Below, in pieces: positions 1 to 53,765 of a stretch of DNA of 53,765 nucleotides. A model generated the notes under the pieces. The model did no database searches, was not told where the DNA came from, and saw only the letters and a program-made list of their open reading frames with translations. Numbering within the stretch: position 1 is the first letter of the stretch; each line of letters begins with the position of its first letter. Source of the DNA: Patescibacteria group bacterium (GTDB lineage Bacteria > Patescibacteriota > Patescibacteriia > UBA9570 > JAHJKD01); the NCBI GenBank assembly GCA_018822435.1, contig JAHJKD010000038.1, positions 1-53,765 of the forward strand, in the 5' to 3' direction. The translations under genes were made by a program, and so were the position numbers.

Positions 1-37
1 GATATAAATTAATTAAAATAATTAACGGAGACGAACT

Positions 38-553
38 ATGAGAAATAAAAAGGGTTTTACCCTGATCGAACTCCTCATCGTCATTGCCATTATCGCATTA
101 TTGGCAACTTTGGCGATCATTTCTCTGACTACAGCTCAGAGAAAAGCAAGGGACACAAAAAGACTGGCTGATGTTAAATCTATTCAGTCCAGCGTAGAAT
201 TGTTTTTCAGCGATAACGCTGATTATCCCACGACTGGCATTGCCGTTCCTCCTGCCGCTGGTTTTAGACAGGACATGAGCACTTATATGCAGGTGCCAAA
301 TCCTCCTAACAATGATTCTAATTATGTCTATGCTGTTACTAACGATGGCACGACTGGTTATGTCGTACGTGGTACATTAGAGGACACCGGACATGAAGCC
401 ATGAATAATTCCGCCACTGGAACCATTGCCTTTGGAGCTGGTGCTACTCAATACGTTGGCGTCCAATGGACAAACGAAGCTGCTTACACTGCCTTTTCTG
501 CTGATTTCACTTGCGCTGTTGCCGATTCTGGCCTCTATTGTGCGACCGACTAA
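38..553 (+). CDS. Type IV major pilin-like protein
   Basis: A 171-aa prepilin. A short basic leader (MRNKKG) precedes FTLIELLIVIAIIALLA, the class III signal with Phe+1 and Glu+5 that prepilin peptidase cleaves and methylates. The hydrophobic alpha-1 helix is followed by RKARDTKRLADVKSIQ, which is typical of short pseudopilins and pilins. The C-terminal half is rich in Gly, Thr and Ala with two Cys near the end that could form the D-region disulfide. A GGAG lies about 8 nt before the ATG. It heads a pilus block that includes its peptidase. The product would be the pilus or pseudopilus subunit in the cytoplasmic membrane and outside the cell. Confidence 0.9.
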   Translation: MRNKKGFTLIELLIVIAIIALLATLAIISLTTAQRKARDTKRLADVKSIQSSVELFFSDNADYPTTGIAVPPAAGFRQDMSTYMQVPNPPNNDSNYVYAVTNDGTTGYVVRGTLEDTGHEAMNNSATGTIAFGAGATQYVGVQWTNEAAYTAFSADFTCAVADSGLYCATD

Positions 554-567
554 ATCTTAGTCAAAAC

Positions 568-604
568 CAAAAAAAGACCCCCTTCTAAAGGGGGTCTTTT
601 TTTG
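568..604 (+). terminator. Rho-independent terminator after the pilin gene
   Basis: A run of A and GACCCCC pairs with GGGGGTC and a run of T around a 7-nt loop, 15 nt past the pilin stop. The A-run before the stem may let it also work on the other strand. Confidence 0.9.
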
Positions 605-611
605 GTATAAT
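583..611 (+). promoter_or_regulatory. Promoter for the 96-aa gene, -35 in the terminator loop
   Basis: TATAAT at 606-611 is preceded by TG two bases upstream and lies 6 nt before the ATG at 618, so the transcript would be leaderless. A weak -35 (TTCTAA, 583-588) sits 17 bp upstream, inside the loop of the pilin terminator. The -10 is convincing; the -35 is not. Confidence 0.55.
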
Positions 612-617
612 TAATCT

Positions 618-908
618 ATGAAAAAAACAAAATTCTGGTTGATTTTTAGCATTGCCGCCCTATGTTTGGTGATGATTTTTATGGGGGCTATGAGCTATGA
701 AGCCCTGCAAAGACAAGTTGCTAATTACTACTATGATCAGGCGGAGCAAGCAATGTATGAATTTAATAACGAAAAAAGCACGGAATATATTTTAAAGGCG
801 ATTGATTGGGAGCCGGAAGCAAGTAGTCCCGAATACGCTGAATTCCAGAGAAAGCGTTCCGAGTTCTTGGCCAATGAAGAAAATAAGAAAAAATATTTAG
901 GCGAATAA
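618..908 (+). CDS. Small single-pass membrane protein, unknown function
   Basis: 96 aa. One N-terminal membrane anchor (about residues 6-26, FWLIFSIAALCLVMIFMGAM) is followed by a hydrophilic helical region rich in Tyr, Glu and Lys. The stretch with YYDQAEQAMYEF and EYILKAIDWEPE resembles a single TPR-like helix pair. It ends directly before the prepilin peptidase gene with no gap, so it is co-transcribed with it. A role in pilus assembly is plausible from position only; I do not recognise the family. Confidence 0.7.
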   Translation: MKKTKFWLIFSIAALCLVMIFMGAMSYEALQRQVANYYYDQAEQAMYEFNNEKSTEYILKAIDWEPEASSPEYAEFQRKRSEFLANEENKKKYLGE

Positions 909-1670
909 ATGCAGAACGAAATAATACTTTATATTTCAATCATACTTTTAGGCCTCATGATAGGCAGCTTTTTAAACGCCTTAATCTACCGCTTAAAATC
1001 AGGAGACAGCATTGTTACCGAGCGGTCCAAATGCCCAGCCTGTAATCAGAAGCTGGGACCGGTCGACCTGATTCCGGTTTTTAGTTTTATCTGGCTTAAA
1101 GGTAAGTGCCGTTTTTGCAAAGCCGGCATTTCCTGGCAGTATCCGATCATAGAAATAATCACGACTGCTTTATTTGTTATTGGCTATTATTATTTTGGTT
1201 TGACCGGTGAACTAATTGCCTTCTGGGTCCTCACTTGCTTCATGATCATAATTTTCACTTATGACCTTAAGCATTATCTTATCCTGGATAAAGTAACAAT
1301 CCCAGGCATGATCGTGGCCTTGCTCTTTGCCCTGTTTATTTATCAGCTGAGTTTCTGGCAGATATTCATTGGTGCAATTATTGGCGGAGGAATTTTCTGG
1401 TTTCAATATGCTATTTCAAAAGGTAAATGGGTAGGCGGCGGCGATATTCGCCTCGGCCTGATGATGGGAATATTTCTTGGCTGGGAAAAACTTCTGGTCG
1501 CATTATTTTTGGCTTATTTAATAGGTGCCCTTTTTGCCATTGCTTTATTGATCGGAAAGAAAAAAGGCATGAAATCTGAATTGCCCTTTGGCACTTTCCT
1601 GGCTGCCTCGGCTGTTATTACACTTTTGTTTGGCGATCAGATAATTAACTGGTACTTAAGCTTGTTATGA
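909..1670 (+). CDS. pilD: Prepilin peptidase / N-methyltransferase (A24 aspartic protease)
   Basis: 253 aa, the usual size. The N-terminal part has the GSFLNALIYRL segment and two CxxC pairs (CPAC and CRFC), the cytoplasmic zinc-binding domain of bifunctional PilD enzymes. The two catalytic Asp are visible in FTYDLKHYLI and VGGGDIRLG, the latter matching the GxGD-type motif. Several hydrophobic helices make it an integral membrane enzyme. It cleaves the prepilin leaders encoded around it and methylates the new N terminus. Its stop overlaps the next pilin start (ATGA). Confidence 0.95.
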   Translation: MQNEIILYISIILLGLMIGSFLNALIYRLKSGDSIVTERSKCPACNQKLGPVDLIPVFSFIWLKGKCRFCKAGISWQYPIIEIITTALFVIGYYYFGLTGELIAFWVLTCFMIIIFTYDLKHYLILDKVTIPGMIVALLFALFIYQLSFWQIFIGAIIGGGIFWFQYAISKGKWVGGGDIRLGLMMGIFLGWEKLLVALFLAYLIGALFAIALLIGKKKGMKSELPFGTFLAASAVITLLFGDQIINWYLSLL

Positions 1671-2269
1671 ATAAACGAGGTTTTACACTAATCGAAATTT
1701 TAGTCAGTCTGGCTGCTATTGGCATTATGATGACTGTGGTTATTCTTCGTTTTCAGGGAGTGGCTTCCGCTGAGCGCAGTCTGAATATTTCTACTGATGA
1801 AATCAGGAGCGTGATCCAACTGGCCCAGGATTATTCTCGTTCATCATATGACTGTTGTGAAGGGGAGATTATTTATGCTTATGGAATTTTTGTTGATTTG
1901 GATAACACGCCTGGGCAATATCTAATATTTGCTGATAAAAATAATAATTTTATTTACGATGGCATTGCTACTGATGCGGTTATTGATGAATTTAATTTAC
2001 CTAATGATGTCGAATTTGATGACTGGTGGTATGATTTTGGCATGACCCGGCATGTCACCGGCGACCATACGCTTGCGTTTCCTATTCCTTCCGGCAATGC
2101 TTATGACGATGGTGTAGATATTTCCAGGGACCTTCGCATCGGCCTTGTTTATCCCGGCGCCCCCAAATATAAATATTTTTTCGTGGACGGCAGCTCGTGG
2201 CAGGTAACAGTTGTGCAGGAATTTCACGATGATCCCATTGATATTCCTCCCCCTCCCGGACCAAAATAA
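1667..2269 (+). CDS. Type IV minor pilin / pseudopilin
   Basis: 200 aa with the prepilin signal MNKRGFTLIEILVSLAAIGIM (cleavage after Gly5, Glu+5 present), then a long hydrophobic helix. The mature domain is acidic and aromatic with a proline-rich tail (DIPPPPGPK). It overlaps pilD by 4 nt and ends on the base where the next prepilin begins, showing translational coupling. GspH/FimT-like minor pilins have this size and arrangement; the exact subclass cannot be fixed without a profile search. Confidence 0.85.
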   Translation: MNKRGFTLIEILVSLAAIGIMMTVVILRFQGVASAERSLNISTDEIRSVIQLAQDYSRSSYDCCEGEIIYAYGIFVDLDNTPGQYLIFADKNNNFIYDGIATDAVIDEFNLPNDVEFDDWWYDFGMTRHVTGDHTLAFPIPSGNAYDDGVDISRDLRIGLVYPGAPKYKYFFVDGSSWQVTVVQEFHDDPIDIPPPPGPK

Positions 2270-2916
2270 TGAATATTTTTAATAACAAAAAAGGGCAATC
2301 ACTAGTCGAAGCCATTGGCGCGGTCGCTATTATTTTAACCGGCATTGTCGTGGTTGTAGCCATGCTTATTTATGCTATCAATGCCGCCCAAATTGCTTCC
2401 TTAAAAAATCAGGCTCATTTCTTGGCTGTAGAAGGAATAGAGTTAACTCGCTATCTTCGTGATAATAACTTTTTAGAAATTGAAGGTGGAGAAATAACTG
2501 GTACGCCTTTTGTTGATGTGGGTGCTTATTTTGGCGAAGATAGATATAATATTCCCCGCATTCAACCTGAAGCAGCTGCTCAAGATGAAAGATATTTTAA
2601 TTCTTTTTTTCTAAATAGTCAGGAAACTTGCAGCGATCATCCCTGCCGGCAGATTATTGACACGACTCCATTTTATACTAATGAAAACGGTTTGCTTGAA
2701 TCAGGTGAATCAGGCACTCTTTTTAACCGGTGGACAATATTATACGAGATATGCGAAGGTAACGTCATTATGGACACTGTTGGCCAAGAGTGCTCTGATT
2801 TGAGCCTGTTTACAATTGGCGTAAAAGTGGAATCTCATGTTGAATTCACCAAAGGGCCGAATACTCACGACTATGTTTTAGAAGAAGAGATATATAACTG
2901 GAAATATGATTATTAA
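2269..2916 (+). CDS. Prepilin-like minor pilin (PilV-like)
   Basis: 215 aa. The leader is MNIFNNKKGQSLVEAIGAVAIILTG: a basic leader ending in Gly, then QSLVEA with Glu at +5, then a hydrophobic helix, as in PilV/GspI-type minor pilins. The text AVEGIELTRYLRDNN after the helix resembles this group in other CPR pilin operons. Four Cys occur in the C-terminal half (ETCSDHPCR plus two more), which could form disulfides outside the cell. It overlaps the next gene by 11 nt. Confidence 0.8.
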   Translation: MNIFNNKKGQSLVEAIGAVAIILTGIVVVVAMLIYAINAAQIASLKNQAHFLAVEGIELTRYLRDNNFLEIEGGEITGTPFVDVGAYFGEDRYNIPRIQPEAAAQDERYFNSFFLNSQETCSDHPCRQIIDTTPFYTNENGLLESGESGTLFNRWTILYEICEGNVIMDTVGQECSDLSLFTIGVKVESHVEFTKGPNTHDYVLEEEIYNWKYDY

Positions 2917-3448
2917 GAACCAACAAGGTCTATCAATTATTGAAATGGTCGTCGCTATGGCCGTGTTTATCCTGGCCATGACTTTAGCGATTGGTTTATT
3001 AATGTTATTCCTTCAAAATCCTGCCCTAATTTCGGGCCGGTATAACATGGAGCGGAGCACGCAGATTATTTTAGACGACATTCTCCATGATTTTAAAAAC
3101 TACCAGCTAGATTACGGCCGGTATCCTCTCAAAGAGATCCCTGATTGGTCTGTAAATGAAGACATCTATTTAATTAATAGTGAAGGCGAAGAAGTTACTT
3201 ATCATTATGACGGCACGAATATATACCGGCAAATTGGCAGCGGTGGCAATGAACAGCTAAATCCTGATACTTTTCAATTTACCCAAGCTTATTTTGCCAT
3301 CAATCCCCCGACCAGCCCGTGGGAAGAGCCGACCATGGAAAACTATCAGCCCATAATCACGGTAAAATTACAGGCGGAAACATTAAAAGCTGAACCTCAA
3401 GTTTATCAATTGCAGTCCACGGCTGTTTCCCGAATTTATTTAAGGTAA
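2906..3448 (+). CDS. Prepilin-like minor pilin (PilW/GspJ-like)
   Basis: 180 aa. MIIKNQQGLSIIEMVVAMAVFILAM carries the Gly before the cleavage site and Glu+5 of a class III prepilin signal, then one membrane helix. The mature part (RYNMERSTQIILDDI and a beta-rich tail) fits a PilW/GspJ-type minor pilin. It is embedded in the pilin operon with an 11-nt overlap upstream and a 3-nt gap downstream. Confidence 0.8.
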   Translation: MIIKNQQGLSIIEMVVAMAVFILAMTLAIGLLMLFLQNPALISGRYNMERSTQIILDDILHDFKNYQLDYGRYPLKEIPDWSVNEDIYLINSEGEEVTYHYDGTNIYRQIGSGGNEQLNPDTFQFTQAYFAINPPTSPWEEPTMENYQPIITVKLQAETLKAEPQVYQLQSTAVSRIYLR

Positions 3449-3451
3449 ATT

Positions 3452-4288
3452 ATGAAAAAGAACGAACAAGGCTCAATCATTGTTATCACAGTTATTATCA
3501 TGTTTGTTATTTCTGCCATAGCTATTAGTTTGATATTTGGCGTAATAAATTCAATCCGGTCTCTTACGGTCGTTCTTGATTCTACTAAAGCTTATTATGC
3601 GGCTGAAACAGGTTTAGAGCGGTCCCTTTATGAAATTAATCAGGAACGTCTGGCCAAGGGATTGATGTCTGACGCTTTGGCAACCAGCCGGGCTTTGAAT
3701 GAAAATTTGGATAATAACAGCAGTTATGAAATCAGAAGCGTAATAGCTACCGAAGATAATGCTTTTTTTGATTTAGAAAAATTAGAAGTAGCTGAAGTCG
3801 ATTATTTTGATCCAGACAATCCGACCCAGTCAATTATTACTGATCCCGCCTCTCAAGTAGACATCAGCTGGGATGACGGCGGTGATTGCGCCAGCTCGGC
3901 TGAAGTAGAAATTAGCGTGGGCCAATGGCAGGAAGGCCAATGGGCGGAAAGTCCTGATCAAATATTTAAATTTATTTCCACCACTTCGCCTGCTTCTTAT
4001 GGCCTGCTTACTAACTGGGTTTACCGCGTGCGCGCTCGCCCCCTTAATTGCGGTGTAAAAAATCTTGAAATTCAAGCATATGTAAATGATGCTACTCCTG
4101 ATCCTCCAATTATTCCGATTTACGGCCAGATCGGCATTACGTCATTGGGCCAAGCTGGTAAATCCCAGGCTGCTTTGCAAGCCCGGACAACTTGGAATGC
4201 CCCGGTCTATTCTCTTTATGATTTCGCCTTATTTTCTGAATGCGATATTATAAAAACTGGCGCTGCTCCGAGCGTCCTTTGTCCTTAA
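3452..4288 (+). CDS. PilX/GspK-like pilus assembly protein
   Basis: 278 aa. It begins MKKNEQGSIIVITVIIMFVISAIAIS, a prepilin-like signal without Glu at +5 but with the long N-terminal helix, followed by AYYAAETGLERSLYEIN. That AAETG-E signature after the helix is characteristic of PilX N-terminal-like proteins. Missing Glu+5 is also usual for tip-located GspK/PilX proteins. It is the last gene of the pilus block and converges on the phosphatase gene with only 12 nt between the stops. Confidence 0.8.
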   Translation: MKKNEQGSIIVITVIIMFVISAIAISLIFGVINSIRSLTVVLDSTKAYYAAETGLERSLYEINQERLAKGLMSDALATSRALNENLDNNSSYEIRSVIATEDNAFFDLEKLEVAEVDYFDPDNPTQSIITDPASQVDISWDDGGDCASSAEVEISVGQWQEGQWAESPDQIFKFISTTSPASYGLLTNWVYRVRARPLNCGVKNLEIQAYVNDATPDPPIIPIYGQIGITSLGQAGKSQAALQARTTWNAPVYSLYDFALFSECDIIKTGAAPSVLCP

Positions 4289-4300
4289 GAAATATTTACT

Positions 4301-7180
<2,880 letters not shown>

Positions 7181-7187
7181 ATAAATT

Positions 7188-7440
7188 GGACGCCTGGATT
7201 ATAACACGAAGTTACAAACCCAGACGTCCTTATCGTTCTAACTCCCCAATGAAGGGGAAGGAGCTGTCTCAACAGCAGCGTTTGAATTGGCACTGAAGGC
7301 CAGCTGCTGTTTCTGCTCAGAAGCGGAGGGTGACGCTCTTGTGCAGACCTACCTCATCCTTCATAGATTAGGCTGGGAGGCTTGCCCGGCTGGAACTGGG
7401 GTACGGGTGAACCGAACAAGCGTTGAGGTAATTCAAGCAT
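7188..7440 (+). ncRNA. Candidate structured RNA between ligA and gatC
   Basis: The 304-nt ligA-gatC gap holds no convincing ORF and is visibly richer in G+C than its neighbours. It contains several possible stems: GGACG...CGTCC with CTGG...CCAG at the 5' end, CCCC/GGGG around 7227-7241, a perfect 9-bp AACAGCAGC/GCTGCTGTT, and CTTG...CAAG near 7380-7420. A TATAAA at 7176 could start it. I see no hallmark of tmRNA, RNase P, SRP RNA or a T-box. 6S-like RNA or a new class remain possible; strand is assumed. Confidence 0.4.
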
Positions 7441-7449
7441 ATAACTAAT

Positions 7450-7478
7450 TTGAATTAAGTCAATATATCCGCTATAAT
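7450..7478 (+). promoter_or_regulatory. Promoter of gatCA, leaderless
   Basis: TTGAAT (7450-7455), a 17-bp spacer and TATAAT (7473-7478). The ATG of gatC begins 7 nt after the -10, where transcription should initiate, so the mRNA is predicted to be leaderless. No Shine-Dalgarno sequence is present. Confidence 0.75.
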
Positions 7479-7484
7479 ACCGGC

Positions 7485-7775
7485 ATGAAAATATCTCCTG
7501 AAGAAGTTAAAAAAATAGGCAAATTAGCCAAAATTACCTTATCTGAGGATGAAGTAAAAAAAATGAGTAAAGACCTTACCGCTGTTTTAGATTATGTGGA
7601 AAAACTAGATGAAGTCAAAACAGACAAAGTCGAGCCAACTTCCCAAGTAACCGGCTTACTGAACATCCGCCGCAAGGACAAAGTTGACTATGATTTTGAG
7701 CAATCAGACATGTTAGACTCTGCTCCGGAAGCAGAAGGCAATTTAATTAAAGTTAAAAAGATTTTTGATGATTAA
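7485..7775 (+). CDS. gatC: Asp/Glu-tRNA(Asn/Gln) amidotransferase subunit C
   Basis: 96 aa, standard GatC length. The N terminus ISPEEVKKIGKLAKITLSEDEVKKMSKDL is the typical GatC helix pair, and TSQVTGLLNIRRKDKVD matches the family's VLRxDxV region. It wraps around GatA in the GatCAB complex that converts mischarged Glu-tRNA(Gln) or Asp-tRNA(Asn). It overlaps gatA by 8 nt and is co-transcribed with it. gatB is not adjacent and must be elsewhere. Confidence 0.95.
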   Translation: MKISPEEVKKIGKLAKITLSEDEVKKMSKDLTAVLDYVEKLDEVKTDKVEPTSQVTGLLNIRRKDKVDYDFEQSDMLDSAPEAEGNLIKVKKIFDD

Positions 7776-9165
7776 AGAACTAAGAGCTAAGCTAGATAGT
7801 GGCGAAACATCTTCCCAAAAATTAGTGGAAGAATATTTTGATAATATCAAGAAGCTTGATAAAGATTTAAATGCTTTTATTTCGGCAGACAAAGAAAAAG
7901 CCTTAGAGCGAGCTGGAGTTGCCGACAAGACCATAAAAAAAGGTGAGGCCGATATGCTTACGGGTATTCCTTTTGCCACTAAAGACAATTATTGCGTCAA
8001 ACATTATAAAACTACGGCTGGGTCAAAAATACTAGAAGACTATAAACCCCCTTATTCTGCCACAGCTATTAAAAAATTAGAAGAATGTCCTCTTCTGGGC
8101 AAAACCAACTGTGATGAATTTGCCATGGGCGCTTCCGGAGAAAACTCGGCTTACGGCCCGACCAAGAATCCGCATGGCCACGACCATGTCGCGGGCGGTT
8201 CCTCTTCCGGATCAGCCGCTGCAGTGGCCGCAGGCATGGCGCCATTTGCATTGGGCACAGACACAGGCGGTTCAGTCAGGTTGCCGGCTTCTTTTTGCGG
8301 CATTGTTGGCCTGCGTCCGACTTATGGCCGGATTTCTCGTTATGGCATCATAGCTATGGCTTCTTCTCTTGATGTTGTTGGCACGCTTACTCAAACTGTT
8401 GAAGACGCCGCCATAGTTTTAGATAATCTGGCTGGCCAGGACTCACTCGACTCTACCACGCCGCCTATTAAAAAAGACGACTACTTGAAAGAGATAGAAA
8501 AAGATATTAAAGGCATGAAGATTGGCGTACCCATTGAATATATCAATGCTGAGGGGATTGACGAAAAAGTTAAAAAAGAAATTAACGAAGCAATAGCAAA
8601 ATTTAAAGACATGGGAGCGGAAGTAGAAGAGATGTCTTTGCCGCATACAGAATACGCCGTTGCGACATACTATATTATTGTCAGTTCTGAAGTGTCTTCA
8701 AACCTGGCCCGATATGATGGCGTCAAATACGGTCTGCGCATACCTGGTGAAACTTTAGAACAAATGTACACTGATACCCGCACCATTGGATTTGGCTGGG
8801 AAGTAGAACGCCGCATCCTTATGGGGACTTTTTCCCTTTCCGCTGGATACCAGGACAAGTATTATCAAAAAGCCCAAAAAGTACGCACTTTAATAAAACA
8901 GGACTTTGACAAAGCCTTTAAGAAATATGACATTCTCCTTACCCCAACCTCACCCACTCCGGCTTTCAAGCTGGGCGAAAAAACTAAAGATCCTTTAAGC
9001 ATGTATTTGATGGATGTTTTTACGGCTCCTTCATCTCTGGCTGGTGTTCCTGCCCTCTCGGTTCCGGCTGGTTCCGTGGATGGTTTGCCCATAGGTCTGC
9101 AACTTATCGGCCCGCAATTCGGGGAAAGACGCATATTAAGAGCTGGTCATAAATTATTGCCCTAA
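7768..9165 (+). CDS. gatA: Asp/Glu-tRNA(Asn/Gln) amidotransferase subunit A
   Basis: 465 aa amidase-signature protein. The Ser-cisSer-Lys triad is present: Lys in FATKDNYC (about residue 72), Ser in GGSSSGSAAAVA and Ser in DTGGSVRLPASFCG. GatA releases ammonia from glutamine and channels it to GatB. The ATG at 7768 is taken; the track starts one codon earlier at a TTG. The C terminus stops soon after GLPIGLQLIGPQFGERRIL, slightly shorter than most GatA, without loss of catalytic parts. Confidence 0.96.
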   Translation: MIKELRAKLDSGETSSQKLVEEYFDNIKKLDKDLNAFISADKEKALERAGVADKTIKKGEADMLTGIPFATKDNYCVKHYKTTAGSKILEDYKPPYSATAIKKLEECPLLGKTNCDEFAMGASGENSAYGPTKNPHGHDHVAGGSSSGSAAAVAAGMAPFALGTDTGGSVRLPASFCGIVGLRPTYGRISRYGIIAMASSLDVVGTLTQTVEDAAIVLDNLAGQDSLDSTTPPIKKDDYLKEIEKDIKGMKIGVPIEYINAEGIDEKVKKEINEAIAKFKDMGAEVEEMSLPHTEYAVATYYIIVSSEVSSNLARYDGVKYGLRIPGETLEQMYTDTRTIGFGWEVERRILMGTFSLSAGYQDKYYQKAQKVRTLIKQDFDKAFKKYDILLTPTSPTPAFKLGEKTKDPLSMYLMDVFTAPSSLAGVPALSVPAGSVDGLPIGLQLIGPQFGERRILRAGHKLLP

Positions 9166-9219
9166 ATCTTAAAAAATGTTAAAATCTAGGCAACAATAAA
9201 TAACTAAAATACAAAAAAT

Positions 9220-9588
9220 ATGAAAATTCTGCTCGTGGAAGACGACGAAATGCTCCACAATATGTATACCCAGAAGTTTAAGACTAAAGGATATGAAGTT
9301 ATGTCTGCTTACAATGGATCCGAAGGCGTAAAAATGGCCGAAGCGGAAACTCCTGATTTAATCCTGATGGATATTATCATGCCGAAGATGGACGGTTTTG
9401 TGGCTTTGAAAAAGATCCGCAAATCAAAAAATATTGGTGAAACACCGGTTATTATTTTAACTAATTTAGGCCAGGAAGAAGATATCAAAAAGGGCAAAGA
9501 ACTAGGCGCTGACGATTACTTTATCAAAGCCAATCATACTCCGGCTGAAGTCGTGGAAAAAGTAGAAGCTGTCTTAAAAAAGAAATAA
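9220..9588 (+). CDS. Single-domain response regulator (CheY-like receiver)
   Basis: 122 aa, a receiver domain and nothing else. The acidic pair in LLVEDDEM, the phospho-acceptor Asp51 in LILMDIIMP, the Thr in VIILTN and the Lys in YFIKANH are all in place. With no output domain it would act by protein contact, as regulators of type IV pili or phosphorelays do. No kinase gene is adjacent; a possible sensor is at the far end of the window. It stands alone between gatA and ndk. Confidence 0.93.
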   Translation: MKILLVEDDEMLHNMYTQKFKTKGYEVMSAYNGSEGVKMAEAETPDLILMDIIMPKMDGFVALKKIRKSKNIGETPVIILTNLGQEEDIKKGKELGADDYFIKANHTPAEVVEKVEAVLKKK

Positions 9589-9606
9589 TTAACAAAATTC
9601 TTCGAC

Positions 9607-9722
9607 CCTTCGATACGCCTCTCACCTCGCTCCGCTCGCTTCGGGCTACTCAGGGCACTCAGAATTTTTTCGAGTGATCCTGAGTGATTTTTGGAGCGGA
9701 GCGGAAAAAATTGTATCGAAGG
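9607..9722. repeat. Long imperfect inverted repeat, REP-like family
   Basis: A 116-bp hairpin-capable element between the response regulator and ndk. Paired blocks are CCTTCGATAC/GTATCGAAGG, CGCTCCGCTC/GAGCGGAGCG, CTCAGG/CCTGAG and CACTC/GAGTG, separated by unpaired loops. One arm is related to the element at 20811-20862. The ORF track's ndk frame runs into it, which is why that start is rejected. Confidence 0.85.
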
Positions 9723-9745
9723 ATTATGGATTAATAGAAAAAACT

Positions 9746-10207
9746 ATGGAAAGAACATTAGTTATCACAAAACCAGATGCATTGCAGAGAAATCTGTTGG
9801 GGGAAATCATCGGGCGCTTGGAAAAAAAAGGTTTAAAGCTTGTGGGCATGAAAATGATGTCGATTGATGACCTCAAAGTAGAAGAACATTATTCTCATCA
9901 TGTTGATAAGCCGTTTTTCGCCTCTTTAAAAAAATTCATGCAATCATCCCCGGTTGTATGCATGGTCTGGGAAGGCAATGAAGCAGTTGCGGCTGTCCGC
10001 TTGATCGCTGGTGAAACAAAGGGCAGTGAGGCTGATGCCGGCACTATCCGCGGCGATCTGTCCATGTCTGTCCAGGCCAATGTTGTCCATGTATCTGATT
10101 CCGTTGAAAATGCTAACCTGGAAGTAGCCAGATTTTTCGAAAAAGACGAAATCTTTGATTACAAAAAACTTGATATGCATTACGTCTACTTCGGTGACGA
10201 TGAATAA
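9746..10207 (+). CDS. ndk: Nucleoside diphosphate kinase
   Basis: 153 aa from the ATG at 9746. MERTLVITKPDALQRNLLGEI is the standard Ndk N terminus, while the 24 upstream codons in the ORF track lie in repeat DNA. The phospho-histidine is His115 in NVVHVSDS, where the usual Gly is Val (NxxHGSDS in most members). GDLSM and the ETKGSEADAGTIRGD nucleotide-binding loop are present. It transfers the gamma phosphate of ATP to other NDPs, an important salvage step in a genome likely poor in nucleotide synthesis. Confidence 0.95.
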   Translation: MERTLVITKPDALQRNLLGEIIGRLEKKGLKLVGMKMMSIDDLKVEEHYSHHVDKPFFASLKKFMQSSPVVCMVWEGNEAVAAVRLIAGETKGSEADAGTIRGDLSMSVQANVVHVSDSVENANLEVARFFEKDEIFDYKKLDMHYVYFGDDE

Positions 10208-10230
10208 ATTTTTTTCGGTAAAATAAAATT

Positions 10231-11685
10231 ATGGCCGAAAAAGCATTGAAATTATTTCATAGGTATCCTAACACTGAGAGAAAACCGATCGGTGAAATAC
10301 CGGAATTTTTTGATTTTGATCCAGATGAAAAGGAGGAAAAAACCGGTCAACGCGTCCGGGATTTTATAAAAGGATATTTCAAGACGATGATTGAAATAAA
10401 CCGTACTGCTGAAAGAGAAGGAATGAGACCTGCCAAACTAAAACTTGTCGAGAAATTTCTTAAAGACTTGGATTGGGCTACTATCGATGAGGAAGTTGAC
10501 ATGGAAGCCGCCGAGCAAAAGCTGGAATGCGCTGCAAAAAAGGCCTCTCAATTTACAGAAGAGCTGATTGATAAATTTTCCCCTCGCCGCCGCCTTATGC
10601 GCGAATTACCGAGTGTGGCTGCTGATAACAATGTCGTATCTTTGATCCAGCGGACTCGCCAGCTTATCCGAGAAATGCATGAGATGAAAAGGGAAAAAAT
10701 TTTGAAAATTGATGACTGGGCCGCCATAGAAAGGGAATATTTTGAAATCGTCCGTAAACTTCTTCTTACTAAAGATTTTTTAGAAATTGATTTTACTAAA
10801 GGTGGAGAAGGCGCCCTAGAGTCAGATAGGAAAAAAATGGAAACAGAAATCAAAAGAGAAGGAGTATTCAAAATGGAAGACGGTGAGATATTAAAAGAAG
10901 ATAAAACCATCCGGACTTTTATAGATCCGAAAACCGGAGAATGTAAATATTCTTTCTTAGAAGGATATTCTCATGATCCTGACAGCGAAGAATTAAAAAA
11001 GAAATTAGAAGGACTGGAAGAGTTAGATGTTGATGCCCAGGTCAGATACATGAAAATGCCCAGTTTGCTTCGTGATGTCTTGATTAAGAAAGGGACTTTA
11101 AAAGCCGAAGATGATGACGATGTGTATGTGCCTATTGTTTTTCAATCCCGCATAAAAAATCCCTTGTCTCAGGAATCAAAAGTTTTACGTGAACCCGGCG
11201 TTCTTAATCCCGGCGAGGTGCTAGATATACGGGGAATGAGATTTATACCCATTAGTATCGACGGGGAAGAGGATGTTCGTCTGAATCAACTAATATTAGA
11301 GAAATTACTGGATAAAATTTTTCCCGGCCCAGGCACGGCCCGCAGTGTCCGCTATGCCAAGGACAAGCGGCCGAAAAAGAGCTCACCCAGCCTGCGTATT
11401 GATGCTTTTAAAGATCGTTTTAAGGGCAAAGATTGGGAAGTTCAGGTTCAGAGCATGACTAATTATATTAGTTCCCGCACTATGGCCAGTGATAAAATAA
11501 ATCATGACTTATATCGTGCCCATCAGCATATGGACGGGACATTTCCAAATTTATTTCCAAAATTTATATATGGTATTGATTGGCAATCTCTTGATGAACA
11601 AAGAAAAGTAACGGCCCTAGTAGAGAGAAGAACCCGAAATAATCTTAGAGACGAAGGCATTAGCTTGCGTGAGAAAGAAATTTAA
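10231..11685 (+). CDS. Hypothetical protein with a divergent RelA/SpoT-like synthetase fold
   Basis: 484 aa. The first 290 residues are charged and helical without a recognised motif. The C-terminal part follows the order of a Rel nucleotidyltransferase: VFQSRIKNPLSQESKV (compare vxgRxKsxxSi-K), DIRGMRFIPI near 332 (compare DxxgvRii), KDKRPKKSSPSLRI, then WEVQVQSM near 402 (compare vEiQIRT) and HDLYRAHQ (compare aeHxxYK). I see no HD hydrolase motif. Function as a (p)ppGpp synthetase is inference; the fold assignment needs a profile or structure search. The -10-like TAAAAT is 6 nt before the ATG. Confidence 0.6.
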   Translation: MAEKALKLFHRYPNTERKPIGEIPEFFDFDPDEKEEKTGQRVRDFIKGYFKTMIEINRTAEREGMRPAKLKLVEKFLKDLDWATIDEEVDMEAAEQKLECAAKKASQFTEELIDKFSPRRRLMRELPSVAADNNVVSLIQRTRQLIREMHEMKREKILKIDDWAAIEREYFEIVRKLLLTKDFLEIDFTKGGEGALESDRKKMETEIKREGVFKMEDGEILKEDKTIRTFIDPKTGECKYSFLEGYSHDPDSEELKKKLEGLEELDVDAQVRYMKMPSLLRDVLIKKGTLKAEDDDDVYVPIVFQSRIKNPLSQESKVLREPGVLNPGEVLDIRGMRFIPISIDGEEDVRLNQLILEKLLDKIFPGPGTARSVRYAKDKRPKKSSPSLRIDAFKDRFKGKDWEVQVQSMTNYISSRTMASDKINHDLYRAHQHMDGTFPNLFPKFIYGIDWQSLDEQRKVTALVERRTRNNLRDEGISLREKEI

Positions 11686-11701
11686 TTTGTGGAAAATACA
11701 C

Positions 11702-11729
11702 TTGCCAAAAATAAAAAGCCTGATATAAT
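11702..11729 (+). promoter_or_regulatory. Promoter of the attenuated leader upstream of the small-gene island
   Basis: TTGCCA (11702-11707), 16-bp spacer, TATAAT (11724-11729). The spacer reads almost the same as that of the tuf promoter (TTGCCAAAATAAAAGCCTG at 32083), differing by two inserted A. Transcription should begin near 11736, about 240 nt before the first small ORF. Confidence 0.75.
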
Positions 11730-11791
11730 GACCCTGTTATGAATTATATATCTACTAAGCTCAACTTATTTATTTTTAAGAACCACTTCAA

Positions 11792-11853
11792 GCGGTAGAA
11801 TTTTCATATTTTAGGAAGATGATAATTATACCGCCACATAAGGCGGTTTTTTT
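11792..11853 (+). promoter_or_regulatory. Putative transcription attenuator or short terminated RNA
   Basis: ACCGCC/GGCGGT with a 6-nt loop and seven T (11830-11853) is a rho-independent terminator. GCGGTA at 11792-11797 can instead pair with TACCGC (11829-11834), taking away the terminator's 5' arm. This mutually exclusive pairing is the logic of an attenuator or riboswitch. If it always terminates, the product is an RNA of about 115 nt. No known riboswitch core is recognised. Confidence 0.5.
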
Positions 11854-11880
11854 AAACACAGCTCTTTTTATCAGTTTCAT

Positions 11881-11938
11881 TGTGAGCGTTCGGCCCAACT
11901 TGTCTCGAGCTTGCCGGGAGATGGTTCGGGCGCTCACA
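11881..11938 (+). repeat. Leader inverted repeat before the first small gene
   Basis: TGTGAGCG (11881-11888) and CGCTCACA (11931-11938) are perfect 8-bp arms closing a 58-nt segment that can fold further inside. It ends 24 nt before a GGGAGG ribosome-binding site. A matching 5' hairpin occurs before the lipoprotein gene at 21990. Confidence 0.6.
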
Positions 11939-11978
11939 AGGAGCACAAACAACCAAATGAGAGGGAGGCTTATACGAA

Positions 11979-12206
11979 ATGAGCAATTCGGAAATTAAGG
12001 AGCTCTTCGAGCTTGCTCTGGGAGCGGCTCGGAACCGCAATACCCGCAGGGTCGGATCGATTCTCACGACCATCACTTCGGCTGACGAAGAACAACCCCA
12101 CCTCCGCCCTTGGGCAGAAGAGGCTCGGGCCATCTTCAGGAACTGTGAGTCCGGCCAGTGGGAAAGCGCTATTAACCAGATCATGGCAGCCCTTGTCAGG
12201 GTCTGA
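11979..12206 (+). CDS. Small hypothetical protein, accessory island gene 1
   Basis: 75 aa, predicted helical, no signal peptide. A GGGAGG lies 10 nt before the ATG, unlike most genes in this window. Codons are G+C-rich and unlike the AT-rich neighbours. Its end ESGQWESAINQIMAAL resembles KAGHWEQAKQESARIA in the next gene, so the two may share a TPR-like helix-turn-helix repeat. I do not recognise the family. Longer frames over the same DNA (12013-12570 plus strand, 11852-12292 minus strand) are taken as shadows. Confidence 0.65.
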   Translation: MSNSEIKELFELALGAARNRNTRRVGSILTTITSADEEQPHLRPWAEEARAIFRNCESGQWESAINQIMAALVRV

Positions 12207-12220
12207 ATCAAGGAGGCGAC

Positions 12221-12448
12221 ATGCCATACGTATTGCCAAATGGATTCCGGGATCGTCTGGTCATGATCCAGACAGCGCTCAAGGCCGGTCATTGGGAACA
12301 GGCCAAGCAGGAGTCAGCCCGCATTGCGATGATGGAAGCCGAAGTCGAAATCACCTGTCTGGGCAAGATCTGGCCTCAGTCCTGCAATCCGCAAGGCTCT
12401 CGCCGTCTGCTTCAGGAGATTCAATCCATCCTCATGATCAACGGATAA
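12221..12448 (+). CDS. Small hypothetical protein, accessory island gene 2
   Basis: 75 aa, the same length as the preceding gene and 14 nt behind it. AAGGAGG sits 5 nt before the ATG, a near-perfect Shine-Dalgarno match. The sequence is helical with a GxWExA pattern like gene 1, and has two Cys (ITCLGKIWPQSCN). G+C-rich codons again set it apart. The pair probably forms a dicistronic unit acquired from outside. Function unknown. Confidence 0.65.
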   Translation: MPYVLPNGFRDRLVMIQTALKAGHWEQAKQESARIAMMEAEVEITCLGKIWPQSCNPQGSRRLLQEIQSILMING

Positions 12449-12563
12449 CATCTCTCTCTGGGGGCACTATTTCAGTTTCAATGGGACGCTTAATACAATC
12501 ACCGCGTCCTCTAAACACGAAATCTTTCCGCCCCCTTCCCCCATCTGTGGAAAACTTTAAATA

Positions 12564-12591
12564 TTGCTAAAAACCATCAAATTGTTATACT
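12564..12591 (+). promoter_or_regulatory. Promoter of accessory island gene 3
   Basis: TTGCTA (12564-12569), 16-bp spacer, TATACT (12586-12591). Transcription from about 12598 would place the strong hairpin at 12631-12679 in the 5' leader. The 307-nt stretch 12449-12755 holds only this promoter, that hairpin and no gene. Confidence 0.55.
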
Positions 12592-12630
12592 TATTTTCGT
12601 TCATACGTACTTTAAATAACAAGATACTCT

Positions 12631-12679
12631 TCCTCTCATCAGTATGTTTATAAACATTATAAACATACTGATGTGAGGA
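12631..12679. repeat. Near-perfect 49-bp palindrome
   Basis: Arms of 23 bp (TCCTCTCATCAGTATGTTTA and on) with a single T-T mismatch and a 3-nt ACA loop. It is not followed by a T-run, so it is not a standard terminator. It lies in the predicted leader of the 108-aa gene. It could be an mRNA-stabilising stem, an operator or a recombination/replication site. Confidence 0.9.
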
Positions 12680-12755
12680 GGGGCTTGTAATTAGGGGGAT
12701 CCCATAGGGGGAGAACCAGAAAGCAGCCAATTTTAATCTCGGGGAGAATCGCAAA

Positions 12756-13082
12756 GTGAAGCACAGACGCGTATTCAACATGGAAGAGCTGAGAAGGGTT
12801 GTTGATGAGGCCGCTGAAGCTGGTGATCCGCACTTCGGGTCGGACCAGTTGCGGGAGATCGCTGCCAGGTCTGATGATCCGGAAGTAATCACGAAGGCTG
12901 GAATCTTTGCCAAGCTGTTCGAAGGTGCCGCGCAGGAGTTGGATACCTGCCAGGTACTGGAATACGATCTCAAGGAAGTAGTCCAGATTGTCCGCAGAAC
13001 CGGTAAGGTGCCGACTCTCGCCATTTTCCCCTCCATTCCCCGCCTGTTTTCCGACACGGGAGCAATCAGCCTCGGCGACTAG
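12756..13082 (+). CDS. Small hypothetical protein, accessory island gene 3
   Basis: 108 aa starting at a GTG with GGGGAG 9 nt upstream; an internal ATG eight codons on lacks such a site. The protein is acidic and helical (MEELRRVVDEAAEAGDPHFG, then SDQLREIAARSDDPEVITKAG) and ends in a proline-containing tail. Codon choice is G+C-rich like the two genes before it. The last codons form the left arm of a 12-bp inverted repeat. No family recognised; a cytosolic protein acquired horizontally is the best reading. Confidence 0.65.
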   Translation: MKHRRVFNMEELRRVVDEAAEAGDPHFGSDQLREIAARSDDPEVITKAGIFAKLFEGAAQELDTCQVLEYDLKEVVQIVRRTGKVPTLAIFPSIPRLFSDTGAISLGD

Positions 13083-13097
13083 CCACTGATTGCTCCC
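13058..13097 (+). repeat. Hairpin overlapping the 3' end of island gene 3
   Basis: GGGAGCAATCAG and CTGATTGCTCCC are perfect 12-bp arms spanning the stop codon. The text after it (CTCCCAAATTCCCAC) resembles that after the lipoprotein hairpin at 22680-22715 (TTCCCAAACCCAC), suggesting a shared cassette end. Confidence 0.85.
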
Positions 13098-13129
13098 AAA
13101 TTCCCACTCAAATTGAAATCACCAAAACA

Positions 13130-13158
13130 GCCCCTCAAGTGCGGGGCCTTTTCTTTCT
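13130..13158 (+). terminator. Terminator after the accessory island
   Basis: GCCCC and GGGGC stem with an 8-nt loop followed by CTTTTCTTTCT, a U-rich tail. It closes the island before the ligase-peptidase operon. Confidence 0.7.
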
Positions 13159-13176
13159 ATCTTTTCCCGGTCTAAC

Positions 13177-13204
13177 TTGAAATATAATAAAATTATGTTA
13201 TTCT
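13177..13204 (+). promoter_or_regulatory. Possible promoter of the ligase-peptidase operon
   Basis: TTGAAA (13177-13182), 16-bp spacer, TATTCT (13199-13204), with the ATG at 13213 so that the transcript would be nearly leaderless. A TATAAT at 13183-13188 with a poor -35 is an alternative giving an approximately 18-nt leader. Confidence 0.45.
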
Positions 13205-13212
13205 AAGATCTA

Positions 13213-15816
13213 ATGACTAAAATCGAAAAACAAAAATTTACCAAGCTACAACAGCATCTAAAAAAGAATTGGTCTTTTGTTGAAGACGACTACGAAGGTT
13301 GCCGTACTTTAGTTATGATTGCCAGTTTTTCTTTAGATCCTGAAGAACTTCGAAAAGTTTTTGGCATAGAGTTCTACGAGGAACGTTTATTATATTTTAT
13401 CGGCTTATTAAAGAATCCAAATACTAAAATAATATACATTAGTTCTTTAAGGATAGACCCGGTCATCGTCGACTACTATCTTACAATGTATTCCGATTCA
13501 TCATCTCAGAAAAAAGACATGAAATCCCGCCTTGTCATGCTTCAGGCCGGCGACTCCGGCTCTTATCTGGCTTTGACTCAGAAGGTATTAAAAAACAAGA
13601 AGTTAATAAAAGAAATTAAAGACGAGATTCCAAATAAAAAACAAGCCGTATTGCGTTGCTTTAATTCTACGCAAGATGAAGAAGATCTGGCCGTAAAATT
13701 AGGCGTTCCTCTCTTTGCCCCTTCATCCAAACTGGTTCCCTTGGGTTCCAAGTCTGGTTCCCGCGAAACTTTCAAAGCAGCCGGCGTAAAAGTTCCTCCT
13801 GGTGTAGAAAACATCATGAATGAAGACGGTCTTATCAAAGCTTTGCGTAGTATGAAACGCCGCAATCCAAAATTGCAAAAAGTAATTCTAAAATTTAATT
13901 ATAGTTTTTCCGGCGGGGGCAATGCCATTTTAAATGTCGCCAAATTGCCTGGAAAAAAAGAAGAGATTATTAAATATGTTCTTCGCTATTTAAGGCCGAT
14001 AGAAACTGATTTACTGACAAAAAAATATTTAGAAAAATTATTCAAATTTGGCGGTATTGTAGAAGAATGGATGATGGGCGCTAAAACAGACTCACCATCT
14101 GCCCAGTTAAATATTCTTCCCAATAAAAAGGTCGAGCTGATTTCTACTCATGAACAATTACTTGATGAAGAAACTCAGCAAACGTATTTAGGCTGTCGCT
14201 TTCCCGCTAAAAAATCAAATACTAAAGTTATTTCCCAGGCAGGGATGAAGATTGGCAATTACCTGGCAAAGAAAGGTGTGATTGGACGATTTGCGATTGA
14301 CTTTGTCGTGAATAAATCTGGCAACCGGACCGATGTCCGTGCCATTGAAATAAACTTAAGAAAAGGCGGGACTACACATCCGTATTTCATGACCAAGCTT
14401 ATAACAGGAGCTAAGCCGGATAAGAATGGCATGCTTCGTATTGATGGCCGCCGTGTTTTTTATTATGCCTTTGATAATATCAAGCACCCGGAATACGCCC
14501 ATCTTGACGCCAAGACTTTGATCGAGATTGTTCATCAATCTGGCCTAGAATACGATCCAGAAACTCAGACTGGCATAGTCCTGCATCTGCTCGGCGCTAT
14601 TAAAACATTTCATAAATTTGGTGCTGTTTGCATTGCCCGGTCACCCAAAGCCGCCGAACAATTATATTTTTTATTAATAAGAGTAGTTAATAAATACTTA
14701 GAAGAAAAACAGGAAGTCAAAGTCAAAAAAGAAGACACGATCGTCAACAAAAATCGCTTAGTCGAAACATTTGGCAAACTTGTCAGAATAGATAGCCCGC
14801 CCGGAGAAGAAAAATTATTATCAGACGCGCTTTTTGACAAATTTAAATCCCTGGGTTTTAAAACCACTCAGGATGAATTTTGGAATATTTTAGTAAAGAT
14901 CCCGGGCCGTGGTAATATCCCTTTTCTATTATCCGCCCACATGGATGTCGTTCAGCCTTGCCGGAATGTCCAGCCGGTTGTCCGGGGTGATAAAATCATG
15001 TCGGCCGGTGATACTGTTCTTGGTGCTGATGACAAGGCCGCTATCGCTTATATTCTAGAATTAGTAAATATATTAGAGGAACAAAAGATTCCTCATCGTC
15101 CTTTGGAATTACTATTCACAGTACGGGAAGAAACTTTTTTTGGGGGCGTTCTTGATATGGACACAACAAAAATTACTTCACCTATGGGCTATGTCATAGA
15201 CGGGGCCAAAATCGGAGAGATCGATATTTCCGCGCCCTGGCTCATGCATATGAAAATTGAGGTAAAAGGCAAGGCCGCTCACTCTGGCGTAAATCCGGAA
15301 GAGGGCATAAATGCTATTAAGATCGCTTCTGAAGCCATTAGTAAAATTCCTTTAGGCCGCATTGATAGTGAAACCACTGCTAACATTGGCACCATTAAAG
15401 GCGGCCACGCCTTAAATACTGTTCCTAATAAGGTAGAGATAGTGGCTGAAGCCCGCAGCCTCGATCGGAAAAAATTAGAAGAGCAAGTCGAGCGCATGAC
15501 CAAGGCATTTGAAGACGCCGCCGAAAAACACCACGGCATTGTCCAGATCGAAACCAAGATTCCTTATGACGGATATGTCTTTGATAAAGAGGATGTCTTT
15601 ATTCAAAAGACAGCCGACATTATGAAAAAAGCCGGCATCACTCCGGAAGTCAGAAAAGCCATGGGCGGCTCTGATGCCAATGAACTTATTTCCAAAGGCA
15701 TTAAGGTCCTGGACATCGGCACGGGCATGGAAAAACCCCATACTACAAAAGAGTCGATCGCTATACCGGAAATGATAAAAATGGTAAAATTCCTGCTGGA
15801 AGCAGTAAGGATTTAA
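13213..15816 (+). CDS. Fusion of a PGM1-like ATP-grasp ligase and an M20 metallopeptidase
   Basis: 867 aa. Residues 1 to about 500 look like a pre-ATP-grasp plus ATP-grasp ligase: VILKFNYSFSGGGNAIL (ATP Lys and Gly loop), FGGIVEEWM, RFAIDFVV and AIEINLRKGGTTHPY, the last supplying Glu and Asn for Mg. The GGTTHP text is typical of peptide ligases related to PGM1. From about 514 an M20/PepT-like peptidase follows: SAHMDVV, LGADDKAAIA, TVREETFFGG, VIDGAKIGEI, KAAHSGVNPEEG and EKPHTTKE, a complete two-metal site. Joining amide synthesis and hydrolysis in one chain is unusual. The substrate is unknown. It heads a three-gene operon with two membrane proteins. Confidence 0.85.
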   Translation: MTKIEKQKFTKLQQHLKKNWSFVEDDYEGCRTLVMIASFSLDPEELRKVFGIEFYEERLLYFIGLLKNPNTKIIYISSLRIDPVIVDYYLTMYSDSSSQKKDMKSRLVMLQAGDSGSYLALTQKVLKNKKLIKEIKDEIPNKKQAVLRCFNSTQDEEDLAVKLGVPLFAPSSKLVPLGSKSGSRETFKAAGVKVPPGVENIMNEDGLIKALRSMKRRNPKLQKVILKFNYSFSGGGNAILNVAKLPGKKEEIIKYVLRYLRPIETDLLTKKYLEKLFKFGGIVEEWMMGAKTDSPSAQLNILPNKKVELISTHEQLLDEETQQTYLGCRFPAKKSNTKVISQAGMKIGNYLAKKGVIGRFAIDFVVNKSGNRTDVRAIEINLRKGGTTHPYFMTKLITGAKPDKNGMLRIDGRRVFYYAFDNIKHPEYAHLDAKTLIEIVHQSGLEYDPETQTGIVLHLLGAIKTFHKFGAVCIARSPKAAEQLYFLLIRVVNKYLEEKQEVKVKKEDTIVNKNRLVETFGKLVRIDSPPGEEKLLSDALFDKFKSLGFKTTQDEFWNILVKIPGRGNIPFLLSAHMDVVQPCRNVQPVVRGDKIMSAGDTVLGADDKAAIAYILELVNILEEQKIPHRPLELLFTVREETFFGGVLDMDTTKITSPMGYVIDGAKIGEIDISAPWLMHMKIEVKGKAAHSGVNPEEGINAIKIASEAISKIPLGRIDSETTANIGTIKGGHALNTVPNKVEIVAEARSLDRKKLEEQVERMTKAFEDAAEKHHGIVQIETKIPYDGYVFDKEDVFIQKTADIMKKAGITPEVRKAMGGSDANELISKGIKVLDIGTGMEKPHTTKESIAIPEMIKMVKFLLEAVRI

Positions 15817-15819
15817 TTA

Positions 15820-16248
15820 ATGGATTCTAAAAAAGTTAAAAAAGCTTTTAAAGATAGTATATTATCTTTTCAGACCAGCATGCCTATTTTAATAGGCGTT
15901 ATTTTATTGTTAGGAATTTCTGAAGTTGTCATTCCTTCTTCTTATTATCAGAACGTGTTTACCGGCAACAGCCTTCTTGATCCTATCATCGGCGCCACTT
16001 TTGGCTCCTGGTTCGCGGGCAACCCTATCACTGGCTATATCATTGGCGGAGAATTTCTGAACCAAGGCGTTTCCATCGTGGCTGTAGCTGCTTTCCTGAT
16101 GGCCTGGGTTACTGTCGGTGTGATGCAAATGCCGATCGAGATGGCTATTATGGGTCGCAAGTTCACTCTTTACCGGGCGGCCGCTGCCTACATATCTGCC
16201 ATTATAGTCGCCATATTAATTGCTTTATCAGTAAGCGCAGTCACATGA
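15820..16248 (+). CDS. Permease-like membrane protein, half 1 (YraQ/DUF318-like)
   Basis: 142 aa with about four hydrophobic helices and a motif-rich centre, FGSWFAGNPITGYIIGGEFLNQG, then WVTVGVMQMPIEMAIMGRKFTLYR. The conserved Gly/Pro-containing helices resemble one half of YraQ-type (UPF0718) permeases, which are usually about 300 aa in one chain. It begins 3 nt after the fusion gene and overlaps the next gene by 4 nt. It may move the substrate or product of the ligase-peptidase across the membrane. Family assignment is moderate; substrate unknown. Confidence 0.6.
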   Translation: MDSKKVKKAFKDSILSFQTSMPILIGVILLLGISEVVIPSSYYQNVFTGNSLLDPIIGATFGSWFAGNPITGYIIGGEFLNQGVSIVAVAAFLMAWVTVGVMQMPIEMAIMGRKFTLYRAAAAYISAIIVAILIALSVSAVT

Positions 16249-16790
16249 ACGGAAATACCAAACATTATATAAAAACTTATGGCGGCTGGCTTTTTCTCGG
16301 TTGCTGCGTCTTGATTTATATCGGGCTGATGGTTTTTGATACGAATCTCGGCATTCAGGTTTTGAAAAAATTCGGTGCCATCTTATGGGAAATCCTGCCG
16401 GTCATGATCATCGTTGTTCTTTTCGTCTTTTTCTTTAATCTGTTTCTCGACCCGAAAAAAATCTCTAAGTTCTTTGGCAAAAAATCTGGCGCTAAAGGCT
16501 GGACTCTGGCCATTCTCGGCGGCATCCTTTCTTCCGGCCCCGGCTATATGTGGTATCCCATGCTGGAAGACATGCGCAAACGGGGTATGCGTCCCTCCCT
16601 GGCTGTCGCATTTCTATATAATCGTGGTGTCCAGATCCCCCTTCTGCCCATGATGCTTTTCTATTTTGGATTTTGGTTTACCATTTTCATGACAATCTAT
16701 ATGACAATATTTTCTGTAATTAACGGTTTCGCTGTTGAAAAATTAATAGCTTTAAAAAAACCGAAAAAAATCTTTTCCAGAAAAAATTGA
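16245..16790 (+). CDS. Permease-like membrane protein, half 2 (YraQ/DUF318-like)
   Basis: 181 aa, about four to five membrane helices. SSGPGYMWYPMLEDMRKRGMRPSLAVAFLYNRGVQIP parallels the conserved loop of YraQ permeases (Pro, small residues, then a charged kR-G turn and an aFL helix). With the preceding 142-aa protein it probably forms a two-subunit transporter equal to one full-length permease. The 4-nt ATGA overlap shows translational coupling. It ends 7 nt before tRNA-Pro. Confidence 0.6.
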   Translation: MNGNTKHYIKTYGGWLFLGCCVLIYIGLMVFDTNLGIQVLKKFGAILWEILPVMIIVVLFVFFFNLFLDPKKISKFFGKKSGAKGWTLAILGGILSSGPGYMWYPMLEDMRKRGMRPSLAVAFLYNRGVQIPLLPMMLFYFGFWFTIFMTIYMTIFSVINGFAVEKLIALKKPKKIFSRKN

Positions 16791-16797
16791 CCGTCAA

Positions 16798-16873
16798 CGG
16801 AGTGTGGCGCAGTTGGTAGCGCGTTCGCCTGGGGGGCGAGAGGCCGCTGGTTCAAGTCCAGTCACTCCGACCA
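16798..16873 (+). tRNA. tRNA-Pro (GGG anticodon)
   Basis: Acceptor CGGAGTG pairs with CACTCCG, the discriminator is A and CCA is encoded. The anticodon stem TTCGC/GCGAG encloses the loop CTGGGGG, giving anticodon GGG. TTCAAGT is the T loop. It lies 7 nt after the permease gene and is followed by a terminator. Confidence 0.95.
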
Positions 16874-16933
16874 ATTTTCCACCATTTATTTTGACAATCC
16901 CATCAAAATCATTTATTCTAAAATCAGTAAGGT

Positions 16934-16962
16934 AAAACAAGGCGTCCCGTCCTTGTTTTTTA
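16934..16962 (+). terminator. Terminator after tRNA-Pro
   Basis: AAAACAAGG and CCTTGTTTT arms with an 8-nt loop and a T-run. It ends the transcript from the ligase-peptidase operon and tRNA-Pro. Confidence 0.85.
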
Positions 16963-16967
16963 TTTAA

Positions 16968-17184
16968 ATTTGGAACACGAAAACAAGAAAGGACGAAGAA
17001 CAAGAAGGTATTTACTTTACTGATATTAATAAGGATAGTGACAAATTTATTAGTAATTTTTATTAATGAAATTAGGTCGCTTGGCAAACAAATTTCGCTT
17101 TGAAACAAGTCCTGGCCTGCAGGTTAAATGAATAGTGCAACTACCTTCGAGCTTTTCAAAATTTCGTACTTTCGTGTTCCAAAT
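16968..17184. mobile_element. MITE-like noncoding element with 15-bp terminal inverted repeats
   Basis: ATTTGGAACACGAAA (16968-16982) and its exact complement TTTCGTGTTCCAAAT (17170-17184) bound 217 bp of AT-rich DNA without a gene. It occupies most of the 323-nt gap between tRNA-Pro and recQ. No target-site duplication is obvious beside the repeats, so mobility is inferred only from the terminal repeats. A long regulatory RNA stem is the alternative. Confidence 0.5.
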
Positions 17185-17196
17185 CAACACTAATCT

Positions 17197-19308
17197 ATGC
17201 ACCAACTCCTAAAAAAACATTTCGGCTTTGATCAATTCCGGCCCTTGCAGGAAGAAATCATTGATAATGTCCTGGCTGGAAAAGACAGTCTGGTTCTGAT
17301 GCCGACCGGCGGAGGCAAGTCGCTTTGTTATCAATTGCCCGCTTTAAAATTTCCCGGTCTTACCCTGGTGGTCTCGCCTTTGATTTCCCTCATGAAAGAC
17401 CAGGTCGATGCCTTAGAAGCCAACGGCATTCCCACTGCTTTTATAAACAGTTCGCTAGACTATGCCCAAATACAAGATGTCCAGGCCCGGGCCAGCAAAG
17501 GTAAAATCAAATTATTATATATTGCTCCGGAGCGTTTAACCATGAGAAATTTTCAGGAATTTTTATGTGATGTAAAAGTCAGCCTCATTGCCATTGACGA
17601 AGCCCACTGCATTTCCGAATGGGGCCATGATTTCCGGCCTGACTACCGGAGCCTGATAATCCTTAGAAAAAGATTCCCTCAAGTTCCGGTCATGGCCCTC
17701 ACCGCCACAGCCACCCAAAAAGTCCGGGAAGACATTGTTGAGCAATTAGATTTAAAAAAAGCCGGACATTTTATTTCCAGCTTCAACCGCGCCAATCTGA
17801 ATTATCATATCCGCCCCAAACAAAATACTTTTAATAATCTTCTGGCTTTACTGAAAAAACATAAAGATCAATCTACTATTATATATTGCTTTTCCCGCAA
17901 AGACACGGAAGAGCTGGCCCGTGAACTGTCTTATGAGAATTTTAAAGCCCTGCCTTATCACGCCGGCCTGGATCCAAATGTCCGCCAACGAAATCAAGAA
18001 AAGTTCATTCATGATAAAGTTCCCATTATTGTCGCCACGATTGCATTTGGCATGGGCATAGACAAGCCTGACGTCCGCCTGATCGTGCATTATAGCCTGC
18101 CCAAGACTATAGAGGGCTATTATCAGGAGACAGGCCGGGCCGGCCGTGACGACCTGCCCGCCGACTGCGTCTTATTTTATTCCCCGGGCGACCAGTTCAA
18201 GCAGACGTTTTTTATTGACCAGATCGAAGACCTAGACGAACAGGAAAAAGCCCGGAAAAAGCTCAGCCAGATCGTCACGTTTTGCGAGTCACCCAAATGC
18301 CGCCGCCAAATATTATTGGAATATTTTGGGGAAAAATACGAAAAAAAAAATTGTAAAAGCTGTGATGCTTGCCTTACCCCACAAGAGGAATTTGAGGCCA
18401 CGGAGATCACCCAGAAAATAATTTCCGCCATCGCCAAAACCAATCAAAGATTTGGCGCCAATTATATTATCAAAGTCCTGCGCGGCTCCAGTTTAAAAAA
18501 GATCCGGGCGGACGGCAGCCATGAATTATCAGTCTTTGGTATTGTCAACGACTTCTCTGAACCAGAATTAAAATTTATTATCCGGCAGTTAATTTCCGAA
18601 AAATATTTATTCCAAACACCGGGTAAATACGCGGTCTTAAAATTAACTAAAAAGGCCCTGAATTTTATTGAGCAAAAAGAAAAATTAACCCTGTCTAAAC
18701 CGAAAAGCGGTTTTGCCACAAGCCAGGCCAAAGGCCAACAAGAACTAGAATATGATTCTACCCTTTTTGAAAAATTGCGCAGCCTTAGGAAAGAAATCGC
18801 TGACAAAAAAAAGGTCCCCCCATTTGTCATCTTTGGCGACCGGTCTCTGCAGGAGATGGCTTTTTATTTTCCCCAGACCAAAGACACCTTCATCAGGATA
18901 TCCGGCGTGGGCCAGGAAAAATTAAAAAAATTCAGTGATGCATTTTTAAAAGAAATTCGAGCGTTTGCCCAGGCAAAAAAAATAGAAGAAAAACCCATGC
19001 GTTCTCAAAAGCCTAAAAGCCTGACTTACAATGAAACTAAAAGACTGCTCTTAAAGAAAATGTCTCTGGCAGAAATTGCCAAGCAGCGGGGAATGGCGAC
19101 AGGCACAATTATTGACCATCTGGAAAAACTGATCCAGGCAGGTGAAGATATTAATATCGATCATTTAAAACCGCCGGCCAAGCGCCTGAATAAAATAAAA
19201 CAAGCCTTTTTACAGGCAGATGGCCCCCAGCTGAAACCGATCCGGGATATCCTGGGAGATGATTATTCTTATGATGAATTGAAAATGGCCCGGATGTTTT
19301 TAAATTAA
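17197..19308 (+). CDS. recQ: ATP-dependent DNA helicase RecQ
   Basis: 703 aa. Motif 0 FGFDQFRPLQ, Walker A MPTGGGKSLCYQLP, DEAHCISEWGHDFRPDY (the RecQ aromatic loop) and the helicase C motifs FSRKDTEELA and QETGRAGRD are present. The RQC zinc site has four Cys (CESPKC, then CKSCDAC). An HRDC domain (about 515-600) and a C-terminal winged helix (NETKRLLLKKMSLAEIAKQRG, HTH_40 type) follow. It unwinds recombination intermediates 3' to 5'. No Shine-Dalgarno is seen; the MITE-like element ends 12 nt upstream. Confidence 0.96.
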   Translation: MHQLLKKHFGFDQFRPLQEEIIDNVLAGKDSLVLMPTGGGKSLCYQLPALKFPGLTLVVSPLISLMKDQVDALEANGIPTAFINSSLDYAQIQDVQARASKGKIKLLYIAPERLTMRNFQEFLCDVKVSLIAIDEAHCISEWGHDFRPDYRSLIILRKRFPQVPVMALTATATQKVREDIVEQLDLKKAGHFISSFNRANLNYHIRPKQNTFNNLLALLKKHKDQSTIIYCFSRKDTEELARELSYENFKALPYHAGLDPNVRQRNQEKFIHDKVPIIVATIAFGMGIDKPDVRLIVHYSLPKTIEGYYQETGRAGRDDLPADCVLFYSPGDQFKQTFFIDQIEDLDEQEKARKKLSQIVTFCESPKCRRQILLEYFGEKYEKKNCKSCDACLTPQEEFEATEITQKIISAIAKTNQRFGANYIIKVLRGSSLKKIRADGSHELSVFGIVNDFSEPELKFIIRQLISEKYLFQTPGKYAVLKLTKKALNFIEQKEKLTLSKPKSGFATSQAKGQQELEYDSTLFEKLRSLRKEIADKKKVPPFVIFGDRSLQEMAFYFPQTKDTFIRISGVGQEKLKKFSDAFLKEIRAFAQAKKIEEKPMRSQKPKSLTYNETKRLLLKKMSLAEIAKQRGMATGTIIDHLEKLIQAGEDINIDHLKPPAKRLNKIKQAFLQADGPQLKPIRDILGDDYSYDELKMARMFLN

Positions 19309-19309
19309 A

Positions 19310-19337
19310 AAACCACGGTCTAAACCGCGGCTTTTTT
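19310..19337. terminator. Bidirectional terminator between recQ and rpmB
   Basis: CCACGG and CCGCGG arms (one A-C mismatch on the plus strand, G-U on the minus) with a 6-nt loop. A T-run follows on the plus strand and another on the minus strand, serving both converging genes. Confidence 0.75.
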
Positions 19338-19499
19338 AGTTTGTGTCTTGATGCACTTAGTACAGGCAGTAATTTTCTTTCCATTTACAGTCGCTGGCTG
19401 CAAATTAGCTTTCTGCCTTTTGATTGTCGCAATATTGGAATGAGATCGGATATTGCTTTTGAGGTACTGCTTTCCGCAGACATCACATTGCTTTGCCAT
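19320..19499 (-). CDS. rpmB: 50S ribosomal protein L28 (bL28), zinc-ribbon type
   Basis: 59 aa, too short for the ORF track. Reading the minus strand gives MAKQCDVCGKQYLKSNIRSHSN and later NLQPATVNGKKITACTKCIK. The SNIRSHSN segment and the NLQ/VNGK section match L28, and CxxC pairs at residues 5-8 and 46-49 make it a zinc-binding version. It ends in TQTKKAAV, short like Gram-positive L28. It runs toward recQ and shares its terminator. No other gene explains this 275-nt gap. Confidence 0.92.
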   Translation of the reverse strand: MAKQCDVCGKQYLKSNIRSHSNIATIKRQKANLQPATVNGKKITACTKCIKTQTKKAAV

Positions 19500-19583
19500 A
19501 TAGTTGGTTCTAATTTAATAAAAAATTGCTTTTACCAGCAATATTGACTATAATTTAACAGTTATTTTTAAATTTGTCAAAAC

Positions 19584-20213
19584 ATGCTAATTTCACTGCT
19601 TTTTGAGGACCCGACCATCTTTTTTATCTGGATCTTGGCGGTTATATTCGGTATCACAATTCATGAATTTTCCCATGTCCTGTCCGCTTACTGGCAAGGG
19701 GACAATACTGGCCAAGCCATGGGCCGGCTTACTTTAAATCCATTAAAGCACCTGGATCCCATCGGCACGGTCATGATCATGTTCATCGGCTTTGGCTGGG
19801 GCAAGCCCGCACCCTATAATCCTTATAACCTCAAATACAAAAAGTGGGGCCCGGCTTTGGTTTCAATCGCTGGTCCGGCCTCTAATGTTATATCATTGTT
19901 AGTTTTCGGAATTATTCTAAAATTAATAATTACTTATTCATCTCTGCCCGCTGACAACCTCTTAATCATCTTTTTATTCAGCCTTATTCAGATGAACTTA
20001 ATTCTTGCCCTATTTAACCTCCTGCCAATTCCGCCTCTTGATGGCTCTAAAGTTTTGTTCACGCTAATACCTGTTAAGCATTCAAACGCCATTATGTTTA
20101 TGGAAAGATATGGTATGTGGATGTTGCTAGTAGTCCTCATTTTCGGTTCATCCTATTTATTCGCATTTTATTCTGTGATATATAATTGGATAATAGATGT
20201 CTTGGTTTTATAG
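19584..20213 (+). CDS. Site-2 protease-like M50 metalloprotease
   Basis: 209 aa. HEFSH in ITIHEFSHVLSAYW is the zinc-binding HExxH motif within a membrane helix, and NLLPIPPLDGSKVLF supplies the third ligand Asp (NxxPxPPLDG). At least five hydrophobic segments are seen. This is the compact, PDZ-less group found widely in bacteria and CPR. It cuts membrane proteins within the bilayer; its substrate here is unknown. It ends just before the rpsL promoter. Confidence 0.92.
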   Translation: MLISLLFEDPTIFFIWILAVIFGITIHEFSHVLSAYWQGDNTGQAMGRLTLNPLKHLDPIGTVMIMFIGFGWGKPAPYNPYNLKYKKWGPALVSIAGPASNVISLLVFGIILKLIITYSSLPADNLLIIFLFSLIQMNLILALFNLLPIPPLDGSKVLFTLIPVKHSNAIMFMERYGMWMLLVVLIFGSSYLFAFYSVIYNWIIDVLVL

Positions 20214-20216
20214 TTG

Positions 20217-20245
20217 TTGACATATTTTTCCCAATATATTACTAT
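20217..20245 (+). promoter_or_regulatory. Promoter of rpsL-rpsG
   Basis: A consensus TTGACA (20217-20222), 17-bp spacer, TACTAT (20240-20245; TATAGT overlaps it at 20243). It starts 3 nt after the protease stop and gives a leader of about 50 nt. Confidence 0.75.
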
Positions 20246-20258
20246 AGTGAAGGTTCCT

Positions 20259-20288
20259 AAAGCTTATTCGTGGTTGATTAAGCTTTTT
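20259..20288 (+). promoter_or_regulatory. Terminator-like hairpin in the rpsL leader
   Basis: AAAGCTTA and TAAGCTTT arms, 12-nt loop, then TT, ending 16 nt before the rpsL ATG. It could attenuate the operon or be a translational control site. Similar leader hairpins precede fusA and rplC. Confidence 0.6.
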
Positions 20289-20304
20289 ATTATCACTTAC
20301 ATTT

Positions 20305-20784
20305 ATGCCAACAATCAGTCAATTAGTTAGAAAAGGTAGAAAGACTACCAAGAAAAAGTCCAAAGTACCGGCTTTGCAGTCTACTTTGAATACAATTAAG
20401 AGAAAAAGAGTAGAATTACCTAAAGGCAGCCCTTTTAAAAGAGGCGTTTGCACCAAGGTTACTACTGTTACTCCGAAAAAACCTAACTCTGCTCTGCGAA
20501 AAATCGCCAGAGTCAGGCTATCTAATGGAATGGAAGTTACCGCTTATATACCCGGTGAAGGCCACAACCTGCAGGAACATAGCATTGTTATGATCCGCGG
20601 AGGAAAAGTGCGCGATTTACCTGGTGTAAGATATCATGTTGTCCGCGGTGTTTATGACACCACCGGTGTTGAGGGCAGAAACCAGAGTCGATCCCTCTAT
20701 GGCGCCAAAAAGCAAAAAGGCGGAGGAGCTGCCAAAAAAGAAGCTGCCCCTGCTGAAGAAGCGCCGGCTGAGGAAGAAAAGTAA
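20305..20784 (+). CDS. rpsL: 30S ribosomal protein S12 (uS12)
   Basis: 159 aa. [42 protein letters not shown] and [32 protein letters not shown] are the S12 core, with the decoding-site PKKPNSAL and PGVRYH intact. It has the inserted loop between VPAL and KRGVC seen in Gram-positive S12. An acidic Ala/Glu tail ([14 protein letters not shown]) of about 20 residues is an addition. It is the first gene of a broken str operon: rpsG follows, but fusA is 1.5 kb away and tuf 11 kb away. Confidence 0.98.
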
Positions 20785-20810
20785 ATAACTGAAAAATAAA
20801 TAGTCGTTCC

Positions 20811-20862
20811 GAAGTCCTGAGTAGCCTGAGTGAGCGAAGCGAGGGAAAGGCGTATCGAAGGA
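20811..20862. repeat. REP-like element between rpsL and rpsG
   Basis: The segment holds CCTGAGTAGCC, GAGCGAAGCGAGG and GGCGTATCGAAGGA in the same order as one arm of the 9607-9722 element read on the other strand. TCGTTCC and GGACGA just outside can pair. It fills most of the 97-nt rpsL-rpsG gap. Confidence 0.75.
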
Positions 20863-20881
20863 CGAGGAAAAACTAATATAT

Positions 20882-21346
20882 ATGAGAGGAAAACAAGCCC
20901 CCAAACGAAGAATTTTGCCTGATCCGGAGTACAACTCCACATCCATTGCCAAATTCATCAACTATATAATGCAAGACGGTAAAAAGAGCACCGCTCAACA
21001 GATCGTTTATGATGCATTTGATATTATTGAAAAAAAGACCAAGAAACCGCCTCTAGACACTTTTGATAAGGCTATGAAAAACGTTTCTCCAGTCCTGGAG
21101 ATCAAAGCCCGCCGCATTGGTGGTGCTAATTATCAGGTCCCGATCGAAGTGCGTGGCGAACGCCGGTTTAATCTGGCTTCCCGCTGGTTGATCACTGCTG
21201 CCAAAAAGAGAAAAGGAAAGCCTATGTCAGAAAAACTTGCTCTAGAGCTCATGGATGCCGCTGAAGAACAGGGCGAAGCCATGAAAAAACGCGAAGACGT
21301 TCACAAAATGGCGGAAGCCAACCGCGCCTTTGCTCACTTTGCCTAA
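20882..21346 (+). CDS. rpsG: 30S ribosomal protein S7 (uS7)
   Basis: 154 aa, normal length. [42 protein letters not shown] and [17 protein letters not shown] are hallmark S7 segments; it nucleates assembly of the 30S head. It follows rpsL after a repeat-filled gap and is closed by a terminator, so this fragment of the str operon is only two genes long. Confidence 0.98.
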
Positions 21347-21364
21347 CACTAAATATCTTCATAT

Positions 21365-21394
21365 AAATCCCGCTATTACTGGCGGGATTTTTTT
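21365..21394 (+). terminator. Terminator after rpsG
   Basis: AATCCCGC/GCGGGATT stem, 8-nt loop, T-run. It separates rpsG from the membrane-protein gene. Confidence 0.92.
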
Positions 21395-21407
21395 GTGTAC
21401 AACCGCA

Positions 21408-21436
21408 TTGCTCCTAAGTAAAAAATATGCTATAAT
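21408..21436 (+). promoter_or_regulatory. Promoter of the 135-aa membrane protein gene
   Basis: TTGCTC (21408-21413), 17-bp spacer, TATAAT (21431-21436) with an extended TATGC before it. The same TATGCTATAAT text occurs at 25062-25072 and 27701-27711. Confidence 0.8.
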
Positions 21437-21476
21437 ATATAGAGTTCAATAACTATTAACAATTTATGGAGGTTTT

Positions 21477-21884
21477 ATGAAAAAAATTCTTCCCAAAGCA
21501 ATAGCTCTGGCTGCTGCTTTTTCTCCACTGGCTGCCATCGCGCAGACAGATCTTTATTCCTACAGCACCACCAGCAACATCGATGATGCGGCTGCTGGCG
21601 CGGCTGCTGCCGGACTAGGCATTGGCATGATCATTTTATGGATCTTAATGATGGCTGTTGGTCTGTTCTTTTTAATCTTCTGGATCATCATGCTTATCGA
21701 TTGTGTGAAGCGTGAATTCGATCAAAGAGGAACTTGGCTGGCTATCATGATCATTTCCATCTTTGTCGGTCTTTCCTGGCTGGCGGCAATTCTGTACTAC
21801 TTCTTGGTCAAGAGAAAAAATCTGGGCACAAAAGGTGGTCCTAAGAAACCGGAAGCTCCAGCTGCTCCTAAGCAAGAAGAATAA
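21477..21884 (+). CDS. Exported two-helix membrane protein, PLDc_N-like
   Basis: 135 aa. A signal peptide (KKILPKAIALAAAFSPLAAIAQ) is followed by an Ala/Gly-rich helix, then IIMLIDCVKREF and WLAIMIISIFVGLSWLAAILYYFLVKRK, which resembles the PLDc_N/phospholipase-D N-terminal membrane domain without any PLD domain. The tail is Pro/Ala/Lys-rich. GGAGG lies 5 nt before the ATG, an unusually strong ribosome site for this genome, and it has its own promoter and terminator, so it may be highly expressed. Confidence 0.7.
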   Translation: MKKILPKAIALAAAFSPLAAIAQTDLYSYSTTSNIDDAAAGAAAAGLGIGMIILWILMMAVGLFFLIFWIIMLIDCVKREFDQRGTWLAIMIISIFVGLSWLAAILYYFLVKRKNLGTKGGPKKPEAPAAPKQEE

Positions 21885-21904
21885 ATCGAATAAACTCGAT
21901 ACAT

Positions 21905-21937
21905 ATACAGACCCCTTGACGGGGTCTGTATTTTTTT
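21905..21937 (+). terminator. Terminator after the PLDc_N-like gene
   Basis: TACAGACCCC and GGGGTCTGTA arms around TTGAC, followed by seven T. Its loop also provides the -35 of the next promoter. Confidence 0.93.
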
Positions 21938-21944
21938 GTATAGT
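21916..21944 (+). promoter_or_regulatory. Promoter of the lipoprotein gene, overlapping a terminator
   Basis: TTGACG (21916-21921) starts in the terminator loop; TATAGT (21939-21944) follows after 17 bp. Transcription would begin near 21951, at the hairpin preceding the ribosome-binding site. Confidence 0.65.
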
Positions 21945-21952
21945 AATCTGTT

Positions 21953-21969
21953 CTGCGAATGGTTCGCAG
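21953..21969 (+). repeat. 5' leader hairpin of the lipoprotein gene
   Basis: CTGCGAA/TTCGCAG perfect 7-bp arms with a TGG loop, located about at the predicted transcript start and 8 nt before AAGGAGGGA. Such 5' stems often stabilise mRNA. Confidence 0.7.
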
Positions 21970-21989
21970 GCGTACAAAAGGAGGGACCT

Positions 21990-22670
21990 ATGCGGTCTGT
22001 TTCATCGATTCTCTGCATTCTGGTCGCATGCGGCCTCTTCACGTCCTGCTCTGCCTACCACAAGACCACGGTCAGTGCCAGGCTCTGTGACAATGCCCTG
22101 TGCCTGAAGCAGGGCCTGCCCACAGAGGCCACGCAGTTCGGCAACTGTTTGCTCCAGGATGACCAGCAAGGTGACATGACCTGGAATGAAGTGGTCTGCG
22201 CGCCCTCACCTGACGAAGCGCCGGCTTTCGAAGGCGAAGCCTTTTCGGCCGTGGTACAGCGCGTTCACGGCGGACCAGTAGACTCGGGAACAAAGCTGGT
22301 TTGTGTTTCGTCTGGCGGTGGTTTGGTTCTGGAATGTTGGCCTTATGATGAGATCAACAAAACCGTGCCCCGGGAGCCAAATTCGTCCGTGATCTACACC
22401 GAGATCCTGGAACCAGGGAAACTTCACCGCCAAGGTGTTTCTACGGCGGTAAACGAGGTATTCGGCTGCACCTTGTTCCCCTCCGGCACTGGTACGTCCT
22501 TCGTCTCCTGCCGAGCCGAAGAAGGAGACGTGATTGTGTTCCAGGCCGAGGTCCTCAAGTTCGGACAGAACTGGACTGAGACCGAGGAAGAAATGTCCGT
22601 AGATTGCTGGGTGGTACTGCCCGGTTACATGATGCGGTGCCATGCCCAGGAAGAGACCAACCCTCCCTAG
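21990..22670 (+). CDS. Secreted lipoprotein of unknown function
   Basis: 226 aa from the ATG at 21990; the ORF track begins 18 codons earlier at a TTG inside the hairpin. AAGGAGGGA precedes the ATG by 4 nt. The signal peptide MRSVSSILCILVACGLFTSCS ends in a lipobox (LFTSC). The mature part has many Cys (VSSGGGLVLECWPYD, FGCTLF, VSCRAEE, VDCWVVLPGYMMRC), suggesting disulfides. G+C-rich codons and the strong Shine-Dalgarno contrast with the flanking ribosomal genes, so it looks horizontally acquired. It interrupts rpsG-fusA. No family recognised. Confidence 0.75.
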   Translation: MRSVSSILCILVACGLFTSCSAYHKTTVSARLCDNALCLKQGLPTEATQFGNCLLQDDQQGDMTWNEVVCAPSPDEAPAFEGEAFSAVVQRVHGGPVDSGTKLVCVSSGGGLVLECWPYDEINKTVPREPNSSVIYTEILEPGKLHRQGVSTAVNEVFGCTLFPSGTGTSFVSCRAEEGDVIVFQAEVLKFGQNWTETEEEMSVDCWVVLPGYMMRCHAQEETNPP

Positions 22671-22679
22671 GAGGAACCA

Positions 22680-22715
22680 GGGAAGCAGTTCGGCTCACAC
22701 ACTGAGCTGCTTCCC
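22680..22715 (+). repeat. 3' hairpin after the lipoprotein gene
   Basis: GGGAAGCAGTTC and GAGCTGCTTCCC pair over 12 bp with one G-U. No T-run follows. The position and the sequence after it resemble the hairpin ending island gene 3 (13058-13097). Confidence 0.8.
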
Positions 22716-22736
22716 AAACCCACCCCTTGCCCGGAC

Positions 22737-22765
22737 TTGCAAAAAAAACCTATATATACTAAAAT
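22737..22765 (+). promoter_or_regulatory. Promoter of fusA
   Basis: TTGCAA (22737-22742), 17-bp spacer, TAAAAT (22760-22765). The predicted leader is about 60 nt and contains a terminator-like hairpin. Confidence 0.65.
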
Positions 22766-22774
22766 ATTCCAAGT

Positions 22775-22796
22775 ATCTACTCACGTAGATTTTTTT
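22775..22796 (+). promoter_or_regulatory. Terminator-like hairpin in the fusA leader
   Basis: ATCTAC/GTAGAT arms around TCAC followed by six T, 36 nt before the fusA ATG and only a few bases after the predicted transcript start. It looks like an intrinsic terminator used as an attenuator. Confidence 0.6.
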
Positions 22797-22832
22797 AATC
22801 GAAATAATTAATATTCAAAATTCAATAAAATT

Positions 22833-24947
22833 ATGGCACAAGCAATTGATTTAACAAACACAAGAAATATCGGCATTATCGCTCATATTGACGCCGGTAA
22901 AACCACTGTTACCGAGCGTGTTTTGTATTACACGGGTAAAAAACATAAAATTGGTGAAGTTCATGAAGGTAAAGCAGAGATGGACTGGATGGAACAAGAA
23001 CAGGAAAGAGGCATTACTATTACTTCCGCGGCAACGACTTGTTTCTGGACCCCGCCTGATAAAATCGAAAGACGCATTAATATTATTGATACACCTGGTC
23101 ACGTTGATTTTACAGCTGAAGTAGAACGCTCCCTCCGCGTATTAGACGGCGGCGTGATCGTATTTGATGGCGTGGCTGGCGTAGAACCTCAGTCAGAAAC
23201 TGTCTGGCACCAAGCCGAAAAATATAAAGTTCCAAGAATGTGCTTTATCAATAAGATGGATCGTACTGGTGCAGACTATGATTTTGATCTTGATTCTATT
23301 CATGAACGCCTGACCAAAAGGGCCCATCCGATTCAGCTCCCGATTGGTTCAGCGGAAAATTTTCAGGGCATTGTTGATCTGCTTGCCATGAAAGCCTATA
23401 TTTATAAGGATGACATGGGCAAGGATGTTGAAGAAGGTGATATTCCGGATGACATGAAAGACAAATGTGAAAAATACCGGGCTCAATTGATTGAAGCTAT
23501 CGTGGAAAACGATGAAGAGCTCATGAATCAATATCTGGAAGGAAAAGAGATTGAAGCGGACAAATTAAAAGCCACCCTAAGAAAAGCGACCATCGCTAAT
23601 CAGCTGGTACCGGTTTTAGTCGGTTCTGCTTTAAAAAACAAAGGCGTCCAGAAATTGCTTGACGCTATTTGTGAATACCTGCCTTCTCCACTGGATCTTC
23701 CTCCAGTCGTTGGTGAAGATCCGGATGATCCCGAAATTAAGATTGAAAGAAAAGCCGAAAATACCGAACCTCTTTCTGCCTTAGCTTTTAAAATTGCCAC
23801 CGACCCTTATGTGGGTAAACTTGCTTTTGTCAGGGTGTATTCCGGCGTTTTAAAAACAGGCACTTATATTTACAATGTTACTACTGGCAAAAAGGAAAGA
23901 ATTTCCCGCTTACTAAGAATGCATGCAAACTCCCGTGAAGAATTAGAAGAAATCCAGGCAGGCGATATTGGCGCTGCTGTCGGTCTGAAGGGGACTATTA
24001 CCGGTGACACTCTTTGTGATCCTGAACACAAGATCTTACTTGAAAAAATCATTTTCCCAGAACCGGTTATTTCTGTGGCGATCGAACCCAAGACCAAAGC
24101 TGATCAAGAAAAATTGGGCATGGCCCTGCAGAAACTGGCTGAAGAAGATCCGACTTTCCAGGTCAAGACTGACGAAGAGACCATGCAGACAATTATCAAA
24201 GGTATGGGCGAGCTCCATCTGGAAATTTTAGTTGACCGCATGAAAAGGGAATTCGATGTTGAAGCCAATATCGGTACGCCTCAGGTTGCCTTCAAAGAAA
24301 CTATTAAGAAAGAAGCTCAAGCTGAAGGTAAGTTTATCAAGCAGTCTGGTGGTCGCGGTCAATATGGCCATTGTTATGTGCGCATTGCCCCGCTTACCGA
24401 AGAAGACAAAGGTGAAGAAGAGGACATGAATTACAAATTTAATAATGAAGTAAAAGGTGGAAATATTCCCTCTGAATTTATCCCTTCTATTGATAAAGGT
24501 ATTAAAGAAACAATGGACACTGGCATACTCGCTGGTTATCCTATCCTCAATATTAAAGCTACAGTCTACGACGGATCCTATCATGATGTTGACTCTTCTG
24601 AACAAGCCTTTAAAGTTGCGGGTTCCATGGCTTTTAAAGCAGCTTTAAAACTGGCCAGTCCAATTATTTTAGAGCCGATCATGAAAGTAGAAGTTGTTAC
24701 CCCGGAAAAGTTCATGGGTGATGTTATTGGCGACCTCAACTCCAAAAGAGGCCAGGTCGAAGAAATGAGCGACCGCGGACAAAACAAGATCGTAAAGGCA
24801 AAGGTGCCTTTGGCATCTATGTTCGGTTATGCTACCCAGCTTCGCTCCCTTACCCAGGGCCGTGCTTCATATGCGATGGAATTCGATGAATATCAGGAAG
24901 TTCCCCGCAATGTGGCTGAAGAAATCATGGAAGGCAAACAAAAGTAA
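22833..24947 (+). CDS. fusA: Elongation factor G
   Basis: 704 aa, full length. G1 [14 protein letters not shown]2/switch with [13 protein letters not shown]3 [12 protein letters not shown] and G4 [10 protein letters not shown] are complete, and domains II-V follow ([46 protein letters not shown]). It drives GTP-dependent translocation. It has its own promoter and attenuator-like leader, separated from rpsL-rpsG by two unrelated genes. No Shine-Dalgarno precedes the ATG. Confidence 0.98.
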
Positions 24948-24968
24948 AATATATTTATCTGATATTCT

Positions 24969-25037
24969 GAAGGCGGACATCACCACGTCCGCCTTTTAGA
25001 TACGTTTTTTCATGGCGGATTTGTGAAATCCGCTTTC
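24969..25037. repeat. Bipartite palindromic element behind fusA
   Basis: Two hairpins in tandem: GGCGGAC...GTCCGCC (24972-24993) and GCGGATTT-GTG-AAATCCGC (25015-25033), ending in TTTC. Read on the other strand it matches the element inside mtaB (51894-51948) in both halves, with a longer linker and small loop differences. The first hairpin plus TTTT may also terminate fusA. Confidence 0.85.
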
Positions 25038-25066
25038 AATTCTTTTTATTCCAATTAATTTTATGC

Positions 25067-25072
25067 TATAAT
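25067..25072 (+). promoter_or_regulatory. -10 element of the Fn3 protein gene
   Basis: TATAAT preceded by TATGC (extended -10), 23 nt before the ATG at 25096. No clear -35 is visible. Confidence 0.6.
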
Positions 25073-25095
25073 ATCTTTATAAATAAAAAAGAGGG

Positions 25096-25698
25096 ATGAA
25101 GAAATATACATGGCCAATTCTAGTTCTATTCGGCATAATCAGCCTGCCATTTTGTGCTGATGCAATCACCTGCCAAATACCGGAAAAACAGCGAAAAGCG
25201 AAAACCGCCCTGGTCACCTGGACCGCAGATGAAGAGGCGGTTTTTTATAATTTGAAATTGATGACCAAAAATGGCAAAAAAATAAAAACATTCAAACACA
25301 TCTCTGCCCTAAAAAAACAGATTCCTAAAAAATACTTAATTACCAATAAAGATTATGCTTTAAAAGCAAGAGGCATAGATGAAGAAGGCGGCAAGCTTCC
25401 CTGGTCTGATATTAAAAAATTCCGCACTAAACCGGCTAAGGTAAGGGAACTTATTGCTGATAATTATACGGCCATGAGCGTGGACCTGAAATGGAAGTAT
25501 GCCCGGGGCAAGAGCTTGACGTACAAGATAAATATTTACGACAGCCAGGGCAATTGCCGCTATAAGCTGGAGACTCTTTCCAATTATATTACTCTGCCCA
25601 TCCTTACCCGCGACAATGACTATCAAGCTAAAGTTCAGGCAAAGTACAATAAGAAAAATCTGGGCCGCTGGTCAGATAAATTATATTTTTCCTATTAA
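25096..25698 (+). CDS. Secreted protein with two fibronectin type III-like domains
   Basis: 200 aa. Signal peptide KKYTWPILVLFGIISLPFCADA, then two beta-sandwich-like units. KTALVTWTADEEAVFYNLKL with YALKARGIDEEGGKLPWSDIKKFRT is one Fn3 pattern, and SVDLKWKYARGKSLTYKINIYD with YQAKVQAKYNKKNLGRWSDKLYF is the second. The W-S-D near the end of each unit is typical of Fn3 strands F-G. It is the first of four secreted Fn3-bearing genes between fusA and tuf. A surface or adhesion role is inferred. Confidence 0.75.
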   Translation: MKKYTWPILVLFGIISLPFCADAITCQIPEKQRKAKTALVTWTADEEAVFYNLKLMTKNGKKIKTFKHISALKKQIPKKYLITNKDYALKARGIDEEGGKLPWSDIKKFRTKPAKVRELIADNYTAMSVDLKWKYARGKSLTYKINIYDSQGNCRYKLETLSNYITLPILTRDNDYQAKVQAKYNKKNLGRWSDKLYFSY

Positions 25699-25711
25699 TT
25701 AATATATCGGT

Positions 25712-27664
25712 ATGAAAAAATTTTTATTGTGCTTCTCATTTTTATTGGGAGGGTGCCTGCTTTTAATTCATCCGGCCGGAGCGAATATGCTGGACGATAT
25801 TGGTATGCCTGTCAGCCGGAATCCTGAATTAAATAAGATCTATCAAACTGCAGAAATTAACGGCCAGGAAGTTTATGTCGGGCCAAAAGGGGCGAGCCAT
25901 GAATATTTGCGTAAGGACGCTCCGGAAAGGATTGTCCAGATCGCTTATAATGCCTGGAACCAGCAAATCAGTGATGGTTTTGGGGAGCCGGCCCAGATAT
26001 TTACCGTGCCATATGTGGAACACAAAGGCTGGCTTTATTTTTCCGTTTGGGATCTGGCCGGAAATGACCCGGAAATCTGGCGCGTGAAAAAAGGCCAGTG
26101 GGAACAAATTCGCCCGGCCGGTTACGGGGGCGGTTTTGTGGGCACTAGCAACATGGCTGTTATTGGCGATTATGTCTATTACAGCATTTTCGGAGGAGCC
26201 GGCGGAGCCCAAGTTTGGCGCACAAATGGTTCTACTACTGAGCAAGTTGGTGCGGACGGCTTCGGCGACGCCAATAACGATCGCGGCCGGTTTCTAGGCC
26301 GGCATGAAGGCTATACATATATTGGATTTGATAATGATGTGTCTGGTGGTGAATTATGGCGGTCGCGCAATGGCAACAATTGGACTCAGGTAAATGCTGA
26401 TGGTTTTAATGGTGCAAATAATGAAGGCATTATACATGAAATTGTCGAATATAACGGTTATTATTACGCTTCTACGCTTAATGATACGACTGGAACCGAG
26501 ATTTGGCGTTCGGCTAACGGCACTTCTTGGAGCCGCGTCAGCACAAACGGTTTTGGCGACGCTGACAATGATCGCTCAGATCTGTATGTGCATAATGGCC
26601 GGCTTTACGCATCAACCCGGAACACCACCGACGGTTTTGAAATTTGGCGCACCAAAGGCGGCACTAATTGGACAAATAAAATGACTGGCGGATTTGGCAA
26701 CCCTTTTAATTTTCAAGGCCAATTAGTGTCTGTAGATGGGCGTTTGTATGTTTCAACTTTGAATTACGTAAATAAAGCCGGCATGTGGCGCACAAAAAAA
26801 GCTAAAAGCTGGAAAGAGATAACACCTTCAGGCATGAACGCGAACGATGTCTGCACGACCGTAAATAGCGTCAATGGCCAGGCCATGTTTTCAACTATAA
26901 ATTGGATAGAAGGAACCAAAATTTGGTTCTACTCCAAAAAGAATGATGAATGGGAAAGGTACAATGAAGACGGCATGAACGGCGATCCTGATAATGACTG
27001 GGCCATCCAGATCGTGCCCCGAAAAAAATACATTTTTACCGGCCTGGAAAATTTTACGACCGCGGCCCAGGTCTGGCGCCTGAATTTTTCGCCCGGCCCG
27101 ATTACCGATCTGGAAATACTGAACAATACCAAGACAGAAGTCGTGCTTAAATGGAAAGCTCCGGGCGGCCAGGACCGCGATCATTATGTAATCAAGCGCT
27201 ACAAGGAGCCGCTCACCGAAGAAAACTGGCACCTGGCCAAGCTGGTTGATAATGAGAAAAAACCGAGAAAGCGGAATGCCAACCAGAAAAAATACATCAA
27301 AGACATGCCCACCAAAGGCACTTATTATTTCGGCATCAAGACTTTAGACAGTAATGGCATTGAGTCAGCTCTATCCAACGTTCCTGTGGCTATTCGAAAT
27401 TTAGAAGTGGATAATATTAAAGCCAAGCGCGCCACTCTGAAATGGAGCGAAGACAAAAATGCCCAGTCTTATAATGTCCAAATCAGGACGGAAGACGACC
27501 AGAAGTTAAAAACCTGGAAAGATGTGACTACTCTGGAAAAACAAACCCCGCAAGGCTGGTTAGATCCGGATACGAATTATAAATTCCGGGTCCGGTCAGT
27601 GAACTGGAATGGTGAAACAGAAGCCTGGTCGCCATATAAGACATTTGCCACTTTACCTGAATAG
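25712..27664 (+). CDS. Secreted beta-propeller-like protein with C-terminal Fn3 domains
   Basis: 650 aa. An exported signal (KKFLLCFSFLLGGCLLLIHPAGA) precedes about seven repeats of roughly 45-55 residues. Each has a YVYYSIFGG/YTYIGFDND strand, an xIWRSxNGxxW strand and a GFGDxxNDRx turn, as in WD40-unrelated bacterial propellers. From about 465, PITDLEILNNTKTEVVLKWKAP and NIKAKRATLKWSEDKNAQSYNVQ begin two Fn3 domains. The Asp/Asn-rich turns could bind calcium. It is secreted or surface-bound and lies 13 nt after the previous gene. Confidence 0.75.
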   Translation: MKKFLLCFSFLLGGCLLLIHPAGANMLDDIGMPVSRNPELNKIYQTAEINGQEVYVGPKGASHEYLRKDAPERIVQIAYNAWNQQISDGFGEPAQIFTVPYVEHKGWLYFSVWDLAGNDPEIWRVKKGQWEQIRPAGYGGGFVGTSNMAVIGDYVYYSIFGGAGGAQVWRTNGSTTEQVGADGFGDANNDRGRFLGRHEGYTYIGFDNDVSGGELWRSRNGNNWTQVNADGFNGANNEGIIHEIVEYNGYYYASTLNDTTGTEIWRSANGTSWSRVSTNGFGDADNDRSDLYVHNGRLYASTRNTTDGFEIWRTKGGTNWTNKMTGGFGNPFNFQGQLVSVDGRLYVSTLNYVNKAGMWRTKKAKSWKEITPSGMNANDVCTTVNSVNGQAMFSTINWIEGTKIWFYSKKNDEWERYNEDGMNGDPDNDWAIQIVPRKKYIFTGLENFTTAAQVWRLNFSPGPITDLEILNNTKTEVVLKWKAPGGQDRDHYVIKRYKEPLTEENWHLAKLVDNEKKPRKRNANQKKYIKDMPTKGTYYFGIKTLDSNGIESALSNVPVAIRNLEVDNIKAKRATLKWSEDKNAQSYNVQIRTEDDQKLKTWKDVTTLEKQTPQGWLDPDTNYKFRVRSVNWNGETEAWSPYKTFATLPE

Positions 27665-27671
27665 TTTATCC

Positions 27672-27701
27672 TGCCCCCAGCCTTGTGCCGGGGGCAATTT
27701 T
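27672..27701 (+). terminator. Terminator after the propeller-Fn3 gene
   Basis: TGCCCCC/GGGGGCA arms with an 11-nt loop and AATTTTA. The T-run is weak, but the stem is G+C-rich and directly behind the stop. Confidence 0.7.
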
Positions 27702-27711
27702 ATGCTATAAT
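27683..27711 (+). promoter_or_regulatory. Promoter of the beta-helix pair, overlapping a terminator
   Basis: TTGTGC (27683-27688) lies in the terminator loop; TATAAT (27706-27711) follows after 17 bp with an extended TATGC. The ATG at 27719 is 7 nt further, so the mRNA should be leaderless. Confidence 0.7.
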
Positions 27712-27718
27712 TATTTAT

Positions 27719-29851
27719 ATGAAAAAGGGGAATTCTCTTAAAATTTTTATAGCACTAATAACTATCAGTGCTTTTTTTATTCCCCAGTTTGTTTTTGCCA
27801 CTGATTTTTATGTGGATTTTACTAGTGGCGTTGATTCTGCTGATTGTACTAATCCGACGGCACCATGCCAAACATTTTTAGCTCCCGGCATAGGTGGAGT
27901 TTCTGCCGGCGATAATCTCAATTGTACTGGTATTTATGACGGCACCACCGGAACAGACATATTCGTTCCAGGGAGTGGCACACCTGGCAACCCTATTACT
28001 TTTCAGCAATGGCCTGGCCAAACTCAGCCAGTTATAGATATGACGGCCAATCCTGGTGTCTGGCAAGCTGCCGGTATCGGGTTTTTCGGAAGTTATATTA
28101 CATTTGATGGCTTTGAAGTGGCCGCCAATGCTACTTCTACAAATAGTATTGCTGTCGCAGCTATTGGATCAACAGACCTTACGATTTCCAATAATACTAT
28201 CCATGGCATGACCAATTTTGGATCAGGTTCAGGTATTTTTGCTACGGATACGGTAAATCTAACCGTGGAAAATAATATTTTATATGATAATGATCAGAAT
28301 ACTTTACTTGGAGGAGCAAACGCTTATTTGAACGCAAATCGGATTTATGATACTAATGGCAATAGTCTTTCCGCTTTTACAATAGGAAACCATTACCAGC
28401 CCTTAATCACAAATAATTATATTTATGATTTTACAGGCGGATTTGGATTATTTTTAGGTAATCCATTTGCCCCTCCAGGATCTGACCCGGCCACTGACAC
28501 TCTTGTTTTAAATAATAGCTTTTATAATAATTCAGGAGCAGTTTATGCTAGCACTGTCGCCGGCAGTAGCCATGAATTCATAGATAATATTATTTATTCG
28601 GACGGCAACAAATATATTGGTTTATCTGACTCCACTAACAGTACTTCATATTTCTCCAATCTTACTTCAAATTATAACGATTTCTATGTCGGTTCCACAG
28701 ATTATGTGGCCCGATACCAACTTAGCGGTTTTCCCCCAACAATAGTAACTTACGGAACAGTGACTGACTGGCAAGGGTCTCCTTTTAGCCAGGACGCTAA
28801 TTCATTTTCAAGTGACCCGCAATTTGTGGATTTAACCCCCGGGTCTGTTGATTTGGACCTACAAGGCACCTCACCGTGCGCCGATGCCGGGACTTCAACC
28901 GCTCCTTATGTAACCACAGACATCGACGGAACTGCGCGCCCGCAAGGCAGCGCATATGATGTTGGTGCTTTTGAAATTTTATCTATCCCTACTCCTGGGA
29001 CGCCAACAAATGTAACTGCTTCAAATATTACCCATAATACAGCTGACATTTCGTGGACGGCCGCTTCCTTGGCAACCCATTATGATATTGAATATTCTAT
29101 TAATTCTGACATGAGTGGGTCTTCCACAAAAAGTGTCAGCTCTATTAATACGACTTTAACAGGCCTGGAAAACGGCACTACTTATTATGTCCGGGTTAGG
29201 GGAAAGTATTACAGTGGCGGATGGATAACAGGAGCATGGTCAGATAAAATTAATTTTGACACCTTGATTCCTGCCCCGACAGGCTTCACTCTTGATTATG
29301 CCAAAGTGAAAAAAGCAAAATTTTCCTGGGACTTAGACGAAACCGTTGTCACTACACTTCCTGATAATTTATATATTCTTGAAATTTCCACCCGGTCTGA
29401 TTTTAAAAATACAATTATCTATGAAGATATAGAAAATAAATACTATACGGCCAAACAGCTCAAAAGCAGCAAGCATTATTATGCTCGGGTAAAGTCTGTG
29501 ACCGCTGAAGAAGAATCGTCCTGGTCTAGTGTAATAGATTTCAGAACTATACCAAGAAAAACAACTCTTAAAAGAGTGGACAGGATAGGCAATATTTCGG
29601 CCAACGTTGTTTTTAAAAAAATTCCCAGAGTGAAAAAAATGAGTGCAAAAGTATTAAAAAAGACCGCTAACGGGTGGATTGAAAAATATTCTATTACTTA
29701 TGGTAAAAATAAGTTTAAATCAGGGGAAATGCGAATAGATAATTTAACGCCAGGAATAAAATATAAAGTTAGAGTGCGTGGCACCTGGGAAACTGACTCA
29801 AAAGGCCCTTATCATGGCAAGTGGTCTATTGGAAAAACATTTAAACTATAA
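27719..29851 (+). CDS. Secreted parallel beta-helix protein with Fn3 domains, copy 1
   Basis: 710 aa from the ATG at 27719. The track's start 12 codons earlier lies in the terminator-promoter, and only the later start gives a clean signal peptide (KKGNSLKIFIALITISAFFIPQFVFA). Residues about 90-320 have the NNTIHG/NNILYDN/NNYIYDF/NNSFYNN ladder of right-handed beta-helix (pectate-lyase-like) repeats. Two Fn3-like domains follow (TPTNVTASNITHNTADISWTAA and PAPTGFTLDYAKVKKAKFSW), then a basic module ending KVRVRGTW and GKWSIGKTFKL. No catalytic residues are evident. Likely surface protein. Confidence 0.8.
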   Translation: MKKGNSLKIFIALITISAFFIPQFVFATDFYVDFTSGVDSADCTNPTAPCQTFLAPGIGGVSAGDNLNCTGIYDGTTGTDIFVPGSGTPGNPITFQQWPGQTQPVIDMTANPGVWQAAGIGFFGSYITFDGFEVAANATSTNSIAVAAIGSTDLTISNNTIHGMTNFGSGSGIFATDTVNLTVENNILYDNDQNTLLGGANAYLNANRIYDTNGNSLSAFTIGNHYQPLITNNYIYDFTGGFGLFLGNPFAPPGSDPATDTLVLNNSFYNNSGAVYASTVAGSSHEFIDNIIYSDGNKYIGLSDSTNSTSYFSNLTSNYNDFYVGSTDYVARYQLSGFPPTIVTYGTVTDWQGSPFSQDANSFSSDPQFVDLTPGSVDLDLQGTSPCADAGTSTAPYVTTDIDGTARPQGSAYDVGAFEILSIPTPGTPTNVTASNITHNTADISWTAASLATHYDIEYSINSDMSGSSTKSVSSINTTLTGLENGTTYYVRVRGKYYSGGWITGAWSDKINFDTLIPAPTGFTLDYAKVKKAKFSWDLDETVVTTLPDNLYILEISTRSDFKNTIIYEDIENKYYTAKQLKSSKHYYARVKSVTAEEESSWSSVIDFRTIPRKTTLKRVDRIGNISANVVFKKIPRVKKMSAKVLKKTANGWIEKYSITYGKNKFKSGEMRIDNLTPGIKYKVRVRGTWETDSKGPYHGKWSIGKTFKL

Positions 29852-31980
29852 TGCGAAAAAATAAAATAATAAAAATTGGTTTAACCGTAATCGGAATTAG
29901 CTGTCTTTTTGTTCCCCAGATAGTTGCGGCAACAGATTATTACGTTGATTTTAGCAGTGGAGTCAATTCAGCCGACTGTACGAATACTGGCAGTCCTTGT
30001 CGGGATTTTAATGCGCCTGGTTTAGGCGGAGTTACTGCCGGAGATAATGTAAATTGCACTGGCACTTATGGATTAAATCCGACAGATTCTCAAGTTTTAG
30101 CATCCTGGTCAGGGGTACTCGGAAATCCTGTTTCTATTCAGGCGTGGTCAGGTCAGAGCCAGCCTATTATTGATGCTAGTGCTAATCCAGCCGGCTTTCC
30201 CAATATCGCCATTGGTTTTATCGGGCAATCAGTTGTATTTGATGGCTTTGAAGTAAAAAGTGCCGCCACTTCTGCGGGCGCTACCATTTACCTATTGAAT
30301 CCAACTGATATGACGATTTCAAATAATATTATTCATAGTGAAAGCATGTTTGGAATTTATTCCACTGATAGTATTGGTTTAAATATCACTAATAATGAGA
30401 TTTATAATAATCAATTTGGAAGTATAATTCAAAATTCATCTCTGACTGATTCAAATTTAATTATCAATGCGAATGAATGGCATAACAACAGTTTTGTCGG
30501 CATAGCTATGGAGGGCATAGATTCGCCTTTATTAAAAAATAATTTTATTTACGATAATCATATAGGAATAATGTTTGGCGCGCCTGGTCCTGGTCCGTTT
30601 ATTGGCGTTGAAAACTCTTACATATTAAATAACAGTTTTTATAATAATAATAACGGCCTTTTTGTTCAGGCCACAAGCACTGATTCCACAAATACGTTTA
30701 AAAACAATATTGCCCAAACAACTAACTCAGGCCAGTATATTTTATTTGACAATACTAGCGTGACTTCAGGATTCCCGGAATACTTTTTTTCACTTGATTC
30801 TGATTACAATGATTTCTATATCGGTGCCAGTGATTATATTGCCTCTTTTCCTGGTCCTGGCGGGCCAACCAACATCACTGACATGACGCAATGGCAATCA
30901 GCCCCCATTCCAATTCCACCAGACACTAATTCTATTGCAAGCAATCCACAATATCTTGACCTTACTCCTGGATCAATCGATTTGCGTATTGAAAATACAT
31001 CTCCATGCAAAAATGCTGGCACAGACTTAGCACCACTAGTAACTCACGACATTGATGGCACTCTTCGTCCCCAGGACACAGCCTATGACATTGGCGGCTA
31101 TGAAATATTAGGCACACCCTCTCCTGGCACGCCCACTAATGTTGCTGCTTCAAATATCACTAAAACCTCAGCTAACATCTCCTGGGATGCTGCCTCACTG
31201 GCCACCAAGTATGATGTTGAGTATTCTCTTAACTCTGACATGAGTGGTTCCTCTACAAAAAGTGTTAGCTCCACCAATACGACTTTATCAGGTCTTGATG
31301 ATGGTGAGATTTATTATGTCAGAGTCAGAGGAAAATATTATAGCGGGGGATGGATAACAGGCAGTTGGTCATCTAAGATTAATTTTAGTACTTATATTTC
31401 TGCCCCGATAAATTTTGAAGTTTCCAACATTAAACCAAAGAAAGCTAAATTTTCATGGACATATTCCGGGGCAACGGCCCTAACCATTCCTGACACCCAC
31501 TATATTTTAGAAGTTTCTACTCGGTCAGACTTTAAAAATCCGATTATTGTAGAAAATATTGAAAATAAGTATTATACAGCCAAAGAATTATTATCGAGCA
31601 AGCATTATTATGCTCGTGTAAAAACAACTACCTTAGAATTTGAGTCAGATTGGTCCGAAGTAATTGATTTTCGCACAATACCAAAAAAACCTAAAATTAA
31701 AAGAGTAGAACGATACGGTGATATTGGCGCTTATGTTGTATTTAAGAAAATTCCACGCGTTAAAGAAATGACCGCCAAAGTGCTAAAAAAGACCGCCAAT
31801 GGCTGGTCTGAAAAATATGCAATTACCTATAAAAAGAAAAATTTTAAAAACAGTAAATTAAGGGTAGATAATCTCACTCCCGGTATTAAATATAAGGTAA
31901 GAGTGCGCGGAACCTGGAAAACAAGTGAAAAAGGGCCATATCACGGTAAATGGGCGATAGGAAAAACCTTCGAACTATAG
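29851..31980 (+). CDS. Secreted parallel beta-helix protein with Fn3 domains, copy 2
   Basis: 709 aa, a tandem paralogue of the previous gene with the same architecture. Signal peptide, TDYYVDFSSGVNSADCTN start, beta-helix ladder (NNIIHS, NNEIYNN, NNFIYDN, NNSFYNNNNG), Fn3 domains and the C-terminal KVRVRGTW/GKWAIGKTFEL module all recur. The C-terminal third is much closer between the copies than the helix, so the surface-exposed repeats have diverged. The start overlaps the previous stop by one base (TAATG). Both copies keep a conserved Cys pair near the N terminus. Confidence 0.8.
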   Translation: MRKNKIIKIGLTVIGISCLFVPQIVAATDYYVDFSSGVNSADCTNTGSPCRDFNAPGLGGVTAGDNVNCTGTYGLNPTDSQVLASWSGVLGNPVSIQAWSGQSQPIIDASANPAGFPNIAIGFIGQSVVFDGFEVKSAATSAGATIYLLNPTDMTISNNIIHSESMFGIYSTDSIGLNITNNEIYNNQFGSIIQNSSLTDSNLIINANEWHNNSFVGIAMEGIDSPLLKNNFIYDNHIGIMFGAPGPGPFIGVENSYILNNSFYNNNNGLFVQATSTDSTNTFKNNIAQTTNSGQYILFDNTSVTSGFPEYFFSLDSDYNDFYIGASDYIASFPGPGGPTNITDMTQWQSAPIPIPPDTNSIASNPQYLDLTPGSIDLRIENTSPCKNAGTDLAPLVTHDIDGTLRPQDTAYDIGGYEILGTPSPGTPTNVAASNITKTSANISWDAASLATKYDVEYSLNSDMSGSSTKSVSSTNTTLSGLDDGEIYYVRVRGKYYSGGWITGSWSSKINFSTYISAPINFEVSNIKPKKAKFSWTYSGATALTIPDTHYILEVSTRSDFKNPIIVENIENKYYTAKELLSSKHYYARVKTTTLEFESDWSEVIDFRTIPKKPKIKRVERYGDIGAYVVFKKIPRVKEMTAKVLKKTANGWSEKYAITYKKKNFKNSKLRVDNLTPGIKYKVRVRGTWKTSEKGPYHGKWAIGKTFEL

Positions 31981-32003
31981 CATAATATTTAGTTTATGTC
32001 AAT

Positions 32004-32031
32004 AAAAAGGGGAATAAAAACCCCTTTTTTT
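32004..32031 (+). terminator. Terminator after the beta-helix genes
   Basis: AAAAAGGGG/CCCCTTTTT arms, 8-nt loop and a T-run, 24 nt past the stop. Confidence 0.92.
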
Positions 32032-32082
32032 AGTACTTTATTACTTATCCACAAATTAAAAACAGAGAAACCCCCATAGGTC

Positions 32083-32110
32083 TTGCCAAAATAAAAGCCT
32101 GTGTTATAAT
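32083..32110 (+). promoter_or_regulatory. Promoter of tuf
   Basis: TTGCCA (32083-32088), 16-bp spacer, TATAAT (32105-32110), leader of about 40 nt. The sequence is nearly the same as the promoter at 11702-11729. Confidence 0.85.
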
Positions 32111-32157
32111 CAACTTTGTCTATTTTTTATTATTTAAACTAAATTTAACACAAATTT

Positions 32158-33348
32158 ATGGCAGAAACTTTTGATCGAAGCAAACCCCATGTTAATGTGG
32201 GTACAATTGGTCACGTTGACCATGGTAAAACTACTTTAACTGCTGCTCTGCTTAAGTATTTAGGCTCTAAAGGCAAAATAGCCCAAGACAAATCTGTTGA
32301 TCAGATTGATAATGCTCCTGAAGAAAAAGAACGCGGCATTACTATTAATACTTCTCATGTTGAATACGAGACTGACAAACGTCATTATGCTCACGTCGAT
32401 TGCCCGGGCCATGCTGATTACGTCAAAAACATGATTACTGGTGCCGCTCAGATGGATGGTGCTATTTTGGTCGTATCTGCGGCTGACGGTCCTATGCCTC
32501 AGACTCGTGAACATATCCTGCTGGCCAAACAGGTCGGTGTCCCTTCGATTGTTGTTTTCATGAATAAAGTTGACCAAGTTGACGATCCTGAACTGCTTGA
32601 TTTAGTTGAAGTGGAAATCAGAGATTTGCTCAAGAAATATGAATTCCCAGGCGATGAAATCCCTATTATTAAAGGATCTGCCTTAAAAGCCCTGGAAAAT
32701 CCTGATGATGAAGAAGCAGGAAAGCCTATTGCTGAACTTTTGGAAAGCATGGATACCTATATCCCTGAACCAAAAAGAGACGTTGATAAGGATTTCTTAA
32801 TGCCTATCGAAGATATTTTTTCCATTGAAGGCCGCGGCACAGTTGTGACCGGCCGGATTGAAAGAGGCATCTTAAAACTGAACGACGAAGTAGAGATCGT
32901 GGGCTTAAGAGACACCCAAAAGACTGTTGTCACTGGTATTGAAATGTTTAATAAGCAATTGGACGAGGGTCGCGCCGGCGACAACGCGGGCATCCTCCTA
33001 AGAGGCACAAAGAAAGAAGACGTGGAAAGAGGCCAAGTGTTAGCCAAACCAGGCAGCATTACTCCCCATACTGAATTCGATGCTGAAGTTTACATCCTGT
33101 CAAAAGAAGAAGGCGGACGCCACACTCCTTTTATGAAGGGTTATAAGCCGCAGTTCTATATGAAAACCACTGACGTTACTGGTGAAGTTACTTTACCAGA
33201 AGGCACTGAAATGGTTATGCCTGGCGACACAATTACCTTTAAGGTAAAACTGATCGCTCCTATGGCTATGGAAGAAAAACAGAAATTTGCTATCCGTGAA
33301 GGTGGTAAGACTGTTGGTGCTGGTGTTATTACAAAAATCATAAAATAG
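32158..33348 (+). CDS. tuf: Elongation factor Tu
   Basis: 396 aa. GTPase motifs [49 protein letters not shown] and NKVDQVDD are complete, and domains II-III end [12 protein letters not shown]. It delivers aminoacyl-tRNA to the ribosome. Here it heads the S10 cluster with its own promoter rather than following fusA; rpsJ begins 83 nt downstream behind a hairpin, so tuf and the S10 genes may be transcribed together. Confidence 0.98.
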
Positions 33349-33358
33349 TTTGATACTG

Positions 33359-33391
33359 TGGTCCGGAGCCCCGTCTCGGGGCGAAGGGCCA
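33359..33391 (+). promoter_or_regulatory. Two-step hairpin between tuf and rpsJ
   Basis: GCCCCG/CGGGGC with a TCT loop, enclosed by TGGTCC/GGGCCA, and no T-run after it. It could be a processing site, a pause site or an r-protein binding site in the tuf-S10 transcript. Confidence 0.65.
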
Positions 33392-33431
33392 TTAATTAGC
33401 CTATTTAATAAGTAAATTAATTGACAATTGA

Positions 33432-33776
33432 ATGGCTACTGCAGAAAAGAAAGTAAAAACTGATGAAGAAGTTGTGCCGCGCATTCGCGTAAAAATCAGA
33501 GCATACGATAATAAAATCATTGATAAGTCTACCAAGACCATCATCGATACTGCTATCCGTTCTGGTGCTGAAGTCCGCGGTCCGGTTCCTTTGCCCACGG
33601 AAAAAAACAAATACACTGTTCTTCGGTCCACATTTGTTCACAAGAATGCCCGCGACCAGTTTGAAATCCGCATCCACAAACGCCTGATTGATATCGTTAA
33701 GCCCACTCCCAAAACGGTTGATGAGCTTTCCCACCTGAACCTGCCGGCTGGCGTTGATGTGGAAATCAAAATGTAA
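33432..33776 (+). CDS. rpsJ: 30S ribosomal protein S10 (uS10)
   Basis: 114 aa. [50 protein letters not shown] and [21 protein letters not shown] are the S10 signature. An N-terminal addition of about 12 residues ([12 protein letters not shown]) precedes the core. It starts the S10 operon; unlike most bacteria, a 177-nt structured gap follows before rplC. Confidence 0.98.
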
Positions 33777-33953
33777 TTGTTATTTTAACAAAGTAAGCAT
33801 CCTCGTTTGTTCAAAGGAAAGATCCTAATATAGGAAATCGCCTCTGGGAAGCAGGGAGAAGACAAGTAAAAAATCTATCTAACCGTGAAAAGCCGTGATC
33901 TTTTTTTAACAGGCTATTGGTAAGAATGGATTACGGTCTTTTTTAATAAAAAA
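33777..33953 (+). promoter_or_regulatory. Structured leader between rpsJ and rplC with terminator-like hairpin
   Basis: The last part holds GCCGTGATC (33892-33900) pairing over 9 bp with GATTACGGT (33929-33937, two G-U), then CTTTTTT, ending 9 nt before the rplC ATG. A second CCGTGA copy just upstream could compete for the 3' arm. GATCCT/AGGAAATC near 33823-33840 is another small stem. It looks like an internal attenuator controlling rplC and later genes, possibly by a ribosomal protein; that is inference. Confidence 0.5.
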
Positions 33954-34499
33954 ATGAAATTTATTTTAGGAAGAAAAATTGAAATGAGTGAAAAATTCCA
34001 GGAAGATGGTACGGTTGTTCCTTATACTTTAGTTTCTGCTGGTCCATGCAAAATCACGCAACTTAAAAATGAAGAAAAAGAGGGATATTCTGCTGTCCAG
34101 ATAAGCTACGAAGATAAAATAAAGAAAGAAGTCAAAGCCGAAAAACCTGAAGTAAAAGTCGGCGATGTCATAGATGTTACCCAATTCGCTGAAGGCGATA
34201 ATATAAAAGTAACTGGGACCACTAAAGGCCGCGGTTTTCAAGGTGTAGTTAAAAGACATGGTTTTCATGGCTCCCTGGCTACTCATGGTCATAAAGATCA
34301 GGTCCGCATGCCTGGTTCTATCGGCGCTACTGGCCCGGCTCGAGTATTCAAAGGCACAAAAATGGGCGGTCAGATGGGTAATGCTCAGAAAACTGTTAAA
34401 AATTTGGAAGTTATTGGAATAGATAAGGAAAAAAATCAATTAATGATCAAAGGCGCTATTCCTGGCTGCCGCAACGGACTGATCGCAATTTATGGCTAA
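33954..34499 (+). CDS. rplC: 50S ribosomal protein L3 (uL3)
   Basis: 181 aa, shorter than the usual 205-210 because the extended loop is trimmed. MKFILGRKIEMSEKF, TKGRGFQGVVKRHGFHG, ATHGHKDQVRMPGSIGATGPARVFKGTKMGGQMGN and GAIPGCRNG are the L3 core, including the ribosome-assembly loop. It overlaps rplD by 8 nt, so the two are translationally coupled. The AT-rich ATG has no Shine-Dalgarno and lies directly behind a terminator-like hairpin. Confidence 0.97.
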   Translation: MKFILGRKIEMSEKFQEDGTVVPYTLVSAGPCKITQLKNEEKEGYSAVQISYEDKIKKEVKAEKPEVKVGDVIDVTQFAEGDNIKVTGTTKGRGFQGVVKRHGFHGSLATHGHKDQVRMPGSIGATGPARVFKGTKMGGQMGNAQKTVKNLEVIGIDKEKNQLMIKGAIPGCRNGLIAIYG

Positions 34500-35124
34500 A
34501 GTAAAAATCTACAATTTAGAAGGAAAAGAAGTCGGCGATGTCACATTGGACGACAAGATTTTTGGTATAAAGGTTAATGAAAAAGTCGTTCATCAGGCTG
34601 TTGTTACTCAGGAAGCCAATGCCCGCGTCAGACTGGCCCAGGCCAAAACCCGTTCGGAAGTTCGTGGTGGCGGGGCTAAGCCCTGGCGCCAAAAAGGCAC
34701 GGGCCGCGCTCGCGTTGGTTCAAACCGTTCTCCTCTCTGGGTCGGCGGTGGCGTTACTTTTGGCCCAAATGCCGAACGCAACTTTTCAAAAAAAATAAAT
34801 AAAAAAGTTAAAAATAAAGCCCTGCGAATGGTGTTATCTGACAAAGCTGTTTCTGGCAGAATTATTATCATGGAAAACATGGATTTGCCTGAAATCAAAA
34901 CCAAACAATTATCAGTTGTTTTAAATAAATTACCAGCCAAAGGAAAAACAGTCCTTTTGTCTACAGGTAAGAAAAATAATAATTTAATTAAAGCATCTGC
35001 TAATCTGCCTAAGGTTTACATGGCAGCCGCCAATAGCTTGAATGTTCGCGACTTACTGCGCTCAGAATATTTCGTTATTGATCAGGCTGGGTTAGAAGAA
35101 ATTGTAAAAACATATAAAAAATAA
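34492..35124 (+). CDS. rplD: 50S ribosomal protein L4 (uL4)
   Basis: 210 aa. The exit-tunnel loop EVRGGGAKPWRQKGTGRARVGSNRSPLWVGGGVTFGP is intact, and NKLPAKGKTVLLSTG and LNVRDLLRSEYFVIDQAGLEEI fit the C-terminal domain. L4 also regulates S10 operons in some bacteria; the structured gap before rplC might be such a target here, though nothing in the sequence proves it. Confidence 0.97.
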   Translation: MAKVKIYNLEGKEVGDVTLDDKIFGIKVNEKVVHQAVVTQEANARVRLAQAKTRSEVRGGGAKPWRQKGTGRARVGSNRSPLWVGGGVTFGPNAERNFSKKINKKVKNKALRMVLSDKAVSGRIIIMENMDLPEIKTKQLSVVLNKLPAKGKTVLLSTGKKNNNLIKASANLPKVYMAAANSLNVRDLLRSEYFVIDQAGLEEIVKTYKK

Positions 35125-35126
35125 TT

Positions 35127-35573
35127 ATGGGACTTTTAGATAAATTCAAAACTAAGACAAAGAAAAAGGAACAAGCTATCGCTGAAGCTCCTCAGAAAGG
35201 CGAACAAAAGCCAAAAGCCCCTCGACAGGCTCGGGATGAAAAAGTTGATAAAAGCAAAAAACCGGTTATTAAAGCGGCTAAGAAAAAAGAAGACACCAAG
35301 AACGCTTACAAAGTTTTAATAAAACCGCTAATTACTGAAAAAGCCACTGCTACCGGAACTTACCTTTTCGCGGTCAATCCAAAAACAAATAAGCAGGAGA
35401 TTAAAAAAGCCATTAAGATCGTTTATGGCGTATCTCCAAGAAAAGTGAATGTGATTAATTCAGGTGGCCGGCAAGTTCGCTGGGGCCAGTCTAAAGGAAG
35501 CACTAAAGCATGGAAAAAAGCGATCATTTATTTAAATGAAGGAGATAAAATTGATACTTTTGAAGGAGTATAA
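35127..35573 (+). CDS. rplW: 50S ribosomal protein L23 (uL23) with N-terminal extension
   Basis: 148 aa against about 95 in most bacteria. The L23 core begins near residue 58 (NAYKVLIKPLITEKATATGTYLF) and ends IIYLNEGDKIDTFEGV. The preceding 55 residues are Lys/Glu/Ala-rich and low-complexity. Part of that extension (KAPRQARDEK) is encoded by DNA resembling the genome's CCTTCGACAGxCTCAGGA repeat, so the tail may have grown by repeat insertion. L23 lies at the tunnel exit, docking trigger factor and SRP. Confidence 0.95.
   Translation: MGLLDKFKTKTKKKEQAIAEAPQKGEQKPKAPRQARDEKVDKSKKPVIKAAKKKEDTKNAYKVLIKPLITEKATATGTYLFAVNPKTNKQEIKKAIKIVYGVSPRKVNVINSGGRQVRWGQSKGSTKAWKKAIIYLNEGDKIDTFEGV
35218..35236 (+). 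repeat. REP-like motif inside the rplW coding sequence
   Basis: CCCCTCGACAGGCTCGGGA differs at few positions from CCTTCGACAGACTCAGGA in the rplW-rplB gap. In frame it encodes part of PRQARD in the N-terminal extension. Confidence 0.5.
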
Positions 35574-35574
35574 T

Positions 35575-35592
35575 CCTTCGACAGACTCAGGA
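35575..35592. repeat. REP-like motif between rplW and rplB
   Basis: CCTTCGACAGACTCAGGA fills most of the 30-nt gap. It shares CCTTCGA and CTCAGG blocks with the longer elements at 9607-9722 and 20811-20862. Confidence 0.55.
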
Positions 35593-35603
35593 TAAATACA
35601 AAT

Positions 35604-36437
35604 ATGGGAATTAAGATTTACAAACCAACTACACCAGGCAGAAGAGCAACATCAGTTGACGATTTTTCTGATATTACCAAAAAGAAACCGGAAAAGAGCC
35701 TGACTAGTCCCATTAAAAGAACTGGCGGCCGCAATAACCAGGGTAAGATTACTGTCCATCACAGAGGTGGAGGCGCCAAAAGAGCTTATCGCGTTATTGA
35801 CTTCAAACAGTTAAATTTCGATAAACCAGCTGAAGTTGTAGCCATAGAATACGATCCGAACCGTACTTGCCGTATTGCTTTGGTAAAATACGAAGACGAT
35901 ACAAAATCATATATTATTGCCGCCAAAGGTTTGAAGGTTGGAGATAAAGTTGTTTCTTCCCAGAAGAGACTCGAGGCCCAACCTGGAAATCGCATGCCTG
36001 TTCGGGATATCCCAATGGGTTTGATGGTCCATAATGTTGAAATGGTCCCAGGTAAAGGCGGGGAAGTAGTCCGTTCTGCTGGCGTTGGTGCATTAGTCCA
36101 GGCTTCTGAAGGTGATTTTGTTCAGTTGAAAATGCCATCCGGTGAAATCAGATTATTCAATAAAGAATGTCTGGCTTCAATTGGCCAGGTTTCTAATCCT
36201 GATTGGCGAAATATCAGGTGGGGTTTAGCTGGCCGCATGCGCCACAGAGGCATCAGGCCGACGGTGCGCGGTAAAGTTAAGAATCCATGTGATCATCCCC
36301 ATGGTGGTGGTGAAGGTAACCAGCCAATTGGTTTGAAAAATCCAAAAACCCCTCAGGGTAAACCAGCCTTAGGCGTAAAGACCAGAAATAAAAAGAAAAA
36401 ATCAAACATTTTTATCGTTAAAAGAAGAAAGAAATAA
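35604..36437 (+). CDS. rplB: 50S ribosomal protein L2 (uL2)
   Basis: 277 aa, full length. KTPxRR-type start is changed to [98 protein letters not shown] and the basic tail [15 protein letters not shown] follow. The HPHGGGEG segment holds the His next to the peptidyl transferase centre. It continues the S10 operon with rpsS 4 nt downstream. Confidence 0.98.
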
Positions 36438-36441
36438 TTAT

Positions 36442-36780
36442 ATGTCTAGAAGTTTAAAAAAAGGTCCATTTGTGGATGAAAAATTGATGAAAAAGGTTCA
36501 GAAGGCGGTTGACACTAATAATACTAAACCGATTAAAACATGGGCCCGTTCTTCCACTATTGTTCCGGAAATGGTTGGCATGACTTTTCAAGTCCATAAC
36601 GGCCGAAAATTTTTAGACGTATTAGTTGTTGAAAATATGGTTGGCCACAAACTTGGCGAATTTTCTCCAACCAGAAAATTCTCCCGTCATGGTGGTCGCA
36701 TGCAGAAAGAACAAGAAATGGCGGCTGCTGAAGCAGAAAAAGCTAAATTGGCTTCAGCTCAATCAGACGTTACTAAATAA
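36442..36780 (+). CDS. rpsS: 30S ribosomal protein S19 (uS19)
   Basis: 112 aa; the core [46 protein letters not shown] and [19 protein letters not shown] is standard. About 20 residues ([23 protein letters not shown]) are added at the C terminus, an Ala/Glu/Lys helix. Similar tails on S12, L22 and S3 suggest a genome-wide habit of low-complexity r-protein extensions. Confidence 0.97.
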
Positions 36781-36788
36781 TAATAACT

Positions 36789-37244
36789 ATGGAAGCAAGA
36801 GCATATTTAAAAAATTTACAGATCAGCCCGCGCAAAGTCAGATTAGTTGCTGACATGGTGCGTGGTCTTGATATCGCTGAAGCACAAAAGGTGTTAGCGT
36901 TCAATGAAAAGAAAAGCGCTCCCGCTATTCTGAAGCTAATGAATTCTGCCGCTGCTAATGCTGTAAATAATAATAACGCCGAAAAGAATAAACTGTTCAT
37001 AAAGACAATCATGGTAGATGAAGGCTTTACCCTAAAAAGATGGAAGCCAAGAGCCATGGGCCGAGCCACTCCTATTCTAAAAAGAGCATCTCGTGTTACT
37101 ATCATTGTTGCAAATCGCGAAGGTACGAAAGATCGAAAACCACAAAGCACGAAGAATGTGAAAAGCTCGAAAACTGAAAAGAAAAAAGCAGTGAAAGCGG
37201 ATTTCACCAAATCCGCCTCTAAAAAAACTAAAGAGAAAAAATAA
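36789..37244 (+). CDS. rplV: 50S ribosomal protein L22 (uL22) with repeat-containing tail
   Basis: 151 aa against about 110 normally. The core ARAYLKNLQISPRKVRLVADMVRGLDIAEA, NSAAANAVNN and KRWKPRAMGRATPILKRASRVTIIV is standard, including the tunnel-lining loop. The last 35-40 residues are Lys/Ser/Thr-rich. Within them ADFTKSA is encoded by a palindromic repeat also found in mtaB in another frame. The tail would extend from the ribosome surface; its function is unknown. A 282-aa minus-strand ORF here is a shadow. Confidence 0.95.
   Translation: MEARAYLKNLQISPRKVRLVADMVRGLDIAEAQKVLAFNEKKSAPAILKLMNSAAANAVNNNNAEKNKLFIKTIMVDEGFTLKRWKPRAMGRATPILKRASRVTIIVANREGTKDRKPQSTKNVKSSKTEKKKAVKADFTKSASKKTKEKK
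37192..37218. repeat. Half copy of the palindromic element inside rplV
   Basis: 27 bp identical to 51893-51919 in mtaB: TGAAA then GCGGATTT-CACC-AAATCCGC and CT. It encodes KADFTKSA here, whereas mtaB reads the same DNA shifted by one base as ESGFHQIRL. Confidence 0.9.
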
Positions 37245-37250
37245 TTACAT

Positions 37251-38018
37251 ATGGGAAAGAAAATAAATCCAATCATTTTCAGAATGAACACGACCGTCAC
37301 ACCGGCCAGTCGTTGGTATGCTAGAAAAGATGATTTTCCGAAACTATTAGAACAAGACACAAAGATCCGCAAGTTACTCAAGGTAAAATTGAAAGAAGCT
37401 TCTGTTTCCCGTATTGAAATTAAACGTTCTGCCGGTCGCATCGACATTATCATCCACACTTCAAAACCTGGTATTATTATCGGTCGTGGCGGAGCTGGTA
37501 TCGATGAAATGAAAAAAGAGTTAAAGAAAAAATTCTTTGGCAGCGAAAAAATAAAGATTAATATTAATATCCAGGAAATTCCAAAGCCGGATCTTGATGC
37601 CGCTGTGGTTATGAACAACATGATCGCTCAGCTTGAGAAAAGAATTCCATTTCGAAGAGTAATGAAAAGAGCCATTGAACAGGTTCGCCGAGCTGGTGGA
37701 AAAGGTGTAAAAGTAATGATTGCCGGACGTCTGAACGGCGTGGAAATTGCCCGCACGGAGACATTAGTTGAAGGCAGTGTTCCCACCCAGACTCTACGGG
37801 CTGATATTGATTATTGTCGTAGTGTCGCTAATACTATTTACGGAACACTGGGAGTAAAAGTGTGGATTTACAAAGGCATTGTTTTTGATAAAGATAAAGA
37901 CAAAAAAGAGCCTGGTAAAAAAATTGTGAAAAAAATGAAAGTAGCTCCAAAAAAACCGGCTCCAAAAAAGGCTGAGACCGGAAAGACGACAGTAACTAAA
38001 GGTAAAACAAATAAATAA
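37251..38018 (+). CDS. rpsC: 30S ribosomal protein S3 (uS3)
   Basis: 255 aa. [24 protein letters not shown] replaces the usual GQKVHPxGxRLG start. The KH domain ([29 protein letters not shown]) and [22 protein letters not shown] with TLRADIDYC follow. The C-terminal about 35 residues are Lys/Pro/Ala-rich and low-complexity. S3 forms the mRNA entry channel with helicase activity. Gap to rplP is 2 nt. Confidence 0.97.
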
Positions 38019-38020
38019 TT

Positions 38021-38425
38021 ATGTTACAGCCAAGAAAAGTAAAATATAGAAAATGGCACAGAGCTCGCGTACGCGGCAATTCATCTGGCAAGCTTAAAGT
38101 TAGCTTTGGCAAATACGGACTAAAAGCAACCACAGGTTCCTGGATCACTTCCCGTCAGATTGAATCTGCTCGTCGCGCTATTACCCGCTTTGTTCAAAGA
38201 GGCGGCAAGATCTGGATTCGTATTTTTCCTGACCATCCTGTTACTCTTAAAGGCGGTGAAATTCGCATGGGTGGTGGTAAAGGCGCGGTTGACCATTATA
38301 TTGCTGAAGTAAAGCCTGGTACGGTCATGTTTGAAATTGATGGCGTGACAGAAGAGCAAGCCAAAGAGGCTTTTCGTCTGGCTGGCCATAAATTGCCGGT
38401 AAAAACTAAATTTGTAGCCAAATAA
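38021..38425 (+). CDS. rplP: 50S ribosomal protein L16 (uL16)
   Basis: 134 aa. [90 protein letters not shown] is textbook L16, close to the A-site tRNA. It sits in the standard order rpsC-rplP-rpmC. Confidence 0.98.
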
Positions 38426-38429
38426 TTTT

Positions 38430-38636
38430 ATGAATAATTTAAAAGAATTAAGAGGCAAATCAAAAGAGGAGCTGGACAAGATGCTAAAGGCACAGCGTGA
38501 AGCTGTCCGCGATCTCAGGTTCAAGGATTCAAACAAACAGCTCAAGAACGTGCGCGATCTACGAGTAGCAAAAAAAGAAGTTGCCAAAATTCTAACTGTA
38601 TTAAATGAAAATAATGACAACAAAGATGGAAAATAA
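38430..38636 (+). CDS. rpmC: 50S ribosomal protein L29 (uL29)
   Basis: 68 aa, two-helix L29. NNLKELRGKSKEELDKMLKAQREAVRDLRFKDSNKQLKNVRDLRVAKKEVAKILTVLNE matches the family's helix pattern, with KQLKNVRDLRVAKKxVAKILT as the best conserved part. It overlaps the start of rpsQ by 11 nt (using the ATG at 38626). Confidence 0.95.
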   Translation: MNNLKELRGKSKEELDKMLKAQREAVRDLRFKDSNKQLKNVRDLRVAKKEVAKILTVLNENNDNKDGK

Positions 38637-38892
38637 AAAAACTGCCCCAAAAAAGGTTCAGAAGAGAACCTTTATCGGAGAAGTAACGTCTGACAAAATG
38701 GACAAGACTATTGTCGTGGCTGTAAAAAGAGTAAAGACTCATCCGATCTATAAAAAACAATATAGCGTTACCAGAAAGTACAAAGTTCACGATGACAAGA
38801 ACCAGGCTAAGATAGGCGATGTTGTAGAATTTGTAGAATGTCGACCAATGTCCAAAGAGAAAAGATGGAGATTAAAAACAATCAAAAAATAA
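38626..38892 (+). CDS. rpsQ: 30S ribosomal protein S17 (uS17)
   Basis: 88 aa from the ATG at 38626; two earlier in-frame ATGs (38605, 38614) lie deeper in rpmC and add MKIMTTK, so the third is preferred though not proven. [71 protein letters not shown] is the S17 OB fold. It binds 16S rRNA in early assembly. Confidence 0.95.
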
Positions 38893-38893
38893 T

Positions 38894-39265
38894 ATGTTAC
38901 AACCAGGATCAAGAATAAAATCAGCCGACAATACTGGTGCCAAAGAAATAGAATGCATCAAGGTTTTAGGTGGCTACAAAAAGCGCTATGCCAGAGTAGG
39001 GGATATTATTACTGCTTCTGTTAAACTTGCCCAACCGCACAGCATGATTAAAAAAGGTGACGTGGTTCAGGCTGTTATTGTGCGTACAAAAAAAGAAACC
39101 CGCCGCAAAGACGGAACTTACGTGCGCTTTGATGAAAATGCCGCCGTAATTATTGATAAAGAAAACAAAGAGCCAAAAGGCACTCGTATTTTCGGCCCGA
39201 TCCCAAGAGAAATAAAATTCAAAGGATATAATAAAATAGCATCTTTAGCACCAGAAGTATTATAA
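38894..39265 (+). CDS. rplN: 50S ribosomal protein L14 (uL14)
   Basis: 123 aa, standard length. [27 protein letters not shown] and [54 protein letters not shown] are diagnostic; the last stretch contacts the subunit interface and the RsfS silencing site. Start is 1 nt after the rpsQ stop. Confidence 0.98.
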
Positions 39266-39269
39266 ATAT

Positions 39270-39578
39270 ATGAAATTACAAAAAGGCGACCAAGTTCAAA
39301 TATTAGCCGGAAAAGATAAAGGCAAAAAAGGCAAGATCATCCAGATCTTTCCAGATTCAGATCGCATTGTCGTTGAAGGTGTAAATAAAATGGTTAAGCA
39401 TTTACGGGCTAAGCGTGAAAATGAAGGCGGACAAAGAGTTGAATTCGACGGACCATTCCGAGCTGATAATGCTGCCCTGATTTGCTCTAAATGCAACAAG
39501 CCAACTAGAATAGGTTATAAATTTTTAGAAAATAAGAAAAAAACAAGAACTTGCAAAAAGTGCAAACAAACAATATGA
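39270..39578 (+). CDS. rplX: 50S ribosomal protein L24 (uL24)
   Basis: 102 aa. The KOW motif KLQKGDQVQILAGKDKGKKGKIIQIFPDSDRIVVEGVN starts the protein, then FDGPFRADNAALICSKCNKPTRIGYKF and TRTCKKCKQT. Two CxxC pairs could bind zinc, common in CPR and Gram-positive L24. Its stop overlaps the rplE start by 4 nt (ATGA). Confidence 0.97.
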   Translation: MKLQKGDQVQILAGKDKGKKGKIIQIFPDSDRIVVEGVNKMVKHLRAKRENEGGQRVEFDGPFRADNAALICSKCNKPTRIGYKFLENKKKTRTCKKCKQTI

Positions 39579-40123
39579 ATAGATTAAGAGAAAAATACAA
39601 TAAAGAAATAAAGCCTGCCCTGAAGGAAAAGTTTGGTTATAAGAATGACCTGGCTGTCCCAAGATTAGAAAAGGTCACCGTTAATATTGGCCTGGGCAAG
39701 TCTTTAGAGGATGCAAATTTTACTGAAACTGCAGTTAATACCCTGACCCGTATCACCGGCCAAAAGCCAGTTCTGACACGGGCCCGTAAATCTATTTCTA
39801 ACTTTAAAATCAGAGAAGGTATGGCGGTTGGCGCCAAGGTAACTTTGCGCAACGATCGGATGTACGAATTTTTAGATAAGCTTATGAATGTGGCCTTGCC
39901 TCGCGTAAGAGATTTCCGCGGCATTTCCAAAAAAACTGTTGACCAGCAAGGCAACATGAACATCGGCTTTACTGAGCATATCGTATTTCCTGAAATTCAA
40001 TCTGATGAAGTGGAAAAAATTCATGGCCTGGAAGTTGCCATGACCACCAGTGCTCATAACAAAGAAGAAGGCCTGGCTTTATTTGAAGCCATGGGCATGC
40101 CTTTTAAACAAGATAATAAATAA
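39575..40123 (+). CDS. rplE: 50S ribosomal protein L5 (uL5)
   Basis: 182 aa from the ATG at 39575; the track's start 8 codons earlier lies in rpl[42 protein letters not shown] and [32 protein letters not shown] and FGFTEH-like [14 protein letters not shown] confirm L5. It carries 5S rRNA into the central protuberance. Confidence 0.97.
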
Positions 40124-40130
40124 TTGCTAT

Positions 40131-40316
40131 ATGGCTAAAAAATCTCAGATAATCAAATCTAAAAGGAAGCCTAAATATCCCTCCCGCATTATCAGACGAT
40201 GCTGGCGCTGTGGCCGAAAGCACGGATATATGAGAGATTTCGGTCTCTGCCGTATTTGTTTCCGTGAACTGGCAGAAAAAGGCGAGATTCCTGGAATCAA
40301 ACGAGCGAGCTGGTAA
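40131..40316 (+). CDS. rpsN: 30S ribosomal protein S14, zinc type (uS14)
   Basis: 61 aa from the ATG at 40131; the track's 88-aa frame begins inside rpl[19 protein letters not shown] is followed by [40 protein letters not shown]. The CxxC...CxxC zinc knuckle and short length define the C+ form of S14. It has 7 nt to rplE. Confidence 0.97.
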
Positions 40317-40357
40317 TTTATAAATAATAATAATCAATAAAGAATAATAACTAAAAT

Positions 40358-40747
40358 ATGACAGATCCTATTGCTGATATGTTAACGAGAATAAGAAACG
40401 CTCAAGCGGTTAAGAAGAGCGATGTTGTCGTGCCTTATTCCAAGCTAAAGATGAACCTGGCAAATATCCTGGTTAAGGAAGGTTATTTAGGAATGAGCGA
40501 AATTATTGATGAAGGCGGAAAGCCAGTTATAAAAATCACCATCAAATACGATCCTACTGGTCCAGTCATCAAGAATCTGAAAAGAATATCCAAACCAGGC
40601 CGGCGTGTTTATGTTGGTTCTAAAGAACTCCCTTATGTCTTGAATAATATCGGTATTGCTGTCATCTCCACATCTCACGGACTGTTGACTAATAAAGTTG
40701 CCCGCGAAAAGAAATTAGGCGGGGAAGTGCTTTGTGAAATATATTAA
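40358..40747 (+). CDS. rpsH: 30S ribosomal protein S8 (uS8)
   Basis: 129 aa. TDPIADMLTRIRNAQAVKKSDVVVPYSKLK and KRISKPGRRVYVGSKELPYVLNNIGIAVISTSHGLLTNKVAREKKLGGEVLCEIY are canonical, with the STSxG motif that contacts 16S helix 21. In E. coli S8 represses the spc operon; here regulation cannot be seen. Confidence 0.98.
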   Translation: MTDPIADMLTRIRNAQAVKKSDVVVPYSKLKMNLANILVKEGYLGMSEIIDEGGKPVIKITIKYDPTGPVIKNLKRISKPGRRVYVGSKELPYVLNNIGIAVISTSHGLLTNKVAREKKLGGEVLCEIY

Positions 40748-40756
40748 TAATTACAT

Positions 40757-41305
40757 ATGTCTAGAGTAGGAAAAAAACCAATTGAAATTCCGGAGAAAGT
40801 AAATGTCAGCCTGGCTGACGGTGTTTTAACGGCCAAAGGTCCGGCCGGAGAATTAAAAATGGATATTCCCAAAAGAATTAAAGTTGATATCAAAGATAAA
40901 GAAATTAATGTGAGCGTTGCCAAACCAGAAGAAAAGTTTGAAAAATCTCTCTGGGGTACATACGGCTCCCTTATTACAAATCTTGTCGCTGGAGCAAATG
41001 AACCCTTCAAAAAAGAACTGGAGATAAACGGTGTTGGGTACGGCTTTGAACTATCTGGTCAGAAACTGGTTGTTAAAGCGGGCTATTCTCATCCTATTGA
41101 AAAGGAATTGCCAAAAGAAGTTAAAGGAAAAGTTGAGAAAAATGTTCTTGTTCTCGAAAGTGCAGATAAGCAAGTTCTTGGGCAAATTGCGGCTGAAATT
41201 CGAGCAATTAGAAAACCTGAACCCTATAAAGGTAAAGGCATTAAATATATTGATGAACAAATAATCAGAAAAGTCGGCAAACAGGTATCCGGCTCAGAAG
41301 GATAA
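40757..41305 (+). CDS. rplF: 50S ribosomal protein L6 (uL6)
   Basis: 182 aa, two L6 repeats. SRVGKKPIEIPEKVNVSLADGVLTAKGPAGEL, TYGSLITNLVAGANEPFKKELEINGVGYGFELSG and the C-terminal RKPEPYKGKGIKYIDEQIIRKVGK are diagnostic. It lies near the GTPase centre. A 9-nt gap to rpsH and 5 nt to rplR keep it in the operon. Confidence 0.98.
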   Translation: MSRVGKKPIEIPEKVNVSLADGVLTAKGPAGELKMDIPKRIKVDIKDKEINVSVAKPEEKFEKSLWGTYGSLITNLVAGANEPFKKELEINGVGYGFELSGQKLVVKAGYSHPIEKELPKEVKGKVEKNVLVLESADKQVLGQIAAEIRAIRKPEPYKGKGIKYIDEQIIRKVGKQVSGSEG

Positions 41306-41310
41306 AAAAT

Positions 41311-41661
41311 ATGTCTAACAAAGAAATTGAAAAAAAATTAAAAAAACAAAGACGAGCCAAACGAACTCGGGCTAAGATTCATGGTACAGAAAAATTGCCT
41401 AGATTAGCTGTGTCTCGTTCTATTAAACATATTTCCTGCCAATTGATCGATGACGATACGGGAAAGACCATCGTTTCCGTATCTGACAAAGGCTTAAAAG
41501 GTAATAAAACTGAAGTGGCCAAGCAAGTTGGAACAAAGATGGCTGAATTAGCCGTAAAAAATAAGATTGGATCCATCGTTTTTGACCGTCGTGATAAAAA
41601 ATATCATGGTCGCGTCAAGGCTTTGGCGGAAGCTGTCCGTGAAGGCGGTGTAAAATTTTAA
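41311..41661 (+). CDS. rplR: 50S ribosomal protein L18 (uL18)
   Basis: 116 aa. RRAKRTRAKIHGTEKLPRLAVSRSIKHISCQLIDDDTGKTIVSVS and VFDRRDKKYHGRVKALAEAVREGGVKF fit L18, including the FDRxxxxYHGRVKALAdaxREgGl C terminus. It binds 5S rRNA together with L5. Confidence 0.98.
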   Translation: MSNKEIEKKLKKQRRAKRTRAKIHGTEKLPRLAVSRSIKHISCQLIDDDTGKTIVSVSDKGLKGNKTEVAKQVGTKMAELAVKNKIGSIVFDRRDKKYHGRVKALAEAVREGGVKF

Positions 41662-41680
41662 TAATATATATTAATAACAT

Positions 41681-42193
41681 ATGATAGATAGAAAACAAAG
41701 AAGAGGCAGACGCCCCAGAAAAGACGAAAAGAAAGACGAGTTTGATCAGCAAGTGATCGATCTGGCCCGCGTTACTCGTGTGATGGCTGGTGGTAAAAGA
41801 ATGAGATTCAGAGCTTGCGTTGTGGCTGGTGATAAAAAGGGCCGTGTTGGCATGGGTGTGGCCAAAGGTGCCGATGTTTCTATCGCTGTCAATAAAGCGG
41901 CTACCAAAGCCAGAAAGCAAATAATTACCGTTCCTTTAGTTAATGATACCATCCCGCATGAAATCGTAGCTAAGTTTTGTGGCGCTGAAGTTTTCCTGAA
42001 ACCGGCTCGCGTTGGTCGTGGTGTTATTGCTGGCGGCCCTGTCCGCGCCGTTGTGGAATTGGCTGGTATTAAAAATATTGTCAGTAAAATGCGCGGTTCC
42101 AAAAATAAGGTTAATAATGTAACAGCCGTAATTAATGCCTTGCAGACAATGCGCACCCAAGAAACAGCTAATAAAGAAAAAGATACTAAATAA
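41681..42193 (+). CDS. rpsE: 30S ribosomal protein S5 (uS5)
   Basis: 170 aa. QQVIDLARVTRVMAGGKRMRFRACVVAGDKKGRVGMGVAKGADVSIAVNKAATKARK and GRGVIAGGPVRAVVELAGIKNIVSKMRGSKNKVNNVTAVINAL are standard S5. A basic head RKQRRGRRPRKDEKKDEFD precedes the core. Directly after it, where rpmD (L30) lies in most bacteria, rplO starts 5 nt downstream. Confidence 0.98.
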   Translation: MIDRKQRRGRRPRKDEKKDEFDQQVIDLARVTRVMAGGKRMRFRACVVAGDKKGRVGMGVAKGADVSIAVNKAATKARKQIITVPLVNDTIPHEIVAKFCGAEVFLKPARVGRGVIAGGPVRAVVELAGIKNIVSKMRGSKNKVNNVTAVINALQTMRTQETANKEKDTK

Positions 42194-42198
42194 ATTTT

Positions 42199-42600
42199 AT
42201 GTTAAACCTCTCCAATATTAAAAAAGGCAAGACCAAGAAAAAAAGAAGAGTCGGCCGGGGCAATTCCTCCGGAGCCGGTACTTATTCTGGTCGCGGCCAA
42301 AAAGGTCAGCGTTCCCGTTCTGGCGGAAAAGGCGGCCTTAAATTAAAAGGCCTGAAAGAAACAGTTTCCAAATTACCAAAATCTCGCGGTTTTACCAGTC
42401 CTAATGAAAAATTAAACGTTATTAATTTAGCTGATTTAGAGAAAAAATACAAAGACGGAGAAAGCATATCTTTGATTGGCATAAAAGTTCTGGGTCAGGG
42501 TGAAATCAAGAAAAAACTAACTGTAAAAGCGGCCGCATTTTCTAAATCTGCAGAAGAAGCTATAATAAACGCCGGTGGAAAAATTACAAAAATAAAATAA
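42199..42600 (+). CDS. rplO: 50S ribosomal protein L15 (uL15)
   Basis: 133 aa. MLNLSNIKKGKTKKKRRVGRGNSSGAGTYSGRGQKGQRSRSGGKGG is the L15 N-terminal extended tail, in a compact form, followed by the globular part ending VKAAAFSKSAEEAIINAGGKITKIK. It is coupled to secY (2-nt gap), as in the spc operon. Confidence 0.97.
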   Translation: MLNLSNIKKGKTKKKRRVGRGNSSGAGTYSGRGQKGQRSRSGGKGGLKLKGLKETVSKLPKSRGFTSPNEKLNVINLADLEKKYKDGESISLIGIKVLGQGEIKKKLTVKAAAFSKSAEEAIINAGGKITKIK

Positions 42601-42602
42601 GC

Positions 42603-43883
42603 ATGAAAGCTTTTGAAAAACTGACAAAAGTTTGGAAGATCAAGGAGTTAAGGAATAAAATCCTTTTCATCCTAGCACTTTTAGTAGTTTTCAGATTTGC
42701 CGCTCATATTCCGATTCCTGGCGTAGACGTAGAAAACCTCAGGAATTTTTTTGCATCTAATGAAATTCTCGGCATGTTGAATGTCTTTACTGGCGGTGCC
42801 ATGACTAATTTCTCAGTTGTCATGCTTGGCTTAGGACCATACATTACTGCTTCTATTATATTTCAGCTCCTTACCATGGTGGTGCCTCAATTAGAAGCCA
42901 TTCAGAAAGAACCGGATGGCCAGAAGAAAATCAATCAATGGACCAGATATCTTTGTGTTCCACTGGCTATTACCCAGTCCTGGGCCACTATAGGTCTACT
43001 CCAAAAAACCGGACAGGGGATAGTAGGTGACCTGACAACTTTGGAATGGGTTACTTCTATATCTTTGATTACTGGTGGCTGTATTTTCTTGATGTGGATT
43101 GGTGAACTTATTTCTGAAAAGAAAGTCGGCAATGGCGTTTCCTTATTGATTTTTGCTGGTATTATTGCCGGCATTCCAACTGCTATTCAGCAGACGTTTG
43201 CCACCTTTGATATGTCCAAACTGCCTGTAATTATTGGTTTTCTAGTTATTGCTGTTATTACGATAGTCGGCATTGTCTACATTACAGAAGCGCAAAGAAA
43301 AATTCCAATATCTTATGCTCGCCAGATCCGTGGTAACCGTGTTTATGGCGGCACTACCTCTCATCTACCTCTTAAAATTAACCAGGCCGGTGTTATCCCG
43401 ATTATCTTTGCCATTTCCTTAGTATTGATCCCGCCGATTATCGGCCAATATTTAGCCAGCAATGAAGGCTGGGTTGGAGCCATGGGTACATATGTTGTTG
43501 ATCTGTTTAACAACCAGTGGTTCTATGCCTTTATTTACTTTACATTAGTAGTCGCATTTACATATTTCTACACCGCTGTTATTTTCCATCCTGACCAGAT
43601 CGCGGAAAATCTCCAAAAACATGGCGGATTCATCCCTGGCATCAGACCAGGAAAAAACACGGCCGAATATTTACACAAAATTTCCAACCGTATTCTCCTC
43701 ACAGGCGCCCTATTCCTCGGCATCATTGCCATTCTGCCGCTTATCCTGCGTGGATTGGCTGGCGGCGGCTTTGCTTCCCTGGCTATCGGCGGCACCTCTC
43801 TTCTCATCGTTGTTTCTGTTGCCATTGAAACGGTCAAACAGATCGATTCCCAGATTACGGTTCGGGAATACGAAAACCTTTAA
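42603..43883 (+). CDS. secY: Preprotein translocase subunit SecY
   Basis: 426 aa with ten membrane helices. FRFAAHIPIPGVDVENL (TM1 and plug region), MLGLGPYITASIIFQLLTMV, GNGVSLLIFAGIIAGIP, RKIPISYARQIRGNRVYGGTTSHLPLKINQAGVIPIIFA and PGIRPGKNTAEYL are SecY signatures. It forms the protein-export channel that would handle the pilins and secreted Fn3 proteins of this window. adk follows 9 nt later. Confidence 0.98.
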   Translation: MKAFEKLTKVWKIKELRNKILFILALLVVFRFAAHIPIPGVDVENLRNFFASNEILGMLNVFTGGAMTNFSVVMLGLGPYITASIIFQLLTMVVPQLEAIQKEPDGQKKINQWTRYLCVPLAITQSWATIGLLQKTGQGIVGDLTTLEWVTSISLITGGCIFLMWIGELISEKKVGNGVSLLIFAGIIAGIPTAIQQTFATFDMSKLPVIIGFLVIAVITIVGIVYITEAQRKIPISYARQIRGNRVYGGTTSHLPLKINQAGVIPIIFAISLVLIPPIIGQYLASNEGWVGAMGTYVVDLFNNQWFYAFIYFTLVVAFTYFYTAVIFHPDQIAENLQKHGGFIPGIRPGKNTAEYLHKISNRILLTGALFLGIIAILPLILRGLAGGGFASLAIGGTSLLIVVSVAIETVKQIDSQITVREYENL

Positions 43884-43892
43884 TTTAAACTT

Positions 43893-44522
43893 ATGTATAA
43901 AATTTGCTTATTTGGCCCGCAAGGATCTGGCAAAGGCACGCAAGCTGATTTAATGATTAAGGAACTAGACATCCCGGCGGTTGTGCCAGGAAATATTTTT
44001 CGTCATAACATTTCAGAAAAAACTGAGCTTGGTCAAAAAGTCGAGGAATATACAAAAGCGGGCAAACTTGTACCCGATGAAATTACCATTGAAATGATTC
44101 AAAATAGATTATCTGAACCAGATTGTGCTAGCGGATTTGTCGTGGACGGCTTTCCCCGCAATGTCAGTCAAGCCAAATCCCTTAATGATAGACATGATAT
44201 TACTCATGCCTTGCTTATAAATATTTCTGACGAAGAAGCAATACATAGGCTTTCTCGAAGAAGAGTATGCGATTGTGGCGCCACTTATCATCTTGATTAT
44301 AATGCTCCGGAAAAAGAAGGCATTTGTAATGACTGTGGTAAAGAGCTTTATCAGCGCGATGATGACAAAGAAGATGTCATTAAAAAAAGATTAAATATTT
44401 ATCACCAAGAAACTGAGCCGATATTTGACATATATAAAGAAAAGGGTGTTTTTCATGAAGTCGATGGCAAACAAGCAATCCCTAAAGTCTGGGAAGACAT
44501 TAAAAAAATATTAGGCCCTTAA
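43893..44522 (+). CDS. adk: Adenylate kinase
   Basis: 209 aa. P-loop GPQGSGKGTQADLM, VVDGFPRNVSQAKSL and the arginines in RLSRRR are present. The LID has four Cys (CDCG...CNDCG), a zinc-stabilised lid as in Gram-positive and many CPR enzymes. The usual GD(M/I)LR at the AMP site reads GNIFRHN, an Asn for Asp change at a semi-conserved spot. It interconverts ATP+AMP and 2 ADP. It ends 1 base inside map. Confidence 0.95.
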   Translation: MYKICLFGPQGSGKGTQADLMIKELDIPAVVPGNIFRHNISEKTELGQKVEEYTKAGKLVPDEITIEMIQNRLSEPDCASGFVVDGFPRNVSQAKSLNDRHDITHALLINISDEEAIHRLSRRRVCDCGATYHLDYNAPEKEGICNDCGKELYQRDDDKEDVIKKRLNIYHQETEPIFDIYKEKGVFHEVDGKQAIPKVWEDIKKILGP

Positions 44523-45274
44523 TGATTACCATTAAAACCAAAGAAGAAATCGAAAAATTACGCGAGGGCGGGCAAATCCTCGCTTTTGTTTTGGATGAAT
44601 TAAAAAAGATGGTTGCTCCCGGCGTTGAAATAATGGCGCTAGACCAAAAAGCCGAAGAGCTGATTGCTCAGGCCGGCGGCGTGCCTTCATTCAAGGGGTA
44701 TAAGGGCTATCCTAACGCTATTTGCGCCTCTTTGAATCAGGAAGTCGTTCATTGTCCGCCTGCGCCCCGAACTTTAAAAGAAGGTGATATTCTTAGTTTA
44801 GATTGCGGGGTCAAATATAAAGAAATGTTTACTGATTCGGCTATAACAGTTCCAGTCGGAAAGATCTCTCCAGAAGTGGAAAAATTAATTAAAGTTACAA
44901 AAGAATGCCTTGATCGTGCCATTAATATTTCTAAGCCAGGCGCCACTATTGGTGATGTCGGGGCTATTATCCAGAAACATGCTGAGGAAAACGGTTTTTC
45001 AGTAGTCAAATCATTAGTCGGCCACGGTGTTGGTCATGCTGTTCATGAAGATCCGCGTATTCCCAATTATAGCGAAGCTGGCACCGGCGAAGTAATGAAA
45101 GAGGGCATGGTCTTTGCTTACGAACCCATGGTCAATGTCGGTGGTTCCCAGGTCGATTTCCTGCCTGACGGCTGGCGCGTTAAAACAAAAGACGATTCGC
45201 TCAGTGCCCATTTTGAACATACTGTTCTTATCACAAAAAACGGCTGTAATATAATTACAAAATTAAATTCATAA
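44522..45274 (+). CDS. map: Methionine aminopeptidase type I
   Basis: 250 aa. The five metal ligands are in order: Asp in SLDCGVKYKEM, Asp in FTDSAIT, His in VGHGVGHAVHEDP, Glu in AYEPMV and Glu in FEHTVLI. It removes initiator Met during translation. The TAATG junction with adk means coupled translation. After map, the usual infA-rpmJ-rpsM-rpsK-rpoA-rplQ genes are missing and ruvX follows instead. Confidence 0.97.
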   Translation: MITIKTKEEIEKLREGGQILAFVLDELKKMVAPGVEIMALDQKAEELIAQAGGVPSFKGYKGYPNAICASLNQEVVHCPPAPRTLKEGDILSLDCGVKYKEMFTDSAITVPVGKISPEVEKLIKVTKECLDRAINISKPGATIGDVGAIIQKHAEENGFSVVKSLVGHGVGHAVHEDPRIPNYSEAGTGEVMKEGMVFAYEPMVNVGGSQVDFLPDGWRVKTKDDSLSAHFEHTVLITKNGCNIITKLNS

Positions 45275-45275
45275 T

Positions 45276-45677
45276 ATGAAATATTTAGGGCTTGATTACG
45301 GACAATCAAAGGTGGGCATGGCCGTCGGAGATGACGAAACTAGCGTGGCTGTTTCTAAGGGCACACTAAAGGGTTTGTCTCAGCCTAAATTAGTTGAAAA
45401 AATCACAGCTATAGTGAATCTCGAAGACATTGACCGCATTGTTATTGGCCTGCCATTAAATTTAGATGGTGAAGAAACTGAAATAACCAAAGAAGTAAAA
45501 TTATTCGTTGAAAAATTAAGATCCAGGACTGATACCCCGGTTCAGACAATGGATGAAAGATATACCAGTCAAATGGCCGACAATCTCCTAAAAGAAGTTA
45601 AAGACAAAAATCAAAAACAGGACCAGGTAGCCGCCCAAATTATTTTGCAAAATTATTTCGACAAAATTAAACAATGA
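45276..45677 (+). CDS. ruvX: RuvX/YqgF Holliday junction resolvase-like protein
   Basis: 133 aa. RNase H fold with YLGLDYGQSKVGMAVGD at the start, VIGLPLNLDGEET in the centre and MDERYTSQMA (E and RxTS) near the end, then DQVAAQIILQNYF with the last catalytic Asp. The family trims rRNA ends or resolves junctions depending on species. It lies 1 nt after map and overlaps the next gene by 4 nt. Confidence 0.94.
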   Translation: MKYLGLDYGQSKVGMAVGDDETSVAVSKGTLKGLSQPKLVEKITAIVNLEDIDRIVIGLPLNLDGEETEITKEVKLFVEKLRSRTDTPVQTMDERYTSQMADNLLKEVKDKNQKQDQVAAQIILQNYFDKIKQ

Positions 45678-46765
45678 GTTGGAATTTGCTTTACACATTT
45701 ATAGGTGCTTTTATTATTGCCGCGGTCATTACCCCGCTGATTGCTAAGATTGCCCGTAAATTTAATCTGCTTGATCGGCCTGAAGCTGATCCATCCAGAA
45801 AAATTCAAAAAAAACCAGTCCCTCTGCTCGGAGGATTGGCCATTTTTTTAAGTTTTAATTTAGTCGTGGCTATCATGTATCCGGAGTTGACCCAGGGCTA
45901 TATGTTGCCTAAGTATTTATGGGCCATTTTCCTAGCTGGCTCAATCCTCATGATCGGAGGCATTTTAGACGATCGCATGAACCTGAGGCCAAAGACTCAG
46001 ATCGTTTTTCCCTTGATTGCCTGCTTGATAATTATCGCTTCAGGTATTGGTATAGACTACCTCACCAATCCTATGGGAGGAGAATTCAGGCTGGATACAT
46101 TTCGGCTGACTTTGTTTGAATACGGCGGCCTGCCTTACCAGGTAGTTTTAGTGGCCGACTTATTCACTTTTGTTTGGCTCATGGGCATGATGTACACCAC
46201 TAAGATTTTAGATGGCCTTGATGGCCTGGTTTCCGGCATTACCACCATTGGTGCTTTTATTTTATTTTTCTTGAGCATGACCCAGCAAGTCTACCAACCG
46301 GAGACAGCCGCCCTGGCATTAATATTAGCCGGTGCTGCCTTAGGTTTTTTTATATACAACTTTCACCCGGCCAAGATATATTTAGGCGAGGGTGGTTCGC
46401 TTTTTTGCGGCTTCATGCTTGGCGTACTGGCAATTATTTCCGGAGGAAAGATAGCCACCGCTTTATTGATAATGGGTATTCCCATTCTGGATGTTATTTG
46501 GGTAATTATCCGCCGCGTATTTTTCGATAAAAAATCTTGGGCCCATGCGGACAATAAGCATCTGCATTATCGGTTGCTTGATATTGGTCTGACCCACCGT
46601 CAGGCAGTATTGTTATTACTAACCCTGGCCGCTGTCTTCGGCGCTTCTTCATTATACTTAGAAAGCTTTGGAAAATTATGGGCTTTAGCCATCGTCGGCA
46701 TTACCATGCTTCTTTTGGCAGGAATTATTTATTTCAAATATAAAAAACATGAAAAGCAAACTTAG
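45674..46765 (+). CDS. WecA/MraY-family polyprenyl-phosphate glycosyl-1-phosphate transferase
   Basis: 363 aa, about ten membrane helices. GGILDDRMNL, LDGLDGLVSGI, FNFHPA-like FIYNFHPAKIYLGEGGSLF and HADNKHLHYRLLDIGL (HxDxxHxHxRL) mark a WecA/TagO-type enzyme. It should join a UDP-sugar phosphate to a lipid carrier, starting a cell-wall or surface glycan. Two deviations: the NxxDGxDGL Asn is Lys (KILDGLDGL), and the usual GDxGS Asp is Glu (GEGGS). The specific sugar cannot be read from the sequence. Confidence 0.88.
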   Translation: MSWNLLYTFIGAFIIAAVITPLIAKIARKFNLLDRPEADPSRKIQKKPVPLLGGLAIFLSFNLVVAIMYPELTQGYMLPKYLWAIFLAGSILMIGGILDDRMNLRPKTQIVFPLIACLIIIASGIGIDYLTNPMGGEFRLDTFRLTLFEYGGLPYQVVLVADLFTFVWLMGMMYTTKILDGLDGLVSGITTIGAFILFFLSMTQQVYQPETAALALILAGAALGFFIYNFHPAKIYLGEGGSLFCGFMLGVLAIISGGKIATALLIMGIPILDVIWVIIRRVFFDKKSWAHADNKHLHYRLLDIGLTHRQAVLLLLTLAAVFGASSLYLESFGKLWALAIVGITMLLLAGIIYFKYKKHEKQT

Positions 46766-47228
46766 TGTTTTAATATTATTTTTATTTTTAATTGTATTCT
46801 CGGCTTGTAATAGTGCAGAAAACAAGCAAGATAATATAATCAGGAACAAGAATAAAGTTCATGTGGAAGTAGGGGATAATTATCAGGTCGAAGCAGAAAT
46901 AGCCAAAACCATGTTGGAGCGAGCCGCTGGTCTCAGCCACCGCGAATCTCTGGCCACAGACGAGGCCATGCTATTCATCTTTGATAAGCCTGATTATTAT
47001 CAGTTCTGGATGAAAGACATGAAGTTTCCCATAGACATCATTTTTATTAACGAGGATAAAATAGTTGATATCAAGAAAAGCGTGCCCCCAGCGTTAGATG
47101 ATGGCAATATCGAGCATTATCCGCCCGTAAACCCGGCTATTTACGTTTTAGAGACCCCAGCCGGCATATCAGAAGAATACGGCTTTGAGGTTGGCACACC
47201 TGTTGAAATGGAGTTGACATATAATTAG
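46749..47228 (+). CDS. DUF192 lipoprotein
   Basis: 159 aa. Signal peptide with lipobox (LIVFSAC at residue 24) and then the DUF192 domain: VEAEIAKTMLERAAGLSHRESLATDEAMLFIFDKPDYYQFWMKDMKFPIDIIFINED and VLETPAGISEEYGFEVGTPVE. The conserved WMKxMxFPiDxxFi block is clear. The family's function is unsettled. It overlaps the transferase gene by 17 nt in another frame. The rplU promoter -35 lies at its end. Confidence 0.9.
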   Translation: MKSKLSVLILFLFLIVFSACNSAENKQDNIIRNKNKVHVEVGDNYQVEAEIAKTMLERAAGLSHRESLATDEAMLFIFDKPDYYQFWMKDMKFPIDIIFINEDKIVDIKKSVPPALDDGNIEHYPPVNPAIYVLETPAGISEEYGFEVGTPVEMELTYN

Positions 47229-47242
47229 ATTTCCCTTAAAAT
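47214..47242 (+). promoter_or_regulatory. Promoter of rplU
   Basis: TTGACA (47214-47219, inside the end of the DUF192 gene), 17-bp spacer, TAAAAT (47237-47242), leader of about 23 nt. Confidence 0.75.
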
Positions 47243-47271
47243 AAGCAAAGTATAAAATTTAACCTATAAAT

Positions 47272-47586
47272 ATGATCGCAGTAATCAAGACCGGAGGCAA
47301 ACAGTACAAAGTCTCTGAAAAAGACAAAATCAAGGTAGAAAAAATTGATGGCGACGAAGGCAAGGAAGTCGTTTTTGACCAGATTCTCATGGTATCAGAC
47401 GACAAGGGCAAAGACGTAAAAGTTGGCACCCCGATCGTTTCCAGCGCCAAAGTTAAAGCAAAAGTCTTAAGACAAGCCCGGGACAAAAAAGTAGAAGTCG
47501 TCAAATACAAGAACAAGACCAGATATAAAAGAAAAGCCGGCCATCGCCAGCATTTTACGGAAGTAGAAATTTTAGAAATCAAATAA
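47272..47586 (+). CDS. rplU: 50S ribosomal protein L21 (bL21)
   Basis: 104 aa. MIAVIKTGGKQYKVSEKDKIKVEKIDGDEGKEVVFDQILMV and VVKYKNKTRYKRKAGHRQHFTEVEI are L21. rpmA (L27), its usual partner, is not next to it. Its stop codon is immediately followed by the stop of recR on the other strand, with no terminator between. Confidence 0.97.
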   Translation: MIAVIKTGGKQYKVSEKDKIKVEKIDGDEGKEVVFDQILMVSDDKGKDVKVGTPIVSSAKVKAKVLRQARDKKVEVVKYKNKTRYKRKAGHRQHFTEVEILEIK

Positions 47587-48186
47587 CTAGACTTCCCGCC
47601 TTCCTTTTAACGCGTCAGTTAAAGTCATTTCATCAGCATATTCTAGGTCTGCCCCTGTGGGCAGGCCTCTTGCTAATCTGGTTACTTTTACCTCGGCTGA
47701 TTCAAGTTGCTTCGCAATATAGATAGCCGTGGTTTCGCCTTCCATATCCGGGTTGGTCGCCAATATCACTTCTTTAATTCCATTAGCCGCTATTCTGCCT
47801 ATTAATTCTTTTATTTTAAGTTGTTCCGGGCCCACTCCTTCAATTTGGTTTATGGCCCCACCTAGGATGTGGTAAAGCCCGGTGAATTGGCCAGTTTTTT
47901 CTATGGCAGCCTGGTCTCCACTTTCAGAGACAACGCATAAAACAGTCTTATCTCTCTTTGGGTCGCCACAGATAACGCACGGAGTTTTTTCAGAAAAATT
48001 ATAACAAGTCGTACAGACTTGTATTTGTTCTTTCAGATCATTTAAGGCACGCACAAAATTATCTATTTCTTCCCTGGGCTGGTTCAGTAAAAAATAAACA
48101 AACTTCTCTGAGGTTTTTGGTCCGATCCCGGGAAGCTTGTTGAATTCGTAAATCATGTTGCGGATTGTGTCTGGAAGCTGTGCCAT
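47587..48186 (-). CDS. recR: Recombination mediator RecR
   Basis: 199 aa. HhH region FNKLPGIGPKTSEKFVYFLL, zinc finger CTTCYNFSEKTPCVICGDPKRD (four Cys) and Toprim segment VILATNPDMEGETTAIYI with VTRLARGLPTGADLEYADEMTLTDALKGR are all present. It helps load RecA at gaps and is in the common dnaX-ybaB-recR neighbourhood, here dnaB-ybaB-recR, 1 nt after ybaB. Confidence 0.97.
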   Translation of the reverse strand: MAQLPDTIRNMIYEFNKLPGIGPKTSEKFVYFLLNQPREEIDNFVRALNDLKEQIQVCTTCYNFSEKTPCVICGDPKRDKTVLCVVSESGDQAAIEKTGQFTGLYHILGGAINQIEGVGPEQLKIKELIGRIAANGIKEVILATNPDMEGETTAIYIAKQLESAEVKVTRLARGLPTGADLEYADEMTLTDALKGRREV

Positions 48187-48187
48187 A

Positions 48188-48490
48188 TTACATCATACCG
48201 CCCATGTCAGGCATATTTAATTCCCCGGAACGCATTTTTGTGATCAGCATCTGTTTTACTTTAGTCTGTGCCCGCTCTAGGCACTCAATAATATCTTTTT
48301 GTAATTGCTCTTTCTTTTCCGGAGTCATGTATTCGTCGTCAATTTCCATGGTAACAATTTTTTGATTGCCATCCATGACAATACTAACTTTGCCGTGTAC
48401 ATCAGCATGCACGGTTTCTTCCGATAATGCATTCTGCATGTCTTTAGCATCGGAACGCATGTCTTTGTACTGTTTGAGTTTGTTGAACAT
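48188..48490 (-). CDS. YbaB/EbfC family nucleoid-associated protein
   Basis: 100 aa. A helical N-terminal half (FNKLKQYKDMRSDAKDMQNALSEE) and GKVSIVMDGNQKIVTMEIDDEYMTPEKKEQLQKDIIECLERA correspond to the YbaB fold, which dimerises and binds DNA. It ends in a Met/Gly-rich tail (MPDMGGMM). Its place before recR is the classic one. Gap to dnaB is 20 nt. Confidence 0.9.
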   Translation of the reverse strand: MFNKLKQYKDMRSDAKDMQNALSEETVHADVHGKVSIVMDGNQKIVTMEIDDEYMTPEKKEQLQKDIIECLERAQTKVKQMLITKMRSGELNMPDMGGMM

Positions 48491-48510
48491 TATTTTATTT
48501 TAATAATTTA

Positions 48511-49932
48511 TTAAAAAGGGGTTGCTTCTGGCGGGGGACCTTCAGCCATATCCGGGACTCCTTCCAGATGTTTTTCCAGATTTCTGAACGAGGCCTTTTC
48601 CATATCAAAGAACATTTCTATTTGCCCGGTCGGACCGTTTCTGTGTTTGGCAATAATAATATCAGCAATGCCTTTTCTTTCCGTATTTCGGTCATAATAG
48701 TCTTCTCTGTAAATGAACATGACCACATCTGCATCCTGCTCAATAGAACCGGACTCTCTCAAATGAGACAGTTTTGGAATTGGTACATTTTGCGCTTCCA
48801 CGGCACGGGAAAGCTGGGAAAGGGCCAGAACCGGAATGCTCAGTTCGCGCGCAATGCCTTTTAGAGCACGGGAAATTTCCGCGATTTCCTGAACACGGTT
48901 TTCTGTTGATGCCCGGCCTTCCATGAGCTGAAGGTAATCAATTACCAGTAGCCCTAAGCCATGTTCCATTTGCAGCCTTCTCGCCTTAGTTCTTATTTCC
49001 ATTACTCCCAAATTGGCAGTGTCATCAATAAATATGGGCGCTTCAGATAAAATACCCATGGCCTGGCCAATACGAGGAAAGTCATCCTGTTCTGGTGAAT
49101 CAGATAATTTTCCTGTCCTCATTTTCCATAAGTCCACTTTCGCTTCCGCACAAAGCAACCTATCCACTAATTGGTCTTTACTCATTTCCAGAGAAAATAA
49201 ACCGACTGGTATTTTTTCCCTAACCGCTACATGTCTGGCAATGTCCAATGCCAGGGATGTTTTACCAAGAGAAGGCCTGGCTGCTAGAATAACCAAGTCA
49301 GATTTCTGTAATCCACCCAGCTTGTTATCAAGATCCTTGAATCCAGTAGGCACACCGCGAAGTTTGCCAGCTTCTTTATGAATTTCGTCAATTCTATCAA
49401 AAGCTTCCGTCAAAACCGTATTCAAAGGTACAAAGTTTTGGCGTAAATATTTCTGGGAAACTTTGAATAATTCCTGTTCCGCATTATCTAATAAGGTTTC
49501 CACTTCATCTGTTTCCTCATATCCTAAGGCTAAAATACCATGCGCCGCCTGGATTAAGCGCCTTAAAGTCGCTTTTTTCTGGACAATAGAAGCATAGTTT
49601 TCGATATTTGAAGCCGTTGGCACGACATTGGTCAGTGATATCAAATAGGCCCGGCCACCAATAATATCCAGCTGTTCTTTGTCTGTTAGCCGGTTGGCCA
49701 TAGCAATTACATCAATCGGCTCTCTTTTTGCGTAAATATCCTGGATAGTCTCATAAATCATGCGATGCTTATCCGAATAAAAGTCGTCTGCACTCAGGGA
49801 GTCAGCGATTTTGATGATAGAATCTTTATCAATTAGTAAAGAACCTAAAACCGCCTTTTCCGCTTCCATATTGTGCGGAGGCACCTTGACTATTTCATCT
49901 TGGGTTGATTTTAGGGGTTTTTTATTATACAT
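48511..49932 (-). CDS. dnaB: Replicative DNA helicase DnaB
   Basis: 473 aa. N-terminal domain VPPHNMEAEKAVLGSLLIDKDSI, linker, then RecA-like domain with Walker A ARPSLGKTSLALD, Walker B GLLVIDYLQLMEG and arginine finger region QLSRAVEAQNVPIPKLSHLRESGSIEQDADVVMFIYREDYY. It is the hexameric 5'-3' helicase at the fork. No intein is seen. It is the first gene of a dnaB-ybaB-recR minus-strand operon. Confidence 0.97.
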   Translation of the reverse strand: MYNKKPLKSTQDEIVKVPPHNMEAEKAVLGSLLIDKDSIIKIADSLSADDFYSDKHRMIYETIQDIYAKREPIDVIAMANRLTDKEQLDIIGGRAYLISLTNVVPTASNIENYASIVQKKATLRRLIQAAHGILALGYEETDEVETLLDNAEQELFKVSQKYLRQNFVPLNTVLTEAFDRIDEIHKEAGKLRGVPTGFKDLDNKLGGLQKSDLVILAARPSLGKTSLALDIARHVAVREKIPVGLFSLEMSKDQLVDRLLCAEAKVDLWKMRTGKLSDSPEQDDFPRIGQAMGILSEAPIFIDDTANLGVMEIRTKARRLQMEHGLGLLVIDYLQLMEGRASTENRVQEIAEISRALKGIARELSIPVLALSQLSRAVEAQNVPIPKLSHLRESGSIEQDADVVMFIYREDYYDRNTERKGIADIIIAKHRNGPTGQIEMFFDMEKASFRNLEKHLEGVPDMAEGPPPEATPF

Positions 49933-49942
49933 AAGGATATAT

Positions 49943-49971
49943 ATCTTACCCTATATTTTCCGATTTGCCAA
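49943..49971 (-). promoter_or_regulatory. Promoter of dnaB-ybaB-recR
   Basis: On the minus strand: TTGGCA, 17-bp spacer, TAAGAT, then 10 nt to the dnaB ATG, giving a very short leader. Confidence 0.65.
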
Positions 49972-50078
49972 ACCCTGTATTTTCCCCAAAATTGTGGAAT
50001 ATTAAGTGGATAACATTGACGTTTTTAACCCTTATTGCTATTATAATTTCATTGCATTTTAGCAATTTTTCAATTTTT

Positions 50079-50151
50079 GGGGCGTTAGCTCAGTTGGTAG
50101 AGCAGCTGCCTTTTAAGCAGAAGGTCACAGGTTCGAATCCTGTACGCCCCA
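50079..50151 (+). tRNA. tRNA-Lys (TTT anticodon)
   Basis: Acceptor GGGGCGT/ACGCCCC, D arm GCTCAGTTGGTAGAGC, anticodon loop CTTTTAA with TTT, T arm ACAGG/CCTGT with TTCGAAT. Pair 27-43 is G-A. CCA is not encoded (ACAC follows), unlike tRNA-Pro. The last 14 nt are duplicated behind the GIY-YIG gene. Confidence 0.95.
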
Positions 50152-50152
50152 C
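50139..50152 (+). repeat. Direct repeat, left copy (tRNA-Lys 3' end)
   Basis: CCTGTACGCCCCAC covers the T-arm and acceptor 3' strand of tRNA-Lys plus the discriminator and one base. An identical copy is at 50479-50492. It looks like attL of an insertion at the tRNA 3' end. Confidence 0.85.
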
Positions 50153-50161
50153 ACGCCTTCG

Positions 50162-50473
50162 CTTCGCTACGGCGATGCGAGCCGATCTCCAACAATATCA
50201 AATTTCATCAACAATGCATTACGTTTATATTCTCAAAGAAAAAAGCAAAAATCATTTTTATATTGGCTCTACAAATGATTTAGAAAGAAGGATTAAAGAA
50301 CATAAGAAGGGAACCACAAGAACAACTAAAGGAAGAGAATGGGAATTATATTGCTATTTTGCATTTAGCAATAAAATAGTGAGTCAAAATTTTGAAAAAT
50401 ATCTTAAAGGCGGTTCTGGCCGGTCTTTTTCTAAAAAACATTTCGAATTCAAGGTCGACGAAGCGTAGCGAAG
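50162..50473. mobile_element. Putative GIY-YIG mobile unit at tRNA-Lys
   Basis: CTTCGCTACG (50162-50171) and CGTAGCGAAG (50464-50473) form 10-bp inverted ends just inside the two direct repeats. Between them is one 84-aa GIY-YIG nuclease gene. The right end overlaps its stop codon. The total insert between direct repeats is about 326 bp. Confidence 0.65.
50214..50468 (+). CDS. GIY-YIG family endonuclease
   Basis: 84 aa from the ATG at 50214; the 167-aa track ORF runs through tRNA-Lys and is not credible. YVYILKEKSKNHFYIGSTNDLERRIKEHKKG holds the two strand motifs (YVY, YIG) and the catalytic Arg; the Glu is in QNFEKYLK, followed by GGSGRSF. UvrC-like stand-alone nucleases of this size (YhbQ-type) are frequent in CPR. 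The direct repeats around it suggest it mobilises itself into tRNA genes by a homing-like process. Confidence 0.85.
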   Translation: MHYVYILKEKSKNHFYIGSTNDLERRIKEHKKGTTRTTKGREWELYCYFAFSNKIVSQNFEKYLKGGSGRSFSKKHFEFKVDEA

Positions 50474-50478
50474 TTGCC

Positions 50479-50492
50479 CCTGTACGCCCCAC
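50479..50492 (+). repeat. Direct repeat, right copy (attR-like)
   Basis: CCTGTACGCCCCAC, identical to the end of tRNA-Lys. No other tRNA sequence precedes it, so it is a relic of the target or a carried copy restoring the tRNA end. Confidence 0.85.
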
Positions 50493-50507
50493 TTAAAATA
50501 CGCATCC

Positions 50508-51362
50508 ATGGGAGAACAAAAATCTGAATCTATTGCAGAAAAAAATCCCCCCCAAGAAGCCTGGGAGCTCATTCACGCTGTCCGCAAAAGCGAAACCAGA
50601 ATTTGGTCCCTAATGAGTGAAGTTGGTGCAGCCATGGTTAATGACAGGACGGAAGAGGTCGATAAGCATCTCCAAACCATGCTGGATGAGTATCAGTCAA
50701 TTGATGGCCTGCTTAAAAAGATCGAGGCAAATAAATTGATTCCACCAGGGGAGCTGGCCAGTCTGCAGGAACATTATTTCATTTCCATATTAAGCTTGGA
50801 GAAACTTATCAAAGACATTGATAGGAAAAATTTTCACCGCTCCGATCGCCCCGCACCTTCTTGGCTGCGGGATTTCGGTATTGAAATTGATCGATCTATC
50901 TACCGGGCCGGAGCCAGGCCGTCTGCCCATCAGATCAGGGAAACGATCATGCGGGGAAACAGGGAGATGGTCACTGAAAACAAGTTATTGGCCCCGGTCG
51001 CCTGTTACAGTGTCCGCGCTGAACTAGCCGGTATTCCCGAGAATGAAGTCGGCAAATTCGATTTTGAACTGACAGCCGCCGACAACCCCGATCCCTTCAT
51101 AAATTATAACGGCTATGACCGCCTGTTCCACATATATATGGGTTGGGCCGCCCGCAAGGCATCCGAAGATTATCCTGACGTGGACGACGTGGAAACTGAC
51201 CTGCACTCTGCCAATATCGCCCTTGAAAATATAACTGAAACATGGGAGCAAAGATACCCGCCGGTGGCCGGATATTATCAGTATCTGCGCGACAATAGCG
51301 GTCTGATTTTTGAAATGGCCAAGAAATATTATGAAGTGAAAAAATTGGAATCAGCCCGATAA
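50508..51362 (+). CDS. Hypothetical protein, helical
   Basis: 284 aa, soluble, no signal or membrane segment. It is mostly helical and acidic; ESETRIWSLMSEV-like, MLDEYQSIDGLLKKIEANKLIPPGELASLQEHYF and YDRLFHIYMGWAARKASEDYPDVDDVETDLHSANIALENITETWEQRYPPV regions suggest helical bundles. The family is not recognised. It starts 15 nt after the right direct repeat and precedes mtaB by 3 nt, so it is co-transcribed with mtaB. The next gene's role in tRNA modification gives no clear hint. Confidence 0.75.
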   Translation: MGEQKSESIAEKNPPQEAWELIHAVRKSETRIWSLMSEVGAAMVNDRTEEVDKHLQTMLDEYQSIDGLLKKIEANKLIPPGELASLQEHYFISILSLEKLIKDIDRKNFHRSDRPAPSWLRDFGIEIDRSIYRAGARPSAHQIRETIMRGNREMVTENKLLAPVACYSVRAELAGIPENEVGKFDFELTAADNPDPFINYNGYDRLFHIYMGWAARKASEDYPDVDDVETDLHSANIALENITETWEQRYPPVAGYYQYLRDNSGLIFEMAKKYYEVKKLESAR

Positions 51363-51365
51363 TTT

Positions 51366-52595
51366 ATGAATGTCCTCTTTAAAACATTAGGTTGTCGCCT
51401 GAACCAAGCCGAAGAATACGAATATAAAAAAGCCCTCGCCTATGAGGGATTTTTAATTGTGAGCAAAGATGATGATTTTGATATAGCCGTGGTAAATACC
51501 TGCTCTGTTACGCATAAGGCCGACCGCGAATCCCGCCAGGCCATTCGCCAATTAAAAAAGAAAAATCCGGATGTCAAAGTCGTCATGACTGGATGCTGCG
51601 ACTTTAATATTCCGGAAGTAGAATATTATATAGAAGATAAAGAAAACTTTGTAGAGAGATTTCTAGACATTTTCCCTTCACCAAAAAGCAAGAAGGAATT
51701 CACGATAAACAAAAATCGCATCAATGTAAAAATTCAGACCGGTTGTGACAATTACTGCACTTATTGCATCACTACCCATCGCCGCGGCCCTTCCCGTTCT
51801 ATTGATCCGGAAAAAATTATTTCTCAAATTCAAGACATTGGAAAAAACGGCTTTAAAGAAATAGTTATTACTGGAGTAAATATTGGACAGTATGAAAGCG
51901 GATTTCACCAAATCCGCCTTGATGGCGGACATAGTGATGTCCGCTTTCAACTTCTAGATTTATTAAAATTAATATTAGAAAAAACAAAAATTGAGAGAGT
52001 GAGGTTATCTTCAATCAATCCTGAATATATTTTTAAGAATCAAGAGTTCATTGGATTGTTTAAAGACCCGCGCATGTGCCAACACCTTCATCTCTCTTTG
52101 CAATCCGGCAGCGATAAGATATTAAAATCCATGAACCGGCATTATGACTCAGCTCAATATTTAAAAGTAGTAAAATCTTTTTACCAGCTCTATCCTGACT
52201 TTGGCTTTACCACTGATGTCATCGTCGGCTTTCCCGGAGAGACGACCGCAGATTACGCAGATTCAACAGATTTAGTAAAGAAGTGTAAATTTTTAAAATT
52301 GCATATTTTCAGATACTCACCCCGCCCGGGCACACCTGCCGCAGAAATGGATGATCAAATCGACGAACCAACCAAGGCGGAGAGAGCCACTGAATTAGAA
52401 CAAGTAAATCAAGAATTAAAACAAGAATTTCAGAAAAGAATGATTGGTAAGAATTTAGATGTTTTATTTGAAGGGGAGCGGGACGGTTACCTGCTTGGTA
52501 CAGCCGGCAATTTTCTTAAGGTAAAAATAAAGTCAAAAAAAGATATAAAAAATCAGGTCATAAACCTGAAGATTAAAAAAGAAAATATTATTTGA
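51366..52595 (+). CDS. mtaB: tRNA methylthiotransferase MtaB-like, with palindrome insertion
   Basis: 409 aa. The N-terminal MTTase domain has its three Cys (LGCRLNQAE, NTCSVTHKA, TGCC), the radical-SAM cluster is CDNYCTYCIT and the TRAM-like C terminus ends in VKIKSKKDIK. LGCRLNQAE/YTGCDNYC-like patterns point to MtaB, which adds methylthio to t6A37. Between GVNIGQYE and LLDLLKLI about 18 residues (SGFHQIRLDGGHSDVRFQ) are inserted, encoded by a palindromic element, at a place where relatives have a short variable loop. The frame stays open, so the enzyme may still work. Confidence 0.92.
   Translation: MNVLFKTLGCRLNQAEEYEYKKALAYEGFLIVSKDDDFDIAVVNTCSVTHKADRESRQAIRQLKKKNPDVKVVMTGCCDFNIPEVEYYIEDKENFVERFLDIFPSPKSKKEFTINKNRINVKIQTGCDNYCTYCITTHRRGPSRSIDPEKIISQIQDIGKNGFKEIVITGVNIGQYESGFHQIRLDGGHSDVRFQLLDLLKLILEKTKIERVRLSSINPEYIFKNQEFIGLFKDPRMCQHLHLSLQSGSDKILKSMNRHYDSAQYLKVVKSFYQLYPDFGFTTDVIVGFPGETTADYADSTDLVKKCKFLKLHIFRYSPRPGTPAAEMDDQIDEPTKAERATELEQVNQELKQEFQKRMIGKNLDVLFEGERDGYLLGTAGNFLKVKIKSKKDIKNQVINLKIKKENII
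51894..51948. repeat. Bipartite palindromic element inside mtaB
   Basis: Outer arms GAAAGCGGA/TCCGCTTTC bound two hairpins: GCGGATTT-CACC-AAATCCGC and GCGGACAT-AGTG-ATGTCCGC, separated by CTTGATG. It matches the element after fusA in the other orientation, and its first half is identical to the copy in rplV. Confidence 0.92.
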
Positions 52596-52690
52596 ACGTA
52601 CTTCATTTAGATATTAGCAACAATTCATCAAGGGTTGCTTTATTTAGGCCGGCATTCTATTATTAATATATTAATTATGATTATATTTCA

Positions 52691-53230
52691 ATGAATATCG
52701 AAAGAAAATCAGAACAAAGAACCGAACGACCTGAATATTCCTTTGACGAAGGTTTAGAAGAGGCTTTTAACCGTGCCAAAGAACTTCTCGAAGGGCAGGA
52801 TAACGTAGTAATTGCAATAAATGTGCCAAGCATAGAGGATCAGGCCGTAGGAAAAACCACCTTATCCCAACAACTTACATTAAAATGCAAACAAGAAGGA
52901 ATTCCGGCCTTCTCTGTGTCCCAGCCTGACGCCATGTCAAGTTATGTAGGAGGTTTCAAAGATGCGGCCAAGGCTTTTGGTAAAAAAGGAGGGGTAATAA
53001 TATTCAGCGAAATGGGATCTATCGACGTCATTCCACCCGCAAAAATAAAACTCTATAAAAAAGGAATGAATAAAAGAGTTAATTCAGGAGGAGAGAAGTC
53101 AGGCCTACAATTATCAGGTGTTGATATTTGGATTTCTTTATATCGGCCGGATCGTCCTCATGGAAAGGAAAATGGGAAAAAGTTAATCGGAGATGTTGTT
53201 ATCTGCAATGAAAAGGCAGAGGATAAATAG
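52691..53230 (+). CDS. P-loop NTPase-like protein, unknown function
   Basis: 179 aa. VVIAINVPSIEDQAVGKTTLSQQLTLKCKQEGI resembles the start of uridine-kinase-like or dNK-like P-loop proteins: a beta strand, GKTT and a following helix. The first Gly of GxxxxGKT is replaced by Glu and the loop is longer. GGVIIFSEMGSID could be Walker B-like with Glu. Function unknown; a small-molecule kinase is possible. It stands alone after mtaB with an AT-rich start. Confidence 0.65.
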   Translation: MNIERKSEQRTERPEYSFDEGLEEAFNRAKELLEGQDNVVIAINVPSIEDQAVGKTTLSQQLTLKCKQEGIPAFSVSQPDAMSSYVGGFKDAAKAFGKKGGVIIFSEMGSIDVIPPAKIKLYKKGMNKRVNSGGEKSGLQLSGVDIWISLYRPDRPHGKENGKKLIGDVVICNEKAEDK

Positions 53231-53281
53231 TAAGGCTTGACTAAAAGGTGAATCTTTTTTAATTTGAATATAGGAAATGAG

Positions 53282-53305
53282 GCACCCAAAGTATGGGTGT
53301 TTTAT
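53282..53305 (+). terminator. Weak terminator before the last gene
   Basis: GCACCC/GGGTGT arms (one G-U), 7-nt loop, then TTTATTTATT. It lies 50 nt after the stop of the P-loop gene. Confidence 0.65.
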
Positions 53306-53322
53306 TTATTAATAAGTTGCTA

Positions 53323-53328
53323 TACAAT
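53323..53328 (+). promoter_or_regulatory. -10 element of the last gene
   Basis: TACAAT with 6 nt to the ATG at 53335, a leaderless arrangement. No clear -35 at the proper distance. Confidence 0.45.
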
Positions 53329-53334
53329 ACATAT

Positions 53335-53765
53335 ATGAAATTTTTAACGCAATTTTTACTAATTTTTGGATTTCTTGTTGAATTTAGTTTAGGTCTTTTC
53401 GTTTACTTAAAAGACAAAAAGAAGCAAATCAATATTTTTTTCTTTTTGATGATGGCAAGTGGCTCCATGTGGAGCCTTTTTTTATTTTTATCAATGTTCT
53501 TCACTGATAATATTGCGAGAAAGCTGAGTATTTTTTGGGGCCCTCTCGCTAGCGCATTTTTCTTATTGTTTACAATCGCTTTTAAAAGGAATGGGAAATT
53601 AAAAAGTTGGGAAATTGCCTTGCCTATAATTGGGTCATTATTTTTCTCTTTAATAATAGTTTTCACAGACATGATTCTCGAGGAGATTACATTGTTTTCT
53701 GATGGCTCTTTTATTTATAGTGACGGGCCATATGTAATATTCTTCTATTTATTTTATTTATTTTA
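53335..53765 (+). CDS. Multi-pass membrane protein, N-terminal part, likely 7TM sensor
   Basis: The ATG at 53335 opens a frame that runs off the window (143 codons seen), so the ORF track omits it. MKFLTQFLLIFGFLVEFSLGLFVYLKDKKKQINIFFFLMMASGSMWSLFLFLSMFF shows regularly spaced helices with short loops; at least five are visible. The pattern (short basic loop, then a helix with SGSMWSLFLFL) resembles the N-terminal 7TM region of sensor histidine kinases. Whether a kinase domain follows cannot be seen. It would be a possible partner for the orphan receiver protein. Confidence 0.6.
   Translation, partial: MKFLTQFLLIFGFLVEFSLGLFVYLKDKKKQINIFFFLMMASGSMWSLFLFLSMFFTDNIARKLSIFWGPLASAFFLLFTIAFKRNGKLKSWEIALPIIGSLFFSLIIVFTDMILEEITLFSDGSFIYSDGPYVIFFYLFYLF

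Follow-up and report, generated by a model that had tools for sequence, protein, structure and literature searches.

The window analyzed here, a stretch of 53,765 nucleotides, is contig 43 in the 1.32 Mb genome (63 contigs) of a Patescibacteria group bacterium. It carries three small genes, A, B, and C, upstream of a conserved gene for a fusion of an ATP-grasp domain and an M20 peptidase, and a fourth gene, Lp, which has a small membrane-protein gene on one side and fusA on the other (Table 1). Gene B, with its own Shine–Dalgarno (SD) sequence, follows A after 14 nt, and by this layout A and B therefore form a single operon and transcript; C and Lp are standalone units, each by itself. Genes were called with simple custom scripts rather than a trained caller. 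The G+C contents of A, B, C, and Lp are 0.57, 0.54, 0.56, and 0.57, with third-position values of 0.64–0.67, compared with medians of 0.405 and 0.387, respectively, for a native reference of 401 sampled genes of at least 150 aa. The four genes thus differ from the genome in both base composition and third codon positions, as horizontally acquired accessory genes would, and the units form G+C-rich islands with A+T-rich valleys around and between them. This gene-by-gene comparison bears out an initial annotation of the sequence, which had described A, B, and C as SD-led, G+C-rich, and flanked by hairpins, with the qualification that the SD of C is the weakest among the four.

Table 1. Positions of genes and sequence features in the window; hairpin strength is z against dinucleotide shuffles.
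Feature	Position	Strand	Details
Gene A	11979..12206	+	75 aa; SD GGGAGG at 11963..11968
Gene B	12221..12448	+	75 aa; SD AAGGAGG at 12210..12216
Gene C	12756..13082	+	108 aa, GTG start; SD GGGGAG at 12741..12746
Gene Lp	21990..22670	+	226 aa; lipoprotein-like N terminus (by eye); SD AAGGAGG at 21978..21984
Sigma-70-like promoter of A-B, TTGCCA-16-TATAAT	11702..11729	+	11/12 consensus bases; putative function
Sigma-70-like promoter of C, TTGCTA-16-TATACT	12564..12591	+	9/12 consensus bases
Sigma-70-like promoter of Lp, TTGACG-17-TATAGT	21916..21944	+	10/12 consensus bases; inside terminator of preceding gene
Intrinsic-terminator-like stem ahead of A-B	11830..11847	+	may terminate gene 10231 or attenuate A-B
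5′ leader hairpin of A-B	11883..11936	+	z −2.1 (weak)
3′ hairpin of A-B operon	12460..12535	+	z −4.2; C-rich tail after
5′ leader hairpin of C	12627..12683	+	z −9.0; near-perfect 26-bp stem
3′ hairpin of C	13058..13097	+	z −6.3; 12-bp perfect stem, then AAATTCCCAC
Intrinsic-terminator-like stem 3′ of C	13130..13147	+	
ATP-grasp + M20 peptidase fusion	13213..15816	+	conserved neighbor downstream of C
5′ leader hairpin of Lp	21952..21970	+	z −1.5 (weak)
3′ hairpin of Lp	22680..22715	+	z −4.7; then AAACCCACCCC

Signals, hairpins, and proteins of the units

Promoter-like sites number 5 in the A-B-C region, compared with a shuffle mean of 1.6, and 4 in the Lp region, compared with 0.8 in shuffles. 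Between the putative A-B promoter and gene A, the interval 11739–11855 contains a 19-codon open reading frame whose stop codon overlaps an arm of a stem (11792–11834); this stem and the terminator-like one at 11830–11847 would be in competition, an attenuator-like layout. A search of positions 11650–13300 against Rfam gave no match up to the gathering score.

Gene B has no upstream hairpin of its own, and the 3′ hairpin of C starts within the last codons of the gene. Judged by eye, the hairpins of the units have no sequence in common. Across the G+C-rich genes of the genome described below, hairpins at the 3′ end surpass native ones in strength (p = 2.4e-4); at the 5′ end the difference falls short of significance (p = 0.06), and 5′ hairpins were rejected as a feature of the class. 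The 26-bp stem in the leader of C (12627–12683) would bury a GGAGGGG stretch, and a role as an RNA switch or operator is conceivable.

The initial annotation had also recognized the same layout in C and Lp, which is indeed alike in the 3′ hairpins (a 12-bp stem in the case of C) and in the tails at 13094 and 22712, the 5′ hairpin of Lp being weak. The genome-wide search that it had proposed gave no sign of a recurrent element: the tail motif, TCCCAAAN{0,3}CCCAC, has its sole two matches in the 1.32 Mb genome at these positions, both in the window. Across ten genomes it has 6 matches, compared with 3 when the motif is reversed as a control; of the 4 matches that lie in relatives, not one comes after a G+C-rich gene. 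The motif therefore does not define a class, and it was rejected as a cassette mark. The tail common to C and Lp may reflect a shared origin or a chance match.

Searches of Pfam, PHROGs, and PADLOC with A, B, C, and Lp returned nothing significant; PHROGs gave no match at E < 0.1, and the PADLOC defence families gave 0 matches for the four proteins. C has no relative among phages or viral contigs and A has none among viral contigs, which, together with the PHROGs result, leaves the viral origin that had been proposed without support. Ten proteins of the wider class likewise gave no clear phage-specific match, and a plasmid search with Lp gave no match. From its single sequence without an alignment, A is predicted to fold as a four-helix bundle with a pLDDT of 96.8, and a fold of such high confidence speaks for a real protein. 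Its best counterpart among PDB folds is weak (the small metal-binding protein 3u8v, TM 0.70, E 0.17), and its best match among PDB sequences has an E of 0.13. C is predicted to be helical with moderate confidence and has no useful match among PDB folds. That A and B are duplicates was rejected, since BLASTP does not align them; an HMM comparison gave only a 13-residue match around GxWExA (E 0.061 for the single pair). No paralogues of A, B, C, or Lp were found elsewhere in the sampled genome.

G+C-rich genes and their translation signals

The genome was sampled in 40 stretches plus the window (555 kb, 42% of the genome). The nearest comparison genomes are of the same order only, nine relatives in two other families. 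When genes were called blind to SD sequences in the sampled 42% of the genome, a core SD was found at 14 of 27 G+C-rich genes compared with 28 of 398 native genes (p = 7.7e-9), in agreement with the initial claim that most native genes lack an SD. The difference vanishes for SD motifs sought 20 nt further upstream (3/27 and 25/398, p = 0.41) and for the anti-SD (2/27 and 15/398); these are the controls relied on, as GGAGG reads the same backwards and a reversed SD is unusable. With relative G+C thresholds, and with the window and four odd contigs (L007, L013, L030, and L038) removed, the counts are 10/23 and 25/343 (p = 8e-6). Thresholds set relative to each genome gave 13/31 G+C-rich and 27/412 native genes with an SD in the genome itself, 7/25 and 36/571 in eight order relatives (p = 0.0011), and 1/2 and 56/312 in 23 genomes of the class. 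Gene calls from a codon model gave 19/30 and 36/321, but because the model was trained on SD-selected genes, the SD claim rests on the SD-blind and relative-threshold tests instead. The four odd contigs were excluded from the SD-blind (14/27), 10/23, and codon-model tests and included in the counts with per-genome thresholds (13/31) and in the density survey below. About half of the G+C-rich genes are without an SD in the SD-blind calls.

G+C-rich genes number 31 in the 555 kb of the genome itself (5.6 per 100 kb), 25 in 669 kb of the eight order relatives (3.7 per 100 kb, ranging from 0 in G007 to 10.2 in G004), and 2 in 393 kb of the 23 class genomes (0.5 per 100 kb), the last value being subject to a fixed offset of +0.10 G+C that is hardly reachable for the most G+C-rich class genomes and including two stretches of <3 kb with no counted gene. 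The class of G+C-rich genes comprises small orphans, lipoprotein-like and membrane proteins, a LOG enzyme, a second KhpA, a radical SAM protein, and an M23/FG-GAP protein, and the order relatives carry the same kind of gene, including a MopE-motif protein. A handful of G+C-rich genes, such as a response regulator (L039:4231, judged by eye), seem to be of native type. These results support the existence, in the genome and across the order, of acquired expression units that are SD-led and G+C-rich and form a recurrent class, the scattered small G+C-rich genes being apparently for the most part acquired from elsewhere. This part of the proposed recurrent class of acquired cassettes thus stands, and the common hairpin-plus-tail signature does not.

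Several other G+C-rich stretches were encountered in the sample. A gene cluster at L029:339-3743 includes two members of a small paralogous family. Two contigs, L007 and L038, have a high G+C content over long distances, and portions of L013 and L030 are likewise G+C-rich; all of these possibly represent contamination or mobile elements. As judged by eye, L007 encodes tandem recombinase-like proteins and one that resembles a reverse transcriptase. The end of L039 (9211–9636) and the start of L027 carry related G+C-rich genes (E 2e-25), and the assembly may break at genes of this kind.

Among native genes without an SD, −10-like hexamers lie exactly 6 nt before the start codon in 26 of 385 cases, with neighboring distances mostly at 3 to 14. 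A peak at 6 nt is the layout of leaderless messages and is thus evidence that these are widespread, so that many native genes look leaderless. The anti-SD of the 16S rRNA, GGATCACCTCCTTT, is intact, and SD-led genes are therefore usable in this cell.

Sites of the units in related genomes

In the orthologous rpsG-fusA region, Lp is missing from 9 of 9 order relatives, a patchy presence of the kind that the initial annotation had proposed to check for. In G004, G006, and G002, the left neighbor of Lp is followed by fusA, with neither Lp nor another G+C-rich gene; in G006 the small membrane-protein gene is present twice before fusA. G008 has another G+C-rich gene at the Lp site, on the opposite strand, G003 has a G+C-rich spacer of ~150 nt in the region, and five genomes, all of the other family, have rpsG directly beside fusA. 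The comparison supports a reading of Lp as a lineage-specific insertion. On its left side, A-B adjoins gene 10231, for which the nine order relatives offer no match, so that this side is not comparable and no empty site is demonstrable for A-B-C.

The right side offers a comparison through the ATP-grasp/M20 gene. Its relatives in G006 and G004 are full-length; that of G002 has M20 alone and that of G005 ATP-grasp alone, and that of G008 is a fragment lying where a contig ends. At the junction of a prephenate dehydrogenase gene (identified by eye) with the M20 gene, there are at least three G+C-rich genes in G006, one in G004, and one in G002; in the genome studied here, the left neighbor is a gene other than prephenate dehydrogenase. 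The upstream gene in G005 is native in composition and was left uncounted, its neighbor being a 31%-identical partial relative. Among A, B, C, and the genes at this address, no mutual similarity was found with all phmmer filters off (best non-self E 0.037 in a set of eight). What recurs in the relatives is hence the position rather than the same genes with native composition; the occupants are unrelated and again G+C-rich.

The M20 address is occupied in 3 of 3 relatives compared with 6 of 73 elsewhere (p = 0.0012), a post hoc value that weakens with one more distal control case or with only the two full-length relatives. By eye, occupancy in relatives at the other junctions is 0/9 for TsaD, 2/8 for LexA, 1/9 for the PEP synthase-like gene, and 1/9 for rpsG-fusA. 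When the five junctions are pooled, adjacent G+C-rich genes occur at 7 of 38 sides compared with 3 of 38 control sides (p = 0.31), and a general claim of hot spots across all junctions was rejected. Only the M20 address stands out, and its holding mutually unrelated G+C-rich occupants in each of the three relatives counted is a new, post hoc observation.

Origin and significance of the units

No homologue was found for A in 37 other genomes (1/38, its own genome) or for B and C in 379 other genomes (1/380 each, again their own genome), and a peptide scan of genome_contigs, a method that detects close relatives only, gave none for Lp. With no homologue found for the four genes, the support for a donor and for their transfer is indirect, and for A, B, and C themselves we infer horizontal transfer as the route. 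The one donor-informative member of the class is the G+C-rich LOG enzyme (L037:13320), whose best 80 matches in genome_contigs are all from bacteria of other phyla (42–53% identity). In a tree of 83 rows in all, with L105-type partial matches included, it stands apart from two LOGs of the order that have native composition, with 100/100 support, and on a long branch (1.14), which leaves the exact donor unsure. This LOG is clearly foreign and points to other bacteria, one of the two sources (viral or foreign bacterial) that the initial annotation had raised as possibilities. Furthermore, there are two KhpA-like RNA-binding reading frames in the one genome (L026:13093-13332 and a frame at 5711 of L010), of which the one in L026 is strongly G+C-rich (third-position 0.88).

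We consider it likely that A-B, C, and Lp represent three accessory units, each with its own transcript, that this bacterium gained horizontally from G+C-rich donors and that turn over at permissive sites between genes. The composition of the units, the SD enrichment, the hairpins, the restriction to one lineage, the intact anti-SD, and the unrelated G+C-rich occupants of the M20 address are direct observations. Transcription of each unit would start at a sigma-70-like promoter rich in A+T; the message would open with a structured, G+C-rich leader and close with a hairpin, and its canonical SD would be read by the normal ribosome with its intact 16S anti-SD, amid native genes that are seldom SD-led and often leaderless. 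The units would be drawn from a pool of G+C-rich genes that spans the order and includes many small orphans; its members would be gained singly or in small numbers, and the junction upstream of the ATP-grasp/M20 gene would be one permissive intergenic address. ComEC is present in the genome, and foreign DNA may enter through it by competence, then insert between genes, and persist if it carries or meets a usable promoter, presumably in that order. It seems to us quite unlikely that the order has two expression regimes, a leaderless or SD-less core and a rapidly exchanged, SD-led accessory pool of small G+C-rich genes that swap at fixed intergenic addresses via a specific replacement mechanism; if this were true, the state of the ribosome or of an initiation factor could act as a switch for that entire pool.

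A, B, C, Lp, and the genes at the M20 address might instead be fast-evolving native genes, inherited vertically from ancestral G+C-rich genes and diverged past recognition, their composition and SD sequences reflecting selection on a special expression class. Such descent would fit an address repeated in several genera, a uniform style, and the fact that no homologue indicates a donor, but the address genes are dissimilar even with the phmmer filters off, their number varies from one in G004 and G002 to at least three in G006, and the rpsG-fusA region, under the criteria of the junction survey, is without a G+C-rich gene in 8 of 9 relatives. With a clearly foreign LOG in addition, we regard this explanation as unlikely. 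An artefact of assembly or binning, by which foreign DNA was fused into the contig, would draw on the long G+C-rich stretches in other contigs that may be contaminants (L007 and L038); it is extremely improbable for units that lie within a 53.8-kb contig with native genes on either side, and whose style reappears inside contigs of relatives assembled separately.

Phage morons are small independent units with their own promoter and terminator and a deviating base composition, and in integron gene cassettes a hairpin comes after one or two small orphan genes. The units described here resemble the former in small size, own signals, and base composition, and the latter in having one or two small orphan genes and a hairpin. 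Unlike morons, they lie in a bacterial chromosome amid native genes and have no phage-family match; unlike integron cassettes, they are scattered singly, their hairpins have no common sequence by eye, and the tail is not class-wide. Discrete units separated by A+T-rich valleys, hairpins at the unit ends, and a tail common to two units would suit the cargo of a dedicated mobile system of the integron-like or moron-like kind, with the hairpins as recombination sites. However, the tail follows no other G+C-rich gene tested (0/4 of the matches in relatives), and overall its matches do not clearly outnumber those of the reversed motif. With no sequence common to the hairpins by eye, and with none of A, B, C, and Lp matching a phage family, a dedicated system appears very improbable.

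Acquisition of separate accessory units, the account that we favor, agrees with passages of a study on horizontally acquired genes and genomic islands in Patescibacteria (PMC12455944): single-gene gains in streamlined genomes, mostly of genes with unknown function, comEC and pili as the route of DNA uptake, and donors that are mostly other Patescibacteria and in some cases other phyla. The likeness extends to the single gains, the uptake route, and some donors from other phyla; the same passages make no mention of SD-led as opposed to leaderless expression, of small orphan units rich in G+C, or of addresses that recur (PMC12455944). A literature search, with subscription journals and preprints outside its scope, turned up no account of accessory genes of this SD-led, G+C-rich kind in comparable genomes.

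In a streamlined, probably host-dependent lineage, small SD-led orphans may account for many of the genes in which genera differ. As orphans that may differ between genera, they are natural candidates for functions specific to a host or a neighbor, and we think that neighbor- or host-directed accessory roles would be the most probable ones for these proteins. The split in translation signals provides a means of picking out part of the acquired gene pool from sequence only, and the recurrent address is a place to seek the mechanism of exchange.

Follow-up and report, generated by a model that had tools for sequence, protein, structure and literature searches.

A single polypeptide joins a BesA-like ATP-grasp ligase to a PepT-like M20 peptidase in one lineage of Patescibacteria

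We have analyzed a stretch of 53,765 nucleotides from a Patescibacteria group bacterium (contig JAHJKD010000038.1, in the following "the window") and find that it encodes an 867-aa chain that is a genuine fusion of an ATP-grasp ligase with an M20 peptidase. Both halves belong to known enzyme families; within the reach of our searches, their combination is a new architecture. Among the searched genomes the fusion is restricted to one lineage, and the two half-size permease genes that follow it form a separate, patchily distributed cassette that is unlinked to it. For the function of the chain we favor, with about even confidence, a bifunctional soluble enzyme that tethers an amino-acid ligase to a short-peptide peptidase with a housekeeping role, with the permease standing apart. 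The preliminary description of this DNA had recognized an ATP-grasp ligase with PGM1-like motifs and a complete M20 peptidase in one polypeptide, and profiles, structures and residues bear this out. It knew of no described pathway with this layout, and likewise the titles and beginnings of abstracts that we searched, mostly those of the open literature, hold no description of a chain that joins a ligase to an M20 enzyme. The literature search also returned no paper on a Kerfeldbacteria peptidase.

The open reading frame starts with ATG and has no internal stops (Table 1). An assembly or frameshift artefact, or a chance read-through, is ruled out, since the full-length architecture recurs in two further genera, which are of the same order but of another family (51% and 49% identity). 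The fusion, which is old in its lineage, is found in three genera and two families. Between the three fusions the pairwise identities are 51, 48 and 64% for the ligase halves and 53, 50 and 71% for the M20 halves, while the linker keeps only 27-39% compared to the 48-71% of the two domains; dS is saturated between the fusions. In the predicted structure, low pLDDT values start at aa 501, within the linker.

Table 1. Features of the fusion gene and its surroundings, in positions of the window
Feature	Position	Strand	Basis or remark
Terminator-like hairpin with T-rich tail, closing the unit before the fusion gene	13130..13151	+	consensus match only
Promoter-like hexamers, TG before -10, directly before the start of the fusion	13177..13204	+	consensus match only
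Bifunctional ATP-grasp ligase / M20 peptidase fusion	13213..15816	+	single 867-aa ORF, BesA-like and PepT-like profiles
PGM1/BesA-type ATP-grasp ligase half, aa 32-485	13306..14667	+	profile and structure matches
Linker of the fusion, about 26 residues, aa 486-511	14668..14745	+	faster divergence, low pLDDT
PepT-like M20 peptidase half, aa 512-865	14746..15807	+	TIGR01883, 3gb0, metal ligands
Half-size ArsP_1-like permease subunit A, 142 aa	15820..16248	+	ArsP_1 profile, below cut-off; homologues in 13/13 Patescibacteria cassette loci
Half-size ArsP_1-like permease subunit B, 181 aa	16245..16790	+	ArsP_1 profile
tRNA-Pro(GGG)	16798..16873	+	7 nt after the permease pair

Judged by its sequence and its predicted fold, the ligase half belongs to the PGM1/BesA-type ATP-grasp superfamily. 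It scores 169.7 bits (E 9e-50) with the NCBIfam model of BesA (NF042917), a score that does not reach the equivalog cut-off of 750, and exceeds the Pfam cut-offs of ATP-grasp_IQCH (PF24923, 88 bits) and PGM1_C (PF18105, 43.6 bits). The closest solved structure by sequence is BesA (8yi6; E 1e-44 over aa 32-482), with which the ligase half shares the EINLRK motif; in the fusion the motif EINLRKGGTTHP spans aa 379-390. Six residues (K180, K227, E284, D363, N381 and R383) are invariant across 29 ligase sequences, and position E379 is Glu in 28 of them and Asp in the remaining one. These are presumably the residues that handle nucleotide and metal, roles assigned on the basis of the ATP-grasp fold in general. 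An AlphaFold2 model of this half reaches a pLDDT of about 90 (blocks mostly 85-97), and a Foldseek search with the model places 8yi6 first (TM 0.86, normalized to target length), followed by ATP-grasp peptide ligases that include 3wvq and 3wvr. The two latter entries are titled 'ATP grasp protein' and are taken here to be PGM1. The nearest ligases are found in Bacteroidota, at about 39% identity.

The M20 half is recognized by the PepT-like model TIGR01883 (307.6 bits, over the cut-off of 274.25) and also exceeds the cut-offs of Peptidase_M20 and M20_dimer. It aligns to PepT of B. cereus (3gb0) with an E value of 6e-74. The metal ligands H576, D606, E640, D663 and H843 and the general base E639, matched on the basis of the ligand set described for M20 enzymes (PMC6271292), are kept in all three fusions. 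A decayed ligase or peptidase half is thus ruled out by the conserved residues. In the structure comparison the PepT structures 3gb0 and 3rza rank next after the ligase matches. This half is poorly modelled, with pLDDT often below 60, because few sequences covered it, and the geometry of the two domains or a channel between them cannot be read from the model. The genome of the window, an assembly that is about 94% complete, has a single M20 match, which is the one in the fusion. Since no second M20 enzyme was found in the genome and related genera carry a lone M20 gene in the corresponding place, this half appears to be the order's general short-peptide peptidase.

How widely is the fusion distributed? 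The order, which is related to Kerfeldbacteria, was sampled with ten genomes. Searches with the M20 half in 191 genomes of the class and with the ligase in 379 genomes of the phylum gave no frame of fusion length besides the three known ones. A scan of 84,980 species returned 59 ligase loci, two of which are known fusions and 57 of which lie mostly in Chitinophagaceae and other Bacteroidota; it used an alignment as the query (a single-protein query gave nothing), and short-pattern searches may overlook diverged fusions. The 57 ligases are unfused wherever the end of the ligase is visible, two of them (L087 and L093) running off their contig. Near them, M20 genes were limited to divergent M20 amidohydrolase genes beside three Nonomuraea ligases and a distant match in one further locus (L044). 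No place in the searched plasmids covered 80% of the fusion. The viral contigs held no relative of it, and a viral origin is ruled out on this ground.

The surroundings of the unfused ligases deserve a separate description. In 19 of the 57 loci (Bacteroidota, L042-L098) the gene of the anhydro-MurNAc kinase AnmK immediately precedes the ligase in the same orientation, at a distance of no more than about 320 nt, and a class-I glutamine amidotransferase gene is divergent to the ligase in four of the 57. Both neighbours are possible hints to the role of the ligase. Candidatus Kerfeldbacteria CG15 has a standalone BesA-like ligase (L014:8730-11222), and the gene after it weakly matches class-I glutamine amidotransferases. 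In another genome (G149, L165:6891-10694) a PGM1-like ligase, an M20 enzyme and a GCS2-like protein are encoded by separate genes in a row, which is an independent association of a ligase with an M20 enzyme.

The history of the fusion can be followed at its locus. In G002 and G008, which represent two genera of the other family, the M20 gene is found alone, downstream of a tyrA-like gene, and the same tyrA-like gene (named by eye in all cases) also precedes the two fusions outside the window. A tblastn search upstream of the standalone M20 genes gave no ligase remnant. In the M20 tree the two lone copies are nested among the fusions (order clade 99/98, inner nodes 91/76 and 95/85), and the ligase tree groups the three fusions in a single clade (100/100). 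The simplest reading of these trees would be one acquisition of the ligase followed by two losses, with moderate support from few genomes and with repeated gain also possible.

By analogy to BesA, the ATP-grasp half would activate a carboxylate with ATP, that of glutamate or of some other small acid of amino-acid or peptide type, and would couple it to an amino acid through the amine of the latter. The M20 half, as a dinuclear-metal enzyme that probably uses zinc, would hydrolyse short peptides. The ligase would have been tethered once to the M20 enzyme in the ancestry of the order, and most simply an amino acid freed from scavenged peptides would be passed to the ligase, or recovered from the conjugate that the ligase makes. 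We infer the activity of both halves, their substrates and the direction of flow, and the halves may be tethered without coupled chemistry.

It is conceivable, if on the unlikely side, that the two halves make and break one and the same bond, the ligase adding an acyl group (e.g. gamma-glutamyl) to protect, store or detoxify an amino acid and the M20 half removing it. The catalytic residues of both halves are intact, and the row of separate ligase, M20 and GCS2 genes in G149 is in line with this idea. ATP-grasp ligases paired with M20-type hydrolases are also known: carnosine synthase stands opposite carnosinase (PMC6271292), and in the LysW pathway LysX is paired with LysK, a homologue of ArgE/DapE (PMC10433800). 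However, the making and breaking of the same bond in one compartment would be futile unless regulated. None of the ORFs next to the fusions was recognized as a carrier protein of the LysW/ArgW kind or as an enzyme, such as a kinase or reductase, that would act between ligation and hydrolysis. Moreover, in two genera the M20 enzyme survives on its own with no ligase, and the M20 half fits PepT-like models best and not LysK/ArgE. It is doubtful that one polypeptide builds and hydrolyses the same conjugate in a self-contained protect/deprotect or storage cycle that became fixed in one order. For a signal, a storage compound or a toxin-immunity pair, as had been suggested, we found no evidence.

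We also consider it improbable that two unrelated activities with separate substrates were joined by chance and kept for co-expression only. A linker that evolves fast, an M20 tree that implies two losses of the ligase with the M20 enzyme kept, and ligase relatives that are elsewhere almost without an M20 partner would all fit such an event, but the architecture has been retained in two families down to about 50% identity.

The half-permease genes follow the fusion on the same strand after a gap of 3 nt and overlap each other by 4 nt, and our coordinates agree with those given earlier. With the ArsP_1 profile (PF03773, cut-off 32.3) subunit B scores 41.7 bits and subunit A stays below the cut-off with 21.4; both align to the first half of the profile. 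Subunit B shares 37-54% identity with relatives in other families of the phylum. Within the order the pair is present in one of the ten genomes, that of the window, and no permease is found beside the other two fusions. Thirteen other Patescibacteria loci (L123-L135) keep the two-gene layout, and no ligase or M20 gene lies near them. In ten of these a homologue of Nitro_FeMo-Co (PF02579, NifX-like; about 100-150 aa, the identity confirmed by Pfam for two of them) directly follows the pair, and some loci also hold metal genes of the FeoA/FeoB type (by eye) and of the ZIP type (Pfam). No PF02579 match turned up in the window genome, where the pair abuts the tRNA gene without a third gene. That the fusion and the permeases form one system of synthesis and export, or of import and salvage, as the preliminary description had proposed and as the close spacing on one strand might suggest, is very improbable and largely refuted by this neighbourhood comparison, since the permease is absent beside the other fusions and from nine of ten genomes of the order and the pair is unlinked from ligase and M20 genes in the 13 loci found across CPR. 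The same description had named separation of the halves in most relatives, with unrelated neighbours, or loss of catalytic residues, as speaking against its proposal; the halves are indeed separate genes in almost all relatives, whereas no catalytic residue is lost. Judged by its neighbour genes, the permease cassette is probably metal-related, and it appears to have reached the window genome horizontally. Tight gene spacing alone is misleading here, as the adjoining permease is a different module.

Signals around the fusion gene are few. The region holds 14 promoter-like matches, with 8.8 +/- 3.2 expected. A search for riboswitches or other Rfam control elements gave only tRNAs in the window and nothing in L010-L013, and no terminator or repeat is shared around the fusion gene beyond chance. 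The GC content is raised at 12000-12500 (0.55) and 22000-22500 (0.57) of the window, compared to about 0.41, and the ORFs there are without evident family.

The appeal of the fusion lies in its architecture, in which an ATP-grasp enzyme that forms peptide bonds is joined to an M20 enzyme that hydrolyses peptides, in organisms whose genomes are very small. Should the two halves share a substrate, the chain would be a compact natural catalyst for ligation and deprotection, and a clue to how candidate-phylum bacteria use scavenged amino acids.

Several known systems can be compared with the fusion. Carnosine synthase with carnosinase and LysX with LysK are encoded by separate genes and belong to other subfamilies on both sides, so that they serve as analogy only. 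The ArsP_1 / UPF0718 permeases (PF03773), whose profile both half-permeases match, subunit A below the cut-off, are here split into two half-size genes, and elsewhere the pair is usually accompanied by a Nitro_FeMo-Co gene. With PGM1, the peptide ligase of pheganomycin, the ligase half has the PGM1_C domain and a structural match (TM 0.76-0.79) in common; however, the identity is 16-18%, and no precursor peptide or pheganomycin genes were noticed. BesA, the L-propargylglycine--L-glutamate ligase (8yi6), is closer, with the same ATP-grasp fold and a nearly full-length alignment, yet the identity in the structural alignment is 27% and the ligase half stays far below the equivalog cut-off. Unlike BesA, the ligase half is fused to an M20 enzyme. 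The PepT-like M20 peptidases (TIGR01883; 3gb0, 3rza) match over their full length and have all metal ligands in common with the M20 half, which here forms the C-terminal part of a chain that begins with a ligase.
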